In this document: positions 1-64,000 of the stretch, one piece after another
Position numbering within the stretch: position 1 is the first letter of the stretch
Layout: every line of letters starts with the position of its first letter
Notes under the pieces: model-generated
The model's input: only the letters and a program-made list of their open reading frames with translations
What the model was told of the DNA's origin: nothing
The model's database searches: none
Made by a program: the position numbers and the translations under genes
IMG/VR virus record: IMGVR_UViG_3300025057_000004
Span: 1-64,000 of that record
From: a virus
Direction: 5' to 3' (one strand)
DNA: 64,000 nt

Positions 1-593
1 GAACCCATTGTCTTTGCTGAACGATCCCCAAAAGATCTTATCTGTGAAAGAACAGGGGTCAATGTGTTTGATGCTGAGACAATAAGATCCAATGATATCT
101 TAGTAGCATTATTTCCACCCTTACTGAAATTAAAATCCTTGGATAATTGATAGGTAGTGGATACTGAAGTATCCAATACTGTCTGCGTACCAAAGCTTAC
201 TTTGAAATCATATTTTGATGAGAGAGCATCCGCTGCATAATCTCCTATTAACATAAAATTGAATCTTATAATATCTCCTACACCATTGATGTTCTGATCA
301 TTTCCATTTATTATTAGGGAAACAACAGGGTCATCAGGGTCTGCACCATAAGTTGATGCAGTAACATCTTTTTGAACAACGTCCGTAAAAAGTACATTAC
401 TATCCCCATTAGTCCCTGTAAAACTTACTACATAAGGGTCTACACCTGTACCTGAACCTATTACAGAAATATTAGTTCCTGCATTTATAGTTGTTGCACC
501 ATCGGCACCATCTGCTCCGTCAGCACCTGCTGGACCTTGTGCTAATTGAACACTTTCATCAAAGCATCCGTCATTACATCCTACACAACTCAT
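1..593 (-). CDS. Collagen-like virion protein, C-terminus missing
   Basis: The reading frame opens at an ATG at 591-593 and runs without a stop to the left window edge, so at least 197 residues are seen and the C-terminus is missing. The N-terminus is cysteine-rich (MSCVGCNDGCFDES), then comes a short collagen-like stretch of Gly-X-Y triplets (GPAGADGADGATT), then a Ser/Thr/Asn/Gly-rich, beta-type sequence. Collagen-like stretches of this kind are common in phage fibre and tail-tip proteins. It is the last visible gene of the leftward structural block, 10 bp after the 184-residue gene. Role as fibre or appendage is inference from composition and position. Confidence 0.7.
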   Translation of the reverse strand, partial: MSCVGCNDGCFDESVQLAQGPAGADGADGADGATTINAGTNISVIGSGTGVDPYVVSFTGTNGDSNVLFTDVVQKDVTASTYGADPDDPVVSLIINGNDQNINGVGDIIRFNFMLIGDYAADALSSKYDFKVSFGTQTVLDTSVSTTYQLSKDFNFSKGGNNATKISLDLIVSASNTLTPVLSQIRSFGDRSAKTMG

Positions 594-603
594 TATCTAT
601 GTA

Positions 604-1158
604 TTATGAACAACCGCAGCCTGAAGTAGTATCGTCCACCTCACACAGTTGTTGTAGTCTTGTTAATATCTCTGTTGCCTGTGATTCGCTGCATCCATTT
701 GCAGAATACAACATAGAGTTGTAAAGATTCCACATATGCATCAGCGAGGCAATTCTTTCACTGTCTTTGCAAATATCAAAGTCATTCATCTCCAACATCT
801 TGTTAAAGACACAACACTTTATCTTGCAATATGTAAATATTTTTATGGTAACACTTACAGGCTCTGTAGCTTCAGTGTCCAATGTGTATGTTATGGTATT
901 CCAACCATCAGGAAGACTTACAGTAATATCATCGAATGTAAAGTCTCCTGTTACTGTAGATGGTACTTCATCAGTTACTACAGAATCAGTACCATTAACA
1001 GTTATAGTGGCAACAAAACCTGCGTCATCTGCATCAATGTTAGGTGAACCCCAACCTGTCAGATTATCAGGATCGTTGTAGGCACCTGTTGTATCAGTTA
1101 CCCTCAGTTTTGTACAGTTCTCTACAGAACATGCTTTTATTGTAGGTTTAAGTGCCAT
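604..1158 (-). CDS. Conserved-type structural protein of the tail region, function unknown
   Basis: 184 residues. The first half is beta-like and Thr/Val/Asp-rich, the second half is helical and cysteine-rich (KIFTYCKIKCCVFNKM), and the protein ends in a CGCS tail. The N-terminus of the next gene is also cysteine-rich (CVGCNDGC), so these two neighbours may touch through metal or disulfide contacts; that is inference. It lies after a strong terminator, so it is probably expressed at a different level from the 441-residue gene upstream. No family recognised. Confidence 0.75.
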   Translation of the reverse strand: MALKPTIKACSVENCTKLRVTDTTGAYNDPDNLTGWGSPNIDADDAGFVATITVNGTDSVVTDEVPSTVTGDFTFDDITVSLPDGWNTITYTLDTEATEPVSVTIKIFTYCKIKCCVFNKMLEMNDFDICKDSERIASLMHMWNLYNSMLYSANGCSESQATEILTRLQQLCEVDDTTSGCGCS

Positions 1159-1173
1159 TTAAAGTTTTAGGTT

Positions 1174-1220
1174 AAAAAAAATAGAGTGTAGGAAATCCCC
1201 GAAGGGACTTCCTTTACTCT
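1174..1220 (-). terminator. Rho-independent terminator with UUCG tetraloop
   Basis: Read on the minus strand, an AGAGT/ACTCT outer stem (1216-1220 with 1183-1187) encloses a 9-bp stem GGAAGTCCC/GGGATTTCC closed by a TTCG loop, and is followed by a run of eight T. It lies between the 441- and 184-residue genes, inside what otherwise looks like one leftward operon. Confidence 0.85.
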
Positions 1221-1229
1221 AAATTAAAT

Positions 1230-2555
1230 TTACGGTACTAGAGTCGCGCTTACTTGTGCGTTAGCTGGAATAATAAATTCCAACAAATCACAAAGCCCGT
1301 CAGTAGGAGTAACTGCGTAAGCAGCAGCAATTGGCCCTCCTGCGACAGGTACTGGAATAGCAATTACAAGCTCCTTTGGAGAAACTTCATTCTGGAAAGA
1401 TACAACTCGTGTATCACTCCATTTCAAAGTGATAAGACCGTAACCTGCAGCTGAAAGATCAGCAAGAAGGTCTTCGTCAATATCAAAGATGAATGGTGAT
1501 CCCATTTCGTAAGACTCAGACATGAATCTTGCAAGGAAGTTCTCAAGCTGTGCAACAGATTCTGGAGTACCTGAACCTTCAGATGCATTAGCAGTATTTG
1601 CAGCAGCAGTAGAACCAAAAGATTCACTCAAGCTAACATCAAAACGGCACTTAGCGTATCGTTTTTTGCTTCTGTTGAAAGGAAGAGCAGTTCCGTCAAG
1701 AACAATACCCCAATCAGCAGCAGCTCCTAAAGCAGCACTAATTGTTTCTGCGTTACCTGCAGTAAGTGTAGCACTTGCCTCAAGAACTTCAGAATCAACA
1801 GTAATTGTGTTATTTGCTTGATCTACAGCAACAACTTTGTAAACAGCATCAGTTTGAGCTGTACCAAAACGCACATAAGCTCCTACAGGAAGCTGAGTAG
1901 CAATACCTGCTCCTGAAGCTCCTACAAGAGCAGAACCTTTAGTAGTTGTAAGTGTGCCTGTACTTGCTGCAGTTACAACACCTGCATCGCTGCAAAGAGC
2001 TTTAGCTACAATCGGCTTGTCTCCGTCAGAGTTGCTTACTTCACGATTAAAGTTCTTGTTTACAGAACTTCTAATACCCAAAGCGATCTCAGCTTGTCCG
2101 TCAGTCAATTGTGACTGATAGTAACCTGCTTTCAGTTTTTCACTATCTGTACCTGAAAGAAACTGATGTACAAGAATTGTTACCTTGTAAAGTTCTCCTG
2201 CGTATGTAGCAACGTCAGCAATAAGACCGCTTGTTCCGTTGTACCCGATAGCAAGAGATTGTTCGGTTGCTACATCATTTGTTTTTGCATTTGCAACAGT
2301 TACTTTAGAACCATCAATAAGATCTGATACTAGAGGTGCTTTACCTGCTCCTCTACTTACAGCAATAACAAACTCCATTCCGGCTGAAATGTTTAAGTTA
2401 ACTGTATTTACACGTGTACCTTCTTTGGTAAACACGCCTATTTCGCCTTCAGCGGCTTCAAACGCAGCAGATTTAAGGTCAGTAGCTCCCAATGCTACAG
2501 GAGTTTTACCGATGATAATCTGTCTTGCGTTATTAATTGCACTTGGTGCACTCAT
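1230..2555 (-). CDS. Virion structural protein, 441 aa
   Basis: 441 residues, starting MSAPSAINNARQIIIGK. Ala/Thr/Val/Gly-rich and low in Cys, with alternating beta-type sequence and a central region (about residues 110-190) richer in helix. Composition and position between the connector genes and the terminal fibre-like gene fit a major tail or head-associated structural protein of the crAss-like assembly block. It is followed by a strong terminator, which fits a protein needed in many copies. The precise role (tail, decoration or muzzle) cannot be told from sequence alone. Confidence 0.75.
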   Translation of the reverse strand: MSAPSAINNARQIIIGKTPVALGATDLKSAAFEAAEGEIGVFTKEGTRVNTVNLNISAGMEFVIAVSRGAGKAPLVSDLIDGSKVTVANAKTNDVATEQSLAIGYNGTSGLIADVATYAGELYKVTILVHQFLSGTDSEKLKAGYYQSQLTDGQAEIALGIRSSVNKNFNREVSNSDGDKPIVAKALCSDAGVVTAASTGTLTTTKGSALVGASGAGIATQLPVGAYVRFGTAQTDAVYKVVAVDQANNTITVDSEVLEASATLTAGNAETISAALGAAADWGIVLDGTALPFNRSKKRYAKCRFDVSLSESFGSTAAANTANASEGSGTPESVAQLENFLARFMSESYEMGSPFIFDIDEDLLADLSAAGYGLITLKWSDTRVVSFQNEVSPKELVIAIPVPVAGGPIAAAYAVTPTDGLCDLLEFIIPANAQVSATLVP

Positions 2556-2626
2556 TTTTCCTATTTTTTAGGGTTATAAAAATCAAATCATTCCCTCTTA
2601 TATAAGCGGAGAGTCGCTTTTTATCA

Positions 2627-3097
2627 TTAAGCTACTACTGGAGTGGCTCCTGTACCTAAAAGGCTCGAAGTGTCAACTAATACCCATTCAGTGCCGTTCC
2701 ACACAAGTGTTACTTCATCACCTACATTGCTGAATGTAATAGTAGTTCCTTGTGCAAAATTCACTGGAGTAAGCGTTCCGTCACCTCCATAATTAACCAT
2801 TTTTACTTTCTTCAACTGTCCTGCGACCGTACCGTCAGCAAGTGTGTAAGCATTTGCACCTGTGGTAGCGATGTTACTCTTATACTGCGTAAGCGTGATA
2901 GCTCCTGGCCCTACAAGAAACTGTGGTGCGGCAGCGACAATTATACCTACTACGGAATTAGTTGGTGGTTGAGTAGGAAACAACGATAATACGTCATCTA
3001 CAACCTCGTTGAACTGCTTGCTATAGACGTAAAAACGTGCGTTGTCCTTTCCAGGTAAAAAATTAGCCTTAGTTACTTTTTTTAACCAATTACTCAT
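2627..3097 (-). CDS. Small beta-rich virion protein (decoration or fibre type)
   Basis: 156 residues. Residues about 1-45 are helical and basic (SNWLKKVTKANFLPGKDNAR). The C-terminal about 75 residues form a Gly/Thr-rich beta pattern (GQLKKVKMVNYGGDGTLTPV, then a VTLVWNGTEWVLV end) that recurs in phage head-fibre and decoration proteins. Its start overlaps the stop of the 244-residue gene, so translation is coupled. A 5-bp hairpin with an AAGCG/CGCTT stem lies just downstream (2604-2619). Confidence 0.7.
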   Translation of the reverse strand: MSNWLKKVTKANFLPGKDNARFYVYSKQFNEVVDDVLSLFPTQPPTNSVVGIIVAAAPQFLVGPGAITLTQYKSNIATTGANAYTLADGTVAGQLKKVKMVNYGGDGTLTPVNFAQGTTITFSNVGDEVTLVWNGTEWVLVDTSSLLGTGATPVVA

Positions 3098-3831
3098 TAT
3101 TCAATTATTTTAGAATTTTCAATCATCTTAGACTGCAAACCAGGTCTATCGGTTGTTTGCATTGCAAGTTCAACAGCAAGATCTGCAATCTTTTCGTGAT
3201 GCATCTCATCAAACTCACAGAAAGTATTAGGATCTGTAAGATCAATGTTTCTTGGTGCTCTATAATAGGACACCCTATAATTATCAGGAGTTGCACCATC
3301 AAAAAGGATCACTTCGTGTCTTTTACTGTTGGTTGCACTTACCTGATTGGTTATATCATCTCTTTCTCTGTCAAACCTCCACACAAGTTCCTCGTAAGGA
3401 CGCTTGTATGGATTCTTGACGTTTGCATTATAGTAATCCTCTCTGATAGGTTTTACAGGTATTCTTGAATCTGAGATCGTATCACCACAACTGTTAGTAT
3501 AGCTGATATCAATCTCTTCTTTCAAAGTTACCCAAAAATCTTCAGGAAGATCTACAAAGTATGAGTTAGGATGATCTCCTACTGCAAAAGGTGGTGTAAG
3601 TGTAATTACATCGTGAGCTTTCAACTGCACAAGATCCTTTGAACGCTTTTCGCTCTCCTCTGCACCTTTACGTGTAGGATTGCCAAATTCGTTATACAAT
3701 GATTTAGCGAAAACCTTTTGAGCCTTATTGAAAAGCTTTACAAGGTCATCATCATCATAACCAGGAGCGTCCTGCGATGCATACGCATCATAACGCAATC
3801 TCATGTAGTCCAATATCTCAGTTACGGTCAT
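3097..3831 (-). CDS. Head-tail ring/connector protein (P22 gp4 / T7 tail tubular A type)
   Basis: 244 residues. The pattern fits the adaptor family that sits under the portal: N-terminal helices (TVTEILDYMRLRYDAY, DDLVKLFNKAQKVFA), a central beta part, then YRVSYYRAPRNIDL followed by a helix EFDEMHHEKIADLAVELAMQ, the usual C-terminal arrangement of tail-tubular proteins in podoviruses. Its 1-bp overlaps with the genes on both sides indicate coupled translation. It lies downstream of the portal and capsid genes, where crAss-like phages carry ring proteins. Confidence 0.7.
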   Translation of the reverse strand: MTVTEILDYMRLRYDAYASQDAPGYDDDDLVKLFNKAQKVFAKSLYNEFGNPTRKGAEESEKRSKDLVQLKAHDVITLTPPFAVGDHPNSYFVDLPEDFWVTLKEEIDISYTNSCGDTISDSRIPVKPIREDYYNANVKNPYKRPYEELVWRFDRERDDITNQVSATNSKRHEVILFDGATPDNYRVSYYRAPRNIDLTDPNTFCEFDEMHHEKIADLAVELAMQTTDRPGLQSKMIENSKIIE

Positions 3832-4733
3832 TACTTACCTTCTGCTCTTGCAATCATTGTTTCAATCAAGATACGATGATCACTATTTTGTTTGTTATTC
3901 AGGAAAGCAATAGTCGCTGTAAGATCTACACCCATGAGATCTCCTCCCATTGTGCGATATGCAGTACCATCTTTCTGAATAGCATTATATGTCAATCCTT
4001 TTGTAATAAGAACTCTCGTCATAAGGTCTTTGTCGTTGACAACCTCAATGAATCTTTTAGGATTGCTTGCAATGAAATCTCCGATCTGTCCTTGTAACCA
4101 GATAAGTGTCGAATTAGGTGACACACGCTGATTCGTAAGTAAGAACAAGATGTCTGAAAGTGCAACTTTATCTTCGCGGATCTTACCATACTCAAGGTAT
4201 GCGTCAGCAATAAGATTTGCAGTTGCAGATTTGTTATTGTCCTCGTAACCCTCATCAACGATCATATACTTATAAGATGCTTTACGCTGTGCACTGTATG
4301 CATCAGGAGCAATAAAGTCCTTATTAAGTAACAATACTTTATAAGTAATGTAATCCATAGGATCTGATAGATCAAGAGTTCGTGGATCTTTACCGAGTTT
4401 TACAGGTTTGAATGTACTTTTCCAAAAGTTATTTTCACGCTTATGTACAGAAAGATCACCCTCTTTAATAGAAAGTCCAGGATGCGACTCAAGCATATCC
4501 TGTTCTTCACTTGTAAGCGGATTAATGTACGATCCGTTCATTGCGTTCTTTGGTACTGTAAAAGTATTCATTGAGTGCTGATATAGAAATTCAGCTTCGT
4601 GACCTTTCGGTAACCATGTCTTTTTAACCACAGGTAATACTGTGACCTTTTTTCTTGGTAAGGAGAATGCAGGAGCAGTCATTTCGACCGCCCCTGTTTC
4701 TACCTCAGTTTTTGTTGTACGCTTCTTAGCCAT
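3831..4733 (-). CDS. Head-completion or capsid-associated protein, 300 aa
   Basis: 300 residues directly after the major capsid gene. The N-terminus is basic (MAKKRTTKTEVETGAVEM), followed by a mixed region; the C-terminal half is helical (VALSDILFLLTNQRVSP, WLQGQIGDFIASNPKRF). I do not recognise a named family, but a gene of this size between capsid and ring protein is a regular part of the crAss-like structural block. A role in the head-tail interface is inference from position. Confidence 0.7.
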   Translation of the reverse strand: MAKKRTTKTEVETGAVEMTAPAFSLPRKKVTVLPVVKKTWLPKGHEAEFLYQHSMNTFTVPKNAMNGSYINPLTSEEQDMLESHPGLSIKEGDLSVHKRENNFWKSTFKPVKLGKDPRTLDLSDPMDYITYKVLLLNKDFIAPDAYSAQRKASYKYMIVDEGYEDNNKSATANLIADAYLEYGKIREDKVALSDILFLLTNQRVSPNSTLIWLQGQIGDFIASNPKRFIEVVNDKDLMTRVLITKGLTYNAIQKDGTAYRTMGGDLMGVDLTATIAFLNNKQNSDHRILIETMIARAEGK

Positions 4734-4764
4734 TGTTATTCCCTCTTCTAAACGTTAGCAATTA

Positions 4765-6273
4765 TCAATACAAGATATTAGGAATAAGTGACTTAGTACG
4801 ACTTGGGTCGTAAACAGCAACACCTACCTGACATCCTCTGTGTACGGTATAACCGTCAGTTGAATGTGACATCTGTGACATCTTACCTGTTGGAGAGTAA
4901 GGATCTCTCAATCCTGGCTCGTAACCGTAGATGTTATCACTGTTCTTCACATAGAACTTCTGAATGTTCGGCTCTCCGTTAGTAGTACCGATATCCATGA
5001 TATCGTAACGGTAAGACTCAGCAACACCACCATTCGGGTGAAGAATCTTGTTACGCTCTCTGTCATCGTACATAGAATCTACAGAGATAGAGAAACGGAT
5101 TCCGTTAGGTCCCATATAATCTAGGAACTGACCTCCGTAACCGTATGTCATAGATACACCTGCCATCCCTCCGTTCTCAGAAGTAGAGAACATACGAGTA
5201 GCATCAAACAATGGTCTGAACAACTGTGCATAATTTTCTAATGCAAGGTGGAACTGTACAGCTCCTCGCTCACCTGTTCTTGCTACAAAGTGTCGTTGGT
5301 CAGTAGGAAGTTTTCCTTCAGAAAGATCCATCAATGTAGATAGCAACCACTCGATAGAGAAATCACTGTAGAACTCAGTACCTGAAGACTCCATCTGCTG
5401 ACGGATACCTGCACCTTGCTTTTTAACGTGACCTGACTTACCGAAGTTGTAGTATTGACCGTTTGTTCCTCTGTTAGAACGTCCGAACATCATCAATCTG
5501 TTCTTTTCAAGACGATACTGCTGATCGAATACGTAATCCTCATACTGCATCCAAGTAACGAAGTTCTCAAGCTTTCCGCTTTTTGCATCCTTTACTTTGA
5601 ATCCTGTAGCAAATGGTCGGTTAACCATGTTTCCAGGAAGTGTATGCTGCATACGGATCATTGAGAAAGTGTTTCTCATTCCAAATGGAGACTCGAAGTT
5701 GATACCACCACCTTTCTTAGAAAGAGTAGATTCAACAAGAGACCACTCACGGCTCCATCTTTTACCTGCTGCAAGTTCTTCAACTGGTACGAAAAGATCA
5801 GGATCTCCAGTGATCAATTTCACTTCGTAGATCCAGTTAGTACCATCAGCTACAGGCTCAGACTGAATCTGTAGTGAATACAATTCATTCTTATGACCAA
5901 CAATGATATGCTCATCAGTGAACCATCTTTCTGGGAAAACCAAGTAGAAAGAAGTTACGTTCTTTCCTGGCTCATCACCTACTGCAACTGGTAACCCTGT
6001 TGGAGTCAATCGTGCTTCGATCAAAGGAACGTTTTTCTTACCGCTTCCGATAAGTTCCCAAGTGAAGTCATCATCAGTATCAAGATATTTTACCTTGTAC
6101 TTAGATAGTTGAGAATCCAAGTCTACACCAAAATTGGTAGTGTGGATTCTTCGCATGATATCAGTAGCCTTCTGTGGACGACCCTGATAGATGCTATGCA
6201 AGTGATTCGCAGTTGTCAATCCTGACCAGTGCTGCGCATCATACATTTGAAATTCTGAAAATTGAAGTGCCAT
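4765..6273 (-). CDS. Major capsid protein (HK97-fold type expected)
   Basis: 502 residues, the size usual for crAss-like major capsid proteins. It begins MALQFSEFQMYDAQHWSG, is acidic to neutral and free of obvious membrane segments, and has features typical of the family such as GMRNTFSMIRMQHTLPGN and SMTYGYGGQFLDYMGPNGIR. It follows portal and scaffold-like genes and precedes the head-tail connector genes, the standard order. Aromatic, regular coding with no breaks. The HK97 fold is family knowledge, not seen directly. The assignment is by position, length and general similarity. Confidence 0.85.
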   Translation of the reverse strand: MALQFSEFQMYDAQHWSGLTTANHLHSIYQGRPQKATDIMRRIHTTNFGVDLDSQLSKYKVKYLDTDDDFTWELIGSGKKNVPLIEARLTPTGLPVAVGDEPGKNVTSFYLVFPERWFTDEHIIVGHKNELYSLQIQSEPVADGTNWIYEVKLITGDPDLFVPVEELAAGKRWSREWSLVESTLSKKGGGINFESPFGMRNTFSMIRMQHTLPGNMVNRPFATGFKVKDAKSGKLENFVTWMQYEDYVFDQQYRLEKNRLMMFGRSNRGTNGQYYNFGKSGHVKKQGAGIRQQMESSGTEFYSDFSIEWLLSTLMDLSEGKLPTDQRHFVARTGERGAVQFHLALENYAQLFRPLFDATRMFSTSENGGMAGVSMTYGYGGQFLDYMGPNGIRFSISVDSMYDDRERNKILHPNGGVAESYRYDIMDIGTTNGEPNIQKFYVKNSDNIYGYEPGLRDPYSPTGKMSQMSHSTDGYTVHRGCQVGVAVYDPSRTKSLIPNILY

Positions 6274-6303
6274 GTTTTTAAATGGGTATTATTTCAAATT
6301 CTA

Positions 6304-7515
6304 TTAAATATCTGCACCGTCAAGCATGCGGAGGTAATTCTCCTTCATTTCTCTTTCGGTGATACTCTCAAGGGAAGCTCCCCTCCCTGCTTCATAGATC
6401 CCTTCAGTTGAAAGGCTCTTTTCAAGTTCCTCTACAGCACTGCTCATAGAGCGTCTTGTGAAGAGGGACAAGTCAGGTTTCTCGTCAAAGAGACCCATTT
6501 TAATAAAGTAGTGCAACCGCGTATCAAAATTGAACGGATTCTCACTACGTTTATCACTTACGGTGGTTCGCAACTGACCGTTTTCATTCCTACCCGTAGG
6601 ATTTGTCATTGCTTCTGCCATCCATTTTGCAGTTTCTTCGTTAACAGGCATACCAGGAAGAACTTCTTTCAATTCAGCAACTCTTTTAAAAAGATCCTGA
6701 CGAGAGTTCTCGTGTTGTTGTTGAGTCTGTTTTGCCTGTTCGATCTCTGCTTGTTTTCTTTGTGCTGCAATACTTTTAAGACTGCTTAATGCAAGTTTTG
6801 CATCTGCCTCATCATCACCTGAGTTGAATGATTGACGAGTACGTCTTTCAGCATCTGCCTGTGAATAACCACGGGCTATAAGATCATTATAGATAAGATT
6901 CTGTCGGATATTCTTCTTAGTATCGGCAACATCTTCATCATCCATATCAGATTCAATAAAACGATCTTCTGTGAAGTCTGCCAGCTTGGTTTCCGCATTA
7001 TGATGTTTTACAACATTCTCAAGTGGAACTCCCGCACGAATAGCATCAAGTGCCTGTCTTGTACGGTCATCAAGATCAGAGTACTCATTCTGTTTAATGG
7101 TACCTTTGATCATCTCAGCAAGCTTTGGAATATCTACGTCCTTGATGTCCTCCTCAGTTACACCAGTAAGAACACCGTCCTTTTGGAGTGCCGAGGCAAG
7201 CCTCGTCAAGAGATGAGGAGAAGAGGGAGCACTGTCAGAGGACGGCTTATCTTCAGGTAAAGTGAATGTGGTATCTCCCTCCTTTTCGGAACCACTGATC
7301 GCATTTTTCAATGTGACCTCAAATGTACCTGCATCGGAAGTAGCATCTTCTGCCTCAGTGCTTTCACCGTCTGTAGTATTCGCTGATTTTACGGCAGCGT
7401 CTGCAGCAGAGCTTGGTGCGTCTTCCTTTAATTCAATCTCAAAGGTTCCAGCATCTTCGACACCATCGATGTCAAAGCTAAAACCTAAATCGTTTTCGTT
7501 GTTTTGAAACTCCAT
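6304..7515 (-). CDS. Scaffold-like capsid assembly protein with internal repeats
   Basis: 403 residues between portal and capsid genes, the usual place of a scaffold. The N-terminal about 110 residues are very acidic and low-complexity and contain an internal repeat, DAGTFEIELKEDA and DAGTFEVTLKNAI, with a looser third copy (GDTTFTLPED). The middle is strongly helical with a Gln/Glu/Lys coiled coil (QRKQAEIEQAKQTQQQHENS). The C-terminus is helical (SSAVEELEKSLSTEG). Acidic N-terminus plus coiled coil fits an internal scaffold. No protease gene is seen next to it. Confidence 0.65.
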   Translation of the reverse strand: MEFQNNENDLGFSFDIDGVEDAGTFEIELKEDAPSSAADAAVKSANTTDGESTEAEDATSDAGTFEVTLKNAISGSEKEGDTTFTLPEDKPSSDSAPSSPHLLTRLASALQKDGVLTGVTEEDIKDVDIPKLAEMIKGTIKQNEYSDLDDRTRQALDAIRAGVPLENVVKHHNAETKLADFTEDRFIESDMDDEDVADTKKNIRQNLIYNDLIARGYSQADAERRTRQSFNSGDDEADAKLALSSLKSIAAQRKQAEIEQAKQTQQQHENSRQDLFKRVAELKEVLPGMPVNEETAKWMAEAMTNPTGRNENGQLRTTVSDKRSENPFNFDTRLHYFIKMGLFDEKPDLSLFTRRSMSSAVEELEKSLSTEGIYEAGRGASLESITEREMKENYLRMLDGADI

Positions 7516-7580
7516 TTCTAATTTACAAAATTAAGTCAATTAATATCTGATGTCAATACCCTCTTCTAGTTTAACAACCT

Positions 7581-9971
7581 TTACTTTATAGACTTTTCAG
7601 ATTTCATCCTTTCGATTTCCTCTTTAGATTCTCTATCAAGCTCATTTTGTTGTGCCTCGTGTTGCAATTCCTTAGAGAGTTTCTCAACATCTGCTTTTGT
7701 TTTAATGAGAGTATCTGAACTCTCGGTCATCTTAAGGTCTCTCTGAAGTTCAGCTTTTACTCTTTCAAGTTCAATCTTCCCATCATTCCTTACCTTCTCT
7801 AATTGCATTGCAATATCTGCTTTGAATTGCTCTGCCTGTTTATTTCCTTCCTGTCTCATCTGCTCAACCTGCTGCATTGCTTGTTGTTGCTGTGCTTGCA
7901 GTTCTTGCTGTTGTTGCATCTGTTGTTGTTGCTCCTGCAACTTCTGACGTTCAGCAGTTTCGATCTTACGTCTCACCGAACTGATACTCGGATCTGTCAT
8001 AATATCCATAATCTGAGAGAAGTTCACTTTATCATTCTGCAGTCCTGCCTGTGCTAACTGCATCAACATCTGTTGCATTTGAGAGTATTCAAGACTATTA
8101 TTCACAGTAAGACCGTAATCAATCTCACGTATCGCATTACCATCTATCTCAGAAAGCACCTGAGACATATCATCTGTAATGTACTGTACGTTGATCTTAC
8201 GTCCTCTGTATGCGTGTTTTGCAACTTCAAGTGCTGCCTTCAATACCGCAACCTTTATTCTATCGTGAAACTGAAAGTAAAGTTCAGTGATATGCGATGA
8301 CTGCATTACAGAACGTTGCGTGTTACCCACAAGCTCACTACTTGAGATAGCACCTTCTCTCTGACGACTTACACCTGAGATGTTACTGATCTCTTCTTTA
8401 ATAAAGTTAAGAATGTACATGTTCTGCTGCAGATAGTTACCCATATCAAAGTTCATAGGGCTTCTATTGGCATTCATGTTACCTGCAATCGTTCCAGTAG
8501 CTGCACCCTTACGTGCTTCTTTAAAAGAATCTATCGGTAACCATCCCATCTTATCTGCAAAGTAGAGTGCATCCTCTATCTCCCAACTTTCAGGAATCAT
8601 TGCAAGATCCAAGTATCCTACAACTCCCTTATGTTTAGTAAGTGTTTCCCATTGTTTGAACATCAAGAAGTCATAGTAGTAAGAGTAAGGCTTCATACGA
8701 CCCATCAATGATGTTGTCGGCTCACCTTCCTGTGTATAGTCACCACCTACATATGGACACAATGTACCTGTAGGGTTATTGATACCGTATGCCTTTACAG
8801 GAAACGGACGCATCTTAACAAAGATACTCTCACCGATACGTGTACCTTCCCACCAATCAGTTACCCAAATGTATTTCTCAATCTCCTCACCTCGCTCAAC
8901 ACGTGGTTTGTAGAACTCATCAACGAATCTGTATAGCTGCTCACCTGTCTTACGGTCATAATATTTTAGTTTACCGATCTTTCGATAAGACCTCCACACT
9001 ACACGTGTAACAAGAACAGCACCATCCTCACTGATAGGAGATAGTAACGTATCTGCTGTTGCAGTTGACGGTGTAAGATTACCATCTGCATCTTCGATCA
9101 TACTGAACGTACCTGCTACAAGATCTGGTTCTCTACCCTGTGCTACTGCTTCGTCAGCACCTGAGTTCATTGTAACACCCATTCTTTCTATTTCAGAGAC
9201 CTCATCACTTGTAAGATAATCAGAGTAGTCATCTACCACATTACCCTTTGAATGATAACCCCACTCAAGAATAATATCTGCATCCTGAATATCAGGTGAC
9301 TGACCCTTACGTATGATACGCACGTTTGCAGGGTTACACTTACGCACTCTTGGTTCACCATTTACAATGTCAAGTGCATACACCTCTCTACCTGCAACAA
9401 GACCGTCAAGGAATCCCATGTTCCACTTGTACTTCAGGTTCTCCTTCTCCATTATATGATTAAGTAGATCCGTAGCACGTTTCTCACGTATGTCCTGATA
9501 ATCATATCTTAGGTAGTTATCAAGTTCCTGTATCTTCTCAGCCATCTGATCCTGCGGTGTCTTAGACATCACAAACTCAAGAAACTGATCATTGATCATC
9601 TTTTTGATATCCTGCTCCTTTTCAGTTACAGCATCTTGATTAATGACACGTACTTTCCAATCAAACTTACGCTTCATCTCCTCACCAAGCAGTAGATTTA
9701 TCTTACTGTTTGCTACAGGGTAGTGTTGCGGTTCAAATGGAAAATCATTGTTGTTAATACCAAAAGGGTCACACATACTCAACATATCATCTGTGTTAAG
9801 TATATTATTGTAGAGATCCATGTTTGTACGGATCTCATAATAGTCATCACGGAAACTACCCGTGTAAAGTCCCATGTCAGAAGCTGCTCTTACACAACTT
9901 TCTGCCCACTTTTTATCTTTTTGCCGTTCTGTCTTTTTCTGAAACGGAAATTCTTCTTGTCCTAGTGTCAT
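7581..9971 (-). CDS. Portal protein
   Basis: 796 residues, long for a portal but usual in crAss-like phages. The N-terminal half has the portal pattern of helices and turns (YPVANSKINLLLGEEMKRKF, FLDGLVAGREVYALDIVNG), and a portal-type clip/stem region follows around EISNISGVSRQREGAISSSE. The last about 150 residues are a Gln-rich coiled coil (QKLQEQQQQMQQQQELQAQ and onward), which probably forms the barrel/crown reaching into the head. Its start overlaps the end of TerL by 4 bp. Role: dodecameric gate for DNA packaging and ejection. Confidence 0.9.
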   Translation of the reverse strand: MTLGQEEFPFQKKTERQKDKKWAESCVRAASDMGLYTGSFRDDYYEIRTNMDLYNNILNTDDMLSMCDPFGINNNDFPFEPQHYPVANSKINLLLGEEMKRKFDWKVRVINQDAVTEKEQDIKKMINDQFLEFVMSKTPQDQMAEKIQELDNYLRYDYQDIREKRATDLLNHIMEKENLKYKWNMGFLDGLVAGREVYALDIVNGEPRVRKCNPANVRIIRKGQSPDIQDADIILEWGYHSKGNVVDDYSDYLTSDEVSEIERMGVTMNSGADEAVAQGREPDLVAGTFSMIEDADGNLTPSTATADTLLSPISEDGAVLVTRVVWRSYRKIGKLKYYDRKTGEQLYRFVDEFYKPRVERGEEIEKYIWVTDWWEGTRIGESIFVKMRPFPVKAYGINNPTGTLCPYVGGDYTQEGEPTTSLMGRMKPYSYYYDFLMFKQWETLTKHKGVVGYLDLAMIPESWEIEDALYFADKMGWLPIDSFKEARKGAATGTIAGNMNANRSPMNFDMGNYLQQNMYILNFIKEEISNISGVSRQREGAISSSELVGNTQRSVMQSSHITELYFQFHDRIKVAVLKAALEVAKHAYRGRKINVQYITDDMSQVLSEIDGNAIREIDYGLTVNNSLEYSQMQQMLMQLAQAGLQNDKVNFSQIMDIMTDPSISSVRRKIETAERQKLQEQQQQMQQQQELQAQQQQAMQQVEQMRQEGNKQAEQFKADIAMQLEKVRNDGKIELERVKAELQRDLKMTESSDTLIKTKADVEKLSKELQHEAQQNELDRESKEEIERMKSEKSIK

Positions 9972-12307
9972 CTTCTTCTAATACGTTCTCTGATACTGAT
10001 CCTGTCTTCATCTACTTCCATTGGAATAAATCTTTCAGACATGCTCCTTCTATTTCTAAGAAAGAACGGATCAATCTGTTTTCGATTTTCGTTATTATCA
10101 ATAAAACCCTCTTCTTCTATGCCATACTTCTCAAGGTCAGCACGATAAATCAACACCATACCTAACGCAGAAATCCTATCGTAGTTTCCTACATACGGAT
10201 CATACGCTATCAGCTCTCTGAGCATTCCAGGTGATACTATCGTACTGTAGTTCCTCTCTCCCTCTTCTTTTCCGTAAGCTTGCTCCATAAGATACGACCT
10301 TATCAGACTGTTTCTCCATCCATTGACAGCCTTTGTCGTATGCGTACCTTTTGCAAAGTTACCGTAACCTGTTCTCTTTGTGATCTGCATATCACGCAAT
10401 ATCCCAGGTGTATCGCACAACATATACGTTGCATTTATTCTATCAAAATATTGGAACATACCTTTCTTGTTGTTCTCATAGTTGCAACGTGCATTGTAAT
10501 ATTTCATCAATCGGTAGCATATCTCGTAGAACTCCTCTGCCGTTCTTGGACGACCTGTATATTCTGCGACTATCCTACCTGTTAGACGGTTCATTATGAT
10601 AATACTCCCTAATGATGGTCCGACCGACATATCATCATCATAAGGGTCAGCTCCTGCTATATAGACATTTGGCTGTATATGACCATCTATCTCAACAGGA
10701 TGCTCAAATATCTCTACACACGAGGCAAGATCCTTGACATCCATAACAGGAAACTGTCGTATCGGGTAATTATCGCTCAGTTTCCAGTTTACCTCACCAT
10801 CTTGAAAGTAAAGCTTGACCTTCCATGTAGCATCTGTGTATTTCTTAGGATTTGTCTCCACCTCCGCAAGATGTATACGCATATCCTCTACATTGAACAG
10901 ATGACCCTCCTTTTTCATCATCGCCTCTTGCGGTGTGATGGAACGGTCAGCTTTTTCCTGTATCAAAGCGTTAGGATCGTCTGTACTGGTCGCAATAACT
11001 GCACGTGCATCAAAAACCTCTATCAATGCCTTTACAATATCAGAGTTACCATCTACATCGTAGCAACCTTCACGGTTCATATACTCACCGCAGTAGTAAC
11101 CGCACACTGTACCCTGTGGCATATTACGGTCAAACACGTTCGGTAACGCATAAATATTATATGCATCAGGTTTAGTGAACAATTCACGCATACCTGCAAA
11201 GTCAGCACCCTCTGTACCACCTGTACCCCATACTACAATGGTACCGAATGTCATTTTACCCTGCTCAACCGAAGGTCGTGCAATCGCATATGTCTTTTTC
11301 AGGTGTGGAAACTTTCCTGCCTCCTCAAACAAAAGCAGTTTACCCCTCTTTCCCCTTGCACGTTCTGGCTGACCTTTGGTAGATACACCGATTATCTCGG
11401 TCTTTATACCTTTTTCCGTCTTTGTTCTCGGATCTCTGTAGGATGCCCTCTTGTGGTCGTTCCTATCTGCATAATCACGTGACTTTCTCCACGGTGTATG
11501 GTTATCTATGAAGTTCAGTGTGTCCCATGCTTTAGATAAGATACCATCATCGTACAGATACTCACCTTCCGATGCTATCGCAAAAGACTTTGAACGTTTA
11601 AAATGGTAATAATTACGTGTACCCATAGAAGAACCCTTGAACGAGTAGCCTCTACCCCTTGTTTTCAAGTTTCCACAGTGCATACCACGCTGTTCTGCCT
11701 GTTCTACATAATGATACCATAGATAATCACTGTCCCATACTCTCGGAAAGTCCTCTACACGGTCAGCCTTTATGTTGCCTACCTGCTTTTCTAACTCCTC
11801 TGTAGATTGTGGTACCTCCTGTGTCATCAGTATCGGACAGTAATTCAGATACCAATAATAATAGCCTGGTATCCACTCACCATCAGAAGGTCGTATCAGA
11901 CCCTCTCTACATCTACGCTGTTCCTCTCTCCAAAACTTCATATAACGTGAAGACGGAAATCTATTGGGAACCAAGTCGGTATACTTACCGTACTTCTTAA
12001 AATACAATGCTCTCTCCCTGAAGAAGTCCATATCTTCAAGGATATGTGGAGATGTAATATCAACCTCTATCTTACCATCGTCATCCTTTGGCAGATCCTT
12101 TGCGTAAGGTCTGTTACTTGACAACATATTGTAAACAAAAGGTATCTCATCAATAGCCTGAATGATATCTGCACGTAACTCCTCATCTTCCAACGAGTTT
12201 ATACGCACACTCACATCGAAACGTAAGCTGTCAAGTAATGACCTCTCTTCGTGTGTATCAGTCTGGGTTGAGTTCTTCATCTTCAAATTCAGCTTTCTCC
12301 CTTCCAC
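9968..12307 (-). CDS. terL: Terminase large subunit
   Basis: 779 residues. ATPase: a deviant Walker A region around LKTRGRGYSFKGSSMGTRNY and a Walker B LLLFEEAGKF with the catalytic Glu, followed by the coupling-type VVWGTGGTEG. Nuclease: an RNase H-like domain starting at VYIAGADPYDDD (catalytic Asp) with IIIMNRLTGRIVAEY after it. It pumps and cuts genomic DNA at the portal. It lies directly before the portal gene (4-bp overlap) and its start lies 50 bp inside the 188-residue gene. Longer than the common 500-600 residues, as usual in crAss-like phages. Confidence 0.92.
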   Translation of the reverse strand: MEGRKLNLKMKNSTQTDTHEERSLLDSLRFDVSVRINSLEDEELRADIIQAIDEIPFVYNMLSSNRPYAKDLPKDDDGKIEVDITSPHILEDMDFFRERALYFKKYGKYTDLVPNRFPSSRYMKFWREEQRRCREGLIRPSDGEWIPGYYYWYLNYCPILMTQEVPQSTEELEKQVGNIKADRVEDFPRVWDSDYLWYHYVEQAEQRGMHCGNLKTRGRGYSFKGSSMGTRNYYHFKRSKSFAIASEGEYLYDDGILSKAWDTLNFIDNHTPWRKSRDYADRNDHKRASYRDPRTKTEKGIKTEIIGVSTKGQPERARGKRGKLLLFEEAGKFPHLKKTYAIARPSVEQGKMTFGTIVVWGTGGTEGADFAGMRELFTKPDAYNIYALPNVFDRNMPQGTVCGYYCGEYMNREGCYDVDGNSDIVKALIEVFDARAVIATSTDDPNALIQEKADRSITPQEAMMKKEGHLFNVEDMRIHLAEVETNPKKYTDATWKVKLYFQDGEVNWKLSDNYPIRQFPVMDVKDLASCVEIFEHPVEIDGHIQPNVYIAGADPYDDDMSVGPSLGSIIIMNRLTGRIVAEYTGRPRTAEEFYEICYRLMKYYNARCNYENNKKGMFQYFDRINATYMLCDTPGILRDMQITKRTGYGNFAKGTHTTKAVNGWRNSLIRSYLMEQAYGKEEGERNYSTIVSPGMLRELIAYDPYVGNYDRISALGMVLIYRADLEKYGIEEEGFIDNNENRKQIDPFFLRNRRSMSERFIPMEVDEDRISIRERIRRR

Positions 12308-12824
12308 CTCTCAGTATCAGGTTCTCAGCCACTTCAGTCTCCACTAATCTCTGCGTATCCTGCAACGACTTAACAGTCTTAGGCAAAGAGTTTATCATAT
12401 CCATTATCTGCTTTGCGTTGAACACAGGCTTACCATTGTTATCACGCTCATTCAGATTCACATTACCAAGAAAGTTGTCCAACTCCGTCTGTGCCTTCCA
12501 AGCAGACTCCAGCGTATCCATTGAACGTGTCCTACTCATCTCCCTATACTTATCTATACAAGCATTGATGTGTTGGTCAACCTCCCAATCAGGAAACATA
12601 TAAAGCACATCCTCTTTGATATAACTCCATCTTTCTTCCTCATCCATTCGCATATACGGAGAACGCATATCCACAAAAAACCAAATGGCAGAAAGTTCAG
12701 CATTCAATCGTGCTTTCCCTCTCTTACCTCTTTTCTTGGCAAGTTCTGCAAACTCCTTTATCATCAGGATCTGCGGGGAGATACTAAGTTCTCCCTGCTC
12801 GTCCATCTCAAACATATGCTTCAT
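12258..12824 (-). CDS. Candidate terminase small subunit or TerL partner
   Basis: 188 residues, nearly all helix, with a long amphipathic C-terminal part (NAKQIMDMINSLPKTVKSLQ) and a charged tail. It overlaps the TerL start by 50 bp, so the two are translated together. Small, helical proteins in this position are often TerS, but no helix-turn-helix is evident and no direct sequence match is recognised. The call is by position and fold type only. Confidence 0.55.
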   Translation of the reverse strand: MKHMFEMDEQGELSISPQILMIKEFAELAKKRGKRGKARLNAELSAIWFFVDMRSPYMRMDEEERWSYIKEDVLYMFPDWEVDQHINACIDKYREMSRTRSMDTLESAWKAQTELDNFLGNVNLNERDNNGKPVFNAKQIMDMINSLPKTVKSLQDTQRLVETEVAENLILRGGREKAEFEDEELNPD

Positions 12825-13282
12825 TATCCTATTGGATTTCCGTCAGGATCTAAAATAGAAGTACTCTCAGTAAGCACCTCGCTTTCATCCTTCTCAGTAA
12901 TATTAGCTTTTACCTTTGACAACTTATCAATCTTCACATACTCTGTAAGATCTCTCACAATACTCGTATCAGTACCTATGATAACCTCATAGTCAGGCTT
13001 CTCATCGAACATTACCTGTACATCATGCTCTTGAAAGAAGTAAAACAACTCCTCTCCATACTTGAACTGTCCAGGTTGTACATTATCACGCACTAAACAC
13101 CATTGTCCTTCCTTCACATATTTGACATCAGGACCTACCTTCATGATCTCAACACAAGGAACGATCTCCTTATTATCAAGACCCAATATGATACTCTTCG
13201 GTTTAAGATACGCACGTACGATCATCTTACTACCAAGCGGTGTACACTTGATATCCTCACTCTTCAACATCTTCTTGCTCAT
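12824..13282 (-). CDS. GroES/Cpn10-like co-chaperonin-type protein
   Basis: 152 residues. The segment from about residue 12 to 95 follows the Cpn10 beta-barrel pattern: TPLGSKMIVRAYLKPKSIIL (cf. PLGDRVLVRP plus a mobile loop), VEIMKVGPDVKYVKEGQWCL (cf. VVAVGPG...VKVGDxV) and EELFYFFQEHDVQVMFD (cf. EYLIIxExDILAI). A charged tail of about 45 residues follows. T4 gp31 is the known precedent of a phage GroES needed for capsid folding; location in the capsid operon fits. The match is by pattern only and identity to GroES is low, so a different beta-barrel remains possible. Confidence 0.45.
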   Translation of the reverse strand: MSKKMLKSEDIKCTPLGSKMIVRAYLKPKSIILGLDNKEIVPCVEIMKVGPDVKYVKEGQWCLVRDNVQPGQFKYGEELFYFFQEHDVQVMFDEKPDYEVIIGTDTSIVRDLTEYVKIDKLSKVKANITEKDESEVLTESTSILDPDGNPIG

Positions 13283-13580
13283 TATTCTCTTCTTGTTGTT
13301 TTTTCATCTGCTCAATAAAAGCAGTTACCGTCTCACGATTTCTCTCGTTATGCTGCAAACCCTTACTATTACCAAGAATATAAGGATTCCACAACATCCT
13401 CCCTCTCTTAAAACGCTTCATAGAGCCACGATTTATTTTTCTTCTCGTTTTATACTCTTCGTGCGTCTCCTCTTCAAGTCTTGAGGGTGAATTGCTTACA
13501 AACATCTTAAGTATCCTATCCTCTACAGGGTACTCAAAATACACAATACCACTCTCTGTGACCTTCTCTTCACTCATCAT
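13257..13580 (-). CDS. Small basic protein of the packaging block
   Basis: 107 residues; it may start at the first or second ATG (13580 or 13577). The centre is strikingly basic (EEYKTRRKINRGSMKRFKRG) followed by MLWNPYILGNSKG, and the end is very acidic (EENNEQEDVEE). Short proteins with such an RRK..RG..W pattern recur next to terminase genes in Bacteroidota phages. The coding overlaps the GroES-like gene by 26 bp and the 55-residue gene by 11 bp. Function unknown; nucleic-acid contact is plausible from the charge. Confidence 0.65.
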   Translation of the reverse strand: MMSEEKVTESGIVYFEYPVEDRILKMFVSNSPSRLEEETHEEYKTRRKINRGSMKRFKRGRMLWNPYILGNSKGLQHNERNRETVTAFIEQMKKQQEENNEQEDVEE

Positions 13581-13737
13581 CGTAAATGTCCTCTGTATAA
13601 CTGTTCATTGTTTCCATGATCCTATTAGGATCTACAACATCCTCCTTATCCGCAATAAACTTGCGAATATCATCTGCTCCCTCTATAACATCGGTAAGCT
13701 CTCCATCCTCAATAACATTCAGAACATACTCTACCAT
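13570..13737 (-). CDS. Short acidic protein, 55 aa
   Basis: ATG at 13735-13737, TGA at 13570-13572. The product begins MVEYVLNVIEDGELTDVI and ends TMNSYTEDIYDDE; it is acidic and helical. It fills the gap between the zinc-finger gene (7-bp overlap) and the 107-residue gene (11-bp overlap), which is good evidence that it is a real, translationally coupled gene. No family recognised. Confidence 0.6.
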   Translation of the reverse strand: MVEYVLNVIEDGELTDVIEGADDIRKFIADKEDVVDPNRIMETMNSYTEDIYDDE

Positions 13738-13955
13738 TTTGGTCCTCCTTTATCTTGAGGGTTTGGACACTCACTCTTCATACTCCTTGTCTTCATTGCA
13801 AGAGGACAGTTGCATATCCCACATCTAGGAATACCCATATCATCTTTTGCATGCTCACATGAGGCACATATTGCTGCCCTACGTTTTGCTTCAGCCTCTA
13901 CAAGTGGAGTCTTAACAATGTAATTCTTCCAACCCTCAACTATCTCGTTTATCAT
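13731..13955 (-). CDS. Small zinc-binding protein
   Basis: 74 residues with a cysteine cluster ICASCEHAKDDMGIPRCGIC followed by NCP and SECPNP, so one treble-clef or zinc-ribbon site can be built from CxxC...CxxC. The N-terminus is an amphipathic helix. Proteins of this kind (zinc-binding, near terminase) are frequent in phages of Bacteroidota. Function unknown. Confidence 0.7.
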   Translation of the reverse strand: MINEIVEGWKNYIVKTPLVEAEAKRRAAICASCEHAKDDMGIPRCGICNCPLAMKTRSMKSECPNPQDKGGPKW

Positions 13956-14178
13956 CTCTATTATTCATATAACGCATCTCTGCAACTCTTGGAACAAACT
14001 TACCAAGATGCCTTATATATACCGTTTTAAAACTTTCAATATCTTCTCTATCGCTACTACTGATCGTATCTTTGACAACCCTGAACTGATTCTTCCAAGC
14101 ACGTTCAATGATCGGCACTGCAATACCATGCTCTTTAGCAACTTCCTTAAGCAACCTATCAAATAACTCATTTTGCAT
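13936..14178 (-). CDS. Small conserved-type protein, 80 aa
   Basis: 80 residues. Helical N-terminus (NELFDRLLKEVAKEHGIAV) and a basic motif SFKTVYIRHLGKFVP, a pattern seen in small phage proteins that sit near terminase genes. Overlaps its neighbours by 11 and 20 bp. Function unknown; the helix plus basic strand could bind nucleic acid. Confidence 0.65.
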   Translation of the reverse strand: MQNELFDRLLKEVAKEHGIAVPIIERAWKNQFRVVKDTISSSDREDIESFKTVYIRHLGKFVPRVAEMRYMNNRDDKRDS

Positions 14179-14557
14179 TTCTTATTGTAAAATTGAAAAC
14201 AATACCATTCTTCTCACTTGGATACACTCTCAACCTTTCATGCAAATAGTTATCTGCATTCAGCAATCCATGCTTTCTCAAAGAGCTTAAACAATTTGCA
14301 AAGCTTGCCTCTGACATCTTACCTACAGCGTCTGCCATTTCTTGCTTACGCTCGTAGGAAAGTAACTCCCTCCATTTCTTTGGGTCTTCAGGATTCCTAT
14401 AATCCTTTGCTAAATTACTGTTCTGATACATGATCTCAGCAAGAACTTGCCTTTCCTGCTTACGAAGTTTGTTAATAGGCGACTGCACAGTCATCAACTC
14501 AACATACATATTAAAGAACGCTCTTTCGGTAGCTTTTAAATTATATACCTTCTCCAT
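14168..14557 (-). CDS. Helical, winged-helix-like protein; first gene after the proximal promoter
   Basis: 129 residues. The C-terminal half looks like a winged helix (DAVGKMSEASFANCLSSLRK, then HGLLNADNYLHERLRVYP). Possibly a DNA-binding regulator of the structural operon, but no family is recognised. Its ATG lies about 18 bp downstream of the -10 of a host-type promoter at 14575-14605, giving a very short leader. Confidence 0.65.
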   Translation of the reverse strand: MEKVYNLKATERAFFNMYVELMTVQSPINKLRKQERQVLAEIMYQNSNLAKDYRNPEDPKKWRELLSYERKQEMADAVGKMSEASFANCLSSLRKHGLLNADNYLHERLRVYPSEKNGIVFNFTIRNAK

Positions 14558-14574
14558 ATCTCTATGATTTCATG

Positions 14575-14605
14575 CAAATATAATACAAATAACAGGACAT
14601 GTCAA
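14575..14605 (-). promoter_or_regulatory. Host-type promoter of the structural operon
   Basis: Minus strand: TTGACA (14605-14600), 17 bp, TATATTTG (14582-14575). This joins a consensus -35 with the TAnnTTTG -7 box known for the primary sigma factor of Bacteroidota. It lies in the gap before the 129-residue gene and points at the TerL/portal/capsid block. Confidence 0.75.
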
Positions 14606-14646
14606 GAATGCTAATAAATTTCATTACAAATAAGGGTAAAAAAATT

Positions 14647-14964
14647 TTATTCAAACCTTTCAGAACCCATACTTATATCACCTTTATCTTGATTCCCCAT
14701 ATAAATATCATAACACTTCTCGTGAAACTCCAGACTAAGTACAACCTCTACATCTACATCCTTATCCCCATGATAAGTATACCTACCTTCAAGCATAACT
14801 TCCATAAGTCCTTCTTTGGGAGTAAATACAAAAGAAGAATACGTAATTAGCACAAGTTCCTGCTCATCCTCAACTATAAGTTCTCTTGTAAACTTATATC
14901 TTGGATATTCAAACTCGTGCTCCATTCTATCTTCAATGCCTTCCTCTCCCATTTTTTTTTGCAT
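14647..14964 (-). CDS. Unknown protein, 105 aa (start uncertain)
   Basis: The frame is open from a TTG at 15066 (139 residues), but I choose the ATG at 14964 (105 residues, MQKKMGEEGIEDRMEHEFEY) because GAGGTG stands 9 nt upstream and because the 5' part (14988-15041) holds two inverted repeats more like a leader RNA. The product is acidic, with beta-type strands (LVLITYSSFVFTPKEGLMEV, then VDVEVVLSLEFHEKCYD). No family recognised. It is the first gene of the leftward block. Confidence 0.6.
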   Translation of the reverse strand: MQKKMGEEGIEDRMEHEFEYPRYKFTRELIVEDEQELVLITYSSFVFTPKEGLMEVMLEGRYTYHGDKDVDVEVVLSLEFHEKCYDIYMGNQDKGDISMGSERFE

Positions 14965-14987
14965 TTTGAAATTCACCTCGTAAAAAC

Positions 14988-15041
14988 ACTCGCTTTTGCG
15001 AGTCAAAAACTCAGACCTTATACCTACATCGAAGTTTTTGA
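14988..15041. repeat. Two inverted repeats in the leader of the leftward block
   Basis: ACTCGC-TTTT-GCGAGT (14988-15003) is a perfect 6-bp stem with a 4-nt loop. It abuts TCAAAAACT (15003-15011), which pairs with AGTTTTTGA (15033-15041). The two stems share base 15003, so they may be mutually exclusive. They lie between the distal promoter and the first ATG. Confidence 0.6.
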
Positions 15042-15107
15042 GTATATCAATATTTACCTGAACCAACAGGAGTGGTTACCTGAAGACACAACTAAGAGGT
15101 ATATAAC

Positions 15108-15168
15108 GTCCCATTTGATCAACCTTACGGGGTTGCGCAGTCTTAGATACTGCATTCTCAAACGAGAC
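15108..15168 (-). ncRNA. Candidate three-way-junction leader RNA
   Basis: The expected transcript from the promoter at 15173-15203 starts at about 15167. Its first 60 nt can form a closing helix GUCUC/GGGAC (15168-15164 with 15112-15108) around two hairpins: GCAGT-ATCTAAG-ACTGC (15153-15137) and CAACC-CCGTAA-GGTTG (15135-15120). An alternative TCTC/GAGA hairpin (15167-15156) competes with the closing helix, as in a switch. Ligand or function unknown; no known riboswitch class is recognised. Confidence 0.4.
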
Positions 15169-15172
15169 AATA

Positions 15173-15203
15173 CAAAACTAATACATCAAAGAGCGTTTGT
15201 CAA
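15173..15203 (-). promoter_or_regulatory. Distal host-type promoter, leftward
   Basis: Minus strand: TTGACA (15203-15198), 17 bp, TAGTTTTG (15180-15173), the same architecture as the promoter at 14575-14605. Upstream lies an A/T-tract region (T and A runs at 15211-15236) that could act as an UP-type element. Confidence 0.75.
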
Positions 15204-15334
15204 GTCTTTTCTAAAATTTTTTTTTAAAATTTTTTTGAGTAGCTGCGTGTGATGACCTCCATAACAAAAAGCCACTACTAAATTTTAGCAGCGGGAATAG
15301 TCCCGTTGCCGAACTTTTCACAATTATCAAAGCT

Positions 15335-15622
15335 ATGAGTAAAGAGCTAAAGTTTACAGATGAAGTCCTAACTGTCGCACAATTCAAAGCGAGTCAAGGC
15401 ACCGAGAGTATCGCGTTTGTTCGCAGCCCGAAAACCGACAAGTTGTTCGCGGCTGATGACGCAGGTAACACAATTGCAGCTGTTTCAGAGGCTGCAGTTG
15501 AAGCAGAAGAATTGCTCGTAACTCTCTGCGAAAGAGAGAACGCAGAGGGCAAGACTGAGCAGTTCTACCTGATTCACGCGAAAGGTAAGGGCGGTACGCA
15601 GAACGTTGAGAGAACCATCTAA
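15335..15622 (+). CDS. Small protein at the start of the rightward block
   Basis: 95 residues, first plus-strand gene after the divergent region. Starts MSKELKFTDEVLTVAQFKAS; beta/alpha mix, Ala- and Glu-rich in the middle, basic near the end (HAKGKGGTQNVERTI). Codon use is somewhat richer in G+C than its neighbours (many GCG, CGC, ACC). A CGGGA-ATAG-TCCCG hairpin (15292-15305) precedes the ATG. Function unknown; an early host-take-over role would fit the position only. Confidence 0.7.
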   Translation: MSKELKFTDEVLTVAQFKASQGTESIAFVRSPKTDKLFAADDAGNTIAAVSEAAVEAEELLVTLCERENAEGKTEQFYLIHAKGKGGTQNVERTI

Positions 15623-15977
15623 GGTTCCCTCAGCGGCTTCTGCCGTTTGAGCCAGTGCATCTATATGATGCAAACACACAGACCGAAAGGAGTTGTTACG
15701 GTAAATGTGTGTCAGTGTTAGAAGAGCAGCAACTCCAAGCTGCTTTTCTACCCTTTTGGGTATACAATAGTTTCCTACTATGTATCTAAATACATAGACT
15801 TTTAGCACCGTGTGAACAGGTGTATCGTTGTTCACAATATAACTATGCTTCCGACTATGAAGACATTTGTTATCGTCAACGGAGTAGTAACTCTTGTTGA
15901 GTACATCATTAACACTAACGCATAGTTAGTGTGATGTATTGAATCAGATTCGGAGTAAGTGAACACCAAATCACTTT

Positions 15978-15991
15978 CTTGGCAACAGAAA
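15978..15991 (+). repeat. CTTGGCAACAGAAA repeat, copy 1
   Basis: 14-bp exact repeat of 16652-16665. Each copy is preceded by TTCGGAG about 20-30 nt upstream, so the shared element is longer and split. Copy 1 lies within candidate RNA 1. Confidence 0.7.
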
Positions 15992-16220
15992 TCTTAGGTA
16001 TTTGGAGAGAACCTTAATCTCTCCTGTATTAATGCAACTGAACATAGTTCAACGGTCACAAGTCCGTGTAAATGCAGAGTGGTACAAAAAGGTTATGAGT
16101 GTTAGACCTGTCTAACTTCCGTAGGGTCGCTACCTAAAAAACTCTTATTTGGTCGTTGTCAATTTGCTGTTAGACTGGTCATCTTATACCAACAGTGTCG
16201 TCAACCGTGATAACGGTACA

Positions 16221-16250
16221 GCAAGGGTAAGCAGTCCTTGCACTTTTTAT
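16221..16250 (+). terminator. Terminator at the end of candidate RNA 1
   Basis: GCAAGG (16221-16226) pairs with CCTTGC (16236-16241) around a 9-nt loop, followed by ACTTTTTATT. The next gene starts 25 bp on, after an A/T-rich leader. Confidence 0.6.
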
Positions 16251-16274
16251 TAACCTTTTAATCTATAATCTACT

Positions 16275-16628
16275 ATGCAAATAGAAGAGTTATTGGATAT
16301 AAAGGCAGAGTTGACCAATTCATTGCGTGATATCAATACAAAGATAAAGCAATATGAAGACGGTTATATCTACATTGTAGTAACCAGAGAATATGGTTCA
16401 ATCTGGTTTGATTCTTTCAAGAACAAATATGCATTGGAAGATTACATTGCAGACTACTATGGAGATAACGGAATCACTGAAGTGTATACCGATTATGATG
16501 CTGATATTGAGCATTGTGATTCAAGGTTCTACACTTTAGAAGATTTCACTGAATACTTAAAGGATATGAAATATTATCCTAACAGTGTTCAGAAGATTCT
16601 GTCTGAATATCCACAATTGAACAGCTGA
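16275..16628 (+). CDS. Unknown acidic protein, 117 aa
   Basis: 117 residues; N-terminal coiled-coil-like helix (EELLDIKAELTNSLRDINTK), then a Tyr/Asp-rich part with aromatic strands (GYIYIVVTREYGSIWFDSFK). Lies alone between two candidate RNAs. Its leader contains AACCTTTTAATCTATAAT, resembling leaders of other genes here. No family recognised. Confidence 0.7.
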   Translation: MQIEELLDIKAELTNSLRDINTKIKQYEDGYIYIVVTREYGSIWFDSFKNKYALEDYIADYYGDNGITEVYTDYDADIEHCDSRFYTLEDFTEYLKDMKYYPNSVQKILSEYPQLNS

Positions 16629-16651
16629 AAAGCGGGTTCGGAGCAGTTATG

Positions 16652-16665
16652 CTTGGCAACAGAAA
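16652..16665 (+). repeat. CTTGGCAACAGAAA repeat, copy 2
   Basis: Exact copy of 15978-15991, 24 bp after the stop of the 117-residue gene and also preceded by TTCGGAG (16637). The two copies flank that gene. Confidence 0.7.
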
Positions 16666-16702
16666 ATAACATTTTAATTTCTAACCGACTAATACAATAG
16701 CT

Positions 16703-16792
16703 TTGAAACACAAAGACAAACAATCATACTTTGATCTGTTGGTGTTGTTTGCACCAGCAATATTCTTTTTCATTTATCAACTCATTAAATGA
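16703..16792 (+). CDS. Possible 29-aa single-span membrane peptide
   Basis: TTG start at 16703, TGA at 16790-16792. The product has a basic N-terminus (MKHKDKQSYFDLL) and one hydrophobic span (LLVLFAPAIFFFIYQLI). AATACAATA precedes it, like the leaders of neighbouring genes. The TTG start and small size make this tentative. Confidence 0.35.
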   Translation: MKHKDKQSYFDLLVLFAPAIFFFIYQLIK

Positions 16793-16829
16793 TGATACTT
16801 CTGTTCAATACTATTTTGGATGGTAAAAT

Positions 16830-17260
16830 ACTTTAGTCGGTCGCATTCCTTTTCGGAGGGTGTGACCTTCTTTAAATCCACCAAATCAGGGTGGCTTTAT
16901 TAACCCTCGCAGATATAAACAAGCCATCACTGCGATAATATAAATTAAAGAGCCAGGTCGCTGGGATAGAGAAGACCATATAAATAACTATCCATTTTTA
17001 ACACGTCATAAGGTCGGTAAAATTCCGAATACGTTCGTGCAGAGCCGTGGGGAGCGGAATGTAAAAACCCCAAACAAGTGTAAGCCAGAGTTATGTTTGC
17101 TCTCAGACAGGAGTCCATACATCTAGGTGCCCTGATGGACTTAGCAAGGAGAATTTGAGGGATAATGTAAAAATGGACAGGCAACGATCCGTTTATGTAA
17201 CTCTGGCAAACACTTACTTTACAATAATTCTCAAGTAATAATGTATGGTCAGGCCTGAAT
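16830..17260 (+). ncRNA. Gene-free structured stretch: candidate large structured RNA 2
   Basis: No credible gene. GGTCGCA/TGTGACC hairpin (16839-16867) and a terminator-like CCACC/GGTGG hairpin (16878-16894). A long-range helix joins AAGTGT-AA-GCCAGAGTTA (17076-17093) to TAACTCTGGC-AA-ACACTT (17198-17215): 16 bp with a symmetric AA/AA internal loop. Inside it AGTCCAT pairs with ATGGACT. ATTCCG/CGGAAT (about 17021-17060) holds GGGG in its loop, which can pair with the downstream CCCC to give a pseudoknot. ATGGTC/GACCAT (about 17243-17265) closes the region. Strand inferred from neighbours. Confidence 0.6.
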
Positions 17261-17348
17261 CGACCATTGCAATACAATGACTGTTTGGCGTGTCATTGGC
17301 ATTATCACTTGTCAATATATATTTTATAAACCCTTTAATTCATACATT

Positions 17349-17654
17349 ATGAATGCGCTTAAAGAAATAGAACCGTTTATTAATGAGATCCAAGCTATTA
17401 CTGTACAGCACTCTGATTTCAGTTGGGATGAAGATAATCTTAAGAGTTATACTCTTTATCCTGATTATACTCCTGAAGAATTTGAAGATTTCAAAGACTT
17501 TATGAACTTTGAATATGATAACGGTTACGGAGCACAGGAATTATACGGTACTATCTGGTTTAAAGACGGTACTTGGTGTACTCGCGGAGAGTATGACGGT
17601 AGTGAGTGGTGGGAACATCACGAAAGACCTGATATTATTACAAGGGAGCGTTGA
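17349..17654 (+). CDS. Unknown acidic protein, 101 aa
   Basis: The frame opens at 17277, but the ATG at 17349 (MNALKEIEPFINEIQ) is chosen because the leader motif AAACCCTTTAATT lies just before it and the extra N-terminus falls in structured RNA. The product is rich in Asp/Glu/Tyr/Trp (YTPEEFEDFKDFMNFEYDNG; GSEWWEHHERPD), which recalls DNA-mimic type early proteins; that is only a composition argument. A strong hairpin covers its stop codon. Confidence 0.65.
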   Translation: MNALKEIEPFINEIQAITVQHSDFSWDEDNLKSYTLYPDYTPEEFEDFKDFMNFEYDNGYGAQELYGTIWFKDGTWCTRGEYDGSEWWEHHERPDIITRER

Positions 17655-17665
17655 TCGCTCTCTTG
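17641..17665 (+). terminator. Terminator hairpin
   Basis: CAAGGGAGCG (17641-17650) pairs with CGCTCTCTTG (17656-17665), 10 bp with one wobble and a TTGAT loop, then TTTCT. It overlaps the stop codon of the preceding gene. Confidence 0.65.
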
Positions 17666-17728
17666 TTTCTACATAAGGTTAAGCAATAGACCTATCAACT
17701 TATTGCACAATTTATACAATACTATACA

Positions 17729-18055
17729 ATGAAATTTACTTACACATTTCCAACACGATTCTGGGACGCAGCAGCAAATTGTCTTAGTGAATCATTAAGA
17801 GCACTATCATTTAGAATAAGTCACAACACTGAAGGCAAAGTAAACCTTGATGCATCAGTGTTTACAATACTTAAAGATGATTTTCAAGGTGTTCAGGTCA
17901 ACTTAGCCTTTGTTGTTAAAGATTCATTGGCTCCTAAAGAGATCAAAGCTATTCTTGAAGAGATAATCTATCTTGAAAAGAATCTTGAAAAAGATGTTGA
18001 AAGGTCTGATAAAAAAGCAAATCAATTACACGAAAAATATTTTAAAGTAGCATAA
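17729..18055 (+). CDS. Unknown protein, 108 aa
   Basis: 108 residues, starting MKFTYTFPTRFWDAAANCL. Beta-type N-terminal two thirds and a long charged helix at the end (EEIIYLEKNLEKDVERSDKK). Follows an A/T-rich leader with ACAATACTATACA. The 67-residue membrane gene starts 2 bp after its stop, so these form one unit. No family recognised. Confidence 0.65.
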   Translation: MKFTYTFPTRFWDAAANCLSESLRALSFRISHNTEGKVNLDASVFTILKDDFQGVQVNLAFVVKDSLAPKEIKAILEEIIYLEKNLEKDVERSDKKANQLHEKYFKVA

Positions 18056-18056
18056 G

Positions 18057-18260
18057 ATGGAAACAATAGCTAAAAGATTCTTACTGTTCATCGGTATTAG
18101 TTCATCACCTATGTTAATAGTCACTGCGATGTGGCTATTAACTGTAGGTTACTTTAATTGGCTTGATGCAATACATTCAGAAGTATATGGTGTATTCACA
18201 TCATTCTGTGTGTTCTTTGCGTTCTTTGTGTCATTAGTTATACCTTCAAACGAGCTGTAA
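18057..18260 (+). CDS. Small membrane protein, two spans
   Basis: 67 residues with two hydrophobic segments: LLFIGISSSPMLIVTAMWLL and FTSFCVFFAFFVSLVIP, joined by a short loop. Placed between two small soluble genes in the early block. Could be an inner-membrane early protein; no evidence that it is a holin. Confidence 0.65.
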   Translation: METIAKRFLLFIGISSSPMLIVTAMWLLTVGYFNWLDAIHSEVYGVFTSFCVFFAFFVSLVIPSNEL

Positions 18261-18261
18261 T

Positions 18262-18501
18262 ATGATGGCAAGACCTAATTTCAACAGAGGAGATAATGAG
18301 AGCTACATCAGCTCTCTTATTTCCCAACATGGTTACAAAGACATAGGATGGTCAAACAGTGGTGCTGATTTCAGTAAACCACTTGACCCTATTATAGGTG
18401 CTGAAGAAATAGACTGTTCGTTGTACAGTTTCAGATGCACCAATATGGTATACGTCAATCATCTTACACGTGAGATACTTCACGTTGACATGAGTGATTA
18501 A
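18262..18501 (+). CDS. Unknown protein, 79 aa
   Basis: 79 residues, MMARPNFNRGDNESYISSLI; starts 2 bp after the membrane gene. Polar, with two Cys near the end. It is followed by a strong hairpin. No family recognised. Confidence 0.6.
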   Translation: MMARPNFNRGDNESYISSLISQHGYKDIGWSNSGADFSKPLDPIIGAEEIDCSLYSFRCTNMVYVNHLTREILHVDMSD

Positions 18502-18504
18502 TTG

Positions 18505-18530
18505 TAAGAGGGGTCAAATGACTTCTCTTA
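18505..18530 (+). terminator. Terminator hairpin before the first lipoprotein gene
   Basis: TAAGAGGGGTC (18505-18515) pairs with GACTTCTCTTA (18520-18530) around AAAT (two wobbles), followed by TTTC. The leader AAACCTTTTAATTACAATAA then leads into the next ATG. Confidence 0.65.
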
Positions 18531-18555
18531 TTTCAAACCTTTTAATTACAATAAA

Positions 18556-18963
18556 ATGAAATACTTAATTCTTAGTTTATTACTGCCATTGGTGTCTTGC
18601 TCAAAAGATACAGAACCAGGTTTATTCATCATTGATGTTTATGAGCAAGACAACATCAATACTATGTCATTTGTATTGGACATAGAAACAGAACCGTTTA
18701 CATACACAGAAGATTTCTTGCTTGAAGTTGTTGTGATAGCAAAGCCTATCATTGATGTATCTTCAGAAGAAGCATGGCTTGAGTCAGTAAGCAGACCTAC
18801 CTATTATAAAGCAATAGGTATCACTTGTCAGGATCTGATGATGTGTAACGGTAAACTTGTGCACGGGTTAGGTTATAGATTTGATGAGAACTTTGATTCA
18901 GATCTGTACTATATTACCTTTGATGTGTTGACAGAACAAGATTATATAGAGAGGGTCGATTGA
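18556..18963 (+). CDS. Lipoprotein, probably surface-exposed
   Basis: 135 residues. MKYLILSLLLPLVSCSKD is a classical lipoprotein signal with Cys15 as the lipidated residue. The residues after Cys (SKDTEPG) resemble the Bacteroidota surface-export signal (Lys plus acidic residues just after the lipidated Cys). The mature part is acidic and beta-type. Phage lipoproteins made early often block superinfection; that role is inference. A paralogue-like lipoprotein gene follows with a near-identical leader. Confidence 0.75.
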   Translation: MKYLILSLLLPLVSCSKDTEPGLFIIDVYEQDNINTMSFVLDIETEPFTYTEDFLLEVVVIAKPIIDVSSEEAWLESVSRPTYYKAIGITCQDLMMCNGKLVHGLGYRFDENFDSDLYYITFDVLTEQDYIERVD

Positions 18964-18971
18964 CCTTCTCT
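18948..18971 (+). terminator. Terminator hairpin between the lipoprotein genes
   Basis: AGAGAGGGTC (18948-18957) pairs with GACCTTCTCT (18962-18971) around GATT, then TATTTTAAAA. It spans the stop codon of the first lipoprotein gene. Confidence 0.65.
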
Positions 18972-18998
18972 TATTTTAAAATCTTTAATTACAATAAA

Positions 18999-19304
18999 AT
19001 GAAATACTTGATTATCATATTGACATCTGTCATAATATTGACAGGATGTTCAAAAACAATGGAATATGAAGATGTCGAATTTAAATTCGTATATGATGTT
19101 CCTCAAGATGACCGTGTGAATCCAGGTGATACGGTCATAATCAGCGTTACTACTTTATCAACTTCTTATGTTCCTCGCAGGAAAATAGTTGATATTTACA
19201 GAGGTCAAGCTTTACCTGAACCTGTAAAAGACAGTGTTGTTCATGAAGACGATTTTGTAACGCATATGTATACGTTTTATACACTTGGAAAAATATTAGA
19301 ATAG
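18999..19304 (+). CDS. Second lipoprotein
   Basis: 101 residues from the ATG at 18999; the frame is open from 18960, but the leader CTTTAATTACAATAAA and the signal peptide fix the start. MKYLIIILTSVIILTGCSK has a lipobox with Cys17. The mature part starts SKTMEYEDVEF and is beta-type (VNPGDTVIISVTTLSTS). The start MKYLI and the leader match the upstream lipoprotein gene, suggesting a duplicated expression cassette even though the mature parts differ. Confidence 0.75.
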   Translation: MKYLIIILTSVIILTGCSKTMEYEDVEFKFVYDVPQDDRVNPGDTVIISVTTLSTSYVPRRKIVDIYRGQALPEPVKDSVVHEDDFVTHMYTFYTLGKILE

Positions 19305-19860
19305 AGTAAAACAACAAGTTGTATAGATAGTAACAATCAGATGCTGCAGCATCCAACACACACAGGAGAGTGTGTACTATTATGAAAAGACAAAGAAAGA
19401 AAGCAATTTGTTGAATTAAAGGTCAAACCTACGACCTTGTGATTGAGAACGTTAGTACTTTGGAAAGCTCAGTACCAATCACTAAAAGAAGATAAACGAA
19501 ATAGGTGGATTAGTTTACCGAATAAGTTTATCCAGTGTACCCTTGAAATGCCATTTGAGAGGGATGAAACAAAGATGCATTAAGTTGCGGGATACGTATC
19601 ACTGAGGAGTTGGCAGCTAGACCATTGAAAGATGGTGCTAATCATAGACAGTTGTGGTATACACTCTTGACAACGATCAACTGTCTCAGACGCATGTAAA
19701 ATAGCGGTCATGCGTTGGTAACCCTCCGTGATGAGATAGACCCTCATCTCACTAAACAGTAAGAACCTGGAAAGTCAAGCTGGTTCTGAATTACATAGGT
19801 GTACAACTATGTAAGCGGTCATACAAGGCAGGCTATTGCCTGTATGATTTTTAATACACT
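19305..19860 (+). ncRNA. Gene-free, hairpin-dense stretch: candidate large structured RNA 3
   Basis: About 555 bp without a credible gene. Stems include GATGCTGCAGCATC (19340-19353), ACACAC/GTGTGT closed by ATAGTA/TACTAT (19327-19380), AAGGTC/GACCTT, TGATTG/CAATCA with GTACT/AGTAC inside, AGACAGTTG/CAACTGTCT (19646-19686), ACGCATG/CATGCGT, AGAACC/GGTTCT, TTACATAG/CTATGTAA (19791-19814). The motif AGCGGTCAT occurs twice (about 19703 and 19815). It ends in a terminator. Strand inferred from neighbours and terminator. Confidence 0.6.
19820..19855 (+). terminator. Terminator at the end of candidate RNA 3
   Basis: CATAC and AGGCA (19820-19830) pair with TGCCT and GTATG (19837-19846), with one bulged A, followed by ATTTTTAAT. 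Confidence 0.65.
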
Positions 19861-19929
19861 AAACCAAAACAAATAAGAGGAAGCTGAAAATCTTGAATAG
19901 AGTAGGCATACATCATCTTATAAAAAATT

Positions 19930-20205
19930 ATGAAAGATGAAAGTAACATTTTACAACACGTTCCAGTTACTACCGAATGTAGTATGGATACAAGAAACGA
20001 AGGAAGTAATTATTATGTTACCGTTCTATGGAACTTTCTGTTTAGAACGTTAACATTTGTAATGTCAATAGGGTTAACAGCACAGTTTTATTACAATCTT
20101 ATGTGTGATCAACCTGCCAGTAAAGCATTTGCATACATGATGATGTTTGTATGTGCGGTGATTTTACTATCAGATCTTCTTGTCTATGATGAAGAAACTG
20201 ATTAG
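19930..20205 (+). CDS. Small membrane protein, two spans
   Basis: 91 residues: a soluble N-terminus of about 30 residues, then two hydrophobic segments (VLWNFLFRTLTFVMSIGL and KAFAYMMMFVCAVILLSDLL) and an acidic tail (VYDEETD). Its end overlaps the start of the radical SAM gene by 20 bp. Function unknown. Confidence 0.65.
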   Translation: MKDESNILQHVPVTTECSMDTRNEGSNYYVTVLWNFLFRTLTFVMSIGLTAQFYYNLMCDQPASKAFAYMMMFVCAVILLSDLLVYDEETD

Positions 20206-21040
20206 AAAGAGTATGAAGATACGTCCATCTGGAAGAAGCAGTGATTTCATATCACCTTCTTTCGGGTACGGATGTCTCCTCAACTGTAGCTACTGCTATA
20301 TGAAACGTCACAAGCCTGAAGGACTTGATGTTGCAACCAATACGAATGACATACTTACAGAGATCAACAATCATGCATTCTTTGCAACGGTAGATAAGCC
20401 GAATCAAACAGATCCTGAGTATGTAACATACGATATTGCTTGCAATGAAGACTTTGCATTACATGCCAAGCATCACGAGTGGGAGAAGATATTCACATTC
20501 TTCAGAGACCACCCTGTAGCAAAGGCAACACTTGCAACTAAGATAGTTCCTGATAGATTTCTTACTTTTGACCCTAAAGGTAAGGTACGTATACGATTCA
20601 GTCTTATGCCGCAGAAGATAAGTTCAATACTTGAACCTGAAACTGCAAGCATAGAAGATAGATTACGTGCTGTAGATAGATTCATAGCTGCAGGTTATGA
20701 TATACATTTGAACTTCTCACCTGTATTATACTATGATGGTTGGGAGGATGATTATGTAGAACTATTTCATCTTGTAGATGAGCTTGTTGACAACAAAGAG
20801 TGTGTAAAAGCGGAGGTTATCTTCCTCACACACAACGAGAACAAGCATATATACAATATGAATCACGGTCTACCAGGAGAAGACCTTCTATGGACACCTG
20901 ATGTTCAGGAAGCAAAGACCTCTGAATACGGAGGTAAGAACATACGATACAAAGCAGATCTAAAATCTGATATGATTGCTGTGTTTAAAGATTTACACGG
21001 ATGTATTATACCGTGGAATCAGATACGTTACATCTTTTAA
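20186..21040 (+). CDS. Spore-photoproduct-lyase-like radical SAM protein
   Basis: 284 residues from the ATG at 20186 (the frame is open from a TTG at 20180). FGYGCLLNCSYCYMKRH holds the CX3CX2C iron-sulfur motif (Cys30, Cys34, Cys37), the spacing of radical SAM enzymes, and the following RHKPEG and the HLNFSPVLYYDGWEDDY part resemble SplB. SplB repairs UV-made thymine dimers (spore photoproduct) in DNA. A repair or DNA-modifying radical function is likely; the exact substrate is not known. Placed just ahead of the replication genes, next to a membrane protein. Confidence 0.8.
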   Translation: MMKKLIRKSMKIRPSGRSSDFISPSFGYGCLLNCSYCYMKRHKPEGLDVATNTNDILTEINNHAFFATVDKPNQTDPEYVTYDIACNEDFALHAKHHEWEKIFTFFRDHPVAKATLATKIVPDRFLTFDPKGKVRIRFSLMPQKISSILEPETASIEDRLRAVDRFIAAGYDIHLNFSPVLYYDGWEDDYVELFHLVDELVDNKECVKAEVIFLTHNENKHIYNMNHGLPGEDLLWTPDVQEAKTSEYGGKNIRYKADLKSDMIAVFKDLHGCIIPWNQIRYIF

Positions 21041-21049
21041 TCAAGTACA

Positions 21050-21256
21050 ATGACAACAGAAGTAGGTTTAGTTATATCACCTGTAACTGGTCAGAAAGTA
21101 CTCGGTGTCAGAAAGACAACCGATGATACTGTCATTTTTGTACGTGAGTTGAACAATGAAACACAACGAGTAGAGCTTACAGGAGAGTCTGGAAGCGTAT
21201 TCAACTATGTGACATTGGAACACTACGGCAAAGGTGAGATCATTCGTAAATTCTAA
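21050..21256 (+). CDS. Unknown small protein, 68 aa
   Basis: 68 residues, MTTEVGLVISPVTGQKVLGV; beta-type throughout (TDDTVIFVRELNNETQRVEL), so a small barrel is plausible. Starts 10 bp after the radical SAM gene and is followed by a hairpin. No family recognised. Confidence 0.6.
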   Translation: MTTEVGLVISPVTGQKVLGVRKTTDDTVIFVRELNNETQRVELTGESGSVFNYVTLEHYGKGEIIRKF

Positions 21257-21264
21257 TAACAGTA

Positions 21265-21280
21265 CCCGACTGATTTCGGG
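21265..21280 (+). terminator. Short hairpin after the 68-aa gene
   Basis: CCCGA-CTGATT-TCGGG: 5-bp stem, no T run. Weak as a terminator; could be a processing site. Confidence 0.35.
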
Positions 21281-21302
21281 CAACAATATCAAAAACTAAA
21301 AC

Positions 21303-21710
21303 ATGACAGTTGATATTGATAACAATCCTCTTAAACAAGGGGATACAGTAGTATGTATTGAAAGCAGTATAATCTTAGCACCTTATTGTAAGAACCCTTA
21401 CAAAAGACCTTCTATCATCTCAAAGAAAAAGCGTAAGCCTATTGAGATAGAAGATAATGATACTGCAGATGACATCACTATCAAAAAGTACAACAATTCC
21501 ATGCGTGAAGCAAGGCTTGTTCGTGATGAGATAGTCGGTGAAAAGACCATCAGATCATTGAATCCTAAGAAGAAAAGATTATCAATGCAATGGTACAAAG
21601 TGAAGGAAGTCAGTGGAGATCATATCTCTTTCTATCCTACATCAGACGATAGCAGGACAAGACATTTTCATCCTGCTAGAAAATTCAGAAAAGTAACTAA
21701 ATCCAAGTAA
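21303..21710 (+). CDS. Unknown basic protein, 135 aa
   Basis: 135 residues. It begins with a KOW/SH3-like beta pattern (NNPLKQGDTVVCIESSIILA), contains a Lys-rich region (PSIISKKKRKPIEIEDND; RSLNPKKKRLSMQWYKVKEV) and ends basic (HPARKFRKVTKSK). The basic character fits nucleic-acid binding, but no family is recognised. Head of the replication block. Confidence 0.65.
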   Translation: MTVDIDNNPLKQGDTVVCIESSIILAPYCKNPYKRPSIISKKKRKPIEIEDNDTADDITIKKYNNSMREARLVRDEIVGEKTIRSLNPKKKRLSMQWYKVKEVSGDHISFYPTSDDSRTRHFHPARKFRKVTKSK

Positions 21711-21712
21711 CT

Positions 21713-22198
21713 ATGAACGAGAAAGAGATATATAGTTTTTTGTATATGCTTTATGAATTAAAGCAGGGTGTAGTGTTATATGATCTTAAGTATGACTTTA
21801 TAAGTGATCTGAGTGGTAAGACTGTAGGTTATATCAAAGATGTAGGCACGGACAATGAAGGTACATTATATCACGTGTACAATTATGATTACGATTCTAT
21901 TGATGTAAATATCAAAGGTGTTAAAGATCCTGATCATAAGCATACTAATGTACCGAAGATAGAGCTGTGTGAGATGTTTGACATTCACAATATACCATCA
22001 ATGAGATCAAGTACTAAAGATCTTGTTCAAAGGATACATCATTTGAAAGCAATGGTAGCTTACTTTGATGACCATTCTGATGATATTAGAATGTTAAAGA
22101 TGTTTGAAGACAATGATGAAATTGTCAGAAAAATAGCCAATAGATCTAACTTCAAATTGTCAGATATACAACCTATATTGGATTTAGTAGCAACATGA
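21713..22198 (+). CDS. Unknown protein, 161 aa, coupled to DNA polymerase
   Basis: 161 residues; acidic N-terminal part and helical C-terminal part (LVQRIHHLKAMVAYFDDHSD). Overlaps the DNA polymerase start by 4 bp, so the two are translated together. A polymerase-associated role is only suggested by this coupling. Confidence 0.65.
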   Translation: MNEKEIYSFLYMLYELKQGVVLYDLKYDFISDLSGKTVGYIKDVGTDNEGTLYHVYNYDYDSIDVNIKGVKDPDHKHTNVPKIELCEMFDIHNIPSMRSSTKDLVQRIHHLKAMVAYFDDHSDDIRMLKMFEDNDEIVRKIANRSNFKLSDIQPILDLVAT

Positions 22199-24135
22199 GA
22201 ATAGAGGTAGGTGACATTGAGGTGTATCCGAATTTGTTCATCTATGTAGGACATTCGTTAGAGGGTGATGAGCGTTATGAATACGTTCTTCACGCCTCTG
22301 ATGATGTCAACACATTAGGTGCATTCTTGGATAGGATGGCTGATGGTATTGCAATGATGGGTTTTAACAATAAAGGATACGATTATCCTGTATTGCATCA
22401 TATGTTCGGTATGTATCGTGATGTATCACCTGCTAAGACATGCATAGGTATATATACATACTCTGAACAGCTCATCAATAGCAACGATAAACCTTGGTTT
22501 AAAGACAGCGAGATACGCATACCACAGTTCGATCTGTATCTATTACATCACTTCAACAATAAGGCTAAAGCTTGTGGTCTCAAACATATTGAGATCGCTA
22601 TGCGAATGGACAACGTGGAAGATCTTCCATTTGCTCCAGGAACCTTCATTGAACAGAGTGATGTAAAGACCGTGCTTGACTATTGTCATCACGATGTAGC
22701 AGCTACAAAGCAGTTTGCTCTTGCTTCAAGCAAAGAGATAGACCTGCGTAAAGGATTGAGTAGCACGTATAACCTTAAGTTATATGATGCAAATGATCCA
22801 AAGATAGGTAGCGAGATCATTCTCAAATTCATTACTGAGAAAATGGGTATCCCACATTGGGAGATACGTAAGATGCGTACATATCGTAACGGAGGATTGG
22901 ATCTCAATGATATCATTCTGCCATATGTGAAGTTCGATACACCAGAGTTCAGTTCTGTACTTGACAAGTTCAAGAACACCATAGTACGTGATACTAAAGG
23001 TGACCTGAAACATCAGATGGTATTCAGAGGTGTACCATACGATTACGGTACAGGTGGTATACATGCCTGTAGAGAAAGCGGTTCGTATCACGAGGATGAA
23101 CAGCATATGATATATGATATCGATGTGCAGTCATACTATCCTAACTTAGCTATACGCAATAAGAAAGCACCGCTACATTTAGGTGATGCGTTCTGTGAAG
23201 TATACGAAACTATATTTGAGACACGTAAAACCTTTGCGAAAGGAACTCCAGAGAATTATGGATTAAAGATCGCATTGAATGGTGTGTACGGTAAATCAAA
23301 TGATATTTATTCGTATCTTTATGACCCCAAATTCACAATGTTCATTACGGTCAACGGGCAGTTACTGCTCAGTATGTTGACAGAGTGGGTACTTACATCA
23401 ACAGATGCTGTACTACTTCAGGCAAACACAGACGGTATCACCGTTAGAATGCCACGTGATCAGTACAGTATTGTGCAGACATTGATGAAGAAGTGGGAAG
23501 AACTCACAGGTCTTGTGCTTGAAGATGCTCACTACAAGAGCATGTTCATCAGAGATGTAAACAACTATATAGCTGTTACAACTGATGACAAGTATAAGTT
23601 CAAGGGTGCATTTGAGATAGATAAAGCATGGCATAAGGATCAGTCACATAGAATTGTGGCAATTGCTGTAGCACGTGCATGTATATTCGGAGTAAGTCCT
23701 TCACAGACATTACTTGAACATATGACAACAGAATATTATGATGACCTTGGTGTGAAAGCACATGGTATCTATGATTTCTGCGGTAGTGTTCGAGCAAGAG
23801 GAGGGGCAAAGTATGAAACAGAATCACTTGTTAATGGAAGTCATACGATAGTTCCAGTTCAAAAGACAAACAGATATTTTGTAAGTAATGATGGTGTAAG
23901 ATTGCGTAAGATCCTGCCACCTGATGAAAACAAGAAGGACATTCTTGAGCTTGAACCTGCAAATCAGCTTAATATCTTTGATATAGTAGAGGATGTAAAA
24001 GTTGAAAAAGAGCGTGTGTCATACATAGAAGCAGGTCATAATGTGACAATGTTCAATAGAGCATTTGATGGACCGTATGATCTCAATTTTGAATATTACC
24101 TGAAAGAATGTAATAAAATATTGGAGCAATTATGA
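22195..24135 (+). CDS. polB: Family B DNA polymerase
   Basis: 646 residues. 3'-5' exonuclease motif I at the N-terminus (VGDIEVYPNLF, Asp7/Glu9), motif II in GFNNKGYDYPVL, motif III in LDYCHHDVAATKQFA. Polymerase motif A YDIDVQSYYPNLAI (about 306-318), motif B KIALNGVYGKS (about 358-368) and motif C NTDGITV (about 411), where the first position is Asn instead of the usual Asp of DTDS. Short, close to the size of compact viral PolB. Copies the genome; coupled to the helicase gene (4-bp overlap). Confidence 0.92.
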   Translation: MRIEVGDIEVYPNLFIYVGHSLEGDERYEYVLHASDDVNTLGAFLDRMADGIAMMGFNNKGYDYPVLHHMFGMYRDVSPAKTCIGIYTYSEQLINSNDKPWFKDSEIRIPQFDLYLLHHFNNKAKACGLKHIEIAMRMDNVEDLPFAPGTFIEQSDVKTVLDYCHHDVAATKQFALASSKEIDLRKGLSSTYNLKLYDANDPKIGSEIILKFITEKMGIPHWEIRKMRTYRNGGLDLNDIILPYVKFDTPEFSSVLDKFKNTIVRDTKGDLKHQMVFRGVPYDYGTGGIHACRESGSYHEDEQHMIYDIDVQSYYPNLAIRNKKAPLHLGDAFCEVYETIFETRKTFAKGTPENYGLKIALNGVYGKSNDIYSYLYDPKFTMFITVNGQLLLSMLTEWVLTSTDAVLLQANTDGITVRMPRDQYSIVQTLMKKWEELTGLVLEDAHYKSMFIRDVNNYIAVTTDDKYKFKGAFEIDKAWHKDQSHRIVAIAVARACIFGVSPSQTLLEHMTTEYYDDLGVKAHGIYDFCGSVRARGGAKYETESLVNGSHTIVPVQKTNRYFVSNDGVRLRKILPPDENKKDILELEPANQLNIFDIVEDVKVEKERVSYIEAGHNVTMFNRAFDGPYDLNFEYYLKECNKILEQL

Positions 24136-25358
24136 AAATAGACGAAAAGAAACGTGCAATAGGTATCCAGGCGAAAGAAGCTTGGGAGGCTTGTGATCAG
24201 TTAGGTACTGTAGAACTTGCGACAGGTATGGGTAAAACGTTTCTTGCGCTTGACTGTATGGCATCATTACCAAAGGGTAGTGATGTCGTATTTCTTGCAG
24301 AGACTGCACAGCGTGAACACGATCTCAATGTAGATATTGATAAGTTCAAGTCTGCATTCGGTGTTGATGTACGTGAGCATGTAAACCTTGAGTTTGCCTG
24401 TTATCAGTCTGCTTGTAAGTGGAGACGCAAGTCATTTGATCTTGCAGTATGCGATGAGATACACGATTCAATGAGTCCTGTATATGTGCAGTTCTACAAG
24501 AATAACAAGTGTAAGCGCATACTTGGTCTGAGTGCTACGGTAAAGTCTGATAGAACCTATGTGATAGATGATGTAGAGGTCAACAAAGAGATACTCTTGG
24601 ATGACATAGCACCTGTATGTTTTACATACGATGTAGGTGCAGGTCAACGTGAGGGTACATCAAGACAGCTTGATATACACGTTATCTATCATAGACTTGA
24701 TCAGAGTACTCGTAACATAGATGGTGGCAGCAAGAAGAATCCTTTCAAGACAACTGAAGCACGTAGCTACAAGTATCTTGATGACCTGTTCTGGCAGGGT
24801 GTATATAGTAAGAAGGATTACTTGGTAAAATCATCTATGATGAAACGCTCAAAACTTTTGTATTCACTTCCTTCTAAGGTAGAGGCTACTAAGCAGTTGA
24901 ATAAGATCATCAAGGGTAAGACGATCATATTCAATAATGATCTGTCCACACTTGAGAAGGTTACTGCAAATGTGGTGCGTTCTGCAAAGAAAGGTGAGAC
25001 AAAGAAACAGCGTGATGAGTTGAACTTTGACCTCCGCAATAGATTTGACAAAGGTAATATACGTACCATCGGTTCGTTCAAGATGCTCAAGCAGGGTGCA
25101 AACCTCAAAGGAGCAGACAACGTGATAATGATGTCATACTATAGTAGTTCCATAGATATGATACAGCGTATAGGCAGATTGCGTAAGAACGGAAACAAGA
25201 AAGGAAGCGTGTTCATCTTTGTTACAGTCGGTACACAAGAGGAGAAGTGGTTCAAAAAGATGACAGAGACAATTCCTATGGAAGAGTTCAATGTCATTAC
25301 TCATTTGGACATTGATCAATTTGTAAAGACCTATGGTAACACTACAGATGATAAGTGA
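24132..25358 (+). CDS. SF2 helicase
   Basis: 408 residues. Motif I ATGMGKTFLAL (about 31-41), motif II as DEIHD (about 107), motif III as LGLSATVKSD, motif VI near SIDMIQRIGRLRKNG with the usual Arg pair. This is the DExH layout of UvsW/RecG-type or restriction-type SF2 helicases. It probably acts at replication forks or in recombination. Genes on both sides overlap it. Confidence 0.88.
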   Translation: MKIDEKKRAIGIQAKEAWEACDQLGTVELATGMGKTFLALDCMASLPKGSDVVFLAETAQREHDLNVDIDKFKSAFGVDVREHVNLEFACYQSACKWRRKSFDLAVCDEIHDSMSPVYVQFYKNNKCKRILGLSATVKSDRTYVIDDVEVNKEILLDDIAPVCFTYDVGAGQREGTSRQLDIHVIYHRLDQSTRNIDGGSKKNPFKTTEARSYKYLDDLFWQGVYSKKDYLVKSSMMKRSKLLYSLPSKVEATKQLNKIIKGKTIIFNNDLSTLEKVTANVVRSAKKGETKKQRDELNFDLRNRFDKGNIRTIGSFKMLKQGANLKGADNVIMMSYYSSSIDMIQRIGRLRKNGNKKGSVFIFVTVGTQEEKWFKKMTETIPMEEFNVITHLDIDQFVKTYGNTTDDK

Positions 25359-25542
25359 TGTTCTCTGGTCAGATATGCTTGATGCTGATGACTATGAGGG
25401 TATTGCAAACTCTATTAACATGAGAGAGGGTGTCGGTACCACGTGTGCCGAACATATAAGGGAGTTGATGCAAGATGAAATTGTTGATGTTCCTGATATT
25501 GATATGATAACACAGATGAATAATCTAAAAATTGTTTACTAA
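25333..25542 (+). CDS. Unknown small protein, 69 aa
   Basis: 69 residues if started at the ATG at 25333, 64 if at 25348 (MISDVLWSDMLDADD). Acidic and helical. Overlaps the helicase stop by up to 26 bp. No family recognised. Confidence 0.55.
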   Translation: MVTLQMISDVLWSDMLDADDYEGIANSINMREGVGTTCAEHIRELMQDEIVDVPDIDMITQMNNLKIVY

Positions 25543-25555
25543 TGAAGAAATACTA

Positions 25556-26116
25556 ATGGATATAATAGGTGTAAATGTGAAGTTGATGGAAGCGAGAGGA
25601 ATGACACCTAATGAGGTCTTTTTTCTTAAAGGTTTGTGTGAGAATATTGAATTTACAGTTGGAAATATCTGTAATATTAACTATCTTCACAGTCTTGGTT
25701 ACGTTGGTGATGACGGTGCTATAACCGATAAAGGTAGAACTATTGTAAAGGCTCTATTCAGAGAGAAGAGGAACTTTGTTCCACCTACTACTGATGAGAT
25801 AAAAGAGCTTGCTGATAAGTTCAGAGAGTTCTTTCCAAAAGGTGTAAAGACCAACAATCATCCCGTAAGAGGCAATATGACCAATATCATACGTAAGTTC
25901 AGGAAGTTCAAAACTGAGTTTCCGCAGTATGATAACGACACGATACTTAAAGCAACCGAAAAGTATGTCAAAGCAAAGGCGAAGGAGAACTATGCGTTTA
26001 TGAAAGTAAGCGAATATCTCATTTACAAAGATGGTACATCCATGCTTGCTTCTCTTTGTGATGCTATACTTGAAGATGAACCTGAAAAGGATGTCAAGTG
26101 GGGACGGCATATTTGA
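25556..26116 (+). CDS. DnaB-linked helical protein, possible loader or regulator
   Basis: 186 residues from the ATG at 25556 (the frame is open from a TTG at 25532). Helical with a HTH-like region (NEVFFLKGLCENIEF; YLHSLGYVGDDGAITDKG) and a basic middle (RGNMTNIIRKFRKFKTEFP). Its stop lies 26 bp inside the DnaB-like gene, so they are coupled. Helicase loader is a guess from position. Confidence 0.6.
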   Translation: MDIIGVNVKLMEARGMTPNEVFFLKGLCENIEFTVGNICNINYLHSLGYVGDDGAITDKGRTIVKALFREKRNFVPPTTDEIKELADKFREFFPKGVKTNNHPVRGNMTNIIRKFRKFKTEFPQYDNDTILKATEKYVKAKAKENYAFMKVSEYLIYKDGTSMLASLCDAILEDEPEKDVKWGRHI

Positions 26117-27203
26117 TGCAGCTCTGTCTCAGATAAAACAGAGACAGGAAAGAGCTGCTTTAGGACATGTGAACTGCATTCCTTTTCCTTTTGAACGAAC
26201 ATCAAGGTTCTTTCCTGGTATAGAACGAGGTACATACGATATATGTACAGCAAACTCAGGCGTTGGTAAGTCCAAGCTTGCACGTTTTCTGTATGTTATC
26301 GTCCCTTACACGTTCATCAAGGAGAACCCTGAGACGGATATCAGATTGAAGATATTCTATTTTAGTTTAGAAGAGAGTAAGGAAAAGTTCATGATGTCCA
26401 TCATATCATATTGGCTGTTCGTCAAACACAATATGCGTGTGTCCATCAAGGAGTTACGTTCTGTCGGTAAGGTAGGCTACTATCTGCCTGACAGTGTGAT
26501 TCAAAAGATCGAAGAAGCAAAGGATTACTTTGCTGATCTTGAGAAATACGTGACCATTGTGGATGACATACATAATCCTACAGGTATCTTCAAGACGATG
26601 AAGACATACAATGAGCAGAGGGGTAGTTGGACAAAACGAAAGATAACCATTGACGGTATTGAGAAAGAGGTCAATGATTCGTATACTCCAAACGATCCTA
26701 ATGAGTATGTCATCTGTATCACAGATCATATCGGTCTGTTGAGAACAGAGAGAGGTCTTACAAAACACGAGACGATAAGCAAATTCTCATCTCAGCACTG
26801 CATTGAACTGCGTAACAAGTATGCTAACATAGTTGTGAACGTTCAACAGCAGAGTTCAGATAAAGAGAAGAAGCAGTACACTTTCAAGGGTCAATCAATT
26901 GATGAGAAACTTGAGCCATCATTGGACGGTCTTGCAAACAACAAAGAGACACAGCGTGATGCTGATAATGTCTTCGGTCTGTTTGCTCCTGATCGTTATC
27001 AGATGGAAGAGTGTGACAACTATCGTGTTGATGTATTGCAAGATCACTTCAGAGTATTATTGATACTTAAGAGTCGTGACGGTGAGTCAAACATCAGAAC
27101 TCCGCTTTTCTTTGACGGTGCCTGTAGTTACTTCAAAGAGATGCCGAGATCAGAAGACAGTACAGAGGTAGAAAAGGTCTACCAGTACGTACAGAACCTT
27201 TAA
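26091..27203 (+). CDS. DnaB-like replicative helicase
   Basis: 370 residues from the ATG at 26091 (MSSGDGIFDAALSQI); the frame is open from 26031 but the earlier part only overlaps the upstream gene. RecA-fold: Walker A CTANSGVGKSKLARF (about 52-60), Walker B region YVICITDHIGLLR, and a conserved Gln-rich NVVNVQQQSSDKEKK-type motif (as VVNVQQQ here). Lacks the long N-terminal domain of bacterial DnaB. Unwinds DNA ahead of PolB. Confidence 0.85.
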   Translation: MSSGDGIFDAALSQIKQRQERAALGHVNCIPFPFERTSRFFPGIERGTYDICTANSGVGKSKLARFLYVIVPYTFIKENPETDIRLKIFYFSLEESKEKFMMSIISYWLFVKHNMRVSIKELRSVGKVGYYLPDSVIQKIEEAKDYFADLEKYVTIVDDIHNPTGIFKTMKTYNEQRGSWTKRKITIDGIEKEVNDSYTPNDPNEYVICITDHIGLLRTERGLTKHETISKFSSQHCIELRNKYANIVVNVQQQSSDKEKKQYTFKGQSIDEKLEPSLDGLANNKETQRDADNVFGLFAPDRYQMEECDNYRVDVLQDHFRVLLILKSRDGESNIRTPLFFDGACSYFKEMPRSEDSTEVEKVYQYVQNL

Positions 27204-27214
27204 TTTTAAGAAGA

Positions 27215-27928
27215 ATGAGCGCAATTGGCGTGTTGGTCGTAGGACCATCAGGTGCAGGTAAAAGCACCTCAATGATGAATCTTGATCCTAAGAGTACATA
27301 CATTGTGAATGTACAAGGAAAGGCATTGCCGTTTCCTAAAGGTAGAGATTACAAACGTGTTCCGAAAGGAGGAAGACCTGATTCAGGTAATATGTACAGC
27401 ACAGATGATGTACCTACAATTTTGCAGGTGCTTCAGTATGTGAGTGACAAGATGCCTGATATGAAAACAGTAGTGATAGACGATTGGCAGTATTGTGCTG
27501 CTAACGAGTTTATGCGTAAAGCAGAGGTGAAAGGTTTTGAGAAGTTTACACAGATAGGTAAACATATCTGGGAGCTTGCTAATGCACCTACTAACTTACG
27601 TGATGACCTTACAGTTATCTATCTTACTCACGAAGAGGAACTTACGGACTCCACAGGTGCTCGTAAGAAGAAAGCGAAGACCATTGGTAAGCTTGTAGAT
27701 GATAAGATCACACTTGAAGGTATGTTCACCATTGTATTGTATGCAGATGTTGAGACAAAAGAAGAGGGTGGTAGCAAGAAACTATGGAATCACTTCGTAA
27801 CTCAGAATGTGGGTGATACTACTGCAAAGTCCCCAATGGGAATGTTCAGTGAACTCAAGATCGATAACGATCTTAAGACAGTCGTTGATACTATCAACGA
27901 ATACTATGGGAGAGGATCCCAAAATTGA
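27215..27928 (+). CDS. Sak4-like RecA-fold ATPase
   Basis: 237 residues. Walker A VVGPSGAGKSTSMM at residues 8-20, Walker B TVVIDDWQY at about 86-94, sensor-like TVIYLTHEEELT. This is the Sak4/short-RecA layout, an annealing-type recombinase ATPase found beside SSB genes in phages. The SSB-like protein lies two genes on. Confidence 0.85.
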   Translation: MSAIGVLVVGPSGAGKSTSMMNLDPKSTYIVNVQGKALPFPKGRDYKRVPKGGRPDSGNMYSTDDVPTILQVLQYVSDKMPDMKTVVIDDWQYCAANEFMRKAEVKGFEKFTQIGKHIWELANAPTNLRDDLTVIYLTHEEELTDSTGARKKKAKTIGKLVDDKITLEGMFTIVLYADVETKEEGGSKKLWNHFVTQNVGDTTAKSPMGMFSELKIDNDLKTVVDTINEYYGRGSQN

Positions 27929-27959
27929 TCAATTTTAATCTTTAATTATTAACTAAGAA

Positions 27960-28307
27960 ATGGAAAACTCCAATTCTAAAAAACAGATCTCTATCAGCGA
28001 GATCATCACCCTTATGGGAGCAGGATACACACGAACTAATACAGCTCGTAATTACAATCCAGAGATCGGATGTATTCAAGATTACTATGACCTACCGAAA
28101 GATCAGGTAAGACTTTTGTTCGAGCATCCAAAATTGGCGAATGTTAAGACGACAAAGGTTGTTGTTCCTATGTTCGATCTTGTAGATGACACTACTACTA
28201 CAAGTAGTGAAGATGAGAATGCCTCTGCTATTCCAGGTGTAACAGCTAATGAAGAGCCTGTAACAGAGACGTTTACTAACACTAACACTTATAATACTTT
28301 TAACTAA
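27960..28307 (+). CDS. Unknown protein between Sak4 and SSB, 115 aa
   Basis: 115 residues. Helical N-terminus (QISISEIITLMGAGYTRTNT), acidic and Thr/Glu-rich tail (LVDDTTTTSSEDENAS; TETFTNTNTYNTFN). Preceded by AATTTTAATCTTTAATTATT. Its stop overlaps the next start as TAATG. Partner of the SSB is possible but unproven. Confidence 0.6.
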   Translation: MENSNSKKQISISEIITLMGAGYTRTNTARNYNPEIGCIQDYYDLPKDQVRLLFEHPKLANVKTTKVVVPMFDLVDDTTTTSSEDENASAIPGVTANEEPVTETFTNTNTYNTFN

Positions 28308-29101
28308 TGGCGATCGGAGTAAGAGACAGTGCAGAAAAGGTAACAGGAGGAGTAAAATTGATGACAGGTGCAAACTTCGTATATGTCAAAGCAATTGCTC
28401 CATCTGTTGAGGAGATGAAGAATGTTCTCGGATTCGAAGAACCAAAGGCACCAACACCATCAGTTGATACAGACGCAGAGGGTAACACCCGTGTACGTAT
28501 TGATATGTGGTTGAGTAGACCAGAAGATGACTTCCTATATCGTGAGTCTTTCTTCATTACAAAGAAGGATGTAGTATCTCAGAGTGGTAAAGTTCAGTTC
28601 GTGAACAACTTTGCTCAGTTCTGTTATGCAGATCCTGAAGAAGGACCTCAGTATGAGTGGTTCAACAAGGAAGGTCTGAGAAGAGCTTTCAATGGCGAAG
28701 AGCAGTTTATGAACTTCATCCGTGTATGGGTAAACCATAAGGGTGGTAAGAAAGGTGAGCAATTGTTCTTTGATAATTGGGATGCTATCTTCGCAGGTAA
28801 CTTCGGAGAGATCAAAGGTATTCTACAGATGACCAATGATGGTGAACCTAATCGTGTAGGCATGCTATTCGGTGTGAAGACAACTGACGATGGTAAGCAG
28901 TATCAGACATCATACAGAAAACTGTATGTACGTCCTTATCAGAATGCTGCTACTGAGTTTCAAAAGTCTTTGAACGATGAGTATGGTGCATTCAATCACG
29001 ATTATCAAGGAAGCCTTGTGTGGCAGGACTACAATCCTACCGCAGTAAAAGACCCTGTGGGTTCTGAAGCACCAGGTGCATCAGATTCTCCTTGGGGATG
29101 A
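28307..29101 (+). CDS. Single-stranded DNA-binding-type protein
   Basis: 264 residues. A beta-rich core with aromatic residues and a Gly/Ser/Asp/Pro tail ending EAPGASDSPWG, like acidic/aromatic C-terminal tails of SSBs used to recruit partners. It sits between the Sak4-like ATPase and the primase, where crAss-like phages usually carry their SSB. No OB-fold motif can be proved by eye. Confidence 0.65.
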   Translation: MAIGVRDSAEKVTGGVKLMTGANFVYVKAIAPSVEEMKNVLGFEEPKAPTPSVDTDAEGNTRVRIDMWLSRPEDDFLYRESFFITKKDVVSQSGKVQFVNNFAQFCYADPEEGPQYEWFNKEGLRRAFNGEEQFMNFIRVWVNHKGGKKGEQLFFDNWDAIFAGNFGEIKGILQMTNDGEPNRVGMLFGVKTTDDGKQYQTSYRKLYVRPYQNAATEFQKSLNDEYGAFNHDYQGSLVWQDYNPTAVKDPVGSEAPGASDSPWG

Positions 29102-29130
29102 TAAACAGTTAATATTCATTATGCTATACT

Positions 29131-30069
29131 ATGCCTGTAAACGTAAGAAAAGAATTGAGTATCGAAAAGATACTCAGCAAAACATCACAGCTTGACATAT
29201 ATAGAAAGTACATCGGAGATGTTTCTCCAAAGAAGATGATATCGTCACCTCTACGTGAGGGCGACAGTACACCTTCATTCAGACTTTACTATGGTAACAA
29301 CGGTGATCTGCGATTCGTTGATTACGGTACAGGTATAAGAGGAGGAGTATTTGATCTCGTATCAATGCTTTATCCTTATCTCACTTTCGGGGAGTTGCTT
29401 GAAAAAGTATGGGAGGATCTGCAATGCAGGTCTCTCCCGCAACTTCCGATAGTATCAAACAAGAGGATAAAACCTAAAAGCTTTCCAACGATACTCATAA
29501 AGAAACGTCAGCCCACAGAGGATGATGTACAGATGTGGAAACAATGGGGAATCTCTACTGATACACTCAATCACTTCAGAGTAAGTCCGATATCTAAGTT
29601 CTGGATAGACAGGTCTTTGTTTAAATGCAAGACCCTCTCTTATGCTTATGATCTGTTCACAGAGTTTAAGATATACAGACCTCTTGAAGAAAGAATGAGA
29701 TTCATATCAGGTGGTATGGAACTGCAAGGTTACAGATTGCTACCTCATAAAGGTGAGATATGTGTGATACAGAAGTCTTACAAAGATGTAATGCTGATGC
29801 ATGAAATGGGAATACCTTCATTTGCACCACAGGCAGAATCTATTGATGTGCCAGAGGATAAGATGGAGAGTATCATGTCACGTTTTGACCGTGTATTCAT
29901 TTGGGGTGATCCAGACACAGCAGGTAATCTGTTCGCAGATAGACATGTTGAGAAGTATGGTGTAACCCCTGTATTCAATGATGACGGTACAAAAGACATT
30001 ACTGATTCTTATGCAATGCACGGTAAGTATCACGCTTATGGTATGATGGAAAAGCTGTTGGGTATCTGA
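29131..30069 (+). CDS. DnaG-type primase, zinc ligands missing
   Basis: 312 residues. N-terminus follows the CHC2 primase pattern (SPLREGDSTPSFRLYYGNNG, then LRFVDYGTGIRGGVFDLVS), but the usual Cys and His ligands are replaced (Ser, Asp and others), so the fold seems kept without zinc. A TOPRIM-type core follows with VFIWGDPDTAGN (about 254-265). Role: makes RNA primers. Closest to DnaG, but the missing zinc site is odd. Confidence 0.78.
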   Translation: MPVNVRKELSIEKILSKTSQLDIYRKYIGDVSPKKMISSPLREGDSTPSFRLYYGNNGDLRFVDYGTGIRGGVFDLVSMLYPYLTFGELLEKVWEDLQCRSLPQLPIVSNKRIKPKSFPTILIKKRQPTEDDVQMWKQWGISTDTLNHFRVSPISKFWIDRSLFKCKTLSYAYDLFTEFKIYRPLEERMRFISGGMELQGYRLLPHKGEICVIQKSYKDVMLMHEMGIPSFAPQAESIDVPEDKMESIMSRFDRVFIWGDPDTAGNLFADRHVEKYGVTPVFNDDGTKDITDSYAMHGKYHAYGMMEKLLGI

Positions 30070-30089
30070 TGGCAAAGTGAAGTTGAAAA

Positions 30090-30437
30090 ATGGCAAACCG
30101 CAATAGAAATGCAGGTCATTCGTGGGAGAGAGAGTGCGTAAAGCTGTTATCAGAGTTTTTTCCAGACGTTGTGACATCACGTTCGGAGTCAAGAAGAAGA
30201 GACGACCAGAAGGTTGACCTCTGCTACACTGACTACCTGAATGTACAGTGCAAAACACTGAAAGACCGTGTAGATTATATATCTGTACTTAAGACTATGC
30301 CTGTAGAGGAAGGTCAACTCAATGTGATATTTGAGAAGAAGACCACTAAAAGTCCTAAAGGAAGATTTGTAACACAGGGCAAATATGTACATATGACGCT
30401 GGATGATTTTATTAACTTAATCCGTAAGACATGTTAA
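30090..30437 (+). CDS. Small PD-(D/E)XK nuclease, Holliday-junction-resolvase type
   Basis: 115 residues. GHSWERECVKLLSEFFPDVV gives the helix with the N-terminal Glu; DDQKVDLCYTDYLNVQCKTL gives the Asp and QxK (VQCK) active-site pattern of PD-(D/E)XK enzymes of the Hjc kind. The basic SRSESRRRDDQK part would contact DNA. Probably resolves recombination or replication intermediates before packaging. Confidence 0.72.
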   Translation: MANRNRNAGHSWERECVKLLSEFFPDVVTSRSESRRRDDQKVDLCYTDYLNVQCKTLKDRVDYISVLKTMPVEEGQLNVIFEKKTTKSPKGRFVTQGKYVHMTLDDFINLIRKTC

Positions 30438-30784
30438 ATCTATCAATATCATTTGCAATACTGCATACGTTTGTAACGGCAACATGCTATCAAGCAGTTC
30501 CTGAACAATGTGATGCAGATCCGTATGTTACAGCATTCAACTACCGTATTGATCCTAAAGATCCATTATCACACAGGTATGTGGCGATAAGCAGAGATCT
30601 TGAGGCATTCTATTCACCAGGTGATTCCATATATATTGTGGGAGTAGGTGAGTATGACGGTATGTGGATGGTTGCTGACAGAATGAATAGAAGATGGTCT
30701 AACAGGATTGATCTTCTTGTAAATAATGATTCCTATGTTGACAGATTTACGGACGTAAGAATCATAGAACATGTTCGGAAATGA
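30431..30784 (+). CDS. Exported 3D/RlpA-like double-psi barrel protein
   Basis: 117 residues. N-terminal signal-like segment LNLSISFAILHTFVTATC, then the 3D-domain pattern YVTAFNYRIDPKDPLSHRY, AISRDLEAFYSPGDSIYIVG, GMWMVADRMNRRWSNRIDLL with the three Asp-type positions (D of ADRM and of RIDLL). The 3D/RlpA fold is found in peptidoglycan-cutting enzymes. A role in host wall entry or lysis is plausible. Odd in a replication block. Confidence 0.6.
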   Translation: MLNLSISFAILHTFVTATCYQAVPEQCDADPYVTAFNYRIDPKDPLSHRYVAISRDLEAFYSPGDSIYIVGVGEYDGMWMVADRMNRRWSNRIDLLVNNDSYVDRFTDVRIIEHVRK

Positions 30785-31043
30785 ACTGTCGGAAACGACA
30801 ATCTCCAAAACATGTGAAGTATTGAATCGTGACAGGGAATCCATTGAGAACTGTAATGTTAGCACATTGCGGTTCGAAGTGGAGGAACTGTACGATATCT
30901 CACATGACCACGTACTTTCATCAGCAATGGCAGGAGATGCTATTGAAGCTGAGATAAAGTACAAAAAGAATGTTGATGAGCTGTATTCACTGCTTATGAA
31001 CGATATTGAAGCCCACCTTGATACAGGTGGCATTTTAATCTGA
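30771..31043 (+). CDS. Unknown small helical protein, 90 aa
   Basis: 90 residues, overlapping the previous gene by 14 bp. Helical, acidic (NVSTLRFEVEELYDISHDHV), ends in HLDTGGILI. Directly upstream of the ubiquitin-like gene; whether it belongs to that system is unclear. No family recognised. Confidence 0.6.
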   Translation: MFGNELSETTISKTCEVLNRDRESIENCNVSTLRFEVEELYDISHDHVLSSAMAGDAIEAEIKYKKNVDELYSLLMNDIEAHLDTGGILI

Positions 31044-31058
31044 CAAAAAACTATAATA

Positions 31059-31493
31059 ATGTCAAGAGCAATCTATATTAAATCAGAAGGTAACGCAAGA
31101 CCAAAGAAAGTAACTGACTTCGAAGGAACTACATTCGGTGAGTTGAAAGCTCACGTAACAGATGTAAACTTTGAGAACGCGAATGTGATCATTCACTCTA
31201 CAAAGACAACATTGTTCGATGATACATCATTGATTCCTGCAGAAGGTGATGTCATCTTGCTTGTGGTACCAAAACAAATGAAAGCAGGTAATGATGAACT
31301 ACAGGTATCTGATACCGATGAGTTCAGCGACCTTATGGAGTGCTACAACGAGCTTGTAGATGCCTCATCTCGTTTTAACGAAGCACTTAAGGCAGTAGGA
31401 GAACTTATTGTAGAGGATGAAGAAAATGTTGAAGTTGGTGGTAGCACTCTTGCTGCTATTAACAGAGCATTCAGAAACTTCTCAGGTAAGTAA
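31059..31493 (+). CDS. Ubiquitin-like (beta-grasp) protein
   Basis: 144 residues. Residues about 1-72 follow the beta-grasp pattern: strand (AIYIKSEG), Lys-Val strand (KKVTDFEGTTFGELKAHV) with the Thr-x-x-Glu-Leu helix start, short strands (NVIIHSTKTTLFDDTSLIP) and the end AEGDVILLVVPKQ. A helical extension (about 85-144) and a C-terminal end SGK follow; MKAG at 74-77 is a second possible modifier end. Followed by a strong hairpin and then by the E2-like, JAMM and E1-like genes. The modifier role is inference from the operon. Confidence 0.7.
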   Translation: MSRAIYIKSEGNARPKKVTDFEGTTFGELKAHVTDVNFENANVIIHSTKTTLFDDTSLIPAEGDVILLVVPKQMKAGNDELQVSDTDEFSDLMECYNELVDASSRFNEALKAVGELIVEDEENVEVGGSTLAAINRAFRNFSGK

Positions 31494-31500
31494 TTGATTA

Positions 31501-31530
31501 GGAGACCCTTCTGAAATACGGAGGGTCTCC
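31501..31530 (+). terminator. Strong hairpin after the ubiquitin-like gene
   Basis: GGAGACCCTTC (31501-31511) pairs with GGAGGGTCTCC (31520-31530), 11 bp with one wobble, 8-nt loop. No long T run, so it may stabilise the 3' end of a short ubiquitin-like mRNA or attenuate transcription rather than fully stop it. Confidence 0.5.
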
Positions 31531-31550
31531 ATTCATTTAAAACGATAAAT

Positions 31551-32633
31551 ATGCGACCACTTGCGTTTAAAATTAAGGGTGATTTCGGCACAGTATATAT
31601 TACAGAGGGTGGTATCAAAGATGTTGCTCCTGAAGGTGTATTGTACGTAGCTAATATTCATCCTGATGATGACATCATAGACAGAGATAGTTTTAAATAT
31701 CATATTATTTTGAAACATCTTTATGATATATTGGATCATAGATACAAATGTGATGGTGATATAAGTAATATTGATATTGATGTAAGGTATATACATTATT
31801 CTGATGCATATAATATCAATATAAAAATGTATCATGGTGATATTGAGATCATTAATAGTTTGGGTCATAAAGCTTTGATCAAAGAAGTGTATACTAAAAC
31901 GTTTATCATAGCAGATGAAAGAGGTATGAAGTTTCGAGATCTTAATATACTTCGCACTTGTATCAACACCATCGAAGCAGAAAAAAAATTCTGTCATTCT
32001 CATGCTCCTGGTTTATCAACATTTCGACCTAGTTGGAGTTCTATGTGTTTAGGTGATTCTGAATTGTATAAACATTTCTTTAAAAGAAAGAGAAAGCATA
32101 CAGATATGAGCCTTTATTCAGTATATCTTGATACTTATCTTGCTTGGGAGAGTAAAGAAGGTGGACCTTACAGCACTATTGAAAGTGTTTATAATTGTCC
32201 TATTAATGATTCAAGTGTTAATATAAGTATTGACGATGTGAATGTTGATAATCTTATATACAAGTATGCAGATGTGTTTCAAGTAGTTGATTATAACGGT
32301 AAACTTACCGTATCATCTGACTTTATGAATCATATTGAAATAGAAGGTGTACGTAAGACCAATTCATATGGTAATTACTTTGATTTTGACATTTTTAAAA
32401 CAACCACTAGTTATACAGGAGGTAATGATGTTGAATGTTCATCCGCAACATTCAGGGGTGTTCCGTTAAGAATGGCTATAAAGGATATTGACAAAGATGA
32501 ACTGATGTCATATATGCCTACTATTTATAACAGACCGCCAGGAAACCTAATGGATACAATAAAAAATAGAGTTTCTTCAATTATAAATCTTAATTATGAA
32601 AAAAGTAACAGAGAAGAAGTACGAAACGCTTGA
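31551..32633 (+). CDS. Candidate E2-like protein of the ubiquitin-like system
   Basis: 360 residues. KKFCHSHAPGLSTFRPSWSS leads into MCLGDSELY; this has an E2-like layout, a His-Ala-Pro-Gly in place of His-Pro-Asn and a Cys (Cys166) followed by Leu, as in the catalytic CL of E2 enzymes. N-terminal beta/alpha part about 1-145; a C-terminal domain with PPGNLMDTIKNRVSS at the end. No direct match to a named family is recognised, so the E2 role rests on the motif and on lying between Ubl and JAMM/E1 genes. Overlaps the JAMM gene by 38 bp. Confidence 0.5.
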   Translation: MRPLAFKIKGDFGTVYITEGGIKDVAPEGVLYVANIHPDDDIIDRDSFKYHIILKHLYDILDHRYKCDGDISNIDIDVRYIHYSDAYNINIKMYHGDIEIINSLGHKALIKEVYTKTFIIADERGMKFRDLNILRTCINTIEAEKKFCHSHAPGLSTFRPSWSSMCLGDSELYKHFFKRKRKHTDMSLYSVYLDTYLAWESKEGGPYSTIESVYNCPINDSSVNISIDDVNVDNLIYKYADVFQVVDYNGKLTVSSDFMNHIEIEGVRKTNSYGNYFDFDIFKTTTSYTGGNDVECSSATFRGVPLRMAIKDIDKDELMSYMPTIYNRPPGNLMDTIKNRVSSIINLNYEKSNREEVRNA

Positions 32634-33708
32634 GCTGAAAGAAAAAGGTAAGCTCATTATTACAGAAGATGTAAAGAAAAAGATCGATCAGATGCATGAT
32701 CGTGTAGGTAATACTGAATGGTGTGGTTTTATCTTTTATGAAAAAGTTGAAGGTAGCATCAGTGATCCTGAAACATATGTGGCTAAGACTACAGATGTCT
32801 ATATGATGGATATCGGCAGTCATAGTTATACTGAGAGTGATAATCATACTGATGATGTTGTTAGTATGGTAGATCGTATTCCTGCATATATGGAAAACAG
32901 ATATGGTCTGATACATACGCATCATAATATGAGTGCTTTCTTTTCAGGTACTGATATTCAAGAGTTGCACGATAACGTTCATCTATATTCTTATTATCTG
33001 TCACTGATCGTTAATTTCGATGGTAAGTGGTGTGCTAAGATTGCTAAGTTGATAGATGTTGAAAGCAGTTCTTATACCATTACTGAAGAAGATGAGGATG
33101 ATGTAATTGTAAACATTCCATCAAAGAAGGTGATGATCACATTTGATCTTGACATTGAGTTTGAACAGCCTGAAGCTTATGATGATGTAGTTGAATTACG
33201 TATTGCTGAGATCAGAGAACGTAAGAAGAAGGAAGAAGAAGAGAAGAAGAAAAACAAATCTCTTTTCAACAATCCTTATCAGACAAACATGTTCAAAAAC
33301 ACTGATTACTACAGTCACTCAAGTCTTAATGCATACAATAATTGGTATGCTCAATATGATGAATTGGTACAGCAACCTAAAACAGGTTTTACAGAAGATG
33401 ATGAGATAGAGTGGTTCATATCATCTCTTATTTATCTTGATCCTTATGCTGATGAACCATTGCACGATGCATTATCAGATCTTAAGGATCATGAATCAGA
33501 TCCTTATTTCAATGTGTATGTAGATCAATTGAATGACAATGCAGTAAACTATGCTATCGATCATTTTGATATTACTGGGGCATACGAGGGTGTATGCAGT
33601 ACATTAAAAAAGCTGAAGCCTTACTCAGGTAAAGGTGTTGAGAAGCTTAGAGAAGCACTTGAGTTAGCTAAACACGAGTTAAATAAGAATAACGAATACT
33701 CACTATGA
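32596..33708 (+). CDS. JAMM/MPN metalloprotease-like protein
   Basis: 370 residues. Intact JAMM motif: Glu41 (GNTEWCGFIFYE), then GLIHTHHNMSAFFSGTD with His107, His109, Ser117 and Asp120 in exact HxHx7SxxD spacing, so zinc binding and isopeptidase activity are expected. A Lys/Glu-rich coiled coil (about 210-225) links to an acidic C-terminal region (to 370) of unknown fold. In prokaryotic Ubl operons this enzyme trims or removes Ubl. Its stop overlaps the E1-like start (ATGA). Confidence 0.85.
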   Translation: MKKVTEKKYETLELKEKGKLIITEDVKKKIDQMHDRVGNTEWCGFIFYEKVEGSISDPETYVAKTTDVYMMDIGSHSYTESDNHTDDVVSMVDRIPAYMENRYGLIHTHHNMSAFFSGTDIQELHDNVHLYSYYLSLIVNFDGKWCAKIAKLIDVESSSYTITEEDEDDVIVNIPSKKVMITFDLDIEFEQPEAYDDVVELRIAEIRERKKKEEEEKKKNKSLFNNPYQTNMFKNTDYYSHSSLNAYNNWYAQYDELVQQPKTGFTEDDEIEWFISSLIYLDPYADEPLHDALSDLKDHESDPYFNVYVDQLNDNAVNYAIDHFDITGAYEGVCSTLKKLKPYSGKGVEKLREALELAKHELNKNNEYSL

Positions 33709-34394
33709 TAGAAGTACAACACAAGGATTCTCATACGAGATTCAATAGTGTTGACTGGTTCGGTGATTTCAGAGAGATAACTATCGGTGGTGTCGGCACT
33801 ATCGGTAGTTGGCTTTCTCTGTTATTGGCAAGAACTGGTGAACACGAATTGATCATGTATGATGATGATCAGGTTGAAAGCATCAATCTATCAGGACAAC
33901 TGTTCTCGAAAGATGATGTTGGCAGATCTAAAACGGACAGTGCACGTGATAACATATTCTCATTTACTGAGATATCAGATCAGAAAGTGCATTCGATGAA
34001 TCAGAAACTTACGAGCGAATCGTATGTATCTGCAATCTCATTCTCTTGCTTTGACAATATGAAAGCACGTAAAGAGATGTTCAACAAATGGAAGACCCTT
34101 GAGAACAGAGAGCTTTTCATTGATGGTCGTATGACCATTGAAACATACGAAGTGTATGTTGTAAAGAAAGGAGATGAGAAACGCTACGAGCAGACACTGT
34201 TTGATGATTCACAGGTAGCAGAACAGATATGTTCTTTGAAGAACACATCACATACAGGTGCGCTCATTGCTGCAAGAATGGTAACTTCATTCACAAACCA
34301 TATTGCCAATCAGATAATGGGCATTGATATACGTGAAGTACCATTTCATTTTAGAGAAGATATGCAATTACAGTTAATTACTATGGAATGTTAG
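33705..34394 (+). CDS. E1/ThiF-like adenylating enzyme
   Basis: 229 residues. Rossmann nucleotide site ITIGGVGTIGSWLSLL (GxGxxG, Gly29-Gly34), then the acidic MYDDDQVESINLSGQLFSKD (cf. DxDxVexsNLxRQ). The position usually held by the Arg of NLxRQ carries Gly (NLSGQ). FSCFDN fits the later Asp-Asn motif, and ICSLKNTSHTG holds Cys176 as a candidate thioester Cys. A minimal E1, without the UFD domain. Expected to activate the C-terminus of the Ubl protein with ATP. Confidence 0.82.
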   Translation: MIEVQHKDSHTRFNSVDWFGDFREITIGGVGTIGSWLSLLLARTGEHELIMYDDDQVESINLSGQLFSKDDVGRSKTDSARDNIFSFTEISDQKVHSMNQKLTSESYVSAISFSCFDNMKARKEMFNKWKTLENRELFIDGRMTIETYEVYVVKKGDEKRYEQTLFDDSQVAEQICSLKNTSHTGALIAARMVTSFTNHIANQIMGIDIREVPFHFREDMQLQLITMEC

Positions 34395-34876
34395 CAGAAA
34401 TAATAAAACATTATGATGATCCTTATAAAATTGATCTTTATGATTTTAGACGTTTATATCTTTCTAATGAAAAACAGTCTTTTAAAAGATTGTCTCCTAT
34501 AGTACATAATACACTTGTACCTGTTATTTATGCTATTACAGGTACCAATAAAATAAATGATCGTCAGGTAAATGGTATATACGAAAGTATATATGATTCT
34601 AATCGAGGCTTTTATGTAAATGCTGTTGCGTGTATAGATCATAGAGAAGTAAAGAAAGTGCGTGAGAATTTTATTCATGCATTACTTAACCACCACGATT
34701 TTATGAAAGTGACAAATATCACGTTTGTTCTTGAAAATGATAACGCTGAAGTAGCTATTCCAAGTGATTTTATAGCTAAGAAAGAAATGCTTGCTGATGT
34801 ACAGAACAATCTGTCAACTATGATCAAGCAGTCTATTGAGAAAGATAATGAATTAGGTTTAATGATAGTAGAATAA
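34388..34876 (+). CDS. Unknown protein ending the Ubl operon, 162 aa
   Basis: 162 residues, overlapping the E1-like gene by 7 bp, and abutting the exonuclease by TAATGG. Beta/alpha mix (RLSPIVHNTLVPVIYAITG; NAVACIDHREVKKVRENF) with a helical end (NNLSTMIKQSIEKDNEL). Translational coupling suggests membership in the Ubl operon; it could be a substrate, an E2/E3-type partner or unrelated. No family recognised. Confidence 0.6.
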   Translation: MLAEIIKHYDDPYKIDLYDFRRLYLSNEKQSFKRLSPIVHNTLVPVIYAITGTNKINDRQVNGIYESIYDSNRGFYVNAVACIDHREVKKVRENFIHALLNHHDFMKVTNITFVLENDNAEVAIPSDFIAKKEMLADVQNNLSTMIKQSIEKDNELGLMIVE

Positions 34877-35949
34877 TGGAAAGAAACAATTATTTTGAAA
34901 GGAAGGCAGTGTCACGTTCACTGCTTTCCGAATTTGCTCGTCATCCACAACGAGCTAAAGCAATGCTTGACGGTACTGCAGTAAAAGTAGAGAGTGATGC
35001 GATGAACTTCGGTAGCATGTTCGATTCTTTGATGTTTGATACAGCACAGGAGTTTTCTTCTAAGTATCGTGTATCGCAATATGAGAATCCTTGGACAGAC
35101 AGACGTAAGAATACAGGTAAGTTTACATATGCTCTTGAGCAGATAATGCAGGAGACACTTGCTAATGATGCGACTGCAGACCTTGAGACAATGTTTATGC
35201 AAGCATATACACAGTCAGGTATCAAGAGTCCTAAAGTATATGATCTTATTGCTGAGTTTGTAGAAGTAGGAGGTAGAGATTGGGCATCCGAGTATATGAT
35301 GGCAAGTAAGATCACTCTTATTACTCAAGAAGAGTACAACAAAGCTGCTGCAATGAAAGCAATGCTTATCAACAATAAGTATGTAGGTGATATGTTTGTA
35401 ATGGATGTACCTGAAAGTCATAGTGTGTTGCGTGATAAGGTTGAAATCATATATCAAATGGATATATCATTTGAAATGGAAGGCGTTCAATGTAAGGCAC
35501 TTCCAGATATTGTTATTATTGATCACGAGACGAAGGTTATACAGGTTGTAGACCTTAAAACAACATCTTCTTACGATCATAGTGTGATGTCATCATTTAT
35601 GAAGTTTGGATATGATTATCAGGCTGCATGGTATACACTTGCTATTGAGATGATCACACAGCAAGCAGGACCATTGCAAGGCTATACAGTATCTCCTTCA
35701 TTCTTATTTGTATTTGTTGATACAGTACAAGGTAATGAGCCTATATGTGTAAAGATGTCAGAAATGGATGTTGATTGTGCTATCAATGGTGGTTATAGAT
35801 ACAACAGAAAACGCAAAGGTATTCTTGACGTATTCAGAGACTATCTATGGCATGTCAATAATGATCTGTGGGATTATCATAGAGACTATTACGAGAACGA
35901 TGGTGTTATCATAACTGATATTTACGACAATGTTCTTGAAGGAGTCTGA
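34876..35949 (+). CDS. PD-(D/E)XK exonuclease (RecE/Cas4-like)
   Basis: 357 residues. SRSLLSEFARHPQRAKAMLD is the N-terminal SxLxxF-type helix of RecB/RecE-like nucleases; ALPDIVIIDHETKVIQVVDL with DLKTT (about 209-230) gives the Asp and DxK core; GYDYQAAWYTLAIEM is the following QxxxY motif. Likely 5'-3' exonuclease that pairs with the Sak4-like ATPase and SSB for recombination. Confidence 0.82.
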   Translation: MERNNYFERKAVSRSLLSEFARHPQRAKAMLDGTAVKVESDAMNFGSMFDSLMFDTAQEFSSKYRVSQYENPWTDRRKNTGKFTYALEQIMQETLANDATADLETMFMQAYTQSGIKSPKVYDLIAEFVEVGGRDWASEYMMASKITLITQEEYNKAAAMKAMLINNKYVGDMFVMDVPESHSVLRDKVEIIYQMDISFEMEGVQCKALPDIVIIDHETKVIQVVDLKTTSSYDHSVMSSFMKFGYDYQAAWYTLAIEMITQQAGPLQGYTVSPSFLFVFVDTVQGNEPICVKMSEMDVDCAINGGYRYNRKRKGILDVFRDYLWHVNNDLWDYHRDYYENDGVIITDIYDNVLEGV

Positions 35950-36709
35950 GATAAAAGGTGTCATTACCTATACAGGCTTTCACATTCAGATAAGTGTAAA
36001 AGAAGATGGTGAGATTGAAGAGATGGAAGACGAAAACGGTTTTTTCTATGAAATTAGAAAGAACGGAAAACGTTTATTCTTCAAAGGAGACCATATCTAT
36101 GTCAAAGATGTAGGTTGGTATCAACTCAACGATATTGCTCTGATGCGTTCTCATAACGGTATCAGAGTATATCGCGGTCTTACTATGGAGAGATCAGATA
36201 CATCACTCTTGATACTGCCTGTATATGGTGGTACAAGAGCTGATGTGTCATTCTCTACACATCTTATGAATGCTTATCTATATCGTGAAGGTTGTATGGA
36301 TGGTTGCATATGGGTTCTTATGAAAAGACCTTATGTTGTTGACAGTAGATATGAGAATGCAATGCATTTCTTCAGGTCATCTGATCACTTTATGCGTGAA
36401 GAAGAACTCGGTAGTGAGTATGTAATGCTTACACTTGCAATACCTGATGACTTTGTTGAAGATCTTGTACGCATTCGCGTTGGTAAATTTTCAGAGATCA
36501 GTGAGTCTCATAAAAAGCGTATTTATGATTTTCATATGATACGTGATAAATACAACAAGATTCGTCTTGAATTGGAGAAGAGTCCTCTTCTGCGTGATAA
36601 GATGGAGAAAGAGTATGATATTGAGATTCCAGAAGGTAGTGAATTACGCTCACGTATGGATGAAGATAGAGAAACATTTTATGATAAATACATAATATAT
36701 GAGCGTTGA
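35930..36709 (+). CDS. Unknown protein, 259 aa
   Basis: 259 residues, overlapping the nuclease by 20 bp and the UDG start by 11 bp. Beta-rich N-terminal half (VYRGLTMERSDTSLLILPVY), helical C-terminus (RDKYNKIRLELEKSPLLRDK). No family recognised. Lies in the recombination/repair group. Confidence 0.65.
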   Translation: MFLKESEIKGVITYTGFHIQISVKEDGEIEEMEDENGFFYEIRKNGKRLFFKGDHIYVKDVGWYQLNDIALMRSHNGIRVYRGLTMERSDTSLLILPVYGGTRADVSFSTHLMNAYLYREGCMDGCIWVLMKRPYVVDSRYENAMHFFRSSDHFMREEELGSEYVMLTLAIPDDFVEDLVRIRVGKFSEISESHKKRIYDFHMIRDKYNKIRLELEKSPLLRDKMEKEYDIEIPEGSELRSRMDEDRETFYDKYIIYER

Positions 36710-37406
36710 AAAGGTAATGACAGACCTTTTCGGTATCGGTTGGTATGGTGCTATGAGGACATATCTTCAGTCTCAGGACTTTGCAAACTTAGGTCATTGG
36801 TTGATGGCTGAACGTAAGCAAAGAGTAGTATATCCTGAACAGAAGAATGTCTTCAAGGCATTCCAATTGACACCGTATGAAAAGGTAAAAGTAGTATTCT
36901 TAGGTCTTGATCCTTACATCAGAAAAAATCAGGCAACAGGTTTGTCTTTTGGTGTTGATATTGACAAGACAGACAGAAAGATACCACCATCACTGAAGAC
37001 CATCATTAAAGAGTTGGAGGAAGATCTTGATACATTGTGTCTTGATTTTGATTATTCTTTGGAAGGATGGGCAAAACAGGGAGTGCTTATGCTCAATACA
37101 TCATTGACCGTACAGGATGGACAGACGAACTCACATTTGAATATGTGGAAACCGTTCACACTGGAGGTAATTGATGCAATAAATGATATGAATGAGAATG
37201 TCATATTCATTCTATTGGGTAGAACAGCACAATCCTATGAGAAATATCTTGACCCTGATTCTACAAGAATCATAAAAGCACCACACCCTGCAGCAGAAGC
37301 ATACGCAGGAGGCAAGGCAGGATTCTATGGGAGTAAGATATTCAGTAAGTGTAACAGCATGCTGTATATGCTTGGAAAAGAAGAGATAAACTGGAATATA
37401 AAATAA
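36699..37406 (+). CDS. ung: Uracil-DNA glycosylase, family 1 type with altered motif
   Basis: 235 residues. Motif A reads LGLDPYIRKNQATGLSFGV (cf. GQDPYHGPGQAHGLSFSV): the catalytic Asp is kept, Gln is Leu and the His is Ile. LMLNTSLTV matches the LLNxxLTV motif and PHPAAEAYAGGKAGFYG the HPSPLSA..GFxG loop with the catalytic His. Removes uracil from DNA. The changed water-binding positions may alter activity. UDG is common in crAss-like phages. Confidence 0.85.
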   Translation: MSVEKVMTDLFGIGWYGAMRTYLQSQDFANLGHWLMAERKQRVVYPEQKNVFKAFQLTPYEKVKVVFLGLDPYIRKNQATGLSFGVDIDKTDRKIPPSLKTIIKELEEDLDTLCLDFDYSLEGWAKQGVLMLNTSLTVQDGQTNSHLNMWKPFTLEVIDAINDMNENVIFILLGRTAQSYEKYLDPDSTRIIKAPHPAAEAYAGGKAGFYGSKIFSKCNSMLYMLGKEEINWNIK

Positions 37407-37409
37407 ACT

Positions 37410-37643
37410 ATGTATTTAGACTATAAGTGTACAGTTTGGAGAAGGATACATTTTTCTGAAAAACAGAATGATGTAGACAAAATCCTTGAAGATATCAAGG
37501 GAGGGTATCATCCTGATATTGTAGATGCAGAGTATGAAACTCTATATGATACTTCAGAAGATATGACAGTAGATGAGAATGGAGGTTCTTCAACTATTGA
37601 ATTGTATGATAATAATGAATTAATATTTCAAAACGGAGAGTAA
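37410..37643 (+). CDS. Unknown small acidic protein, 77 aa
   Basis: 77 residues, MYLDYKCTVWRRIHFSEKQN; acidic, beta-type, ends SSTIELYDNNELIFQNGE. Head of a chain of small genes coupled by TAATG overlaps. No family recognised. Confidence 0.6.
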   Translation: MYLDYKCTVWRRIHFSEKQNDVDKILEDIKGGYHPDIVDAEYETLYDTSEDMTVDENGGSSTIELYDNNELIFQNGE

Positions 37644-38011
37644 TGGGAAGATATTATAACGGAGATGTAGAAGGTAAATTCTGGTTTGCCATTCAAGGCA
37701 GTGATGCACCTGAAAGATTTGGTGCGTTTGAAAGAGATCGGGAGTATATAGACTATGCTATTGATCGTGAATCTTTACCTGAGATCATAGAAGAAATAAA
37801 AAGCATTGAATCAAACCCTAAAGTTCAATTGCTTATGAAGCTATGTGATGAATCAGACACGATATCTATAACAGATGCATGGCAAAAAGAGAACGGTGTA
37901 TCAAGAGAAGACCTTGCAGAATATGCAGATCTTACTCTTGGTAGAAAGATACGTGACTTCTTTGAGTCTGATTCAGACAATGATTATTGTGAAATACAAG
38001 CAGATCTATAA
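37643..38011 (+). CDS. Unknown acidic protein, 122 aa
   Basis: 122 residues, strongly acidic (RKIRDFFESDSDNDYCEIQA). Start and stop overlap its neighbours as TAATG, so it is translationally coupled. Contains a possible helix-turn-helix-like stretch (TDAWQKENGVSREDLAEYAD). Function unknown. Confidence 0.65.
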   Translation: MGRYYNGDVEGKFWFAIQGSDAPERFGAFERDREYIDYAIDRESLPEIIEEIKSIESNPKVQLLMKLCDESDTISITDAWQKENGVSREDLAEYADLTLGRKIRDFFESDSDNDYCEIQADL

Positions 38012-38247
38012 TGAGTAAAGAAAAAACAATACGACCCGAGCTATTTGAAATAATAGTTGAGCACGGTACATACTATGTAGTAGCTTACGATGCAGCTCAT
38101 GCTATTACATCATTGATTGAAAAATGGAGTAGTGAAAAAGATATTAAATCAGTAAAGAAATTGACGGATGATGTATTGAAAATTCTATTCGTAGCTAAAG
38201 AATGTTTACCTCAAGGGCTTGTAAATAAAACTATAGAAAATGAGTGA
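38011..38247 (+). CDS. Unknown small protein, 78 aa
   Basis: 78 residues, beta start (LFEIIVEHGTYYVVAYDA) then helical. Coupled to both neighbours (TAATG; 8-bp overlap). No family recognised. Confidence 0.6.
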   Translation: MSKEKTIRPELFEIIVEHGTYYVVAYDAAHAITSLIEKWSSEKDIKSVKKLTDDVLKILFVAKECLPQGLVNKTIENE

Positions 38248-38449
38248 TGTAATAATGACGAATAAGCTTGAGCTTGCTTCAGAACTTGCTCATAGGATGC
38301 TTGTGATAGAATGGGATGACCGTTCTGAGAGCATATATGAAGATGATACCGCAGGCGTGACAGTATATACTGAGAACGCACAGGACATCTTCAATGACTA
38401 TTACGATATGTTTTTAACAATTATAGAAGATACACGTTATGACAAATAA
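38240..38449 (+). CDS. Unknown small acidic protein, 69 aa
   Basis: 69 residues, MSDVIMTNKLELASELAHRM; acidic (IEWDDRSESIYEDDTAG). Overlaps neighbours by 8 and 11 bp. No family recognised. Confidence 0.6.
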   Translation: MSDVIMTNKLELASELAHRMLVIEWDDRSESIYEDDTAGVTVYTENAQDIFNDYYDMFLTIIEDTRYDK

Positions 38450-38687
38450 AGATTCTATTATCAACCATGTTCAAAAAATATCATGGTTCGATCACGATGA
38501 AACTGATGGTAACAAGCTTACTTTCAGTACACGTGAGAACGGTAATGTCGGTGATGAAGAGCCAGGAGATAAAGATATTCAAATGGCACACCGTGTAGCT
38601 GGTGATATACGTCATCAGTATGATGTGAAGAATATTGAAGTTTCTTCAGTAGATGAATGGGTATACCTTGAATTTGAAATAGTATGA
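38439..38687 (+). CDS. Unknown small protein, 82 aa
   Basis: 82 residues, TNKDSIINHVQKISWFDHDE; acidic N-half, beta C-end (DEWVYLEFEIV). Overlaps the next start by 4 bp. No family recognised. Confidence 0.6.
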   Translation: MTNKDSIINHVQKISWFDHDETDGNKLTFSTRENGNVGDEEPGDKDIQMAHRVAGDIRHQYDVKNIEVSSVDEWVYLEFEIV

Positions 38688-38854
38688 AAAGAACATATGC
38701 ATATATTGTAACGCTTACCAATGATGGTGGAGATACACAATTTAAAGTTGCTATTGCAGCTACTGATGATGATGGATTAAAAAAGCAAGTTGCTGAATTA
38801 TATCCTGATTACGAGTGGTACTCGCATGTTGATGAAAAATATCCGTTAGTGTAA
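38684..38854 (+). CDS. Unknown small protein, 56 aa
   Basis: ATG at 38684 (ATGA overlap with the previous stop), TAA at 38852-38854. Product begins MKRTYAYIVTLTNDGGDTQF and ends YSHVDEKYPLV. The coupled start makes it credible. Last gene before a strong terminator. Confidence 0.6.
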   Translation: MKRTYAYIVTLTNDGGDTQFKVAIAATDDDGLKKQVAELYPDYEWYSHVDEKYPLV

Positions 38855-38885
38855 AATTAATTGATATTTTATTTGCAAAACCTAT

Positions 38886-38929
38886 AAGGGAGGCTGTATA
38901 TTCGCAGCTTCCCTTTTTTATTTTTTGAA
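38886..38929 (+). terminator. Rho-independent terminator
   Basis: AAGGGAGGCTG (38886-38896) pairs with CAGCTTCCCTT (38905-38915), 11 bp with one wobble, 8-nt loop, followed by T-rich TTTTATTTTTTG. Ends the small-gene chain; the next ATG is at 38931. Confidence 0.85.
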
Positions 38930-38930
38930 T

Positions 38931-39110
38931 ATGGCAAATTTCTATAGTATACAAGGTCAATGCGCAGCTTTTGTGGCTGGTAGACTCAGTGACCTTCAGT
39001 GGAAGAATATATCTCATGTAAAGAGGGGTAAAAAGCAGTGTATACTGCATATGAAGAATGGAGATAGATATGAACTCAAGATTGAAAAACTAAAACGTAA
39101 TGAAAGTTAA
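38931..39110 (+). CDS. Unknown small basic protein, 59 aa
   Basis: The ATG at 38931 follows the terminator directly (the frame is open from a TTG at 38925). Product MANFYSIQGQCAAFVAGRLS, then basic (HVKRGKKQCILHMKNGDRYE). Overlaps the MazG-like gene by 11 bp. Function unknown. Confidence 0.55.
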   Translation: MANFYSIQGQCAAFVAGRLSDLQWKNISHVKRGKKQCILHMKNGDRYELKIEKLKRNES

Positions 39111-39609
39111 TCCATTACACTCGTACATAACAGTGTGGTTAGAAAAGATCGGCATGAAAAAGCCTAATAGACCATCCCTTATGACACCTGAACAGAAAAA
39201 GATGAATATGATGCTCATCGATGAAGAAGTTCAGGAACTTATGATTGCATTGTCAAAGAATGATGACATTGTAGAACTATGTGATGCGTACTTTGATGTA
39301 CTATGGGTAGTTACTCAGTCAGCAATGATGAACGGTATCAATATCAATGATATTGTACGTGCAGGAGCTGCGAGTAACCTTAGTAAATTCTGTGATACGC
39401 ATGAAGAAGCTATTCAAACAGTCACAGCATATATGAATGGTACACATCCTAATAAAAAAGGTGTATTTATTGAAACCCGTATTGAGGAGGTCAACGGTTC
39501 TTATGTTATTAAACGTACTAAAGATGGTAAAGTACTGAAGAGTATCAGTTTCAGAGAACCTGATTTCAGCTTTATTGAAAACCGTATGAAAAAAACAGAA
39601 GCCGTATGA
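39100..39609 (+). CDS. MazG-like all-alpha NTP pyrophosphatase
   Basis: 169 residues. IDEEVQELMIALSKNDDIVE followed by LCDAYFDVLWVV gives the EExxE...ExxD metal-binding pattern of all-alpha NTP-PPases (MazG/dUTPase-2 type). The C-terminal about 50 residues are a basic beta tail. Probably cleans the dNTP pool; it overlaps the reductase gene by 4 bp, which supports a nucleotide role. Confidence 0.8.
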   Translation: MKVNPLHSYITVWLEKIGMKKPNRPSLMTPEQKKMNMMLIDEEVQELMIALSKNDDIVELCDAYFDVLWVVTQSAMMNGININDIVRAGAASNLSKFCDTHEEAIQTVTAYMNGTHPNKKGVFIETRIEEVNGSYVIKRTKDGKVLKSISFREPDFSFIENRMKKTEAV

Positions 39610-42140
39610 ATAGCAAGGAATATTTCAATGATGATGAACTTGCCGCTTCCGTATGGGAAGGTAAGTATGCTGCAGAAGGTGAAAACAATCCTGATGACAT
39701 GCATAGACGCATGGCAAAAGAGTTTGCGAGAATTGAAGAATCGTATCTTAAAAATGACGAACCGATAGAGATCGTTGCAGTAAAACATTCAAATCTTAGC
39801 AATTACGGTAAGAGCAGAAGCTTTCTTACAGCAGATAAAATATATATGCTGTTCAAGAATTTCAAATACATAGTTCCTCAAGGTTCTATTATGTCAATGC
39901 TCGGAGTAGATAAGATAGGTTCTCTGTCTAACTGCTTTGTAATAGGACAACCTGAAGACAGCTACGGTGGTATCCTTCAAAAGGATGAACAGCTTGTACA
40001 GCTTATGAAGAGGCGTGGAGGTGTCGGTATAGACATCTCTACACTTAGACCAAGTGGTACAGATGTTACCAATGCTGCTAAGACATCTACTGGTGCAGCT
40101 TCATTCATGGAGCGTTTCTCTAATAGTACAAGAGAGGTAGCACAAGGAGGTCGTAGAGGTGCGTTGATGATTACTATTGATGTACGTCATCCTGATGTCT
40201 TTGAGTTTGTCAACATCAAGAAGGACAGAACAAAAGTTACAGGAGCTAACATCTCAGTTATGCTTCGAGATGATTTCATGGAAGCTGTCAAGAATGATGA
40301 GGATTACATGCTTAGATTTCCATGTAATCTTGAAAATAGGGATATTATAGGGACTCTTGAAGAATCTGAAAAAGTAGTTACTAAAAAGATCAGAGCCAAA
40401 GAACTCTATGATTCGATTGTAGAGAATGCATGGGAGAATGCAGAGCCAGGACAGATGTTCATTGATAGACATTGGGATTATAGTCCTGATGGTGCATATG
40501 AACAATATCGCGGTGTAACTACAAATCCTTGCGGTGAAATATTCATGCAACCTTATGATGCATGTAGATTGATGGCTATTAATCTGCTCAGTTTTGTAGA
40601 GAATCCTTACACAGATGAGGCGTATATTGATTGGGTAAAACTGTATGAAGTTGCTTATGAACAACAAAGACTCGCTGATGATCTGGTCGATCTTGAACTT
40701 GAACACATATCTCGAATCCTTGCTAAGATACACTCCGATGAAGAATCTGATGAAGTTAAAAGAACTGAAATTAAACTTTGGGAAAAAGTGTATGATGTTG
40801 CTTCTGCAGGTAGGCGTACTGGTTGCGGGTTTACTGCTCTCGGTGATATGCTTGCTGCTGTGGGGGTTGCTTACGACTCTCAACAAGGTTGTGATTATAT
40901 TGAGAAAGTAATGCATACCAAGATGGAAGCAGAGCTTGATTGTACTATTGATCTTGCTATTCTTAGAGGTTCGTTTGAAGGTTGGGATTATAATGAAGAA
41001 TTTGTAAAAATGAGTTCTGTTGGAACTAATGATTTTTACCAAATGCTTTGTGATGAATTTCCTGAACAAGCTGAGAGAATGTATATTTATGGACGCAGAA
41101 ACGTTTCGTGGAGTACAGTTGCACCTACAGGTTCAGTAAGTATCCTGACACAGACTACATCAGGTTTAGAGCCTTTATTTGCTCCTTACTACATGCGTAG
41201 AAAGAAAGTGAATCCAGGCGAAGAAGGTGTACGTGTTGACTTTGTAGATCAGAATGGTGATAATTGGATGGAATATCCCGTTATGCATCCTCAATTTATT
41301 GAGTGGTGTAAAGAACATGAACCTGATGCAACTAAAGATGTATTGGAAAGCTTAACTAAAGCTCAATTAGACTCTTTATTTGAAGAGTCACCGTGGTATA
41401 ACTCATGTGCTCCTGATATTGATTGGAAGAAACGTGTAGATGTGCAAGCTATCATTCAGAAGTATACATCACATTCGATAAGTTCAACTATTAACTTGCC
41501 GAATGATGTTACCAAAGAAGAAGTAGCTGAGATCTACATACATTCCTATGATAAAGGTCTGAAAGGAGTTACAGTATATCGTGACGGTTGTCGTACAGGT
41601 GTGCTTGTAACAGAAACTGCAAAATCAAATGATAAGTTTGAGTATCACGATGCTCCTAAACGTCCTGATTGTTTACCTGTAGATATTCATACTACAGTAT
41701 CAAAAGGAGTAAAATGGAATGTCATTGTAGGACTGTTCGATAGTAAGCCGTATGAGGTCTTTGCCATTCCGCACTTTACGAATGAAACTGAACTCGAACT
41801 GTGCAAGATCAAAAGAGGTAGATACGATCTGCTGAAAAACGGTGATACATACAGTGAAGATATAACCTCTCAGATTACTGATGAGCAGGATGTATTGACA
41901 CGTATGGTAAGCACAGCGTTAAGACACGGAGCTGATATAACATTCATTGTTGAGCAATTGAATAAGTCTCACGGTGATATTACCAGTTTCAGCAAAGCTA
42001 TTGCAAGAACTCTTAAAAAATACATCGATGAAAAGAAGATGGTATCAAGAGCAGCCTGTACCGAATGCGGAAGTAATAATGTCGTATTTGAAGAAGGTTG
42101 TCTTATGTGTAAAGACTGCGGTAGCTCGAAATGTGGATAG
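39606..42140 (+). CDS. nrdJ: Class II (B12-dependent type) ribonucleotide reductase
   Basis: 844 residues. SLSNCFVIGQ (first active-site Cys, about 110), RGGVGIDISTLRPSG, TNPCGEIFM (active-site Cys and Glu, about 306-314) and VAPTGSVSILTQTTSGLEP are standard reductase motifs. The C-terminus has a zinc-ribbon-like CTECGSNNVVFEEGCLMCKD plus CGSSKCG, as in vitamin-B12-dependent enzymes. No NrdB or NrdG gene is near, which supports class II. Makes deoxyribonucleotides for phage DNA synthesis. Confidence 0.87.
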   Translation: MNSKEYFNDDELAASVWEGKYAAEGENNPDDMHRRMAKEFARIEESYLKNDEPIEIVAVKHSNLSNYGKSRSFLTADKIYMLFKNFKYIVPQGSIMSMLGVDKIGSLSNCFVIGQPEDSYGGILQKDEQLVQLMKRRGGVGIDISTLRPSGTDVTNAAKTSTGAASFMERFSNSTREVAQGGRRGALMITIDVRHPDVFEFVNIKKDRTKVTGANISVMLRDDFMEAVKNDEDYMLRFPCNLENRDIIGTLEESEKVVTKKIRAKELYDSIVENAWENAEPGQMFIDRHWDYSPDGAYEQYRGVTTNPCGEIFMQPYDACRLMAINLLSFVENPYTDEAYIDWVKLYEVAYEQQRLADDLVDLELEHISRILAKIHSDEESDEVKRTEIKLWEKVYDVASAGRRTGCGFTALGDMLAAVGVAYDSQQGCDYIEKVMHTKMEAELDCTIDLAILRGSFEGWDYNEEFVKMSSVGTNDFYQMLCDEFPEQAERMYIYGRRNVSWSTVAPTGSVSILTQTTSGLEPLFAPYYMRRKKVNPGEEGVRVDFVDQNGDNWMEYPVMHPQFIEWCKEHEPDATKDVLESLTKAQLDSLFEESPWYNSCAPDIDWKKRVDVQAIIQKYTSHSISSTINLPNDVTKEEVAEIYIHSYDKGLKGVTVYRDGCRTGVLVTETAKSNDKFEYHDAPKRPDCLPVDIHTTVSKGVKWNVIVGLFDSKPYEVFAIPHFTNETELELCKIKRGRYDLLKNGDTYSEDITSQITDEQDVLTRMVSTALRHGADITFIVEQLNKSHGDITSFSKAIARTLKKYIDEKKMVSRAACTECGSNNVVFEEGCLMCKDCGSSKCG

Positions 42141-42150
42141 ATAATAATTG

Positions 42151-42180
42151 AAGGGGAGGGAAACCTCCTCTTCTTTATTT
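42151..42180 (+). terminator. Rho-independent terminator after the reductase
   Basis: AAGGGGAGG (42151-42159) and CCTCCTCTT (42164-42172), one wobble, GAAA tetraloop, then CTTTATTTTTA. The next ATG is 16 bp after the hairpin. Confidence 0.8.
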
Positions 42181-42187
42181 TTATATT

Positions 42188-42574
42188 ATGGAAGATATTA
42201 TAAAAAAGTGGCAGCATATTCTTAGGCTTAAGGATTGGATTATTAAAACCAATAAGATTTATCCAGAGAGTATAATCTATAATGGCGAGAAGTATTTTAT
42301 AGGTATTCATAGAGATTTTGGTAGAAAACTTGGAATCATATACCACGATGTAGATCTTACAGAAGAAGACATAATACACGAACTCCTTCACATCGTATTT
42401 CCTATACCTCAAGAAGATGAGTCTTATGAAGACTATGAGCGTTGGATAACTGAGGCTGCAGAGAATCTTGCTCAATCTGAAGATGTTTGGAAACCTGTTT
42501 GTAATATTCCAAAAATGTTTACAGGATTTCAACCTTATCATCACTTAGAAGCATTCAATAAAAATGAAAAATGA
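42188..42574 (+). CDS. Zincin-type metalloprotease-like protein
   Basis: 128 residues. DIIHELLHIVFPI holds an HExxH motif (His64, Glu65, His68), with a Glu-rich helix after it (WITEAAENLAQS) that could provide the third ligand. The N-terminal WQHILRLKDWII is typical of small phage zincins. Substrate unknown. Overlaps the small membrane gene by 11 bp. Confidence 0.65.
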   Translation: MEDIIKKWQHILRLKDWIIKTNKIYPESIIYNGEKYFIGIHRDFGRKLGIIYHDVDLTEEDIIHELLHIVFPIPQEDESYEDYERWITEAAENLAQSEDVWKPVCNIPKMFTGFQPYHHLEAFNKNEK

Positions 42575-42701
42575 GATACGGATATATAGGATATTCTTAT
42601 GTATCCTTCTCATTATTCTTATAATAGTATCACATAAATATTATAGACTTAAAAATGAATCCACAACTACACGTAGAGAGAGTGCTAAAGAGATGCTTTG
42701 A
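42564..42701 (+). CDS. Small membrane protein, 45 aa
   Basis: ATG 42564-42566, TGA 42699-42701. MKNEIRIYRIFLCILLIILI starts a single N-terminal membrane span (continuing IIVSHKYYRLKNE), followed by a basic, charged tail (TTTRRESAKEML). Overlaps both neighbours in other frames. The layout resembles small inner-membrane lysis proteins, but that is only a suggestion. Confidence 0.5.
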   Translation: MKNEIRIYRIFLCILLIILIIVSHKYYRLKNESTTTRRESAKEML

Positions 42702-42873
42702 AGTTTACCCACCCAAGGGTAAGGAGCATCGTAAGTTTTTTAAGAACCTTGTTAAGCAGGGTAGTATGCCTGAGAAGATGGCGAGTATGATCGTCAGGAT
42801 CATTGAGAACCCGAACTGTGTGTACATAGTGAAGGCTGACGGAACGCTGAAGATATTAGATAGTGCGGAATAA
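42655..42873 (+). CDS. Unknown small basic protein, 72 aa
   Basis: 72 residues, MNPQLHVERVLKRCFEVYPP; basic and helical (KGKEHRKFFKNLVKQGSMPE) with a beta end (NCVYIVKADGTLKILDSAE). It overlaps the 45-residue membrane gene in another frame by 47 bp. Followed by the AGTGCG/CGCACT hairpin. Function unknown. Confidence 0.6.
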   Translation: MNPQLHVERVLKRCFEVYPPKGKEHRKFFKNLVKQGSMPEKMASMIVRIIENPNCVYIVKADGTLKILDSAE

Positions 42874-43176
42874 CGCACTTTATCGTAAATCGCAATTTGC
42901 GAATCACGAATTGAAGTCAAATAGTGCGGTAAATCACACTAAACAAATAAGATATGTAGTGCTTTGAGTATTTTAATTGATAAGCTTAAATGTGGTGAAT
43001 CCAACCCAGCTACATTACTCAATAAATGCAAATATTTTACAAAAAAGGCGTTTTGAGTGCAGTTATTTTACAATCTTTACAGTTGTCGAATTAACTAAAA
43101 GTAACCCAGTAGTTACAGAACCGTCAAAAAACGAACAAAATGTAACGAGGTAGTTACACTTTAAACCAAAACAAAG
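42874..43176. promoter_or_regulatory. Intergenic region with palindromes and paired dyads
   Basis: About 300 bp without a gene. It opens with AGTGCG-GAATAA-CGCACT spanning the upstream stop codon, then a CGCAA-T-TTGCG palindrome, a second AGTGCGG sequence, and A/T-rich sequence. Near its end stand two identical dyads, GTAAC-N6-GTTAC at 43101-43116 and 43142-43157, before the next ATG. Likely control region for the last three genes of the block. Confidence 0.5.
43101..43157. repeat. Paired GTAAC-N6-GTTAC dyads, 41-bp spacing
   Basis: GTAAC-CCAGTA-GTTAC (43101-43116) and GTAAC-GAGGTA-GTTAC (43142-43157): identical arms, the last three spacer bases also shared (GTA), repeated after 41 bp, near four helical turns. 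Could be tandem operators or RNA hairpins in the leader of the zinc-finger gene at 43177. Confidence 0.6.
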
Positions 43177-43428
43177 ATGAGTAAAGAAACAGAATGCCCT
43201 TTCTGCCATAAGGTAGGATTCCATAAGCTGAGTTGCCCAACGCAGAAGGTGACGGTGTTCCTGTCAGATGTGAAAGTTGAGGGAGTAACTGCTGAAAGTG
43301 AGGGAGCAACTAAAAGACGCTGTAAGAATCATGTATGGCGCAAGGACTACTTAAACGGTGGTAAGAAGTGTCAGGTGTGTGGCAAGGCACGGGAAGAAGT
43401 GAAACGAAGTAAAGACGTAGAAGAATGA
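43177..43428 (+). CDS. Small zinc-finger protein
   Basis: 83 residues with two metal-site halves: ECPFCHKVGFHKLSCP and CKNHVWRKDYLNGGKKCQVC, then GKAREEVKRSKD. At least one zinc site from CxxC pairs is likely. Basic C-terminus. Follows the paired dyads, so it could be a self-regulating DNA-binding protein; that is inference. Overlaps the next gene by 4 bp. Confidence 0.65.
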   Translation: MSKETECPFCHKVGFHKLSCPTQKVTVFLSDVKVEGVTAESEGATKRRCKNHVWRKDYLNGGKKCQVCGKAREEVKRSKDVEE

Positions 43429-43706
43429 TGTTTTTCTTAAAGATAATCGCACTTGCTTATATACAGAATATCAGTTTTGCGTTAATATCAAGAGCAAGGA
43501 ACAGAGACAATATGTATTACCATGCTGTAGCATCAGTGTTCAGTAATGCAATATGGTTTCTCACAATGAAAGAGATAGTAATAAATGATTTCAGCCTTGA
43601 TCTGTTCATACCTTATACATTTGGTACAGTAGCAGGAAGTCTTACTGGTGCCAAGGTATCAATGAGAATAGAGAAGTGGTTGGATGCAAAAGCAGACAGT
43701 AAATGA
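43425..43706 (+). CDS. Small membrane protein, three spans likely
   Basis: 93 residues. Hydrophobic segments FFLKIIALAYIQNISFALIS, YHAVASVFSNAIWFLTM and LFIPYTFGTVAGSLTGAKV separated by the basic loop SRARNRDN. Similar small multi-span proteins (SRxRNRxN...FSNxIWFLT...GSLTG) occur in many phages. Function unknown. Overlaps the next gene by 4 bp. Confidence 0.7.
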   Translation: MMFFLKIIALAYIQNISFALISRARNRDNMYYHAVASVFSNAIWFLTMKEIVINDFSLDLFIPYTFGTVAGSLTGAKVSMRIEKWLDAKADSK

Positions 43707-44035
43707 AAATAGATTGGAAAGAAATACTCAGCCCTATTAAGATAGCTGAGTTAACATATGGAAAGGATGCATCAAGATTCAATGGTCTTGATATCATTGT
43801 AAAAGAGATCAATGATGTATCAGAAAGATGGCAAGAGTTTGTAAAAGAGAACTTTATACCAAAGACAAAAGCTGATAAGGAACGTAAGGAAGCATTGGAA
43901 GCACTGCTTGCAGTTGTAGAAGATATTCAAATGCTACGTACAGGCACTTGGGAGCCAGATAATGATAGTTGTGATGCAACTACTGATAATTTAAAATTGG
44001 TTATCAAGTATATAGAAAAAACAAAGGGGTCTTAA
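43703..44035 (+). CDS. Unknown helical protein, 110 aa, last of the rightward block
   Basis: 110 residues, starts MKIDWKEILSPIKIAELTYG; helical and charged (FIPKTKADKERKEALEALLA). Its stop codon lies in the loop of the bidirectional terminator. No family recognised. Confidence 0.65.
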   Translation: MKIDWKEILSPIKIAELTYGKDASRFNGLDIIVKEINDVSERWQEFVKENFIPKTKADKERKEALEALLAVVEDIQMLRTGTWEPDNDSCDATTDNLKLVIKYIEKTKGS

Positions 44036-44049
44036 TTGACCCCCTTTTT
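44023..44049. terminator. Bidirectional terminator between convergent blocks
   Basis: GGGGTC (44026-44031) pairs with GACCCC (44038-44043) around TTAATT, with CTTTTTG on the plus strand and TTTGTTTTTTC on the minus strand. It lies exactly between the plus-strand early block and the minus-strand RNA polymerase block. Confidence 0.85.
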
Positions 44050-44071
44050 GTTGTTCACAAGTGAGTAGTTA

Positions 44072-44308
44072 TTACTTCTTACGAGCACCACCCATCTTCA
44101 TCATCTTTTTAGCACCACCGTTTTTCATATAACCCATTTTGTTACGTACAGATGTTGGTAGTTTTTTAAGACCAGTTTGACTTGCTGCAGGTTTCTTAAG
44201 ACCTGATTTAGCTTTAGGTGCAGATTTCTTAGCACCTCCTGATTTGTAAGTTGACTTTTTCATCATAGAAGATGCTCCACCTCCCATGTACTTCTTTTTT
44301 GACATCAT
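44072..44308 (-). CDS. Small Lys/Gly-rich basic protein, 78 aa
   Basis: 78 residues, almost only Lys, Gly, Ser, Ala, Met (MMSKKKYMGGGASSMMKKST; NGGAKKMMKMGGARKK). Low complexity and very basic, so DNA or RNA binding is likely. Last of five basic genes downstream of the giant virion genes; its start touches the stop of the DUF5872-like gene. Possible internal virion protein. Confidence 0.65.
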   Translation of the reverse strand: MMSKKKYMGGGASSMMKKSTYKSGGAKKSAPKAKSGLKKPAASQTGLKKLPTSVRNKMGYMKNGGAKKMMKMGGARKK

Positions 44309-44565
44309 TATTTCTTAGATTTTTTTCTGATTGATGAAGTACGGTTACCCATACCTACTCTTCTTTTTTCTGCAACAACTGCAGACTTTCTCTTGCCTAC
44401 ACCTTTCCAGGTGACAGGTGTTTCCTTACTAACACTTTTAGAAGGACGGCATTTTTTTACACCTTTTGTCTTTGAAGAACCACAAGGTCTCCCATGTTGG
44501 TCTGTCCATTTTTCTTTAAACCAACGTTTAAGGTTAGCTCCTGCTTTTGTTTTACGAACAGCCAT
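44308..44565 (-). CDS. Small basic protein, DUF5872-like
   Basis: 85 residues. NLKRWFKEKWTDQHGRPCGS, then KGVKKCRPSKSVSKETPVTW, is the signature of the DUF5872 family found in phages and giant viruses, with the paired Cys of RPCGS and KKCRP. Highly basic tail (RTSSIRKKSKK). Function unknown; packaging into the virion is a guess from its neighbours. The stop of the preceding gene overlaps its start by 1 bp. Confidence 0.7.
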   Translation of the reverse strand: MAVRKTKAGANLKRWFKEKWTDQHGRPCGSSKTKGVKKCRPSKSVSKETPVTWKGVGKRKSAVVAEKRRVGMGNRTSSIRKKSKK

Positions 44566-44732
44566 TATTTCTTCTTTTTTGGTTTCATTCCGCGCATTTT
44601 CTTTCCTTTTGCAGCAGCTTCTTGAAACTTCTTCTTACCGTATTTCTTACGACCTATGGATGCAGCAATAGCAGCACCTTTTTTACCTCCACCAAGTTTC
44701 TTTGCTAGTTTTTTAAATCCTACGTATGCCAT
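44565..44732 (-). CDS. Small basic protein, 55 aa
   Basis: ATG at 44730-44732, TAA at 44565-44567 overlapping the next ATG. MAYVGFKKLAKKLGGGKKGA, then AAIAASIGRKKYGKKKFQE, ending MKPKKKK. About a third Lys. Start and stop both overlap neighbours (TAATG), strongly supporting a real gene. Confidence 0.65.
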   Translation of the reverse strand: MAYVGFKKLAKKLGGGKKGAAIAASIGRKKYGKKKFQEAAAKGKKMRGMKPKKKK

Positions 44733-44875
44733 TATTTTTTTCCTTTATTCTTCCTACACTTAGCGATTGCTCCACTTGCATACGCTGAAGGAAACACCTT
44801 ATATTGTGCTTTTACCTTGTGGTAGCAAGCATCGTGTAAGGCTTTGTTCTTTTTGTTCATTTTCTTTTTTGCCAT
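44732..44875 (-). CDS. Small basic protein with PSAYASGA motif, 47 aa
   Basis: ATG at 44873-44875, TAA at 44732-44734. MAKKKMNKKNKALHDACYHK followed by VFPSAYASGAIAKCRKNKGK. The (W/F)PSAYASGA..KCRK motif is shared by small proteins of phages and giant viruses; Cys pair at DAC and KCR. Function unknown. Coupled to both neighbours. Confidence 0.7.
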   Translation of the reverse strand: MAKKKMNKKNKALHDACYHKVKAQYKVFPSAYASGAIAKCRKNKGKK

Positions 44876-44879
44876 AATA

Positions 44880-45176
44880 CTAACATTTCCATCGTCTTCT
44901 TGCAGCACAAATACGTTTATCAGGTGTTTTACTGCAACTGATGTTGTGCATCTTCATCTGTCCTGCAGATCTTGAACAATACGAACTTCTTCGTTTTGCA
45001 GCTTTAGATCCTGCTTTTACCTTTCCTGTAACTGCGCCTTTCAGTTTAGATCCAGGATTGGCTCTTCTATGTGCAGCTATACCTTTCTTGGTCATTCCTG
45101 CACCACTCTTAGTAGATCGGAAGTTACCTCCCTTACCTACTGTTCGTCTTACATTTTTTTGTCTTCGAGCAGCCAT
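44880..45176 (-). CDS. Small basic protein, DUF6321-like
   Basis: 98 residues. SGAGMTKKGIAAHRRANPGS followed by KLKGAVTGKVKAGSKAAKRR, SSYCSRSAGQMKM and an ICAARRRWKC end match the GAGMT..G....RANPGS.LK..V..........KRR.S.C.R..GM.....R....ALRRWNC pattern that I know as DUF6321 of phages and giant viruses. Very basic. Lies just after the 2,077-residue virion gene. Function unknown. Confidence 0.72.
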   Translation of the reverse strand: MAARRQKNVRRTVGKGGNFRSTKSGAGMTKKGIAAHRRANPGSKLKGAVTGKVKAGSKAAKRRSSYCSRSAGQMKMHNISCSKTPDKRICAARRRWKC

Positions 45177-45177
45177 T

Positions 45178-48100
45178 TTACATGTTTGTAAAGAATCTTA
45201 ATCTTTCTTCAGGGTAGAATACATCTTCTATTGTATCTACCATTGGTATCTGCCTCTTTGCCCAAACACCTAATTTAAGATCACCTTTATTTCTTCCAGC
45301 CTTGTACTCTGAAAAGAAAGGGTCATCATTGTAGAACCACCAAGGGTTGATGGTTCTTGTAATATCAAGAAGGTTTTCAAATTGATCAACCGCAGCAGAT
45401 GGTGATTTAAGAATCTTTGTTGCTTCTTTAATATTCCAAACGGGAATGAATATACCAAGTTCTGTACTAAATCTATTTACCTGGTAAGCAAGCATATTCA
45501 AAGCCCAATTATCATCATCATCTCCAGCTAAAGCAGCGAGAAACCCACCTGCTATGACAGCAGTTAAGAAATAACCTACCTCAACCATACTTCTTTTAAT
45601 ATTTGCTTTTTCCATTGGAGATAACTTATCAAAAGCATCTCCCGCAGAAGCAAATGTAAATTGACCTTCTTTGATCTCTTTTACAAGTTGTAACATAAAA
45701 CGACCAGAAGTTCGATACATACCTTCTATTTCGTCACCTATCATATAGTTACGATATTTTCTTTCAAAACGTCTATGAATACCTGTTGGCATCCACTTTC
45801 TAAACAACATTCCTGCTCTACCGAGAGCTGATTTTTGAATAGCGTTTCTATCATTTATATTATAGATACCATGCAGTCTTTGATTTACAGATTGCATTTT
45901 TAGAATAAATTGGTTCTTATCTGCGTCCGTAAAATCAGAACCGTCAAGATTCTTAACACCATCACGCACTTTTAATCTATTATTTTCTACTTCAAGAACA
46001 TCATAGAAATCTACCTTTTTACCATCAAGCAATACTTTTTTATTGAATGCCATACCAAGTGCCATGCGTGATTGCATTTGGTGTTCACCCATATGGTTTA
46101 GCAAAAAGAAAGCAGATTCTGTCATTTGTCTTCCGAATCTATTACGATCTGTATTTGCTTCACTTACACGATTTTCAAAATCTTGCAATACATCAAAATC
46201 TTCAAGAAATAATCTAAGTTTATTATCGGATCTTGTTTTACCAGTATCTCCCATAAGACCTGCTAAACCATCGTTTGTATCAGTCCAATACGCTTTACGC
46301 GCTTTAGAAAGATCTTCTTGAGTTACAAACTGTTTTGCAAATGCTTCTTCTCTTATAAGTGCATTACCAAGAATAACGTTTGACATACCAGAGAAAACGT
46401 TGAGAGCAAGATTATTAACAGAAGTATACTTTATAAGACCATCTATGATTTTTGCTTCGCTTACACTATCAGGAAGAATAAGATTCTTATTATCTTTTAG
46501 TTCACCATAAAATATCATATCAATATATGATTTATATCTATCATAAACATTTCCACCTTCTGTAGATTCTACATTTATACCTCCTAACTTTTTTGCTTTT
46601 GCTAATAGACTTTCATCTACAACTTTACGTTCCCTCATTACATCAGCACCTATTTCTATTACGCCTACGATTGAATTGAGTTCACGATGTCTGTTTGCCA
46701 TGTTTGCAAATAGAACCATTGAGGCTGTTGCGTCTGTAGACAGATCATTCATATTCTTTAAAGGACTGCTGTAATAGATAGGAACCTGTTTAATCGGTCT
46801 TCCCATTTCATCAAGCATACCGAATGCTGTGTCATCCTGCTGGATCCTTAATATATCATTCAATGTCTCTTGAGCAGTATTCTTAGGGTCACTTTTAAGA
46901 CGTTCCAATATATCTTTACGTATCTGTGGAGCTAACATCTTATTGCGATACCTATCATTCATATGTGACATCAAAGATGTACGCATGTTCATATACTTCT
47001 CATAGTACTCTTTTTTAGGAGCACTACTCATAATTTCAGCATACTGACGATTCTTATATTTATTGGCAGGTTGAGCAAATTCTTTTCGATATCGAATATT
47101 ACCATCTATATCTTTCCAAATACGCTCGTTTTTCCAACGGTTATAATTTTTCAGTGCTCTTACTGTATTATTATATACAACCTTGTTTTCTTTTTTAAGC
47201 TTGTCAAGAAAGTCTTCAGGGTACTTGTTCTTTATTTCATAATAAAGATCAATGTCCTTTTTAAATTTTAAAGTATTCTCTATAAACTCCTTTCTTTTTT
47301 GCTGAAGAGCTTTTTTATATTCAGGATTAAGCTGTGAATTTTCTTCATACCACCTGTTTTCAGCCTCAATATAATCCTGATCAAGATTAGGATTATTTGA
47401 TCTGATCTTAAATCTCTCAAGAGAATCCTCGTGAGGTAAATTCAATCTTTCGTGTAATTCTTTATAGAATTTCTCTTTTGCTTTCTCATACTCACCTTGA
47501 TTATATTCTGAAACAAGATTACCTGTAAGGTTTCCGTCAACATCTCTTTCATAAATAAATTCTGTATTTGGAACACCAGCAGCTTTTAATTTAGCATCCA
47601 TATCAAAAAGATCACGCATGTCACGGATCGTAGATGTCTGAGCGTTTAGAATACGGTCTTTGACAAGACGGTCTGTAAGCCTAAGAAGTTCATCAGGATT
47701 TTCTGCCATAGAAGAAATAAGACGATTCCAATGAATTATATCAGGAGTGACCTCTTCAGTCATTCTCAATAACTCTTCAAGCTCAAGATTTACCTGATTT
47801 GATAGCTCATCTTTTGATAACCCTTTATCTTTATGATAGGTTTCAAGAAACGGTCTCATAGTATGAACAAATATATTACGGGCATAAAACTTATAATCAT
47901 TTTCCATTTGTTCTATACCTGTACTAATATTTTCAAGGGCTTCAATAAGTGCATTATGCCTATCAAGAGTATCTCCTGACACACCTGCGTTAACTAATTT
48001 ACGTTTATCAAAACGTGTTTCCTGAAGAACAGACGTTACAATAGGTTTGTATATCGTAATGAATTTGCTCATATCATTTACTATAGTTGAAAACTCTGCA

Positions 48101-51100
48101 AGTTCATCATTATACATACCAGATGAAAAAGCATCACGCATATACAATAATCTATTCATTACTTTATCAGCTTCACTTTCAGCATGATTGATAAATTTGA
48201 TAAGACCTTGTGTTACTCTTATATCCTGTGTATCAACAGCATATCTATCATTAAATACTTTAGCCCTCTTACCAAGAACAAGAGATTCCCACGCTTTCTT
48301 TTCATCAGCAGTAAGTTGTGTTAACGGTTTTGATACTGCTGTTGAAAGTTTTTGTATTTTAAAGAAAGCTCCTAAAAGAGAAGGTTCTATGTTTTTATAT
48401 TCAGGCTCTACAGTCATACTTTCAACTACATTCTTATCATTGAGCTTTATTTCTGCAGCTTTTTCACCTTTATATATTACATCATATACACCAGGCTCAG
48501 ATCTTTCTACGGATACTTTCTTTTCAAATTGCGTAAGCGCATTTAGATCTCTGTTCAAAGCTCTTATTAAAGCTTTTTCTTCTTGTAAAAATTCTGAACT
48601 ACCTCTTTGTTTGTAAGCATTTATACGTGTGCCAAGAACGTCAACTGCTTTTTCAAGTTCTTTCTTCATGCCATCAAGCATTTTAGAGTTCTTGAACATT
48701 TTAGGATCTATCTGAAAGAATTGTGCATCTTCTTTCATATCTTCCATTGCATCAATTCTATCTTTTACAATAGATGGAGATTCAAGTGTTTCAGCTACCA
48801 ATGCGTCAAGACCTTCACGAATACGTCTTTCTTTTGCTCTATTACCTATTCTAAAGAATGACATAAAAGCATTGAATATTCTTGAAAGAAGAGTTTTCCA
48901 TTTAGGAGTAATGCTTCCATCAGCTACTTGATCCAATAAGGAATCATTAAGCATTTTACCAACAATCTCAAGTTTTACTTTCTCAACATCATTGTTATAT
49001 GCTTCCATATATTGCTCAGAGTATTGTTCCCAATATTTAGTTGATTCTACACCATTAAGTGCTTCGAGAACTCTCGGATCTTCCTTCATTGCATATACAA
49101 TAAAGTGAGAAACTTCCTCGCCTAATGTGTCTTTTCTTCTAGTACCTTCGCGTACAGCAATAGACCTGTTAAGTATATCCGCTACTGCATTTGCAGTAAG
49201 AGGTTTGCCGTATCTTTTTTCATACCATGACTTATATTCATCATAATTAACAAGTGATATACCAAGGTCATTCATTAATGACATCAATCGCTTGTCAAGT
49301 TTTTCATCAGGTACCGTTTCTTCTCTAGACTCTCTTTGAAAAAATGAAGGAGAAGGGTTTATCTTAATAAAGAATATCTCACGACCTCCTCTACCGAATT
49401 TACTTGATTTATGTACTGTTACAGCTTTTGATCCTATCTGTCTGTTTACACGACCTACCTTGTTTACTGCATCTACATAACCGTTCTTAGTTATCATCAA
49501 GCCACCTTGATATCTTTTAATGCCAGGTGATCTGAGCAGTTCAGTTTCAATTTCAGCTATCGTATTAAGGGAAGGTTCTTGAAAAAATATAGGAGTGTCA
49601 AGTTCTTTATTTACATCTAATATTATTTCATTCCAAGTGTTACCATATTCATCAGTAATTACTTTTACATCGTATAATTTGTTAAGGATATTGGTTACTC
49701 TATTAGTATAGAAAGCTTCTATAGGCTTAAGTTTTTCTAAACCTTCTGTTTTTGCCCGATCTATTCGTGCTTGTTGTGCTTTTTTTATTTCCTCAAGTTC
49801 ATTGCGTTTTATGTTATAATCTTCTTCTGGGTCATAACGATATCCAGTCTCTTGATCGTATAAAGGAACACTGTTTTTACCGATAGTTAATGTCCATTCA
49901 CCGTTTATTTTTTTGTATTTTCGAGAACCATAATTAAAAGATTCTACTGTATCAAAAGGTTTTATAGCTTTAAGTTTTTTATTGACAGAATTAATTGATT
50001 CTTGTGCTGATTTGATATCTTCAGCAATAGTTTGATGTCCTTCTATTTTAGCAGCAGTTTCTCCTGTAGGAAATAATACTTTTTCATAGCCTTTTTTAGC
50101 AGAGTCTTTTACAATAGATTGTATAAAAAAATTAACCCATTTACCATCTTTGTTTAGAAGTTGTAGGAATTGATTTTCCTTCTCGCCTTTTTTTAAAGTT
50201 TGTTCTTTATATTTTTTAAAACCTCTTTTATTAGCTATTTCTAAAGTAGGGGCTTTTCTACCTGTAGGATTACCATTTTCATCTATTTCTACTAACCAAG
50301 CTTTAATATAATTATCTGTTAAATCCTTTTTATCTCTACCTTTCTGAAATAAATCAGATTGTACTTCAAGAATACGCCTTGTTTTAATGTTTTTAGAAGG
50401 CTCCTCTTGAGCCTTTTGTAAAGCAGTTATAAACTCGTCTTGAGATATAAGTTCTTTGTTTTTCCAAAAATCATTGATTTCATAACCTAGTTCAAAATCT
50501 TGTTCAAAAACATGCTCGTATACATCTCCATTATATACAAATTTCTTACTATTACCTTTATAGCTATAATCTTCCAGTGGGTTACTACTATATCTTGATA
50601 ATGAACTTTCAGACAATGTTGATTTATCATCACTTCTAAACCACCCAATACCTTGATCTGTAGCAAACTGAGCATGTCCTTTAATGTTAGGAGTAATAGC
50701 AGGTGTAGCTATTTCATTTTCTGTATAATTGGTACCTCCTGGAACTGTTAGGTTAGAGTAATACTGAGAAGGCTTCATAACAGATTCATCATAAGCACTT
50801 CTAAATTCTTTATATGATATTTCTATCCCATTCTTAAAATATTTATTACCTTTTCCAAGACTATATGATGAAGAATAAGAATCTTCATTTAATAAAAATC
50901 CTTCTCCAGTATTGGGAGTTACTTGTGTTCCAGTTGGGCGACCTTTAGCAATATTAATCTCAACAGTAAAACTATTATCGGCTAATAATACAGCTATCAT
51001 ATCCTCAACAGGCATTTCTTTAATGTTGTTAGTCTTCATATAATCAAATACTATATCTATTTGATTATTACTAACTCCTTTATTTTGAAGCCGTTTTCTT

Positions 51101-51411
51101 AAATTGCTTTCTAAGTTAGGACGTTCTTTAGTATTGAGTCTTAATGTCAGTCTTTCAGGACCTGAAGTTTCTCCATATTTTCTTGTCCTTTTTGTATCTT
51201 CAGGTTTTATAAACTCACGTAAAGCTTTTGTAACATTCATAAGATACTTTACTTCTTGATCTCTATACTCAAGACTATCTGCAGTAGGAAACTCATCAGA
51301 ATTATTTTCTTGTTGCCACTCCATTATAGACATTTCAAGATCAAAAGATCTCATTCCTGTCTCAACAAGAAGATCTTTAAATTCGGTACTTGATGTATTT
51401 ATACAACTCAT
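45178..51411 (-). CDS. Giant virion protein, 2,077 aa (internal/ejected type)
   Basis: The start is set at the ATG 51409-51411 (MSCINTSSTEF), just behind the stop of the giant polymerase gene; the frame is open to 51459. Around residue 340 stands RRILEVQSDLFQKGRD and later VKDSAKKGYEKVLFPTGETA, the pattern of a domain widely found in large polyvalent phage proteins. EEVSH at 765-769 is a zincin-like site whose first His is Glu. Long helical and coiled-coil stretches follow (about 950-1500). Near the C-terminus a hydrophobic segment VGYFLTAVIAGGFLAALAG could span a membrane. Fits a packaged protein ejected with DNA. Confidence 0.75.
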   Translation of the reverse strand: MSCINTSSTEFKDLLVETGMRSFDLEMSIMEWQQENNSDEFPTADSLEYRDQEVKYLMNVTKALREFIKPEDTKRTRKYGETSGPERLTLRLNTKERPNLESNLRKRLQNKGVSNNQIDIVFDYMKTNNIKEMPVEDMIAVLLADNSFTVEINIAKGRPTGTQVTPNTGEGFLLNEDSYSSSYSLGKGNKYFKNGIEISYKEFRSAYDESVMKPSQYYSNLTVPGGTNYTENEIATPAITPNIKGHAQFATDQGIGWFRSDDKSTLSESSLSRYSSNPLEDYSYKGNSKKFVYNGDVYEHVFEQDFELGYEINDFWKNKELISQDEFITALQKAQEEPSKNIKTRRILEVQSDLFQKGRDKKDLTDNYIKAWLVEIDENGNPTGRKAPTLEIANKRGFKKYKEQTLKKGEKENQFLQLLNKDGKWVNFFIQSIVKDSAKKGYEKVLFPTGETAAKIEGHQTIAEDIKSAQESINSVNKKLKAIKPFDTVESFNYGSRKYKKINGEWTLTIGKNSVPLYDQETGYRYDPEEDYNIKRNELEEIKKAQQARIDRAKTEGLEKLKPIEAFYTNRVTNILNKLYDVKVITDEYGNTWNEIILDVNKELDTPIFFQEPSLNTIAEIETELLRSPGIKRYQGGLMITKNGYVDAVNKVGRVNRQIGSKAVTVHKSSKFGRGGREIFFIKINPSPSFFQRESREETVPDEKLDKRLMSLMNDLGISLVNYDEYKSWYEKRYGKPLTANAVADILNRSIAVREGTRRKDTLGEEVSHFIVYAMKEDPRVLEALNGVESTKYWEQYSEQYMEAYNNDVEKVKLEIVGKMLNDSLLDQVADGSITPKWKTLLSRIFNAFMSFFRIGNRAKERRIREGLDALVAETLESPSIVKDRIDAMEDMKEDAQFFQIDPKMFKNSKMLDGMKKELEKAVDVLGTRINAYKQRGSSEFLQEEKALIRALNRDLNALTQFEKKVSVERSEPGVYDVIYKGEKAAEIKLNDKNVVESMTVEPEYKNIEPSLLGAFFKIQKLSTAVSKPLTQLTADEKKAWESLVLGKRAKVFNDRYAVDTQDIRVTQGLIKFINHAESEADKVMNRLLYMRDAFSSGMYNDELAEFSTIVNDMSKFITIYKPIVTSVLQETRFDKRKLVNAGVSGDTLDRHNALIEALENISTGIEQMENDYKFYARNIFVHTMRPFLETYHKDKGLSKDELSNQVNLELEELLRMTEEVTPDIIHWNRLISSMAENPDELLRLTDRLVKDRILNAQTSTIRDMRDLFDMDAKLKAAGVPNTEFIYERDVDGNLTGNLVSEYNQGEYEKAKEKFYKELHERLNLPHEDSLERFKIRSNNPNLDQDYIEAENRWYEENSQLNPEYKKALQQKRKEFIENTLKFKKDIDLYYEIKNKYPEDFLDKLKKENKVVYNNTVRALKNYNRWKNERIWKDIDGNIRYRKEFAQPANKYKNRQYAEIMSSAPKKEYYEKYMNMRTSLMSHMNDRYRNKMLAPQIRKDILERLKSDPKNTAQETLNDILRIQQDDTAFGMLDEMGRPIKQVPIYYSSPLKNMNDLSTDATASMVLFANMANRHRELNSIVGVIEIGADVMRERKVVDESLLAKAKKLGGINVESTEGGNVYDRYKSYIDMIFYGELKDNKNLILPDSVSEAKIIDGLIKYTSVNNLALNVFSGMSNVILGNALIREEAFAKQFVTQEDLSKARKAYWTDTNDGLAGLMGDTGKTRSDNKLRLFLEDFDVLQDFENRVSEANTDRNRFGRQMTESAFFLLNHMGEHQMQSRMALGMAFNKKVLLDGKKVDFYDVLEVENNRLKVRDGVKNLDGSDFTDADKNQFILKMQSVNQRLHGIYNINDRNAIQKSALGRAGMLFRKWMPTGIHRRFERKYRNYMIGDEIEGMYRTSGRFMLQLVKEIKEGQFTFASAGDAFDKLSPMEKANIKRSMVEVGYFLTAVIAGGFLAALAGDDDDNWALNMLAYQVNRFSTELGIFIPVWNIKEATKILKSPSAAVDQFENLLDITRTINPWWFYNDDPFFSEYKAGRNKGDLKLGVWAKRQIPMVDTIEDVFYPEERLRFFTNM

Positions 51412-51412
51412 T

Positions 51413-54400
51413 TTATCCGTAACATTTTTTAAGGTATTGATCAAGAAGATTAAGACCACTCTTACCTTCTGAATCCCATTTATTAACCCATTCTTTTAAA
51501 ACATCAGCAGTAGTATCTGGATGTTTTGCGTTTATTTGATCTTGATACTTTTCAAATAACTTTTCAATAGCTTCGTTTTGCACAGTACCAACCTCTGTAA
51601 AATTATTGAGTATTGCTTCAAGTATCATATAACCAGTTCGAGATGTTGATCCTACAAGATTTTTTAATTGTACTTTTTTATCATTAGGTAAAGCTTCTAT
51701 CTTTTGAATAAAAGGATGTGTCTTTACCTCTTTTACATTCTCTACAGGTCTTATCTCATTAATGTTAAAATCAGGAATGATATTCATCATTTCAATCATT
51801 GTTTGAGCAATACCTACATCTGATATATTAAGATCTTTAGCCTCTGTTTCTTCTTTTGTGGGAATATATTCAAGAGATGCCATTTGAGATACTAAAGGTT
51901 TATTTAATACTGCAGAATCATAGTCAAACTCCATCATTTCATTATGCAGACCTAATGGTTGAACTTGCTCATATATTATATAATCTCCTTCAGATTCAAT
52001 CGCTTTCATTAATGCTGACCGCATTCCTTGCTTGTCATTTATGACAGTCTTTATGTATTGAAGTTGAAATGTTTCACCTTTTTCTTTTTTTGTAACATCT
52101 TCATACCATACTTTTTGTCTGTAAGTACCGTTTACTTTATACGGCTTTACTTCATCAGGATTAATATATTTTACAAAACTAAAGCTTCTATACATATTTC
52201 TTAATATCTGATCTATCATTTGCAAAACTACAGGTCCAGAATTTTCATAATCAAACATATCTTTAGAATATATGTCTTCAATAGATTCCACAAATCTTTT
52301 CTTTCCTGGCTCTCTTAAATCTGAAGTGTACATAACAGGAATCATATCAGTAAACTTAAATGGAGTTACTACATATCCTGAAGTCGCAAAAGCATATTTA
52401 ACAAGGTCATTTGCAATTTTTGAAACATTAGGATCAGAATCATTAATCATACTATACCAATCATTCTTAATATCGGTCTGTTGTATCTTGTCAACTCCAT
52501 TTCTTGTAAACTTCATTATAGCAAGTGCTTTCTGTTGTTTTGAAGGTATTGCCATGAAATGTCTAAGAAAAGGTACATACGGACTATCCTCATTTGCAGA
52601 TATAAAATTACTTATCTCAGAAGGAAGATTTTCTATTACACGTTTTAGTTCAACAGGTTTGAATGTTTCATAAGATGTAGCTATCAGCGTTTCAATAGCA
52701 CGATAAATCTTATTTGTATCATCTGGATTTATAGATCTACCTTCAGGTGCAATATATTGTTTTATTGTCTTTTCTGTAAAATTGAAAATGTTAAATTCAT
52801 CTGTACTAGCATACGGAATATTTGTAACTTCCCCTATAATTTTAACAGCTTCTTTTAAACCATATTCTCTAAAGGCTGCAACATATCGTTCTGGGTTTGA
52901 TTCAATATCTGATATAAGTTGTCTAAAACCTGCAATACCTTTTACTTCTAAAGCACTGTCGTATCGATCAAGTTTATTTTTTGTATGAGCTACAGTAGGT
53001 CCTGCTGCATTTTTACTTGAATCATATCTCATTGCAGACATTACAGTTTTAAGATCTGATGCTTGATTGTTCATTAGGTTTCTGAATGAACTGATAACGT
53101 TAAGTCTAAGCTTTATCTCATTAAGATCTTTCTCTTTAATAAGATCTTCAGTACTCATATTTGATTTTTTAATTGAATCAAGAAGATTACCTTTTTTAGT
53201 TTTTCTGTCGTAAGTAAGATATAAAGAGCTTAATCCTTTATCTAAAATCTTATCTGCTTGGGTACTTCCTGCAACTTTTCTAAGAGCGACCTTAAGCTCT
53301 GATTCAATTTCATTGATTGTATCATTTATTGTGCTGCTATATGTATTACCTGCTTTAGACAATCTATTTGTAAAGTCTTTAAGCGTAGGATTTGCGGTAA
53401 ACATCATTACTGATTCAATAGGATGTCCCACACGAACCATTGAGGCAACAAGGTCTGCTGTAATAGTTGTTACATTTAAGAATGAAGCAACAGGGTCTTT
53501 ACCGTTATCAACAGCAGCAGCAAGGAACTCTTTAAGGTCTGCAATGTTAACATCACCTACCATCATTTGACTAAGACCTGCAAGTTCTTTACCATTGAAC
53601 TTTATTGGTTTTGTAAATGCTACATTACCAAGAGTCATAAGAGAATGATTGACCGTATGGTTTGCAAAGATTCCGATAAGATCAAGACCTGTCATCATAC
53701 GATTATGAATCTCTCTAACAGTAGAATTAAGCATTGGGTTGATCTGACCTTTATCTGCACCTTGTGCTTTAAGAATCATATCTACAAGGTCTTTTAATGT
53801 TTCAAATCCACCAGGAGTTGTCTGCTCAACGGCAGTTCTTTTATTTGAAAGTATAGAAAATGCAATATCAAGTTTTAAATTATCTCTGCCTTTTTTAGTG
53901 TCCATACTGGATTCTACCTTTCGCAAAGACTTTTTAGTAAATACATTTTCATCGGCATTCCATCTCAGACCTTCTTTAGCTGCAAATTCTCTACGTGCTC
54001 TTGCGTCATCAAAATTTGGAATATTCTTTCTTATGATGTTTCTTCCTAATTTCTTAGAAAAATTAGATGAGTTTATATAATTCTGATATGCAATTTCTTT
54101 TTCAGGAAGAGGTTGACCATATACTTCTATATTGTACAATAGACCGTACAATTTATCAATATCGAAGTCAAGACCTGCAAGAGTAGTAGCTTCATCAGGT
54201 AGAATAATTTGCCCTGCAACACCTTGAGGTAGGAATCCTATGACCTTAATATGGAACATAGAATACTTATGCTCTGTAGGAATACGATAAAATACACCTT
54301 TAAGTAGATCAGGTTCTATTTCTTCGATCTTTTTGATATCAATGAATCCATTTTCGTCAGCATAATCTAACAATGCTTCAGACGTAACAGGCATGATAGC

Positions 54401-57400
54401 TTCCATATATTCGATACCTCCATCTTCACTCCATTTGATCTTAGGTTTTCTAAGCCCTTTAGGATTCTCATTTTCAAACCCCCAAGAAGAAGCATTGTAC
54501 AACGAAGCACCTGCAGACTTATCAGTTCTTTGTTTTGTTACTCTATTCTTAAAGAAAGAGTTCATCATACTTTCAACCTGATACACAATATCAGGATGCC
54601 ATAATGGAAGAACAGTTACTTGAGATGCTTTTTTTAGATTACCGTTTTCATCAACAGTATATCCTTCATTATTTTCAAGAAAATCAAGAGCTGTAAGAAA
54701 ATCATCTGGAAGTTCCTGTTCAATAGCTTGTTCTCTAAGTGCTGTAAGAATTTTGTTATTATCAGGAAGACCTGTTTCTTCATCGTAGAATAACTTCTTA
54801 AGTTCTTCATACGATTCCTTTACATTCAGGTATACAGCTTCGTTGAAATCTTTTACAAGTTTATCACCTTTTACTTTAGTACCATCAGGTAAAGTATATT
54901 CAGCATTAGGGTCTACATTCTCAATAATAAGCTTTCTGTATTGAGTACCCTCCATAATATCTGTATCAATATGATGCTCTGGTGTTTCCATCTGAATACG
55001 ATAATTCGCATTTTTAAATGTATGAGCATCTGTTTCTACAGCATCTTCAATATTATCAATCGTACCTTTTTCTCCAACCTTAACTGCTGTTGTATACATA
55101 ACAGCATCGGTAATACGCTTAGATGAATCGTATGTCCAAGAACCGTCTTTTTTAAATACATACCCAAACTTTTCCATCATTTTTTCAAGCTTTGGATTAC
55201 CTACAGCCATAGATGGTGTGATTAAAAATTCAGCATTCTTGTGTTGTACTGGATTGAATCGTGTAGTATTATTCGTATCAGTACTTTTTTCAAACATGAA
55301 TTGGAAAGGTTTGTAAACGATCGATGTAGCTTCTTCTCCTATATGTCTGATAGTTTTTCCTGTCATCAAAGAATCATACATTTCATATAAAGAGGCATTG
55401 AGACCTTTAGAACCCAAATGTATCTCTCTTGCTCTTATGGGGTCTATGATCGTAGCAGCATCTGTATTGTTCAGTTTTGAAAAAGCATCGATTATCTGAT
55501 CTTTTTTAGGATTGTTCTTATGAACACGTTCAAGTTCTTTTATGCTTTCAGATACAATGTTTTCTACTTCACCTGGATCTTTTACATATATTACTTTATA
55601 ATCATTTCTTACTTTTACTTTTTCTGAGGTCTCTCCTTCTTTAACATGTGTATATACAGCATCTGTATTGATATAGTCACCTGGTGACCATATCTCTTTA
55701 ATACGTTTATATACATCTGTAAAATCAGTCAGACCGTCTTTTCCAGCTTTATAAAAAGCAGTGTCACCACCGAAAGTAACAAGGGTCTGAATGTTCATAA
55801 CCATCGTATTATAAACGTATTGAGTAAGATTATCTCTTCTTACTTTTTCGTCAAGAATACGCTCATCTAGCATATCTGTAGCATCATTACCGTCTTTATC
55901 AAATATGCCTTCTTCTATTAAAGATCTCAGTTCACTGTTCAAATTTTCTTGAATCATATTCATTACAGCATCTTCAAACTGACTTTCTGTAGAAAGATCC
56001 ATATCATTGAGTCCTCTGAATATCTGATACTTAAGACCATTCTTAAGCATGTTGTATTCAATATCTTTTAGTTGTTCAGGTAATTTTGCTTTTTCTTTAT
56101 AAGGCTTGTTGCGATCATTTTGATCTGCTAACCACTTGTTGTACTCTTTTTGTACAGGTTTTATTCTACCTTCTAACCATTCAATACGTTCTCGTTCCTG
56201 TCTTGCAGAATCTACTAGTGCAGCTTTTGCCTCTTCAGTAGTATACTTCTTAAATCTTAGGAACGCAGACGATGTAGAATCTGAGAATATAGGCATCATA
56301 AAATACCCATATGCAGTATCTGTTTTACCTCCAAATTGAAGATTGAAGAAAGCATTTATTTTCAATGCCTCAAGCTGTTGTCTTGTAAGTTTAGTATAAG
56401 GGATAGCACTTCCGTCATTTGTTCTTAATGTATCAAATACAGCCATTCGCATATTTCCTGCAAGATCTGGTATTTCAAGTATCTTACTTAAGAAAGGAGA
56501 ATTTTTGTAAAAAGGATCCTGCATCCTTTCTTCAATGTAAGCATCTCTTTCTTTTTTGTTTGGATTTTGCAGTTCACGCATAAAGTTCTGCATAAATCGT
56601 GATTGTAGAAATGAATAAGCAAGTTCTCCTTCTCCAGTTCTGAATGATGATTGATATGTTTCAGGATACGCTATCATATAGACTTCCATCATATCATTAA
56701 AGTTATCACTAGCTTCCTTATTACCGTCATAAGGATTTTCTCCTTTTTTGATCCTGTTCATATAATATGTAAGACCAGAAGCAAACTGCAGGAATCTCTC
56801 TTTACCACCTTTTACATTTTCTCCATTATCAGGAGTAGAGAACATATCGATTACTTCATTTCTTGTAACAGGTATGTTCAAAAACTTTAAAACGTTATAT
56901 ATTTCACCTGCTTGAGATCTTGATATGTTACCTTCTTTATCAAGCCTTTCTGTTTTCTTCTTTTTTTCTATATCATCAACAATACGTGATAATACTTCGT
57001 ACTTTTCATCAAACCTAGCAGTAGGTGCAATAATATTATTTGATACATCATAGAACGGAGAATCGAAGAAGTTCTGTTGCCAAGTAGCTTTTAAATCTTT
57101 TCTTGCATCCTTCTCATTACCTATAAATGTACGGGTTCGTTTACCATCATTTTGCAATACAAGGAATGGTGTAAATTTTCGCTGCCCAATGTTTTTCCAA
57201 AACTCTGTTGCTATTGTAGAATCTTCACTGGTCAATGCATTTTTAATAACCTTATATCCTGGATTATAATTGATAAGATCATCTAACTTTCTTTTCATAT
57301 CCTCAAGATTCTTTGAGTCTGAAAGTCTTGAACTTAACTTATTGAATACATGTGCAGGAGTTTCAAATACAGGAAACCCTCCGAACTTAGCATTCTTTAC

Positions 57401-60400
57401 AGGAACCATTGAAAAAAGAGCTTTTGATTTTTGAGAAAACTTTTCTTTTGCAGAAATGAATTTCTCTTTTACCATCCAGTTTTCAATTACATCTTCTGTT
57501 TCTTCTAAAAGGTCTGATTCCTCAATATTATCATTTGTTGTGTCTACACTACCTGTATCATAAGCCATTCTGATACCGTAGTATTGTAATGAACGTGCTG
57601 CTTTAATATACAGACGTTTCATTTTAAGAGTATTACCTTCTTCTGTAGCAAAACTATTAAGCAACCTACCAAGAGTTTTCCTATCATTTTCACTACGTCT
57701 TTTATCCTCAGATGCAGTTTTAAGGAACTGATACACATTAGTATATAAAGCCTGTACTGAATATCTTGGATCATTATCACGAATACCTTTTTTAATGATT
57801 GCTTTTATTATTTCAGTATCATCTGCATGAGGCATATTAAGCAGGGTTTTATATCTTGGTAATACATCACTTATAAGTATACCATTCATTAAACGTTTTG
57901 CTACATCTGCTTCACGTGCATTTAACAACCCATTATTTTCTATTTCCTTTGGTCTAAAACGAGTGACGCTGTTTCTGAATTTTACATTACCTATTTTACG
58001 GATAAGACCTTTGTTGTAAAGACCCCTACTTACACGATACATATAATCATTCATAGAAGCAGGACTTGCAAAACCTACACGTTCTGCAGCAATACGTATC
58101 ATATGCCATAGGCGTTTAAAGAAATCAGCAACTTTTGCAGGAAGCGTGTGTGCGCTTGCACCTTCTGACAACTGATATTCCATATATTCATCTGCCCAAT
58201 ACTCTTCAATAGCAACAGCTCCTTTTGCTTTTGTAGCACCTTCTTCAAGAATTTGTTTACGTTCAGCATCAGTAAGCATAAGGTTGAATACAACGTGAAA
58301 AGCTTCGTGATATAATGTTCCTGTTTTAGCATTTGTTGCTATGAATACAGAAGCATTACGGAACATTCCCCACAACTCAGGACCTCCTTTACCTACAACT
58401 TCACGAAGGTCATCAAGGACTTCCAACGGTACATTCGGATAGTTTTTTTTGAACCATGCTACTTCTTTTTCTTGATCCCATAATTCATATGAACCATCAG
58501 GGTCAGTAATTTCTCTAAGTCTTTTAACAACATCAGACTCTGAAAATGGCTCGTTATCATCATCATCTTTCTTTTTATCTTCCTCCTCTGTAGGTTCTTG
58601 ACCTAAAGTATCAAGTGATGATGTTTGACCTGTAAAATCAATAGCAGTATTCATAGACACATTTACAGTAGGTTCTTCTGCAGATACATCATTCTGTTCT
58701 GTCTGCTTTGCAACTTCCTGTATACGCTCTTCTACTTCTTTTGCACGACCTTCAAGAATTTTTTGTTCACGGATTGATAACCCTTCGCCTTTAATAATCT
58801 TATCAGCAATAGTATTTATACGAGCTTGATCTACTGTACCATCATTTACAAAAGCATCGTATTCTTTTTTAGAAATAACTTCCCCTTCTTCTGCTGCTTT
58901 CTGTTGCGCATCAAATTCCTGTGCTCTTTTAACAGCAGCTTCATAAGTAGGTAAGTAGTCTCCAATAATACCTTCACCTTCATATTCTACATCAAATAAA
59001 CCATCAGTTTCATATATAGATGCCTTCTCTGGCACTTGAAGTTCTGTTGTAGTTGTTTTAGTAAGTAGTCTTTCTAAATCTTTATATTCTTTACTTGCTT
59101 TTACTTCCGCTTCTGCTTGGTCATATTCTTCTCTACTTTCAAAAGCATCTGGAGGAGGGAGCATTGCATCCATTGCGGCTTTAATTGTAGCTCGTTCTGC
59201 TTCTGCTATTCCTTGTTCTCCAGATTCTGCTTCTCTAAGTTGTTGTGTTGCTGTAGATCGAGCAGAAGTTTGTTGTGTTGGCTGTACAGGTGCAGGTACT
59301 TCTCCTGCTTGTTCAAGTATACTTGTTCTTTGCTTTGAATCTTTTATCCATTTTTCTTTGCCAGTATTTGATTTTGACATCGAAATAATACGATTATCAG
59401 AAAGAATCTTATATTCTGTATTATTGTATGTAGCTGTTCTTATAGTACCCTGTTGTGTTTCATATCTTACAAGTGCTTTATTTACCACTGTTTCTTCAGT
59501 AACAGGATTACCAGAAGTCTTAAATGTCATCTCACCCGTCTGAGGGTTGTAGACAATAGTCATATTATTTACAGGTATATCTACAGTTCCTTCAGTAGTA
59601 GATTGAGATTTTAAAGCTGCTAGTTCTGCATCGTATTGTTTTATTAATCTATCTGCTATTTTTTGTCTTAAATTAAATATAATACTATTACCCTCTTTGC
59701 TATTTTTATTTCGTCTACTGAGTCCTCTAGAAAATTCTCTCCATTCATCTATAGAGATTTCTATAGAATCTGTTAATTTTTTACCTGTAATATCTATATA
59801 ATAAGCTATAGTTTTATTAGAATCATGCCTAGAAGGAAAACTTAATTTATATTCATTATCTTTAAGTAATTCTGCTAATACTTTTCTTCTTTCTATATCA
59901 GCTTTCTTAGCATCAATATCAGTAGTTGGTGCTGTTGTAGTATCAAACTCACCTCTTCTCCATGCAGCAAATGATTGTTTGTTATTACCGATTTCAGGAG
60001 CATCTGAAGTTCTATCATTAATATACGCAGCTATTGAATCCATCTCATTAACGAGAAATGCATATTCTCTAGAAATCTGCTCTATTGCTTGCTGCGCTGT
60101 TATCTTGCCACTTAAAACATTTTGGATTTTGTTTTCAATACGTATTTCATGTCTTTTTGCATCTAGTCCTGTTGCAATCTCGTCACCCCACGATTGCCCT
60201 TCTTTTATTCTCGTTCTAATAGAAATACCGTATCCTTTAGGTAAGTTACCCCTTTTAGCATTCTTTTTAGCAACATCTAAATCTTTACCAAGCTGTTTAA
60301 ACTCAGCCACATTTTCTTTAGGAACAGTACCATCTTCTCCTCTTAGAGCTTGTCTTTTTTCTTCTATTTCTTTTACTTTATTTTCTAACTTCTCTTGTCT

Positions 60401-63400
60401 TTTTGTATCTGTATCACTAGTTTGTTGCGTAGGTTGTGCTTGAACTTTTGTAGCTTTGATATCAGGAACTGAATCAATATGCATAGTTATCATAGAGTTG
60501 ATAAAAGGCATCTCAGGATCAATATTCACTTCATACCATCCTTTTTTAGAAAGGTCAGCATTGTACGAACCTGTATTCATTTTATCAACATTGAATCGCA
60601 TTACCTTTTTAGAAGCAATATCTTTTGCTTCAGCACGATTGATATAACCTGTCTTAAATACCCGAACACCATCTTTTCCTTGACGGTATTCTTTTATCTT
60701 TCCTTTATTTCCATCGTAATAAAGAGTGTAAGGAATGTAATCAAGAGATTTTTTATTAAACTCTTTTATAGCTTGAAACTTTTGACTGACTGAAAGAGCA
60801 GGGTCTTCAATCTTATCATAAAGAGCATCTATTAATGAGTTTACGACAGCTTGCTCTTTTGGTAATTGAGAAAGCTTTTTAGGCTTCATTCTTACAGGTT
60901 TAAAATCACCATTAGGTGTTTGAATAAGAATGAATACGTTACCTTTTTTATCTACAAGTTTAGAATTATCATTGTAATCTATATCTGTACCTTTAGGTAA
61001 CTGAGACCTTGCGTTGTCGTCAATAAGTTTTACGGTACCATCGGCTGTAGTATCTGTAATGACTACAAGATAATTTTCATTTAAAATATGAGGAGGTATG
61101 GATTTCTTACTAAAAGTAGAATTGAATTTTTCATTTACACGACCTCCAGAACGTACAGTATCTATAGATGATTTGAATACCCCACCTGTTTGTCCTGAGT
61201 TTTTAAATTCATTGAATATACTTTGACGCAACTGTTTGATAGGGTCGGAGCCGAGTAGTCCTCTACTATTCTTTATCATACCCACCTTAAGTTCTTTCTC
61301 TACACCGTTAACCTCTGTTACAAGACTTACCATGATAAGAAGGTCATCAGCATTACGAGCAGAATCTTTATTGAAATCAACATCTGCAGGTACTGAAAAT
61401 ATCAACTGCTTTCCAAGCATATCTACAGAAGGATCATTCAACGCAGCAATCTCCTCATCTGTAAATACTTCAACATCAACACCATTTATTTTTACAGTGC
61501 TTTGAGCGTGTTTTACAGGAATACCTTCTTTAGTAAATAGTACACGCTGACCTGGAATAAAATCATCATAACCTAATTTTCTTGCATCCTCAATAGACAT
61601 TCTTCTATTGTTCTCAGCACCAATGAATTGTACAGTTCCTTCTTGAGCGTTATATACATATAGAGCGTTTTGCTGCGCAAGAAGCTTTGACATTGTACGA
61701 CCTTCCTTTGCAGGATTCGCATCTTCAGAAGCATCAGCAGGAGGTTCATTACTTTCAGCATCCTGCATTTCAGTATAATTATCCTCCTTGTAATTTATTT
61801 CATCGTCCTCTTTTTGTTCCTGTTTTTTTTGAAGTTCAGATGTAAGGTCTTTGTATACCTTTCTCACATCAGCATTATTGCTATATAAATTGTAAAACTC
61901 TTCAGCAGTTTCTACTTTGTCAAGAGCACTTATTGCTTTTGTGTTTCCTTTGGCAAGAGCCTTCATTTTTTGAATCTCTCTATACAATAAAGGTGTAGAA
62001 CGATAACGCTGTTTAAAATCCTGCTCAAATGTTTCAGAACCTTCTTGTGGAATTTCACTTGACATTTCAGCAAGAGTTGCAACCCCCTCAAGCTTTTTCA
62101 TAAGGTCACTATAACCTGGAGTATCCTTTTCGTTCACAAGAGATTTTACAGCATTCATCGTCATGCTAGGTCTGATACTACGTTTTGTCATATCAAGCTG
62201 ACGTTGCTCATGCTCTTTTTGAATTTCTGCTTTACCTTCTACTGTATTTGCATTTTGAATAACACGCTGCGACTCTTGCTGACGCAGGTCAACATAAGCT
62301 TCTTGATCATTCATATTAGCAAGGTCTACATCTCTTGACGTTGTAGGAATTACAGCATCTCCTGTACGCTCTTCAAGTTGTTGTTTTTCTTCAGCAATCT
62401 CTTTTTCTAACTGCTCAATTTTATTATCAAGATAAGATACGACACCCTCAGAACCTTCTTTCTTTCCTACTTGCTCTTTATATTTATCTCGGTATTTCTT
62501 ATAACTATTAAGTTTATATTCTTTATTTTTTATACTGAGCTGATTTGTATCTATCTGATTTGATATTTCTTCTTCAATCTTTGTTTTTTCAGCAGCAATA
62601 ACGTCATTTGCCTGTGCAAGCTTATGCTTTTCATATAAAGAACCTAACTCTTCAATCTTAACAACATTATCTTTAGAAGCGTCTTCTGTAAGTCTTGAAT
62701 ACTCTCTCTCCAAAAAGTCAAGATCAGAAAGTATTTCAGCATCTTTTTTTCTTTTATCTTCTATCTGTTCTGGAGTAAGTCCTTCTGCTTCAAGCTCTTG
62801 ATCTGTTTTATCTGCAAGATCCTGATAAAAACTTCTAAGTGAAGAAAACTTACCTGCATTACCATATTGAACAGCTTGGTTCATAAGAATAGAACCGTCT
62901 ACAAGATATGAGTTAGTAACGTCTAATTTATCTAAGAATGTACGTTTAGCAAGATCAGCATCCTGTGCTTCATATACTCCTGCTAATCTGTTATATAATT
63001 GACCTGTACTACCAGCAGCTTTAAAGAATGTTCCACCTACAGCACCTAATAAAGCAGATGCCTGTGCTTCAGGATCTTTTACATAATCTGACATTCTTCT
63101 GTCAAGACCTTCAAGTTCAAAGAAACTTCTATCGTTCTTTGCTGCTCTTGCTGATTCCTGTGATATTACATACTGTCCAAACTCTTCAAGACCTTCCCCT
63201 GCTGCATTCTTAATATAATCATACCCTCCTTTTGCAAGTTGTTTTCTAAGACCTTTAGCAGCAGGTGCTGCGTAATTCAATCCTTTTGTGAGAGAACCGT
63301 ATTGAACAAGATCTGTAGCGATATTTATCCAGTTTGCTTTCCAAGTATTAGCTGCTGCTTCCCCTGCTTTTAAACGTGCTTCTTGATCGCTTACTCCTTC

Positions 63401-64000
63401 AGCAATAAGTTCTTGATATACAGAATTGAAAGTCTCATTTGCTTCCATTGTATTTTCCATATATCTTGATATGGTAGCAGAAGCACCCGTTCTAAGTAAA
63501 CTTTCAGCCTTCTCACCATACACAAGCTTATTAAGACCTTTTGTTATTTTAGAAGCATCTTGAGCTACGTTAGCAATTCTTGTAGTATTAAGAAGCCCTC
63601 TAGCTGTTTTACCAGCAAAAGCTAGTGCTCTCATTATACCTGCAGTAGGAATGAACATAGAGGCAGTTGTTGCAATACTTTCTATGTTGTTTGCCCACCA
63701 TGTAGCAGAATCCCACGCAAAATCCTGTTGACCTCTTTCAGAACGATATATAGGAGTTACCTCACGTACTTCTTCCTGTGCTTTTTCCATAAGATCAGCA
63801 AACCAGTTGCTATAATCTTTTTCACCTTCCTGCAACGCCATACCGATATTCTCAGCATCAGCAAAATAAGATAATGCCTCTGCACCACCTAAGACCACTG
63901 TAGAAGCTCCTCTGGCAATTGTATTTGCAAATAGACCGAATGCAGATTGATCACGTTCTAACTGCGCTTCAATATTACTATCAGCATAAATAGGAAGGTC
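51413..64000 (-). CDS. Giant virion RNA polymerase protein, 5' end missing
   Basis: The frame runs without a stop from the right edge to 51413, so at least 4,195 residues are encoded and the true start lies outside; the apparent GTG start at 63898 is not real. LAGLDFDIDKLYGL gives DFDID at residues 3278-3282 (54155-54169), the triple-Asp metal motif of the crAss-like virion RNA polymerase. HEAFH at 1898-1902 (58295-58309) is an intact zincin motif. The N-terminal part has coiled coils (about 430-560) and hydrophobic patches (IESIATTASMFIPTAGIM), the middle is Glu/Lys-rich. It should be packaged, ejected and used for early transcription. Confidence 0.85.
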   Translation of the reverse strand, partial: DLPIYADSNIEAQLERDQSAFGLFANTIARGASTVVLGGAEALSYFADAENIGMALQEGEKDYSNWFADLMEKAQEEVREVTPIYRSERGQQDFAWDSATWWANNIESIATTASMFIPTAGIMRALAFAGKTARGLLNTTRIANVAQDASKITKGLNKLVYGEKAESLLRTGASATISRYMENTMEANETFNSVYQELIAEGVSDQEARLKAGEAAANTWKANWINIATDLVQYGSLTKGLNYAAPAAKGLRKQLAKGGYDYIKNAAGEGLEEFGQYVISQESARAAKNDRSFFELEGLDRRMSDYVKDPEAQASALLGAVGGTFFKAAGSTGQLYNRLAGVYEAQDADLAKRTFLDKLDVTNSYLVDGSILMNQAVQYGNAGKFSSLRSFYQDLADKTDQELEAEGLTPEQIEDKRKKDAEILSDLDFLEREYSRLTEDASKDNVVKIEELGSLYEKHKLAQANDVIAAEKTKIEEEISNQIDTNQLSIKNKEYKLNSYKKYRDKYKEQVGKKEGSEGVVSYLDNKIEQLEKEIAEEKQQLEERTGDAVIPTTSRDVDLANMNDQEAYVDLRQQESQRVIQNANTVEGKAEIQKEHEQRQLDMTKRSIRPSMTMNAVKSLVNEKDTPGYSDLMKKLEGVATLAEMSSEIPQEGSETFEQDFKQRYRSTPLLYREIQKMKALAKGNTKAISALDKVETAEEFYNLYSNNADVRKVYKDLTSELQKKQEQKEDDEINYKEDNYTEMQDAESNEPPADASEDANPAKEGRTMSKLLAQQNALYVYNAQEGTVQFIGAENNRRMSIEDARKLGYDDFIPGQRVLFTKEGIPVKHAQSTVKINGVDVEVFTDEEIAALNDPSVDMLGKQLIFSVPADVDFNKDSARNADDLLIMVSLVTEVNGVEKELKVGMIKNSRGLLGSDPIKQLRQSIFNEFKNSGQTGGVFKSSIDTVRSGGRVNEKFNSTFSKKSIPPHILNENYLVVITDTTADGTVKLIDDNARSQLPKGTDIDYNDNSKLVDKKGNVFILIQTPNGDFKPVRMKPKKLSQLPKEQAVVNSLIDALYDKIEDPALSVSQKFQAIKEFNKKSLDYIPYTLYYDGNKGKIKEYRQGKDGVRVFKTGYINRAEAKDIASKKVMRFNVDKMNTGSYNADLSKKGWYEVNIDPEMPFINSMITMHIDSVPDIKATKVQAQPTQQTSDTDTKRQEKLENKVKEIEEKRQALRGEDGTVPKENVAEFKQLGKDLDVAKKNAKRGNLPKGYGISIRTRIKEGQSWGDEIATGLDAKRHEIRIENKIQNVLSGKITAQQAIEQISREYAFLVNEMDSIAAYINDRTSDAPEIGNNKQSFAAWRRGEFDTTTAPTTDIDAKKADIERRKVLAELLKDNEYKLSFPSRHDSNKTIAYYIDITGKKLTDSIEISIDEWREFSRGLSRRNKNSKEGNSIIFNLRQKIADRLIKQYDAELAALKSQSTTEGTVDIPVNNMTIVYNPQTGEMTFKTSGNPVTEETVVNKALVRYETQQGTIRTATYNNTEYKILSDNRIISMSKSNTGKEKWIKDSKQRTSILEQAGEVPAPVQPTQQTSARSTATQQLREAESGEQGIAEAERATIKAAMDAMLPPPDAFESREEYDQAEAEVKASKEYKDLERLLTKTTTTELQVPEKASIYETDGLFDVEYEGEGIIGDYLPTYEAAVKRAQEFDAQQKAAEEGEVISKKEYDAFVNDGTVDQARINTIADKIIKGEGLSIREQKILEGRAKEVEERIQEVAKQTEQNDVSAEEPTVNVSMNTAIDFTGQTSSLDTLGQEPTEEEDKKKDDDDNEPFSESDVVKRLREITDPDGSYELWDQEKEVAWFKKNYPNVPLEVLDDLREVVGKGGPELWGMFRNASVFIATNAKTGTLYHEAFHVVFNLMLTDAERKQILEEGATKAKGAVAIEEYWADEYMEYQLSEGASAHTLPAKVADFFKRLWHMIRIAAERVGFASPASMNDYMYRVSRGLYNKGLIRKIGNVKFRNSVTRFRPKEIENNGLLNAREADVAKRLMNGILISDVLPRYKTLLNMPHADDTEIIKAIIKKGIRDNDPRYSVQALYTNVYQFLKTASEDKRRSENDRKTLGRLLNSFATEEGNTLKMKRLYIKAARSLQYYGIRMAYDTGSVDTTNDNIEESDLLEETEDVIENWMVKEKFISAKEKFSQKSKALFSMVPVKNAKFGGFPVFETPAHVFNKLSSRLSDSKNLEDMKRKLDDLINYNPGYKVIKNALTSEDSTIATEFWKNIGQRKFTPFLVLQNDGKRTRTFIGNEKDARKDLKATWQQNFFDSPFYDVSNNIIAPTARFDEKYEVLSRIVDDIEKKKKTERLDKEGNISRSQAGEIYNVLKFLNIPVTRNEVIDMFSTPDNGENVKGGKERFLQFASGLTYYMNRIKKGENPYDGNKEASDNFNDMMEVYMIAYPETYQSSFRTGEGELAYSFLQSRFMQNFMRELQNPNKKERDAYIEERMQDPFYKNSPFLSKILEIPDLAGNMRMAVFDTLRTNDGSAIPYTKLTRQQLEALKINAFFNLQFGGKTDTAYGYFMMPIFSDSTSSAFLRFKKYTTEEAKAALVDSARQERERIEWLEGRIKPVQKEYNKWLADQNDRNKPYKEKAKLPEQLKDIEYNMLKNGLKYQIFRGLNDMDLSTESQFEDAVMNMIQENLNSELRSLIEEGIFDKDGNDATDMLDERILDEKVRRDNLTQYVYNTMVMNIQTLVTFGGDTAFYKAGKDGLTDFTDVYKRIKEIWSPGDYINTDAVYTHVKEGETSEKVKVRNDYKVIYVKDPGEVENIVSESIKELERVHKNNPKKDQIIDAFSKLNNTDAATIIDPIRAREIHLGSKGLNASLYEMYDSLMTGKTIRHIGEEATSIVYKPFQFMFEKSTDTNNTTRFNPVQHKNAEFLITPSMAVGNPKLEKMMEKFGYVFKKDGSWTYDSSKRITDAVMYTTAVKVGEKGTIDNIEDAVETDAHTFKNANYRIQMETPEHHIDTDIMEGTQYRKLIIENVDPNAEYTLPDGTKVKGDKLVKDFNEAVYLNVKESYEELKKLFYDEETGLPDNNKILTALREQAIEQELPDDFLTALDFLENNEGYTVDENGNLKKASQVTVLPLWHPDIVYQVESMMNSFFKNRVTKQRTDKSAGASLYNASSWGFENENPKGLRKPKIKWSEDGGIEYMEAIMPVTSEALLDYADENGFIDIKKIEEIEPDLLKGVFYRIPTEHKYSMFHIKVIGFLPQGVAGQIILPDEATTLAGLDFDIDKLYGLLYNIEVYGQPLPEKEIAYQNYINSSNFSKKLGRNIIRKNIPNFDDARARREFAAKEGLRWNADENVFTKKSLRKVESSMDTKKGRDNLKLDIAFSILSNKRTAVEQTTPGGFETLKDLVDMILKAQGADKGQINPMLNSTVREIHNRMMTGLDLIGIFANHTVNHSLMTLGNVAFTKPIKFNGKELAGLSQMMVGDVNIADLKEFLAAAVDNGKDPVASFLNVTTITADLVASMVRVGHPIESVMMFTANPTLKDFTNRLSKAGNTYSSTINDTINEIESELKVALRKVAGSTQADKILDKGLSSLYLTYDRKTKKGNLLDSIKKSNMSTEDLIKEKDLNEIKLRLNVISSFRNLMNNQASDLKTVMSAMRYDSSKNAAGPTVAHTKNKLDRYDSALEVKGIAGFRQLISDIESNPERYVAAFREYGLKEAVKIIGEVTNIPYASTDEFNIFNFTEKTIKQYIAPEGRSINPDDTNKIYRAIETLIATSYETFKPVELKRVIENLPSEISNFISANEDSPYVPFLRHFMAIPSKQQKALAIMKFTRNGVDKIQQTDIKNDWYSMINDSDPNVSKIANDLVKYAFATSGYVVTPFKFTDMIPVMYTSDLREPGKKRFVESIEDIYSKDMFDYENSGPVVLQMIDQILRNMYRSFSFVKYINPDEVKPYKVNGTYRQKVWYEDVTKKEKGETFQLQYIKTVINDKQGMRSALMKAIESEGDYIIYEQVQPLGLHNEMMEFDYDSAVLNKPLVSQMASLEYIPTKEETEAKDLNISDVGIAQTMIEMMNIIPDFNINEIRPVENVKEVKTHPFIQKIEALPNDKKVQLKNLVGSTSRTGYMILEAILNNFTEVGTVQNEAIEKLFEKYQDQINAKHPDTTADVLKEWVNKWDSEGKSGLNLLDQYLKKCYG

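Follow-up and report, generated by a model that had tools for sequence, protein, structure and literature searches.

A conserved micro-gene and modular RNA elements in the early region of a phage resembling the crAss-like group

Introduction

Why would a phage genome that is otherwise densely coded keep three long gene-free stretches at the start of its early arm? The question is raised by virus record IMGVR_UViG_3300025057_000004, which is 88,919 bases long; the window analysed here is its first 64 kb (64,000 nucleotides). Giant minus-strand ORFs and opposed arms fit a crAss-like phage, and the major head protein, portal and terminase were recognised through PHROGs profile matches. CrAss-like phages abound in the gut, and most of their early genes are unexplained. 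The region in question opens the rightward (early) arm, immediately right of the divergent junction; on the plus-strand arm from 15.3 to 42.8 kb, gene gaps longer than 150 nt occur only at 15623-16274 (stretch 1), 16629-17276 (stretch 2, whose gap reaches 17348 if the true start is the ATG at 17349) and 19305-19929 (stretch 3). The three gaps make up about 45% of 15.6-19.9 kb, in agreement with the original prediction that three hairpin-dense stretches take up more than a third of this region; the same prediction read the stretches as three large RNAs.

Folding energy and comparison with relatives

The description of the stretches as hairpin-dense holds in one respect and fails in another: predicted folding is better than that of shuffled sequence (z-scores of -5.0, -2.7 and -4.7 for stretches 1, 2 and 3), but this does not discriminate, as equally good folding is predicted for 14 coding fragments taken from this phage (z from +0.5 to -7.2, mean near -2.9). 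The value for stretch 2 is unremarkable, and because the coding controls score equally the z-scores were dropped as proof of RNA. Hairpin density proves nothing here, and the case therefore rests on comparison with relatives.

No match to the region was found among INPHARED phages by megablast or distant blastn; the relatives come from other contigs (designated L with a number), in which terminase homologs supplied the equivalent region. DNA similarity to them is patchy and concentrated in the “gene-free” parts, and the adjoining ORFs often differ. Similar DNA covers 15671-16087 (L133, L135, L137 and L138), 16823-16879 (L141, L143 and L149-L151) and 19303-19415 (L141 and L143); a more distant phage, L207/L230, has the 5′ domain of RNA2 (in stretch 2) and three domains of RNA3 (in stretch 3) in common with this one, at 88-98%. 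The original prediction was to be given up if relatives with the same gene order had no gene-free, structured stretches; relatives with the same arm layout (L138, L143, L145, L207/L230 and L238-L246) do keep gene-free stretches, and on this point it therefore stands. A search for paralogy among RNA1 (stretch 1), RNA2 and RNA3 found only the 14-mer of a pseudoknot, common to RNA1 and the stretch behind a 117-aa gene. Weak Rfam matches to miRNA, snoRNA and alpha_tmRNA families were treated as chance, although the last of these did point to a shared 3′ element; the twister-P5 model, tried on the unclassified module M3, found no support.

The micro-gene of stretch 1

A 22-aa micro-ORF (MKTFVIVNGVVTLVEYIINTNA, followed by its stop codon) lies at 15857-15925; like all features described here, it is on the plus strand. 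An in-frame ATG at 15845 would make it 26 aa. Substitutions between homologs pile up at third codon positions, with changes at positions 1/2/3 of 0/0/6 against L133, 2/0/6 against L143 and 6/4/14 against L145, showing that this predicted ORF is under coding selection. A profile search placed the micro-ORF at 16 viral loci, one of which is this phage; with L129 and L145, found in addition, it is present in 17 other contigs. In the radical-SAM (SPL) phages the peptide reads METYIIVDGVVTILEWVVNTNA and is followed by several hundred bases without a long ORF, holding other modules and no recognised ribozyme. Stretch 1 is mostly the message of this conserved micro-gene dressed with RNA elements, not one giant RNA.

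Upstream of the micro-ORF, comparison with L133, L138 and L155 delimits module A (15671-15804), a predicted pseudoknotted RNA found in the first two contigs and more weakly in the third. It has a P1 stem (15675-15680 with 15706-15711) and an inner stem (ACCG:CGGU), and its loop GGAGUUG (15689-15695) pairs with CAACUCC (15730-15736) as a pseudoknot. Both predicted pairings covary: P1 survives changes on both sides (CACACA:UGUGUG, CAUAUA:UGUAUG and CACGUC:GAUGUG), and the loop pairing GGAGUU:AACUCC changes to AGAGUU:AACUCU and is still paired.

A PK2-type pseudoknot behind stop codons

Behind the micro-ORF stop, motif and stem analysis places a PK2-type pseudoknot at 15940-15998; a second copy (16629-16671, stem GTTAT:ATAAC) follows the 117-aa ORF, 8 nt past its stop codon. 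A split motif common to stretch 1 and the sequence behind the 117-aa gene had been claimed before, and it is present at 15949-15991 and 16637-16665. The motif (TTCGGAG ... CTTGGCAACAGAAA) recurs in 38 other viral contig stretches, in many of them immediately after a permuted tmRNA's tag; the succession of micro-ORF and pseudoknot recurs in the same placement in L129, L133, L135, L137 and L138. The 39 instances have 26 different stems, which stay paired: the stem score with their own partners is 6.1, against a mean of 2.85 and a maximum of 3.58 in 500 shufflings, and shuffling the stem partners halves the pairing. By this covariation the split motif is an RNA element, predicted to serve not only in tmRNA but also downstream of ordinary small ORFs.

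The motif is identical to the 3′-terminal element of the alpha_tmRNA consensus, which is the PK2 in the coding piece; PK1 and PK2 have been placed in that piece of permuted tmRNA (PMC3985003). Outside tmRNA, 19 of the 23 instances lie at most 30 nt behind a stop codon (counting ATG ORFs of at least 20 aa) compared with 11.6% of random positions, for which the p of about 1e-14 is optimistic as the contigs are partly related. Among the species genomes of bacteria and archaea (84,980 in all), the TGAATNAGA form was found outside tmRNA in just two MAG contigs, so the pseudoknot is essentially phage-borne. In the literature searched, no account was found of many phages using a PK2-type pseudoknot after ordinary stop codons.

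A predicted ribozyme and its proposed role at message 3′ ends

The sequence at 16026-16085 is matched over its full length by the Rfam twister-P1 model (RF03160) with no broken pairs in P1, P2 or P4, at 56.7 bits (E 3.8e-11); the gathering score of 67.2, under which it falls, is the curators' cut-off and not a biological feature. The letters of the catalytic core (UAA, CACAAG, GUAAA and GAG) are present, and both tertiary pairings are kept by compensatory change relative to the consensus (T1 from CCC:GGG to CAC:GTG, T2 from GC:GC to AC:GT), in an assignment of letters that we take over from known twister structures. The element is probably a twister-like ribozyme, with self-cleavage predicted at 16030/16031. 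The end-to-end match, core letters and both tertiary pairings are those of a type-P1 twister; it is unlike that type in its score and in following a micro-ORF and a pseudoknot, a setting of which no description was found in the literature searched.

What stands behind the micro-ORF varies among the relatives. L137 and L138 also have a twister match there, scoring below the gathering score, and no terminator-like site was found between their micro-ORF and the next gene; L145 has a hatchet ribozyme, above threshold; and in L129, a single case, the 5′ half of a twister is fused to a terminator-like hairpin. L085 carries the pseudoknot behind a small ORF; close by are a twister-like sequence and also a hammerhead of the RAGATH-1 type. 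From the exchange of twister, hatchet, and broken twister with terminator behind one micro-ORF, and from L137 and L138, where no terminator-like site was found, we infer that the ribozyme would make the 3′ end of the micro-ORF message; the pseudoknot would protect that end. Within the window, an intrinsic-terminator-like hairpin with a U tract closes stretch 1 (16221-16250); as it lies downstream of the ribozyme, the latter would not be the sole end-former.

The theta ribozymes of gut phages are self-cleaving, have been proposed to process phage transcripts and are mostly tied to tRNAs (PMC10879173). The present element is like them as a phage RNA, here with predicted self-cleavage, for which transcript processing is proposed; it differs in belonging to another ribozyme class and in being tied to a micro-ORF message, with no tRNA in the window. 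It has been described as still unknown why certain genes of bacteria and phages have self-cleaving ribozymes clustered near them (PMC10085705). The finding of two ribozyme classes behind one micro-ORF, and of a broken ribozyme joined to a terminator, makes a 3′-end role directly testable.

Structured RNA candidates in stretches 2 and 3

Stretch 2 holds, in order, the second pseudoknot copy, two possible tiny ORFs (16703-16792 and 16792-16836), element II and RNA2. Element II (16823-16879) is a conserved hairpin, GGTCGCAYTCC-TYTTCGGAGGGTGTGACC followed by TTTAAATCC, which is 89-96% identical in L141, L143 and L149-L151 and stands there behind ORF stops. RNA2 was placed at 16900-17325; a relative was detected for its 5′ domain (16900-17002) and none for the part beyond it. 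L207/L230 is 88% identical over this domain, in which one loop pairing has changed in a compensatory manner (GGUC:GACC to GGUU:AACC). The 5′ domain alone is supported as a putative structured RNA, and stretch 2 counts as a partial noncoding RNA candidate.

RNA3 (19303-19850) comprises domains a (19303-19415), b (19415-19543) and c (19542-19641), with a terminator at 19826-19850. Domain a, of 113 nt, is closed by an 11-bp helix (CAACAAGUUGU), contains an invariant 14-nt palindrome (GATGCTGCAGCATC) and is shared at 91% with L141/L143 and L207; L207 also has domains b and c, and L138 has part of b, whose helix is kept through replaced sequence in both contigs. Phages with different neighbouring proteins share RNA3 at 91-98%, and no Rfam family fits it. 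It looks like a genuine modular structured noncoding RNA with exchangeable domains, and is the best supported of the three stretches. The proposal of three large RNAs fits stretch 3 best, is reduced to a 5′ domain in stretch 2 and is replaced in stretch 1 by a micro-gene with RNA elements; it was right that RNA matters in this region and wrong on three giant RNAs. Of the functions it suggested, host take-over and packaging found no support in the analysis.

Large RNAs, tmRNA and DNA hairpins

At lengths of 450-630 nt and in an early position, all three stretches could each be read as a single large ornate RNA of the GOLLD/ROOL type, forming RNA-only particles, with the micro-ORF and ribozyme internal or coincidental. 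The phage RNAs GOLLD and ROOL form nanocages and are located near tRNAs; the linker of GOLLD sometimes contains tRNAs, and in phages GOLLD is found close to tRNA islands (PMC12286853). RNA3 is like them in being a putative large modular structured phage RNA, and its modules in L207 and L143 contain a tRNA-like element with a long insert or are followed by one. In its own early island, L145 matches GOLLD at 62.9 bits (E 6e-14); this match is sub-threshold at a cut-off of 150, and it suggests RNA-only particles indirectly, from one relative. Against this, the Rfam GOLLD model of the conserved 3′ region has no match in this genome, and all 4227 Rfam families, searched on 15000-20300 up to E 5, gave no match to ROOL or another large RNA; as neither family matches, membership of RNA3 in either was rejected. 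Furthermore, stretch 1 holds an ORF under coding selection, and the domains are shuffled rather than kept as a single unit. Three giant RNAs are considered unlikely, and “large structured phage RNA” is a reasonable term for RNA3.

It is highly improbable that stretch 1 represents a phage tmRNA, either degenerate or novel, with the 22-aa ORF as its tag and the pseudoknot as its PK2. The ORF is tag-sized, and the pseudoknot is that found behind the tag in permuted tmRNAs (alpha_tmRNA, RF01849; tmRNA_permuted, RF04321), with which it shares its letters, the position of its stem and its location immediately after a stop codon; however, ARAGORN and Rfam found no tRNA-like domain, and the tmRNA reading was rejected for this reason. 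The window has no tRNA or tmRNA by ARAGORN and no Rfam tmRNA match at gathering score. The start codon of the ORF is also conserved, its peptide ends in NTNA and not in the LAA of a tag, and the same pseudoknot stands behind the 117-aa ORF and other full ORFs.

Phage N4 has hairpin promoters for its virion RNA polymerase. That the hairpins here are mainly DNA, as N4-like promoters with terminators in between, is the least probable of these readings: in crAss-like phages a virion RNA polymerase transcribes the early genes in a programme resembling that of N4 (PMC10136315), the region has 9 terminator-like sites against 2.4 expected and a promoter-like ACCTTTTAAT lies upstream of the start in several early genes, but the conserved elements stand mostly behind stop codons, and the G-U pairs, pseudoknots and ribozyme consensus are sensible only in RNA; a few hairpins, such as element II, could still be of this kind.

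An early island of RNA modules

The account that is favoured, with modest confidence, is an early RNA-module island around a conserved micro-gene, comprising a predicted self-cutting, pseudoknot-ended message and one good and one partial noncoding RNA candidate. The island would consist of small, mostly single-gene transcription units ending in RNA structures, together with at least one structured noncoding RNA. The transcript of stretch 1 would run from module A through the 22-aa micro-ORF and the PK2-type pseudoknot to the twister-type ribozyme, whose predicted cut falls immediately downstream of the pseudoknot and of a short hairpin. After the cut, the micro-ORF message would end in a compact structure resisting 3′-5′ decay, and the downstream RNA would be released. 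Structured RNAs of exchangeable domains, possibly serving as scaffolds, would make up stretch 3 and, in stretch 2, the 5′ domain at least.

A broader proposal is put forward tentatively, as one that may well prove wrong: the PK2-type pseudoknot, placed immediately after the stop codon, with a replaceable cutter (twister or hatchet) or a terminator, may be a portable 3′-end kit of phages for small early messages, and beside it RNA3 may be the founding member of a new class of large, modular RNAs in phages, in an early island where a relative has a GOLLD match. If true, the kit would give phage self-cleaving ribozymes a concrete job and a part of tmRNA a second life.

A further RNA motif lies between RNA3 and a 91-aa ORF without a Pfam match; having this ORF as the gene behind it sets the motif apart from the known DUF805b RNA (Rfam RF02914), which it otherwise matches over its full length (19874-19908) and with 47.4 bits, exceeding the 35.6 that Rfam sets as gathering score.

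Predicted ribozymes and RNA modules in other phages

The early island (the RNA-module region on the rightward, early arm) of the related crAss-like phage L145 carries a GOLLD match and a hatchet ribozyme on the minus strand (L145 3257-3662 and 4759-4961); the GOLLD match scores 62.9 bits, which is under the cut-off, and the hatchet ribozyme 55.4 bits, which is over it. On the minus strand of the viral contig L085, a twister-P1-like sequence and a RAGATH-1 hammerhead (1158-1234) lie 5' of a small ORF, which is then followed by a PK2-type pseudoknot resembling PK2 of permuted tmRNA.

The unclassified module M3 (TTCCCAAGGGTGAGCAGTTGTAATA ... TATTACAACTGAGTGCAGAGGG) is found in L006, L007, L017, L022, L026, L035, L040 and L061, and halves of it occur in L135 and L143. 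The module has no match in Rfam and contains a twister-like signature; it is possibly a twister variant. Module M2 (ACTCTCATCCAA ... CCTTGTGAGAGTA), a putative RNA element, lies 3' of the micro-ORF (a conserved 22-aa ORF) in the radical-SAM phages L007, L017 and L245. The radical SAM protein itself, which is spore-photoproduct-lyase-like, is encoded in the window at 20180-21040 (Pfam SPL, E 2e-25) and has 571 relatives among the viral contigs; some phages with such relatives also have the micro-ORF.

Inside or behind modules of RNA3, a structured RNA candidate of the window, tRNA-like elements are found in L143 (4235-4377, minus strand) and L207 (~1792-1905); both keep the D and T arms, and a long insert replaces the normal anticodon arm.

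Transcription signals and genome-wide folding

At window positions 16253, 17330 and 18537, promoter-like sequences (ACCTTTTAAT / ACCCTTTAAT) lie shortly 5' of early-gene start codons. Window 18507-18570 is repeated at 18948-19013 with 86% identity, and each copy combines a hairpin resembling a terminator with a promoter-like sequence and the 5' end of a lipoprotein-like ORF; the repeat appears to be a small transcription unit that has been duplicated.

At the arm junction, window 14938-15205 is ~72-85% conserved in L141, L143, L144, L145, L149-L151 and L157, and its flanks are less similar in these relatives than the stretch itself; the stretch may represent either a leader RNA or the promoter for the late (minus-strand) arm.

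Coding regions at 22-42 kb of the window have folding energies well under those of shuffled sequences, with z as low as -7.2; global RNA structure is therefore considered to be a property of the genome.
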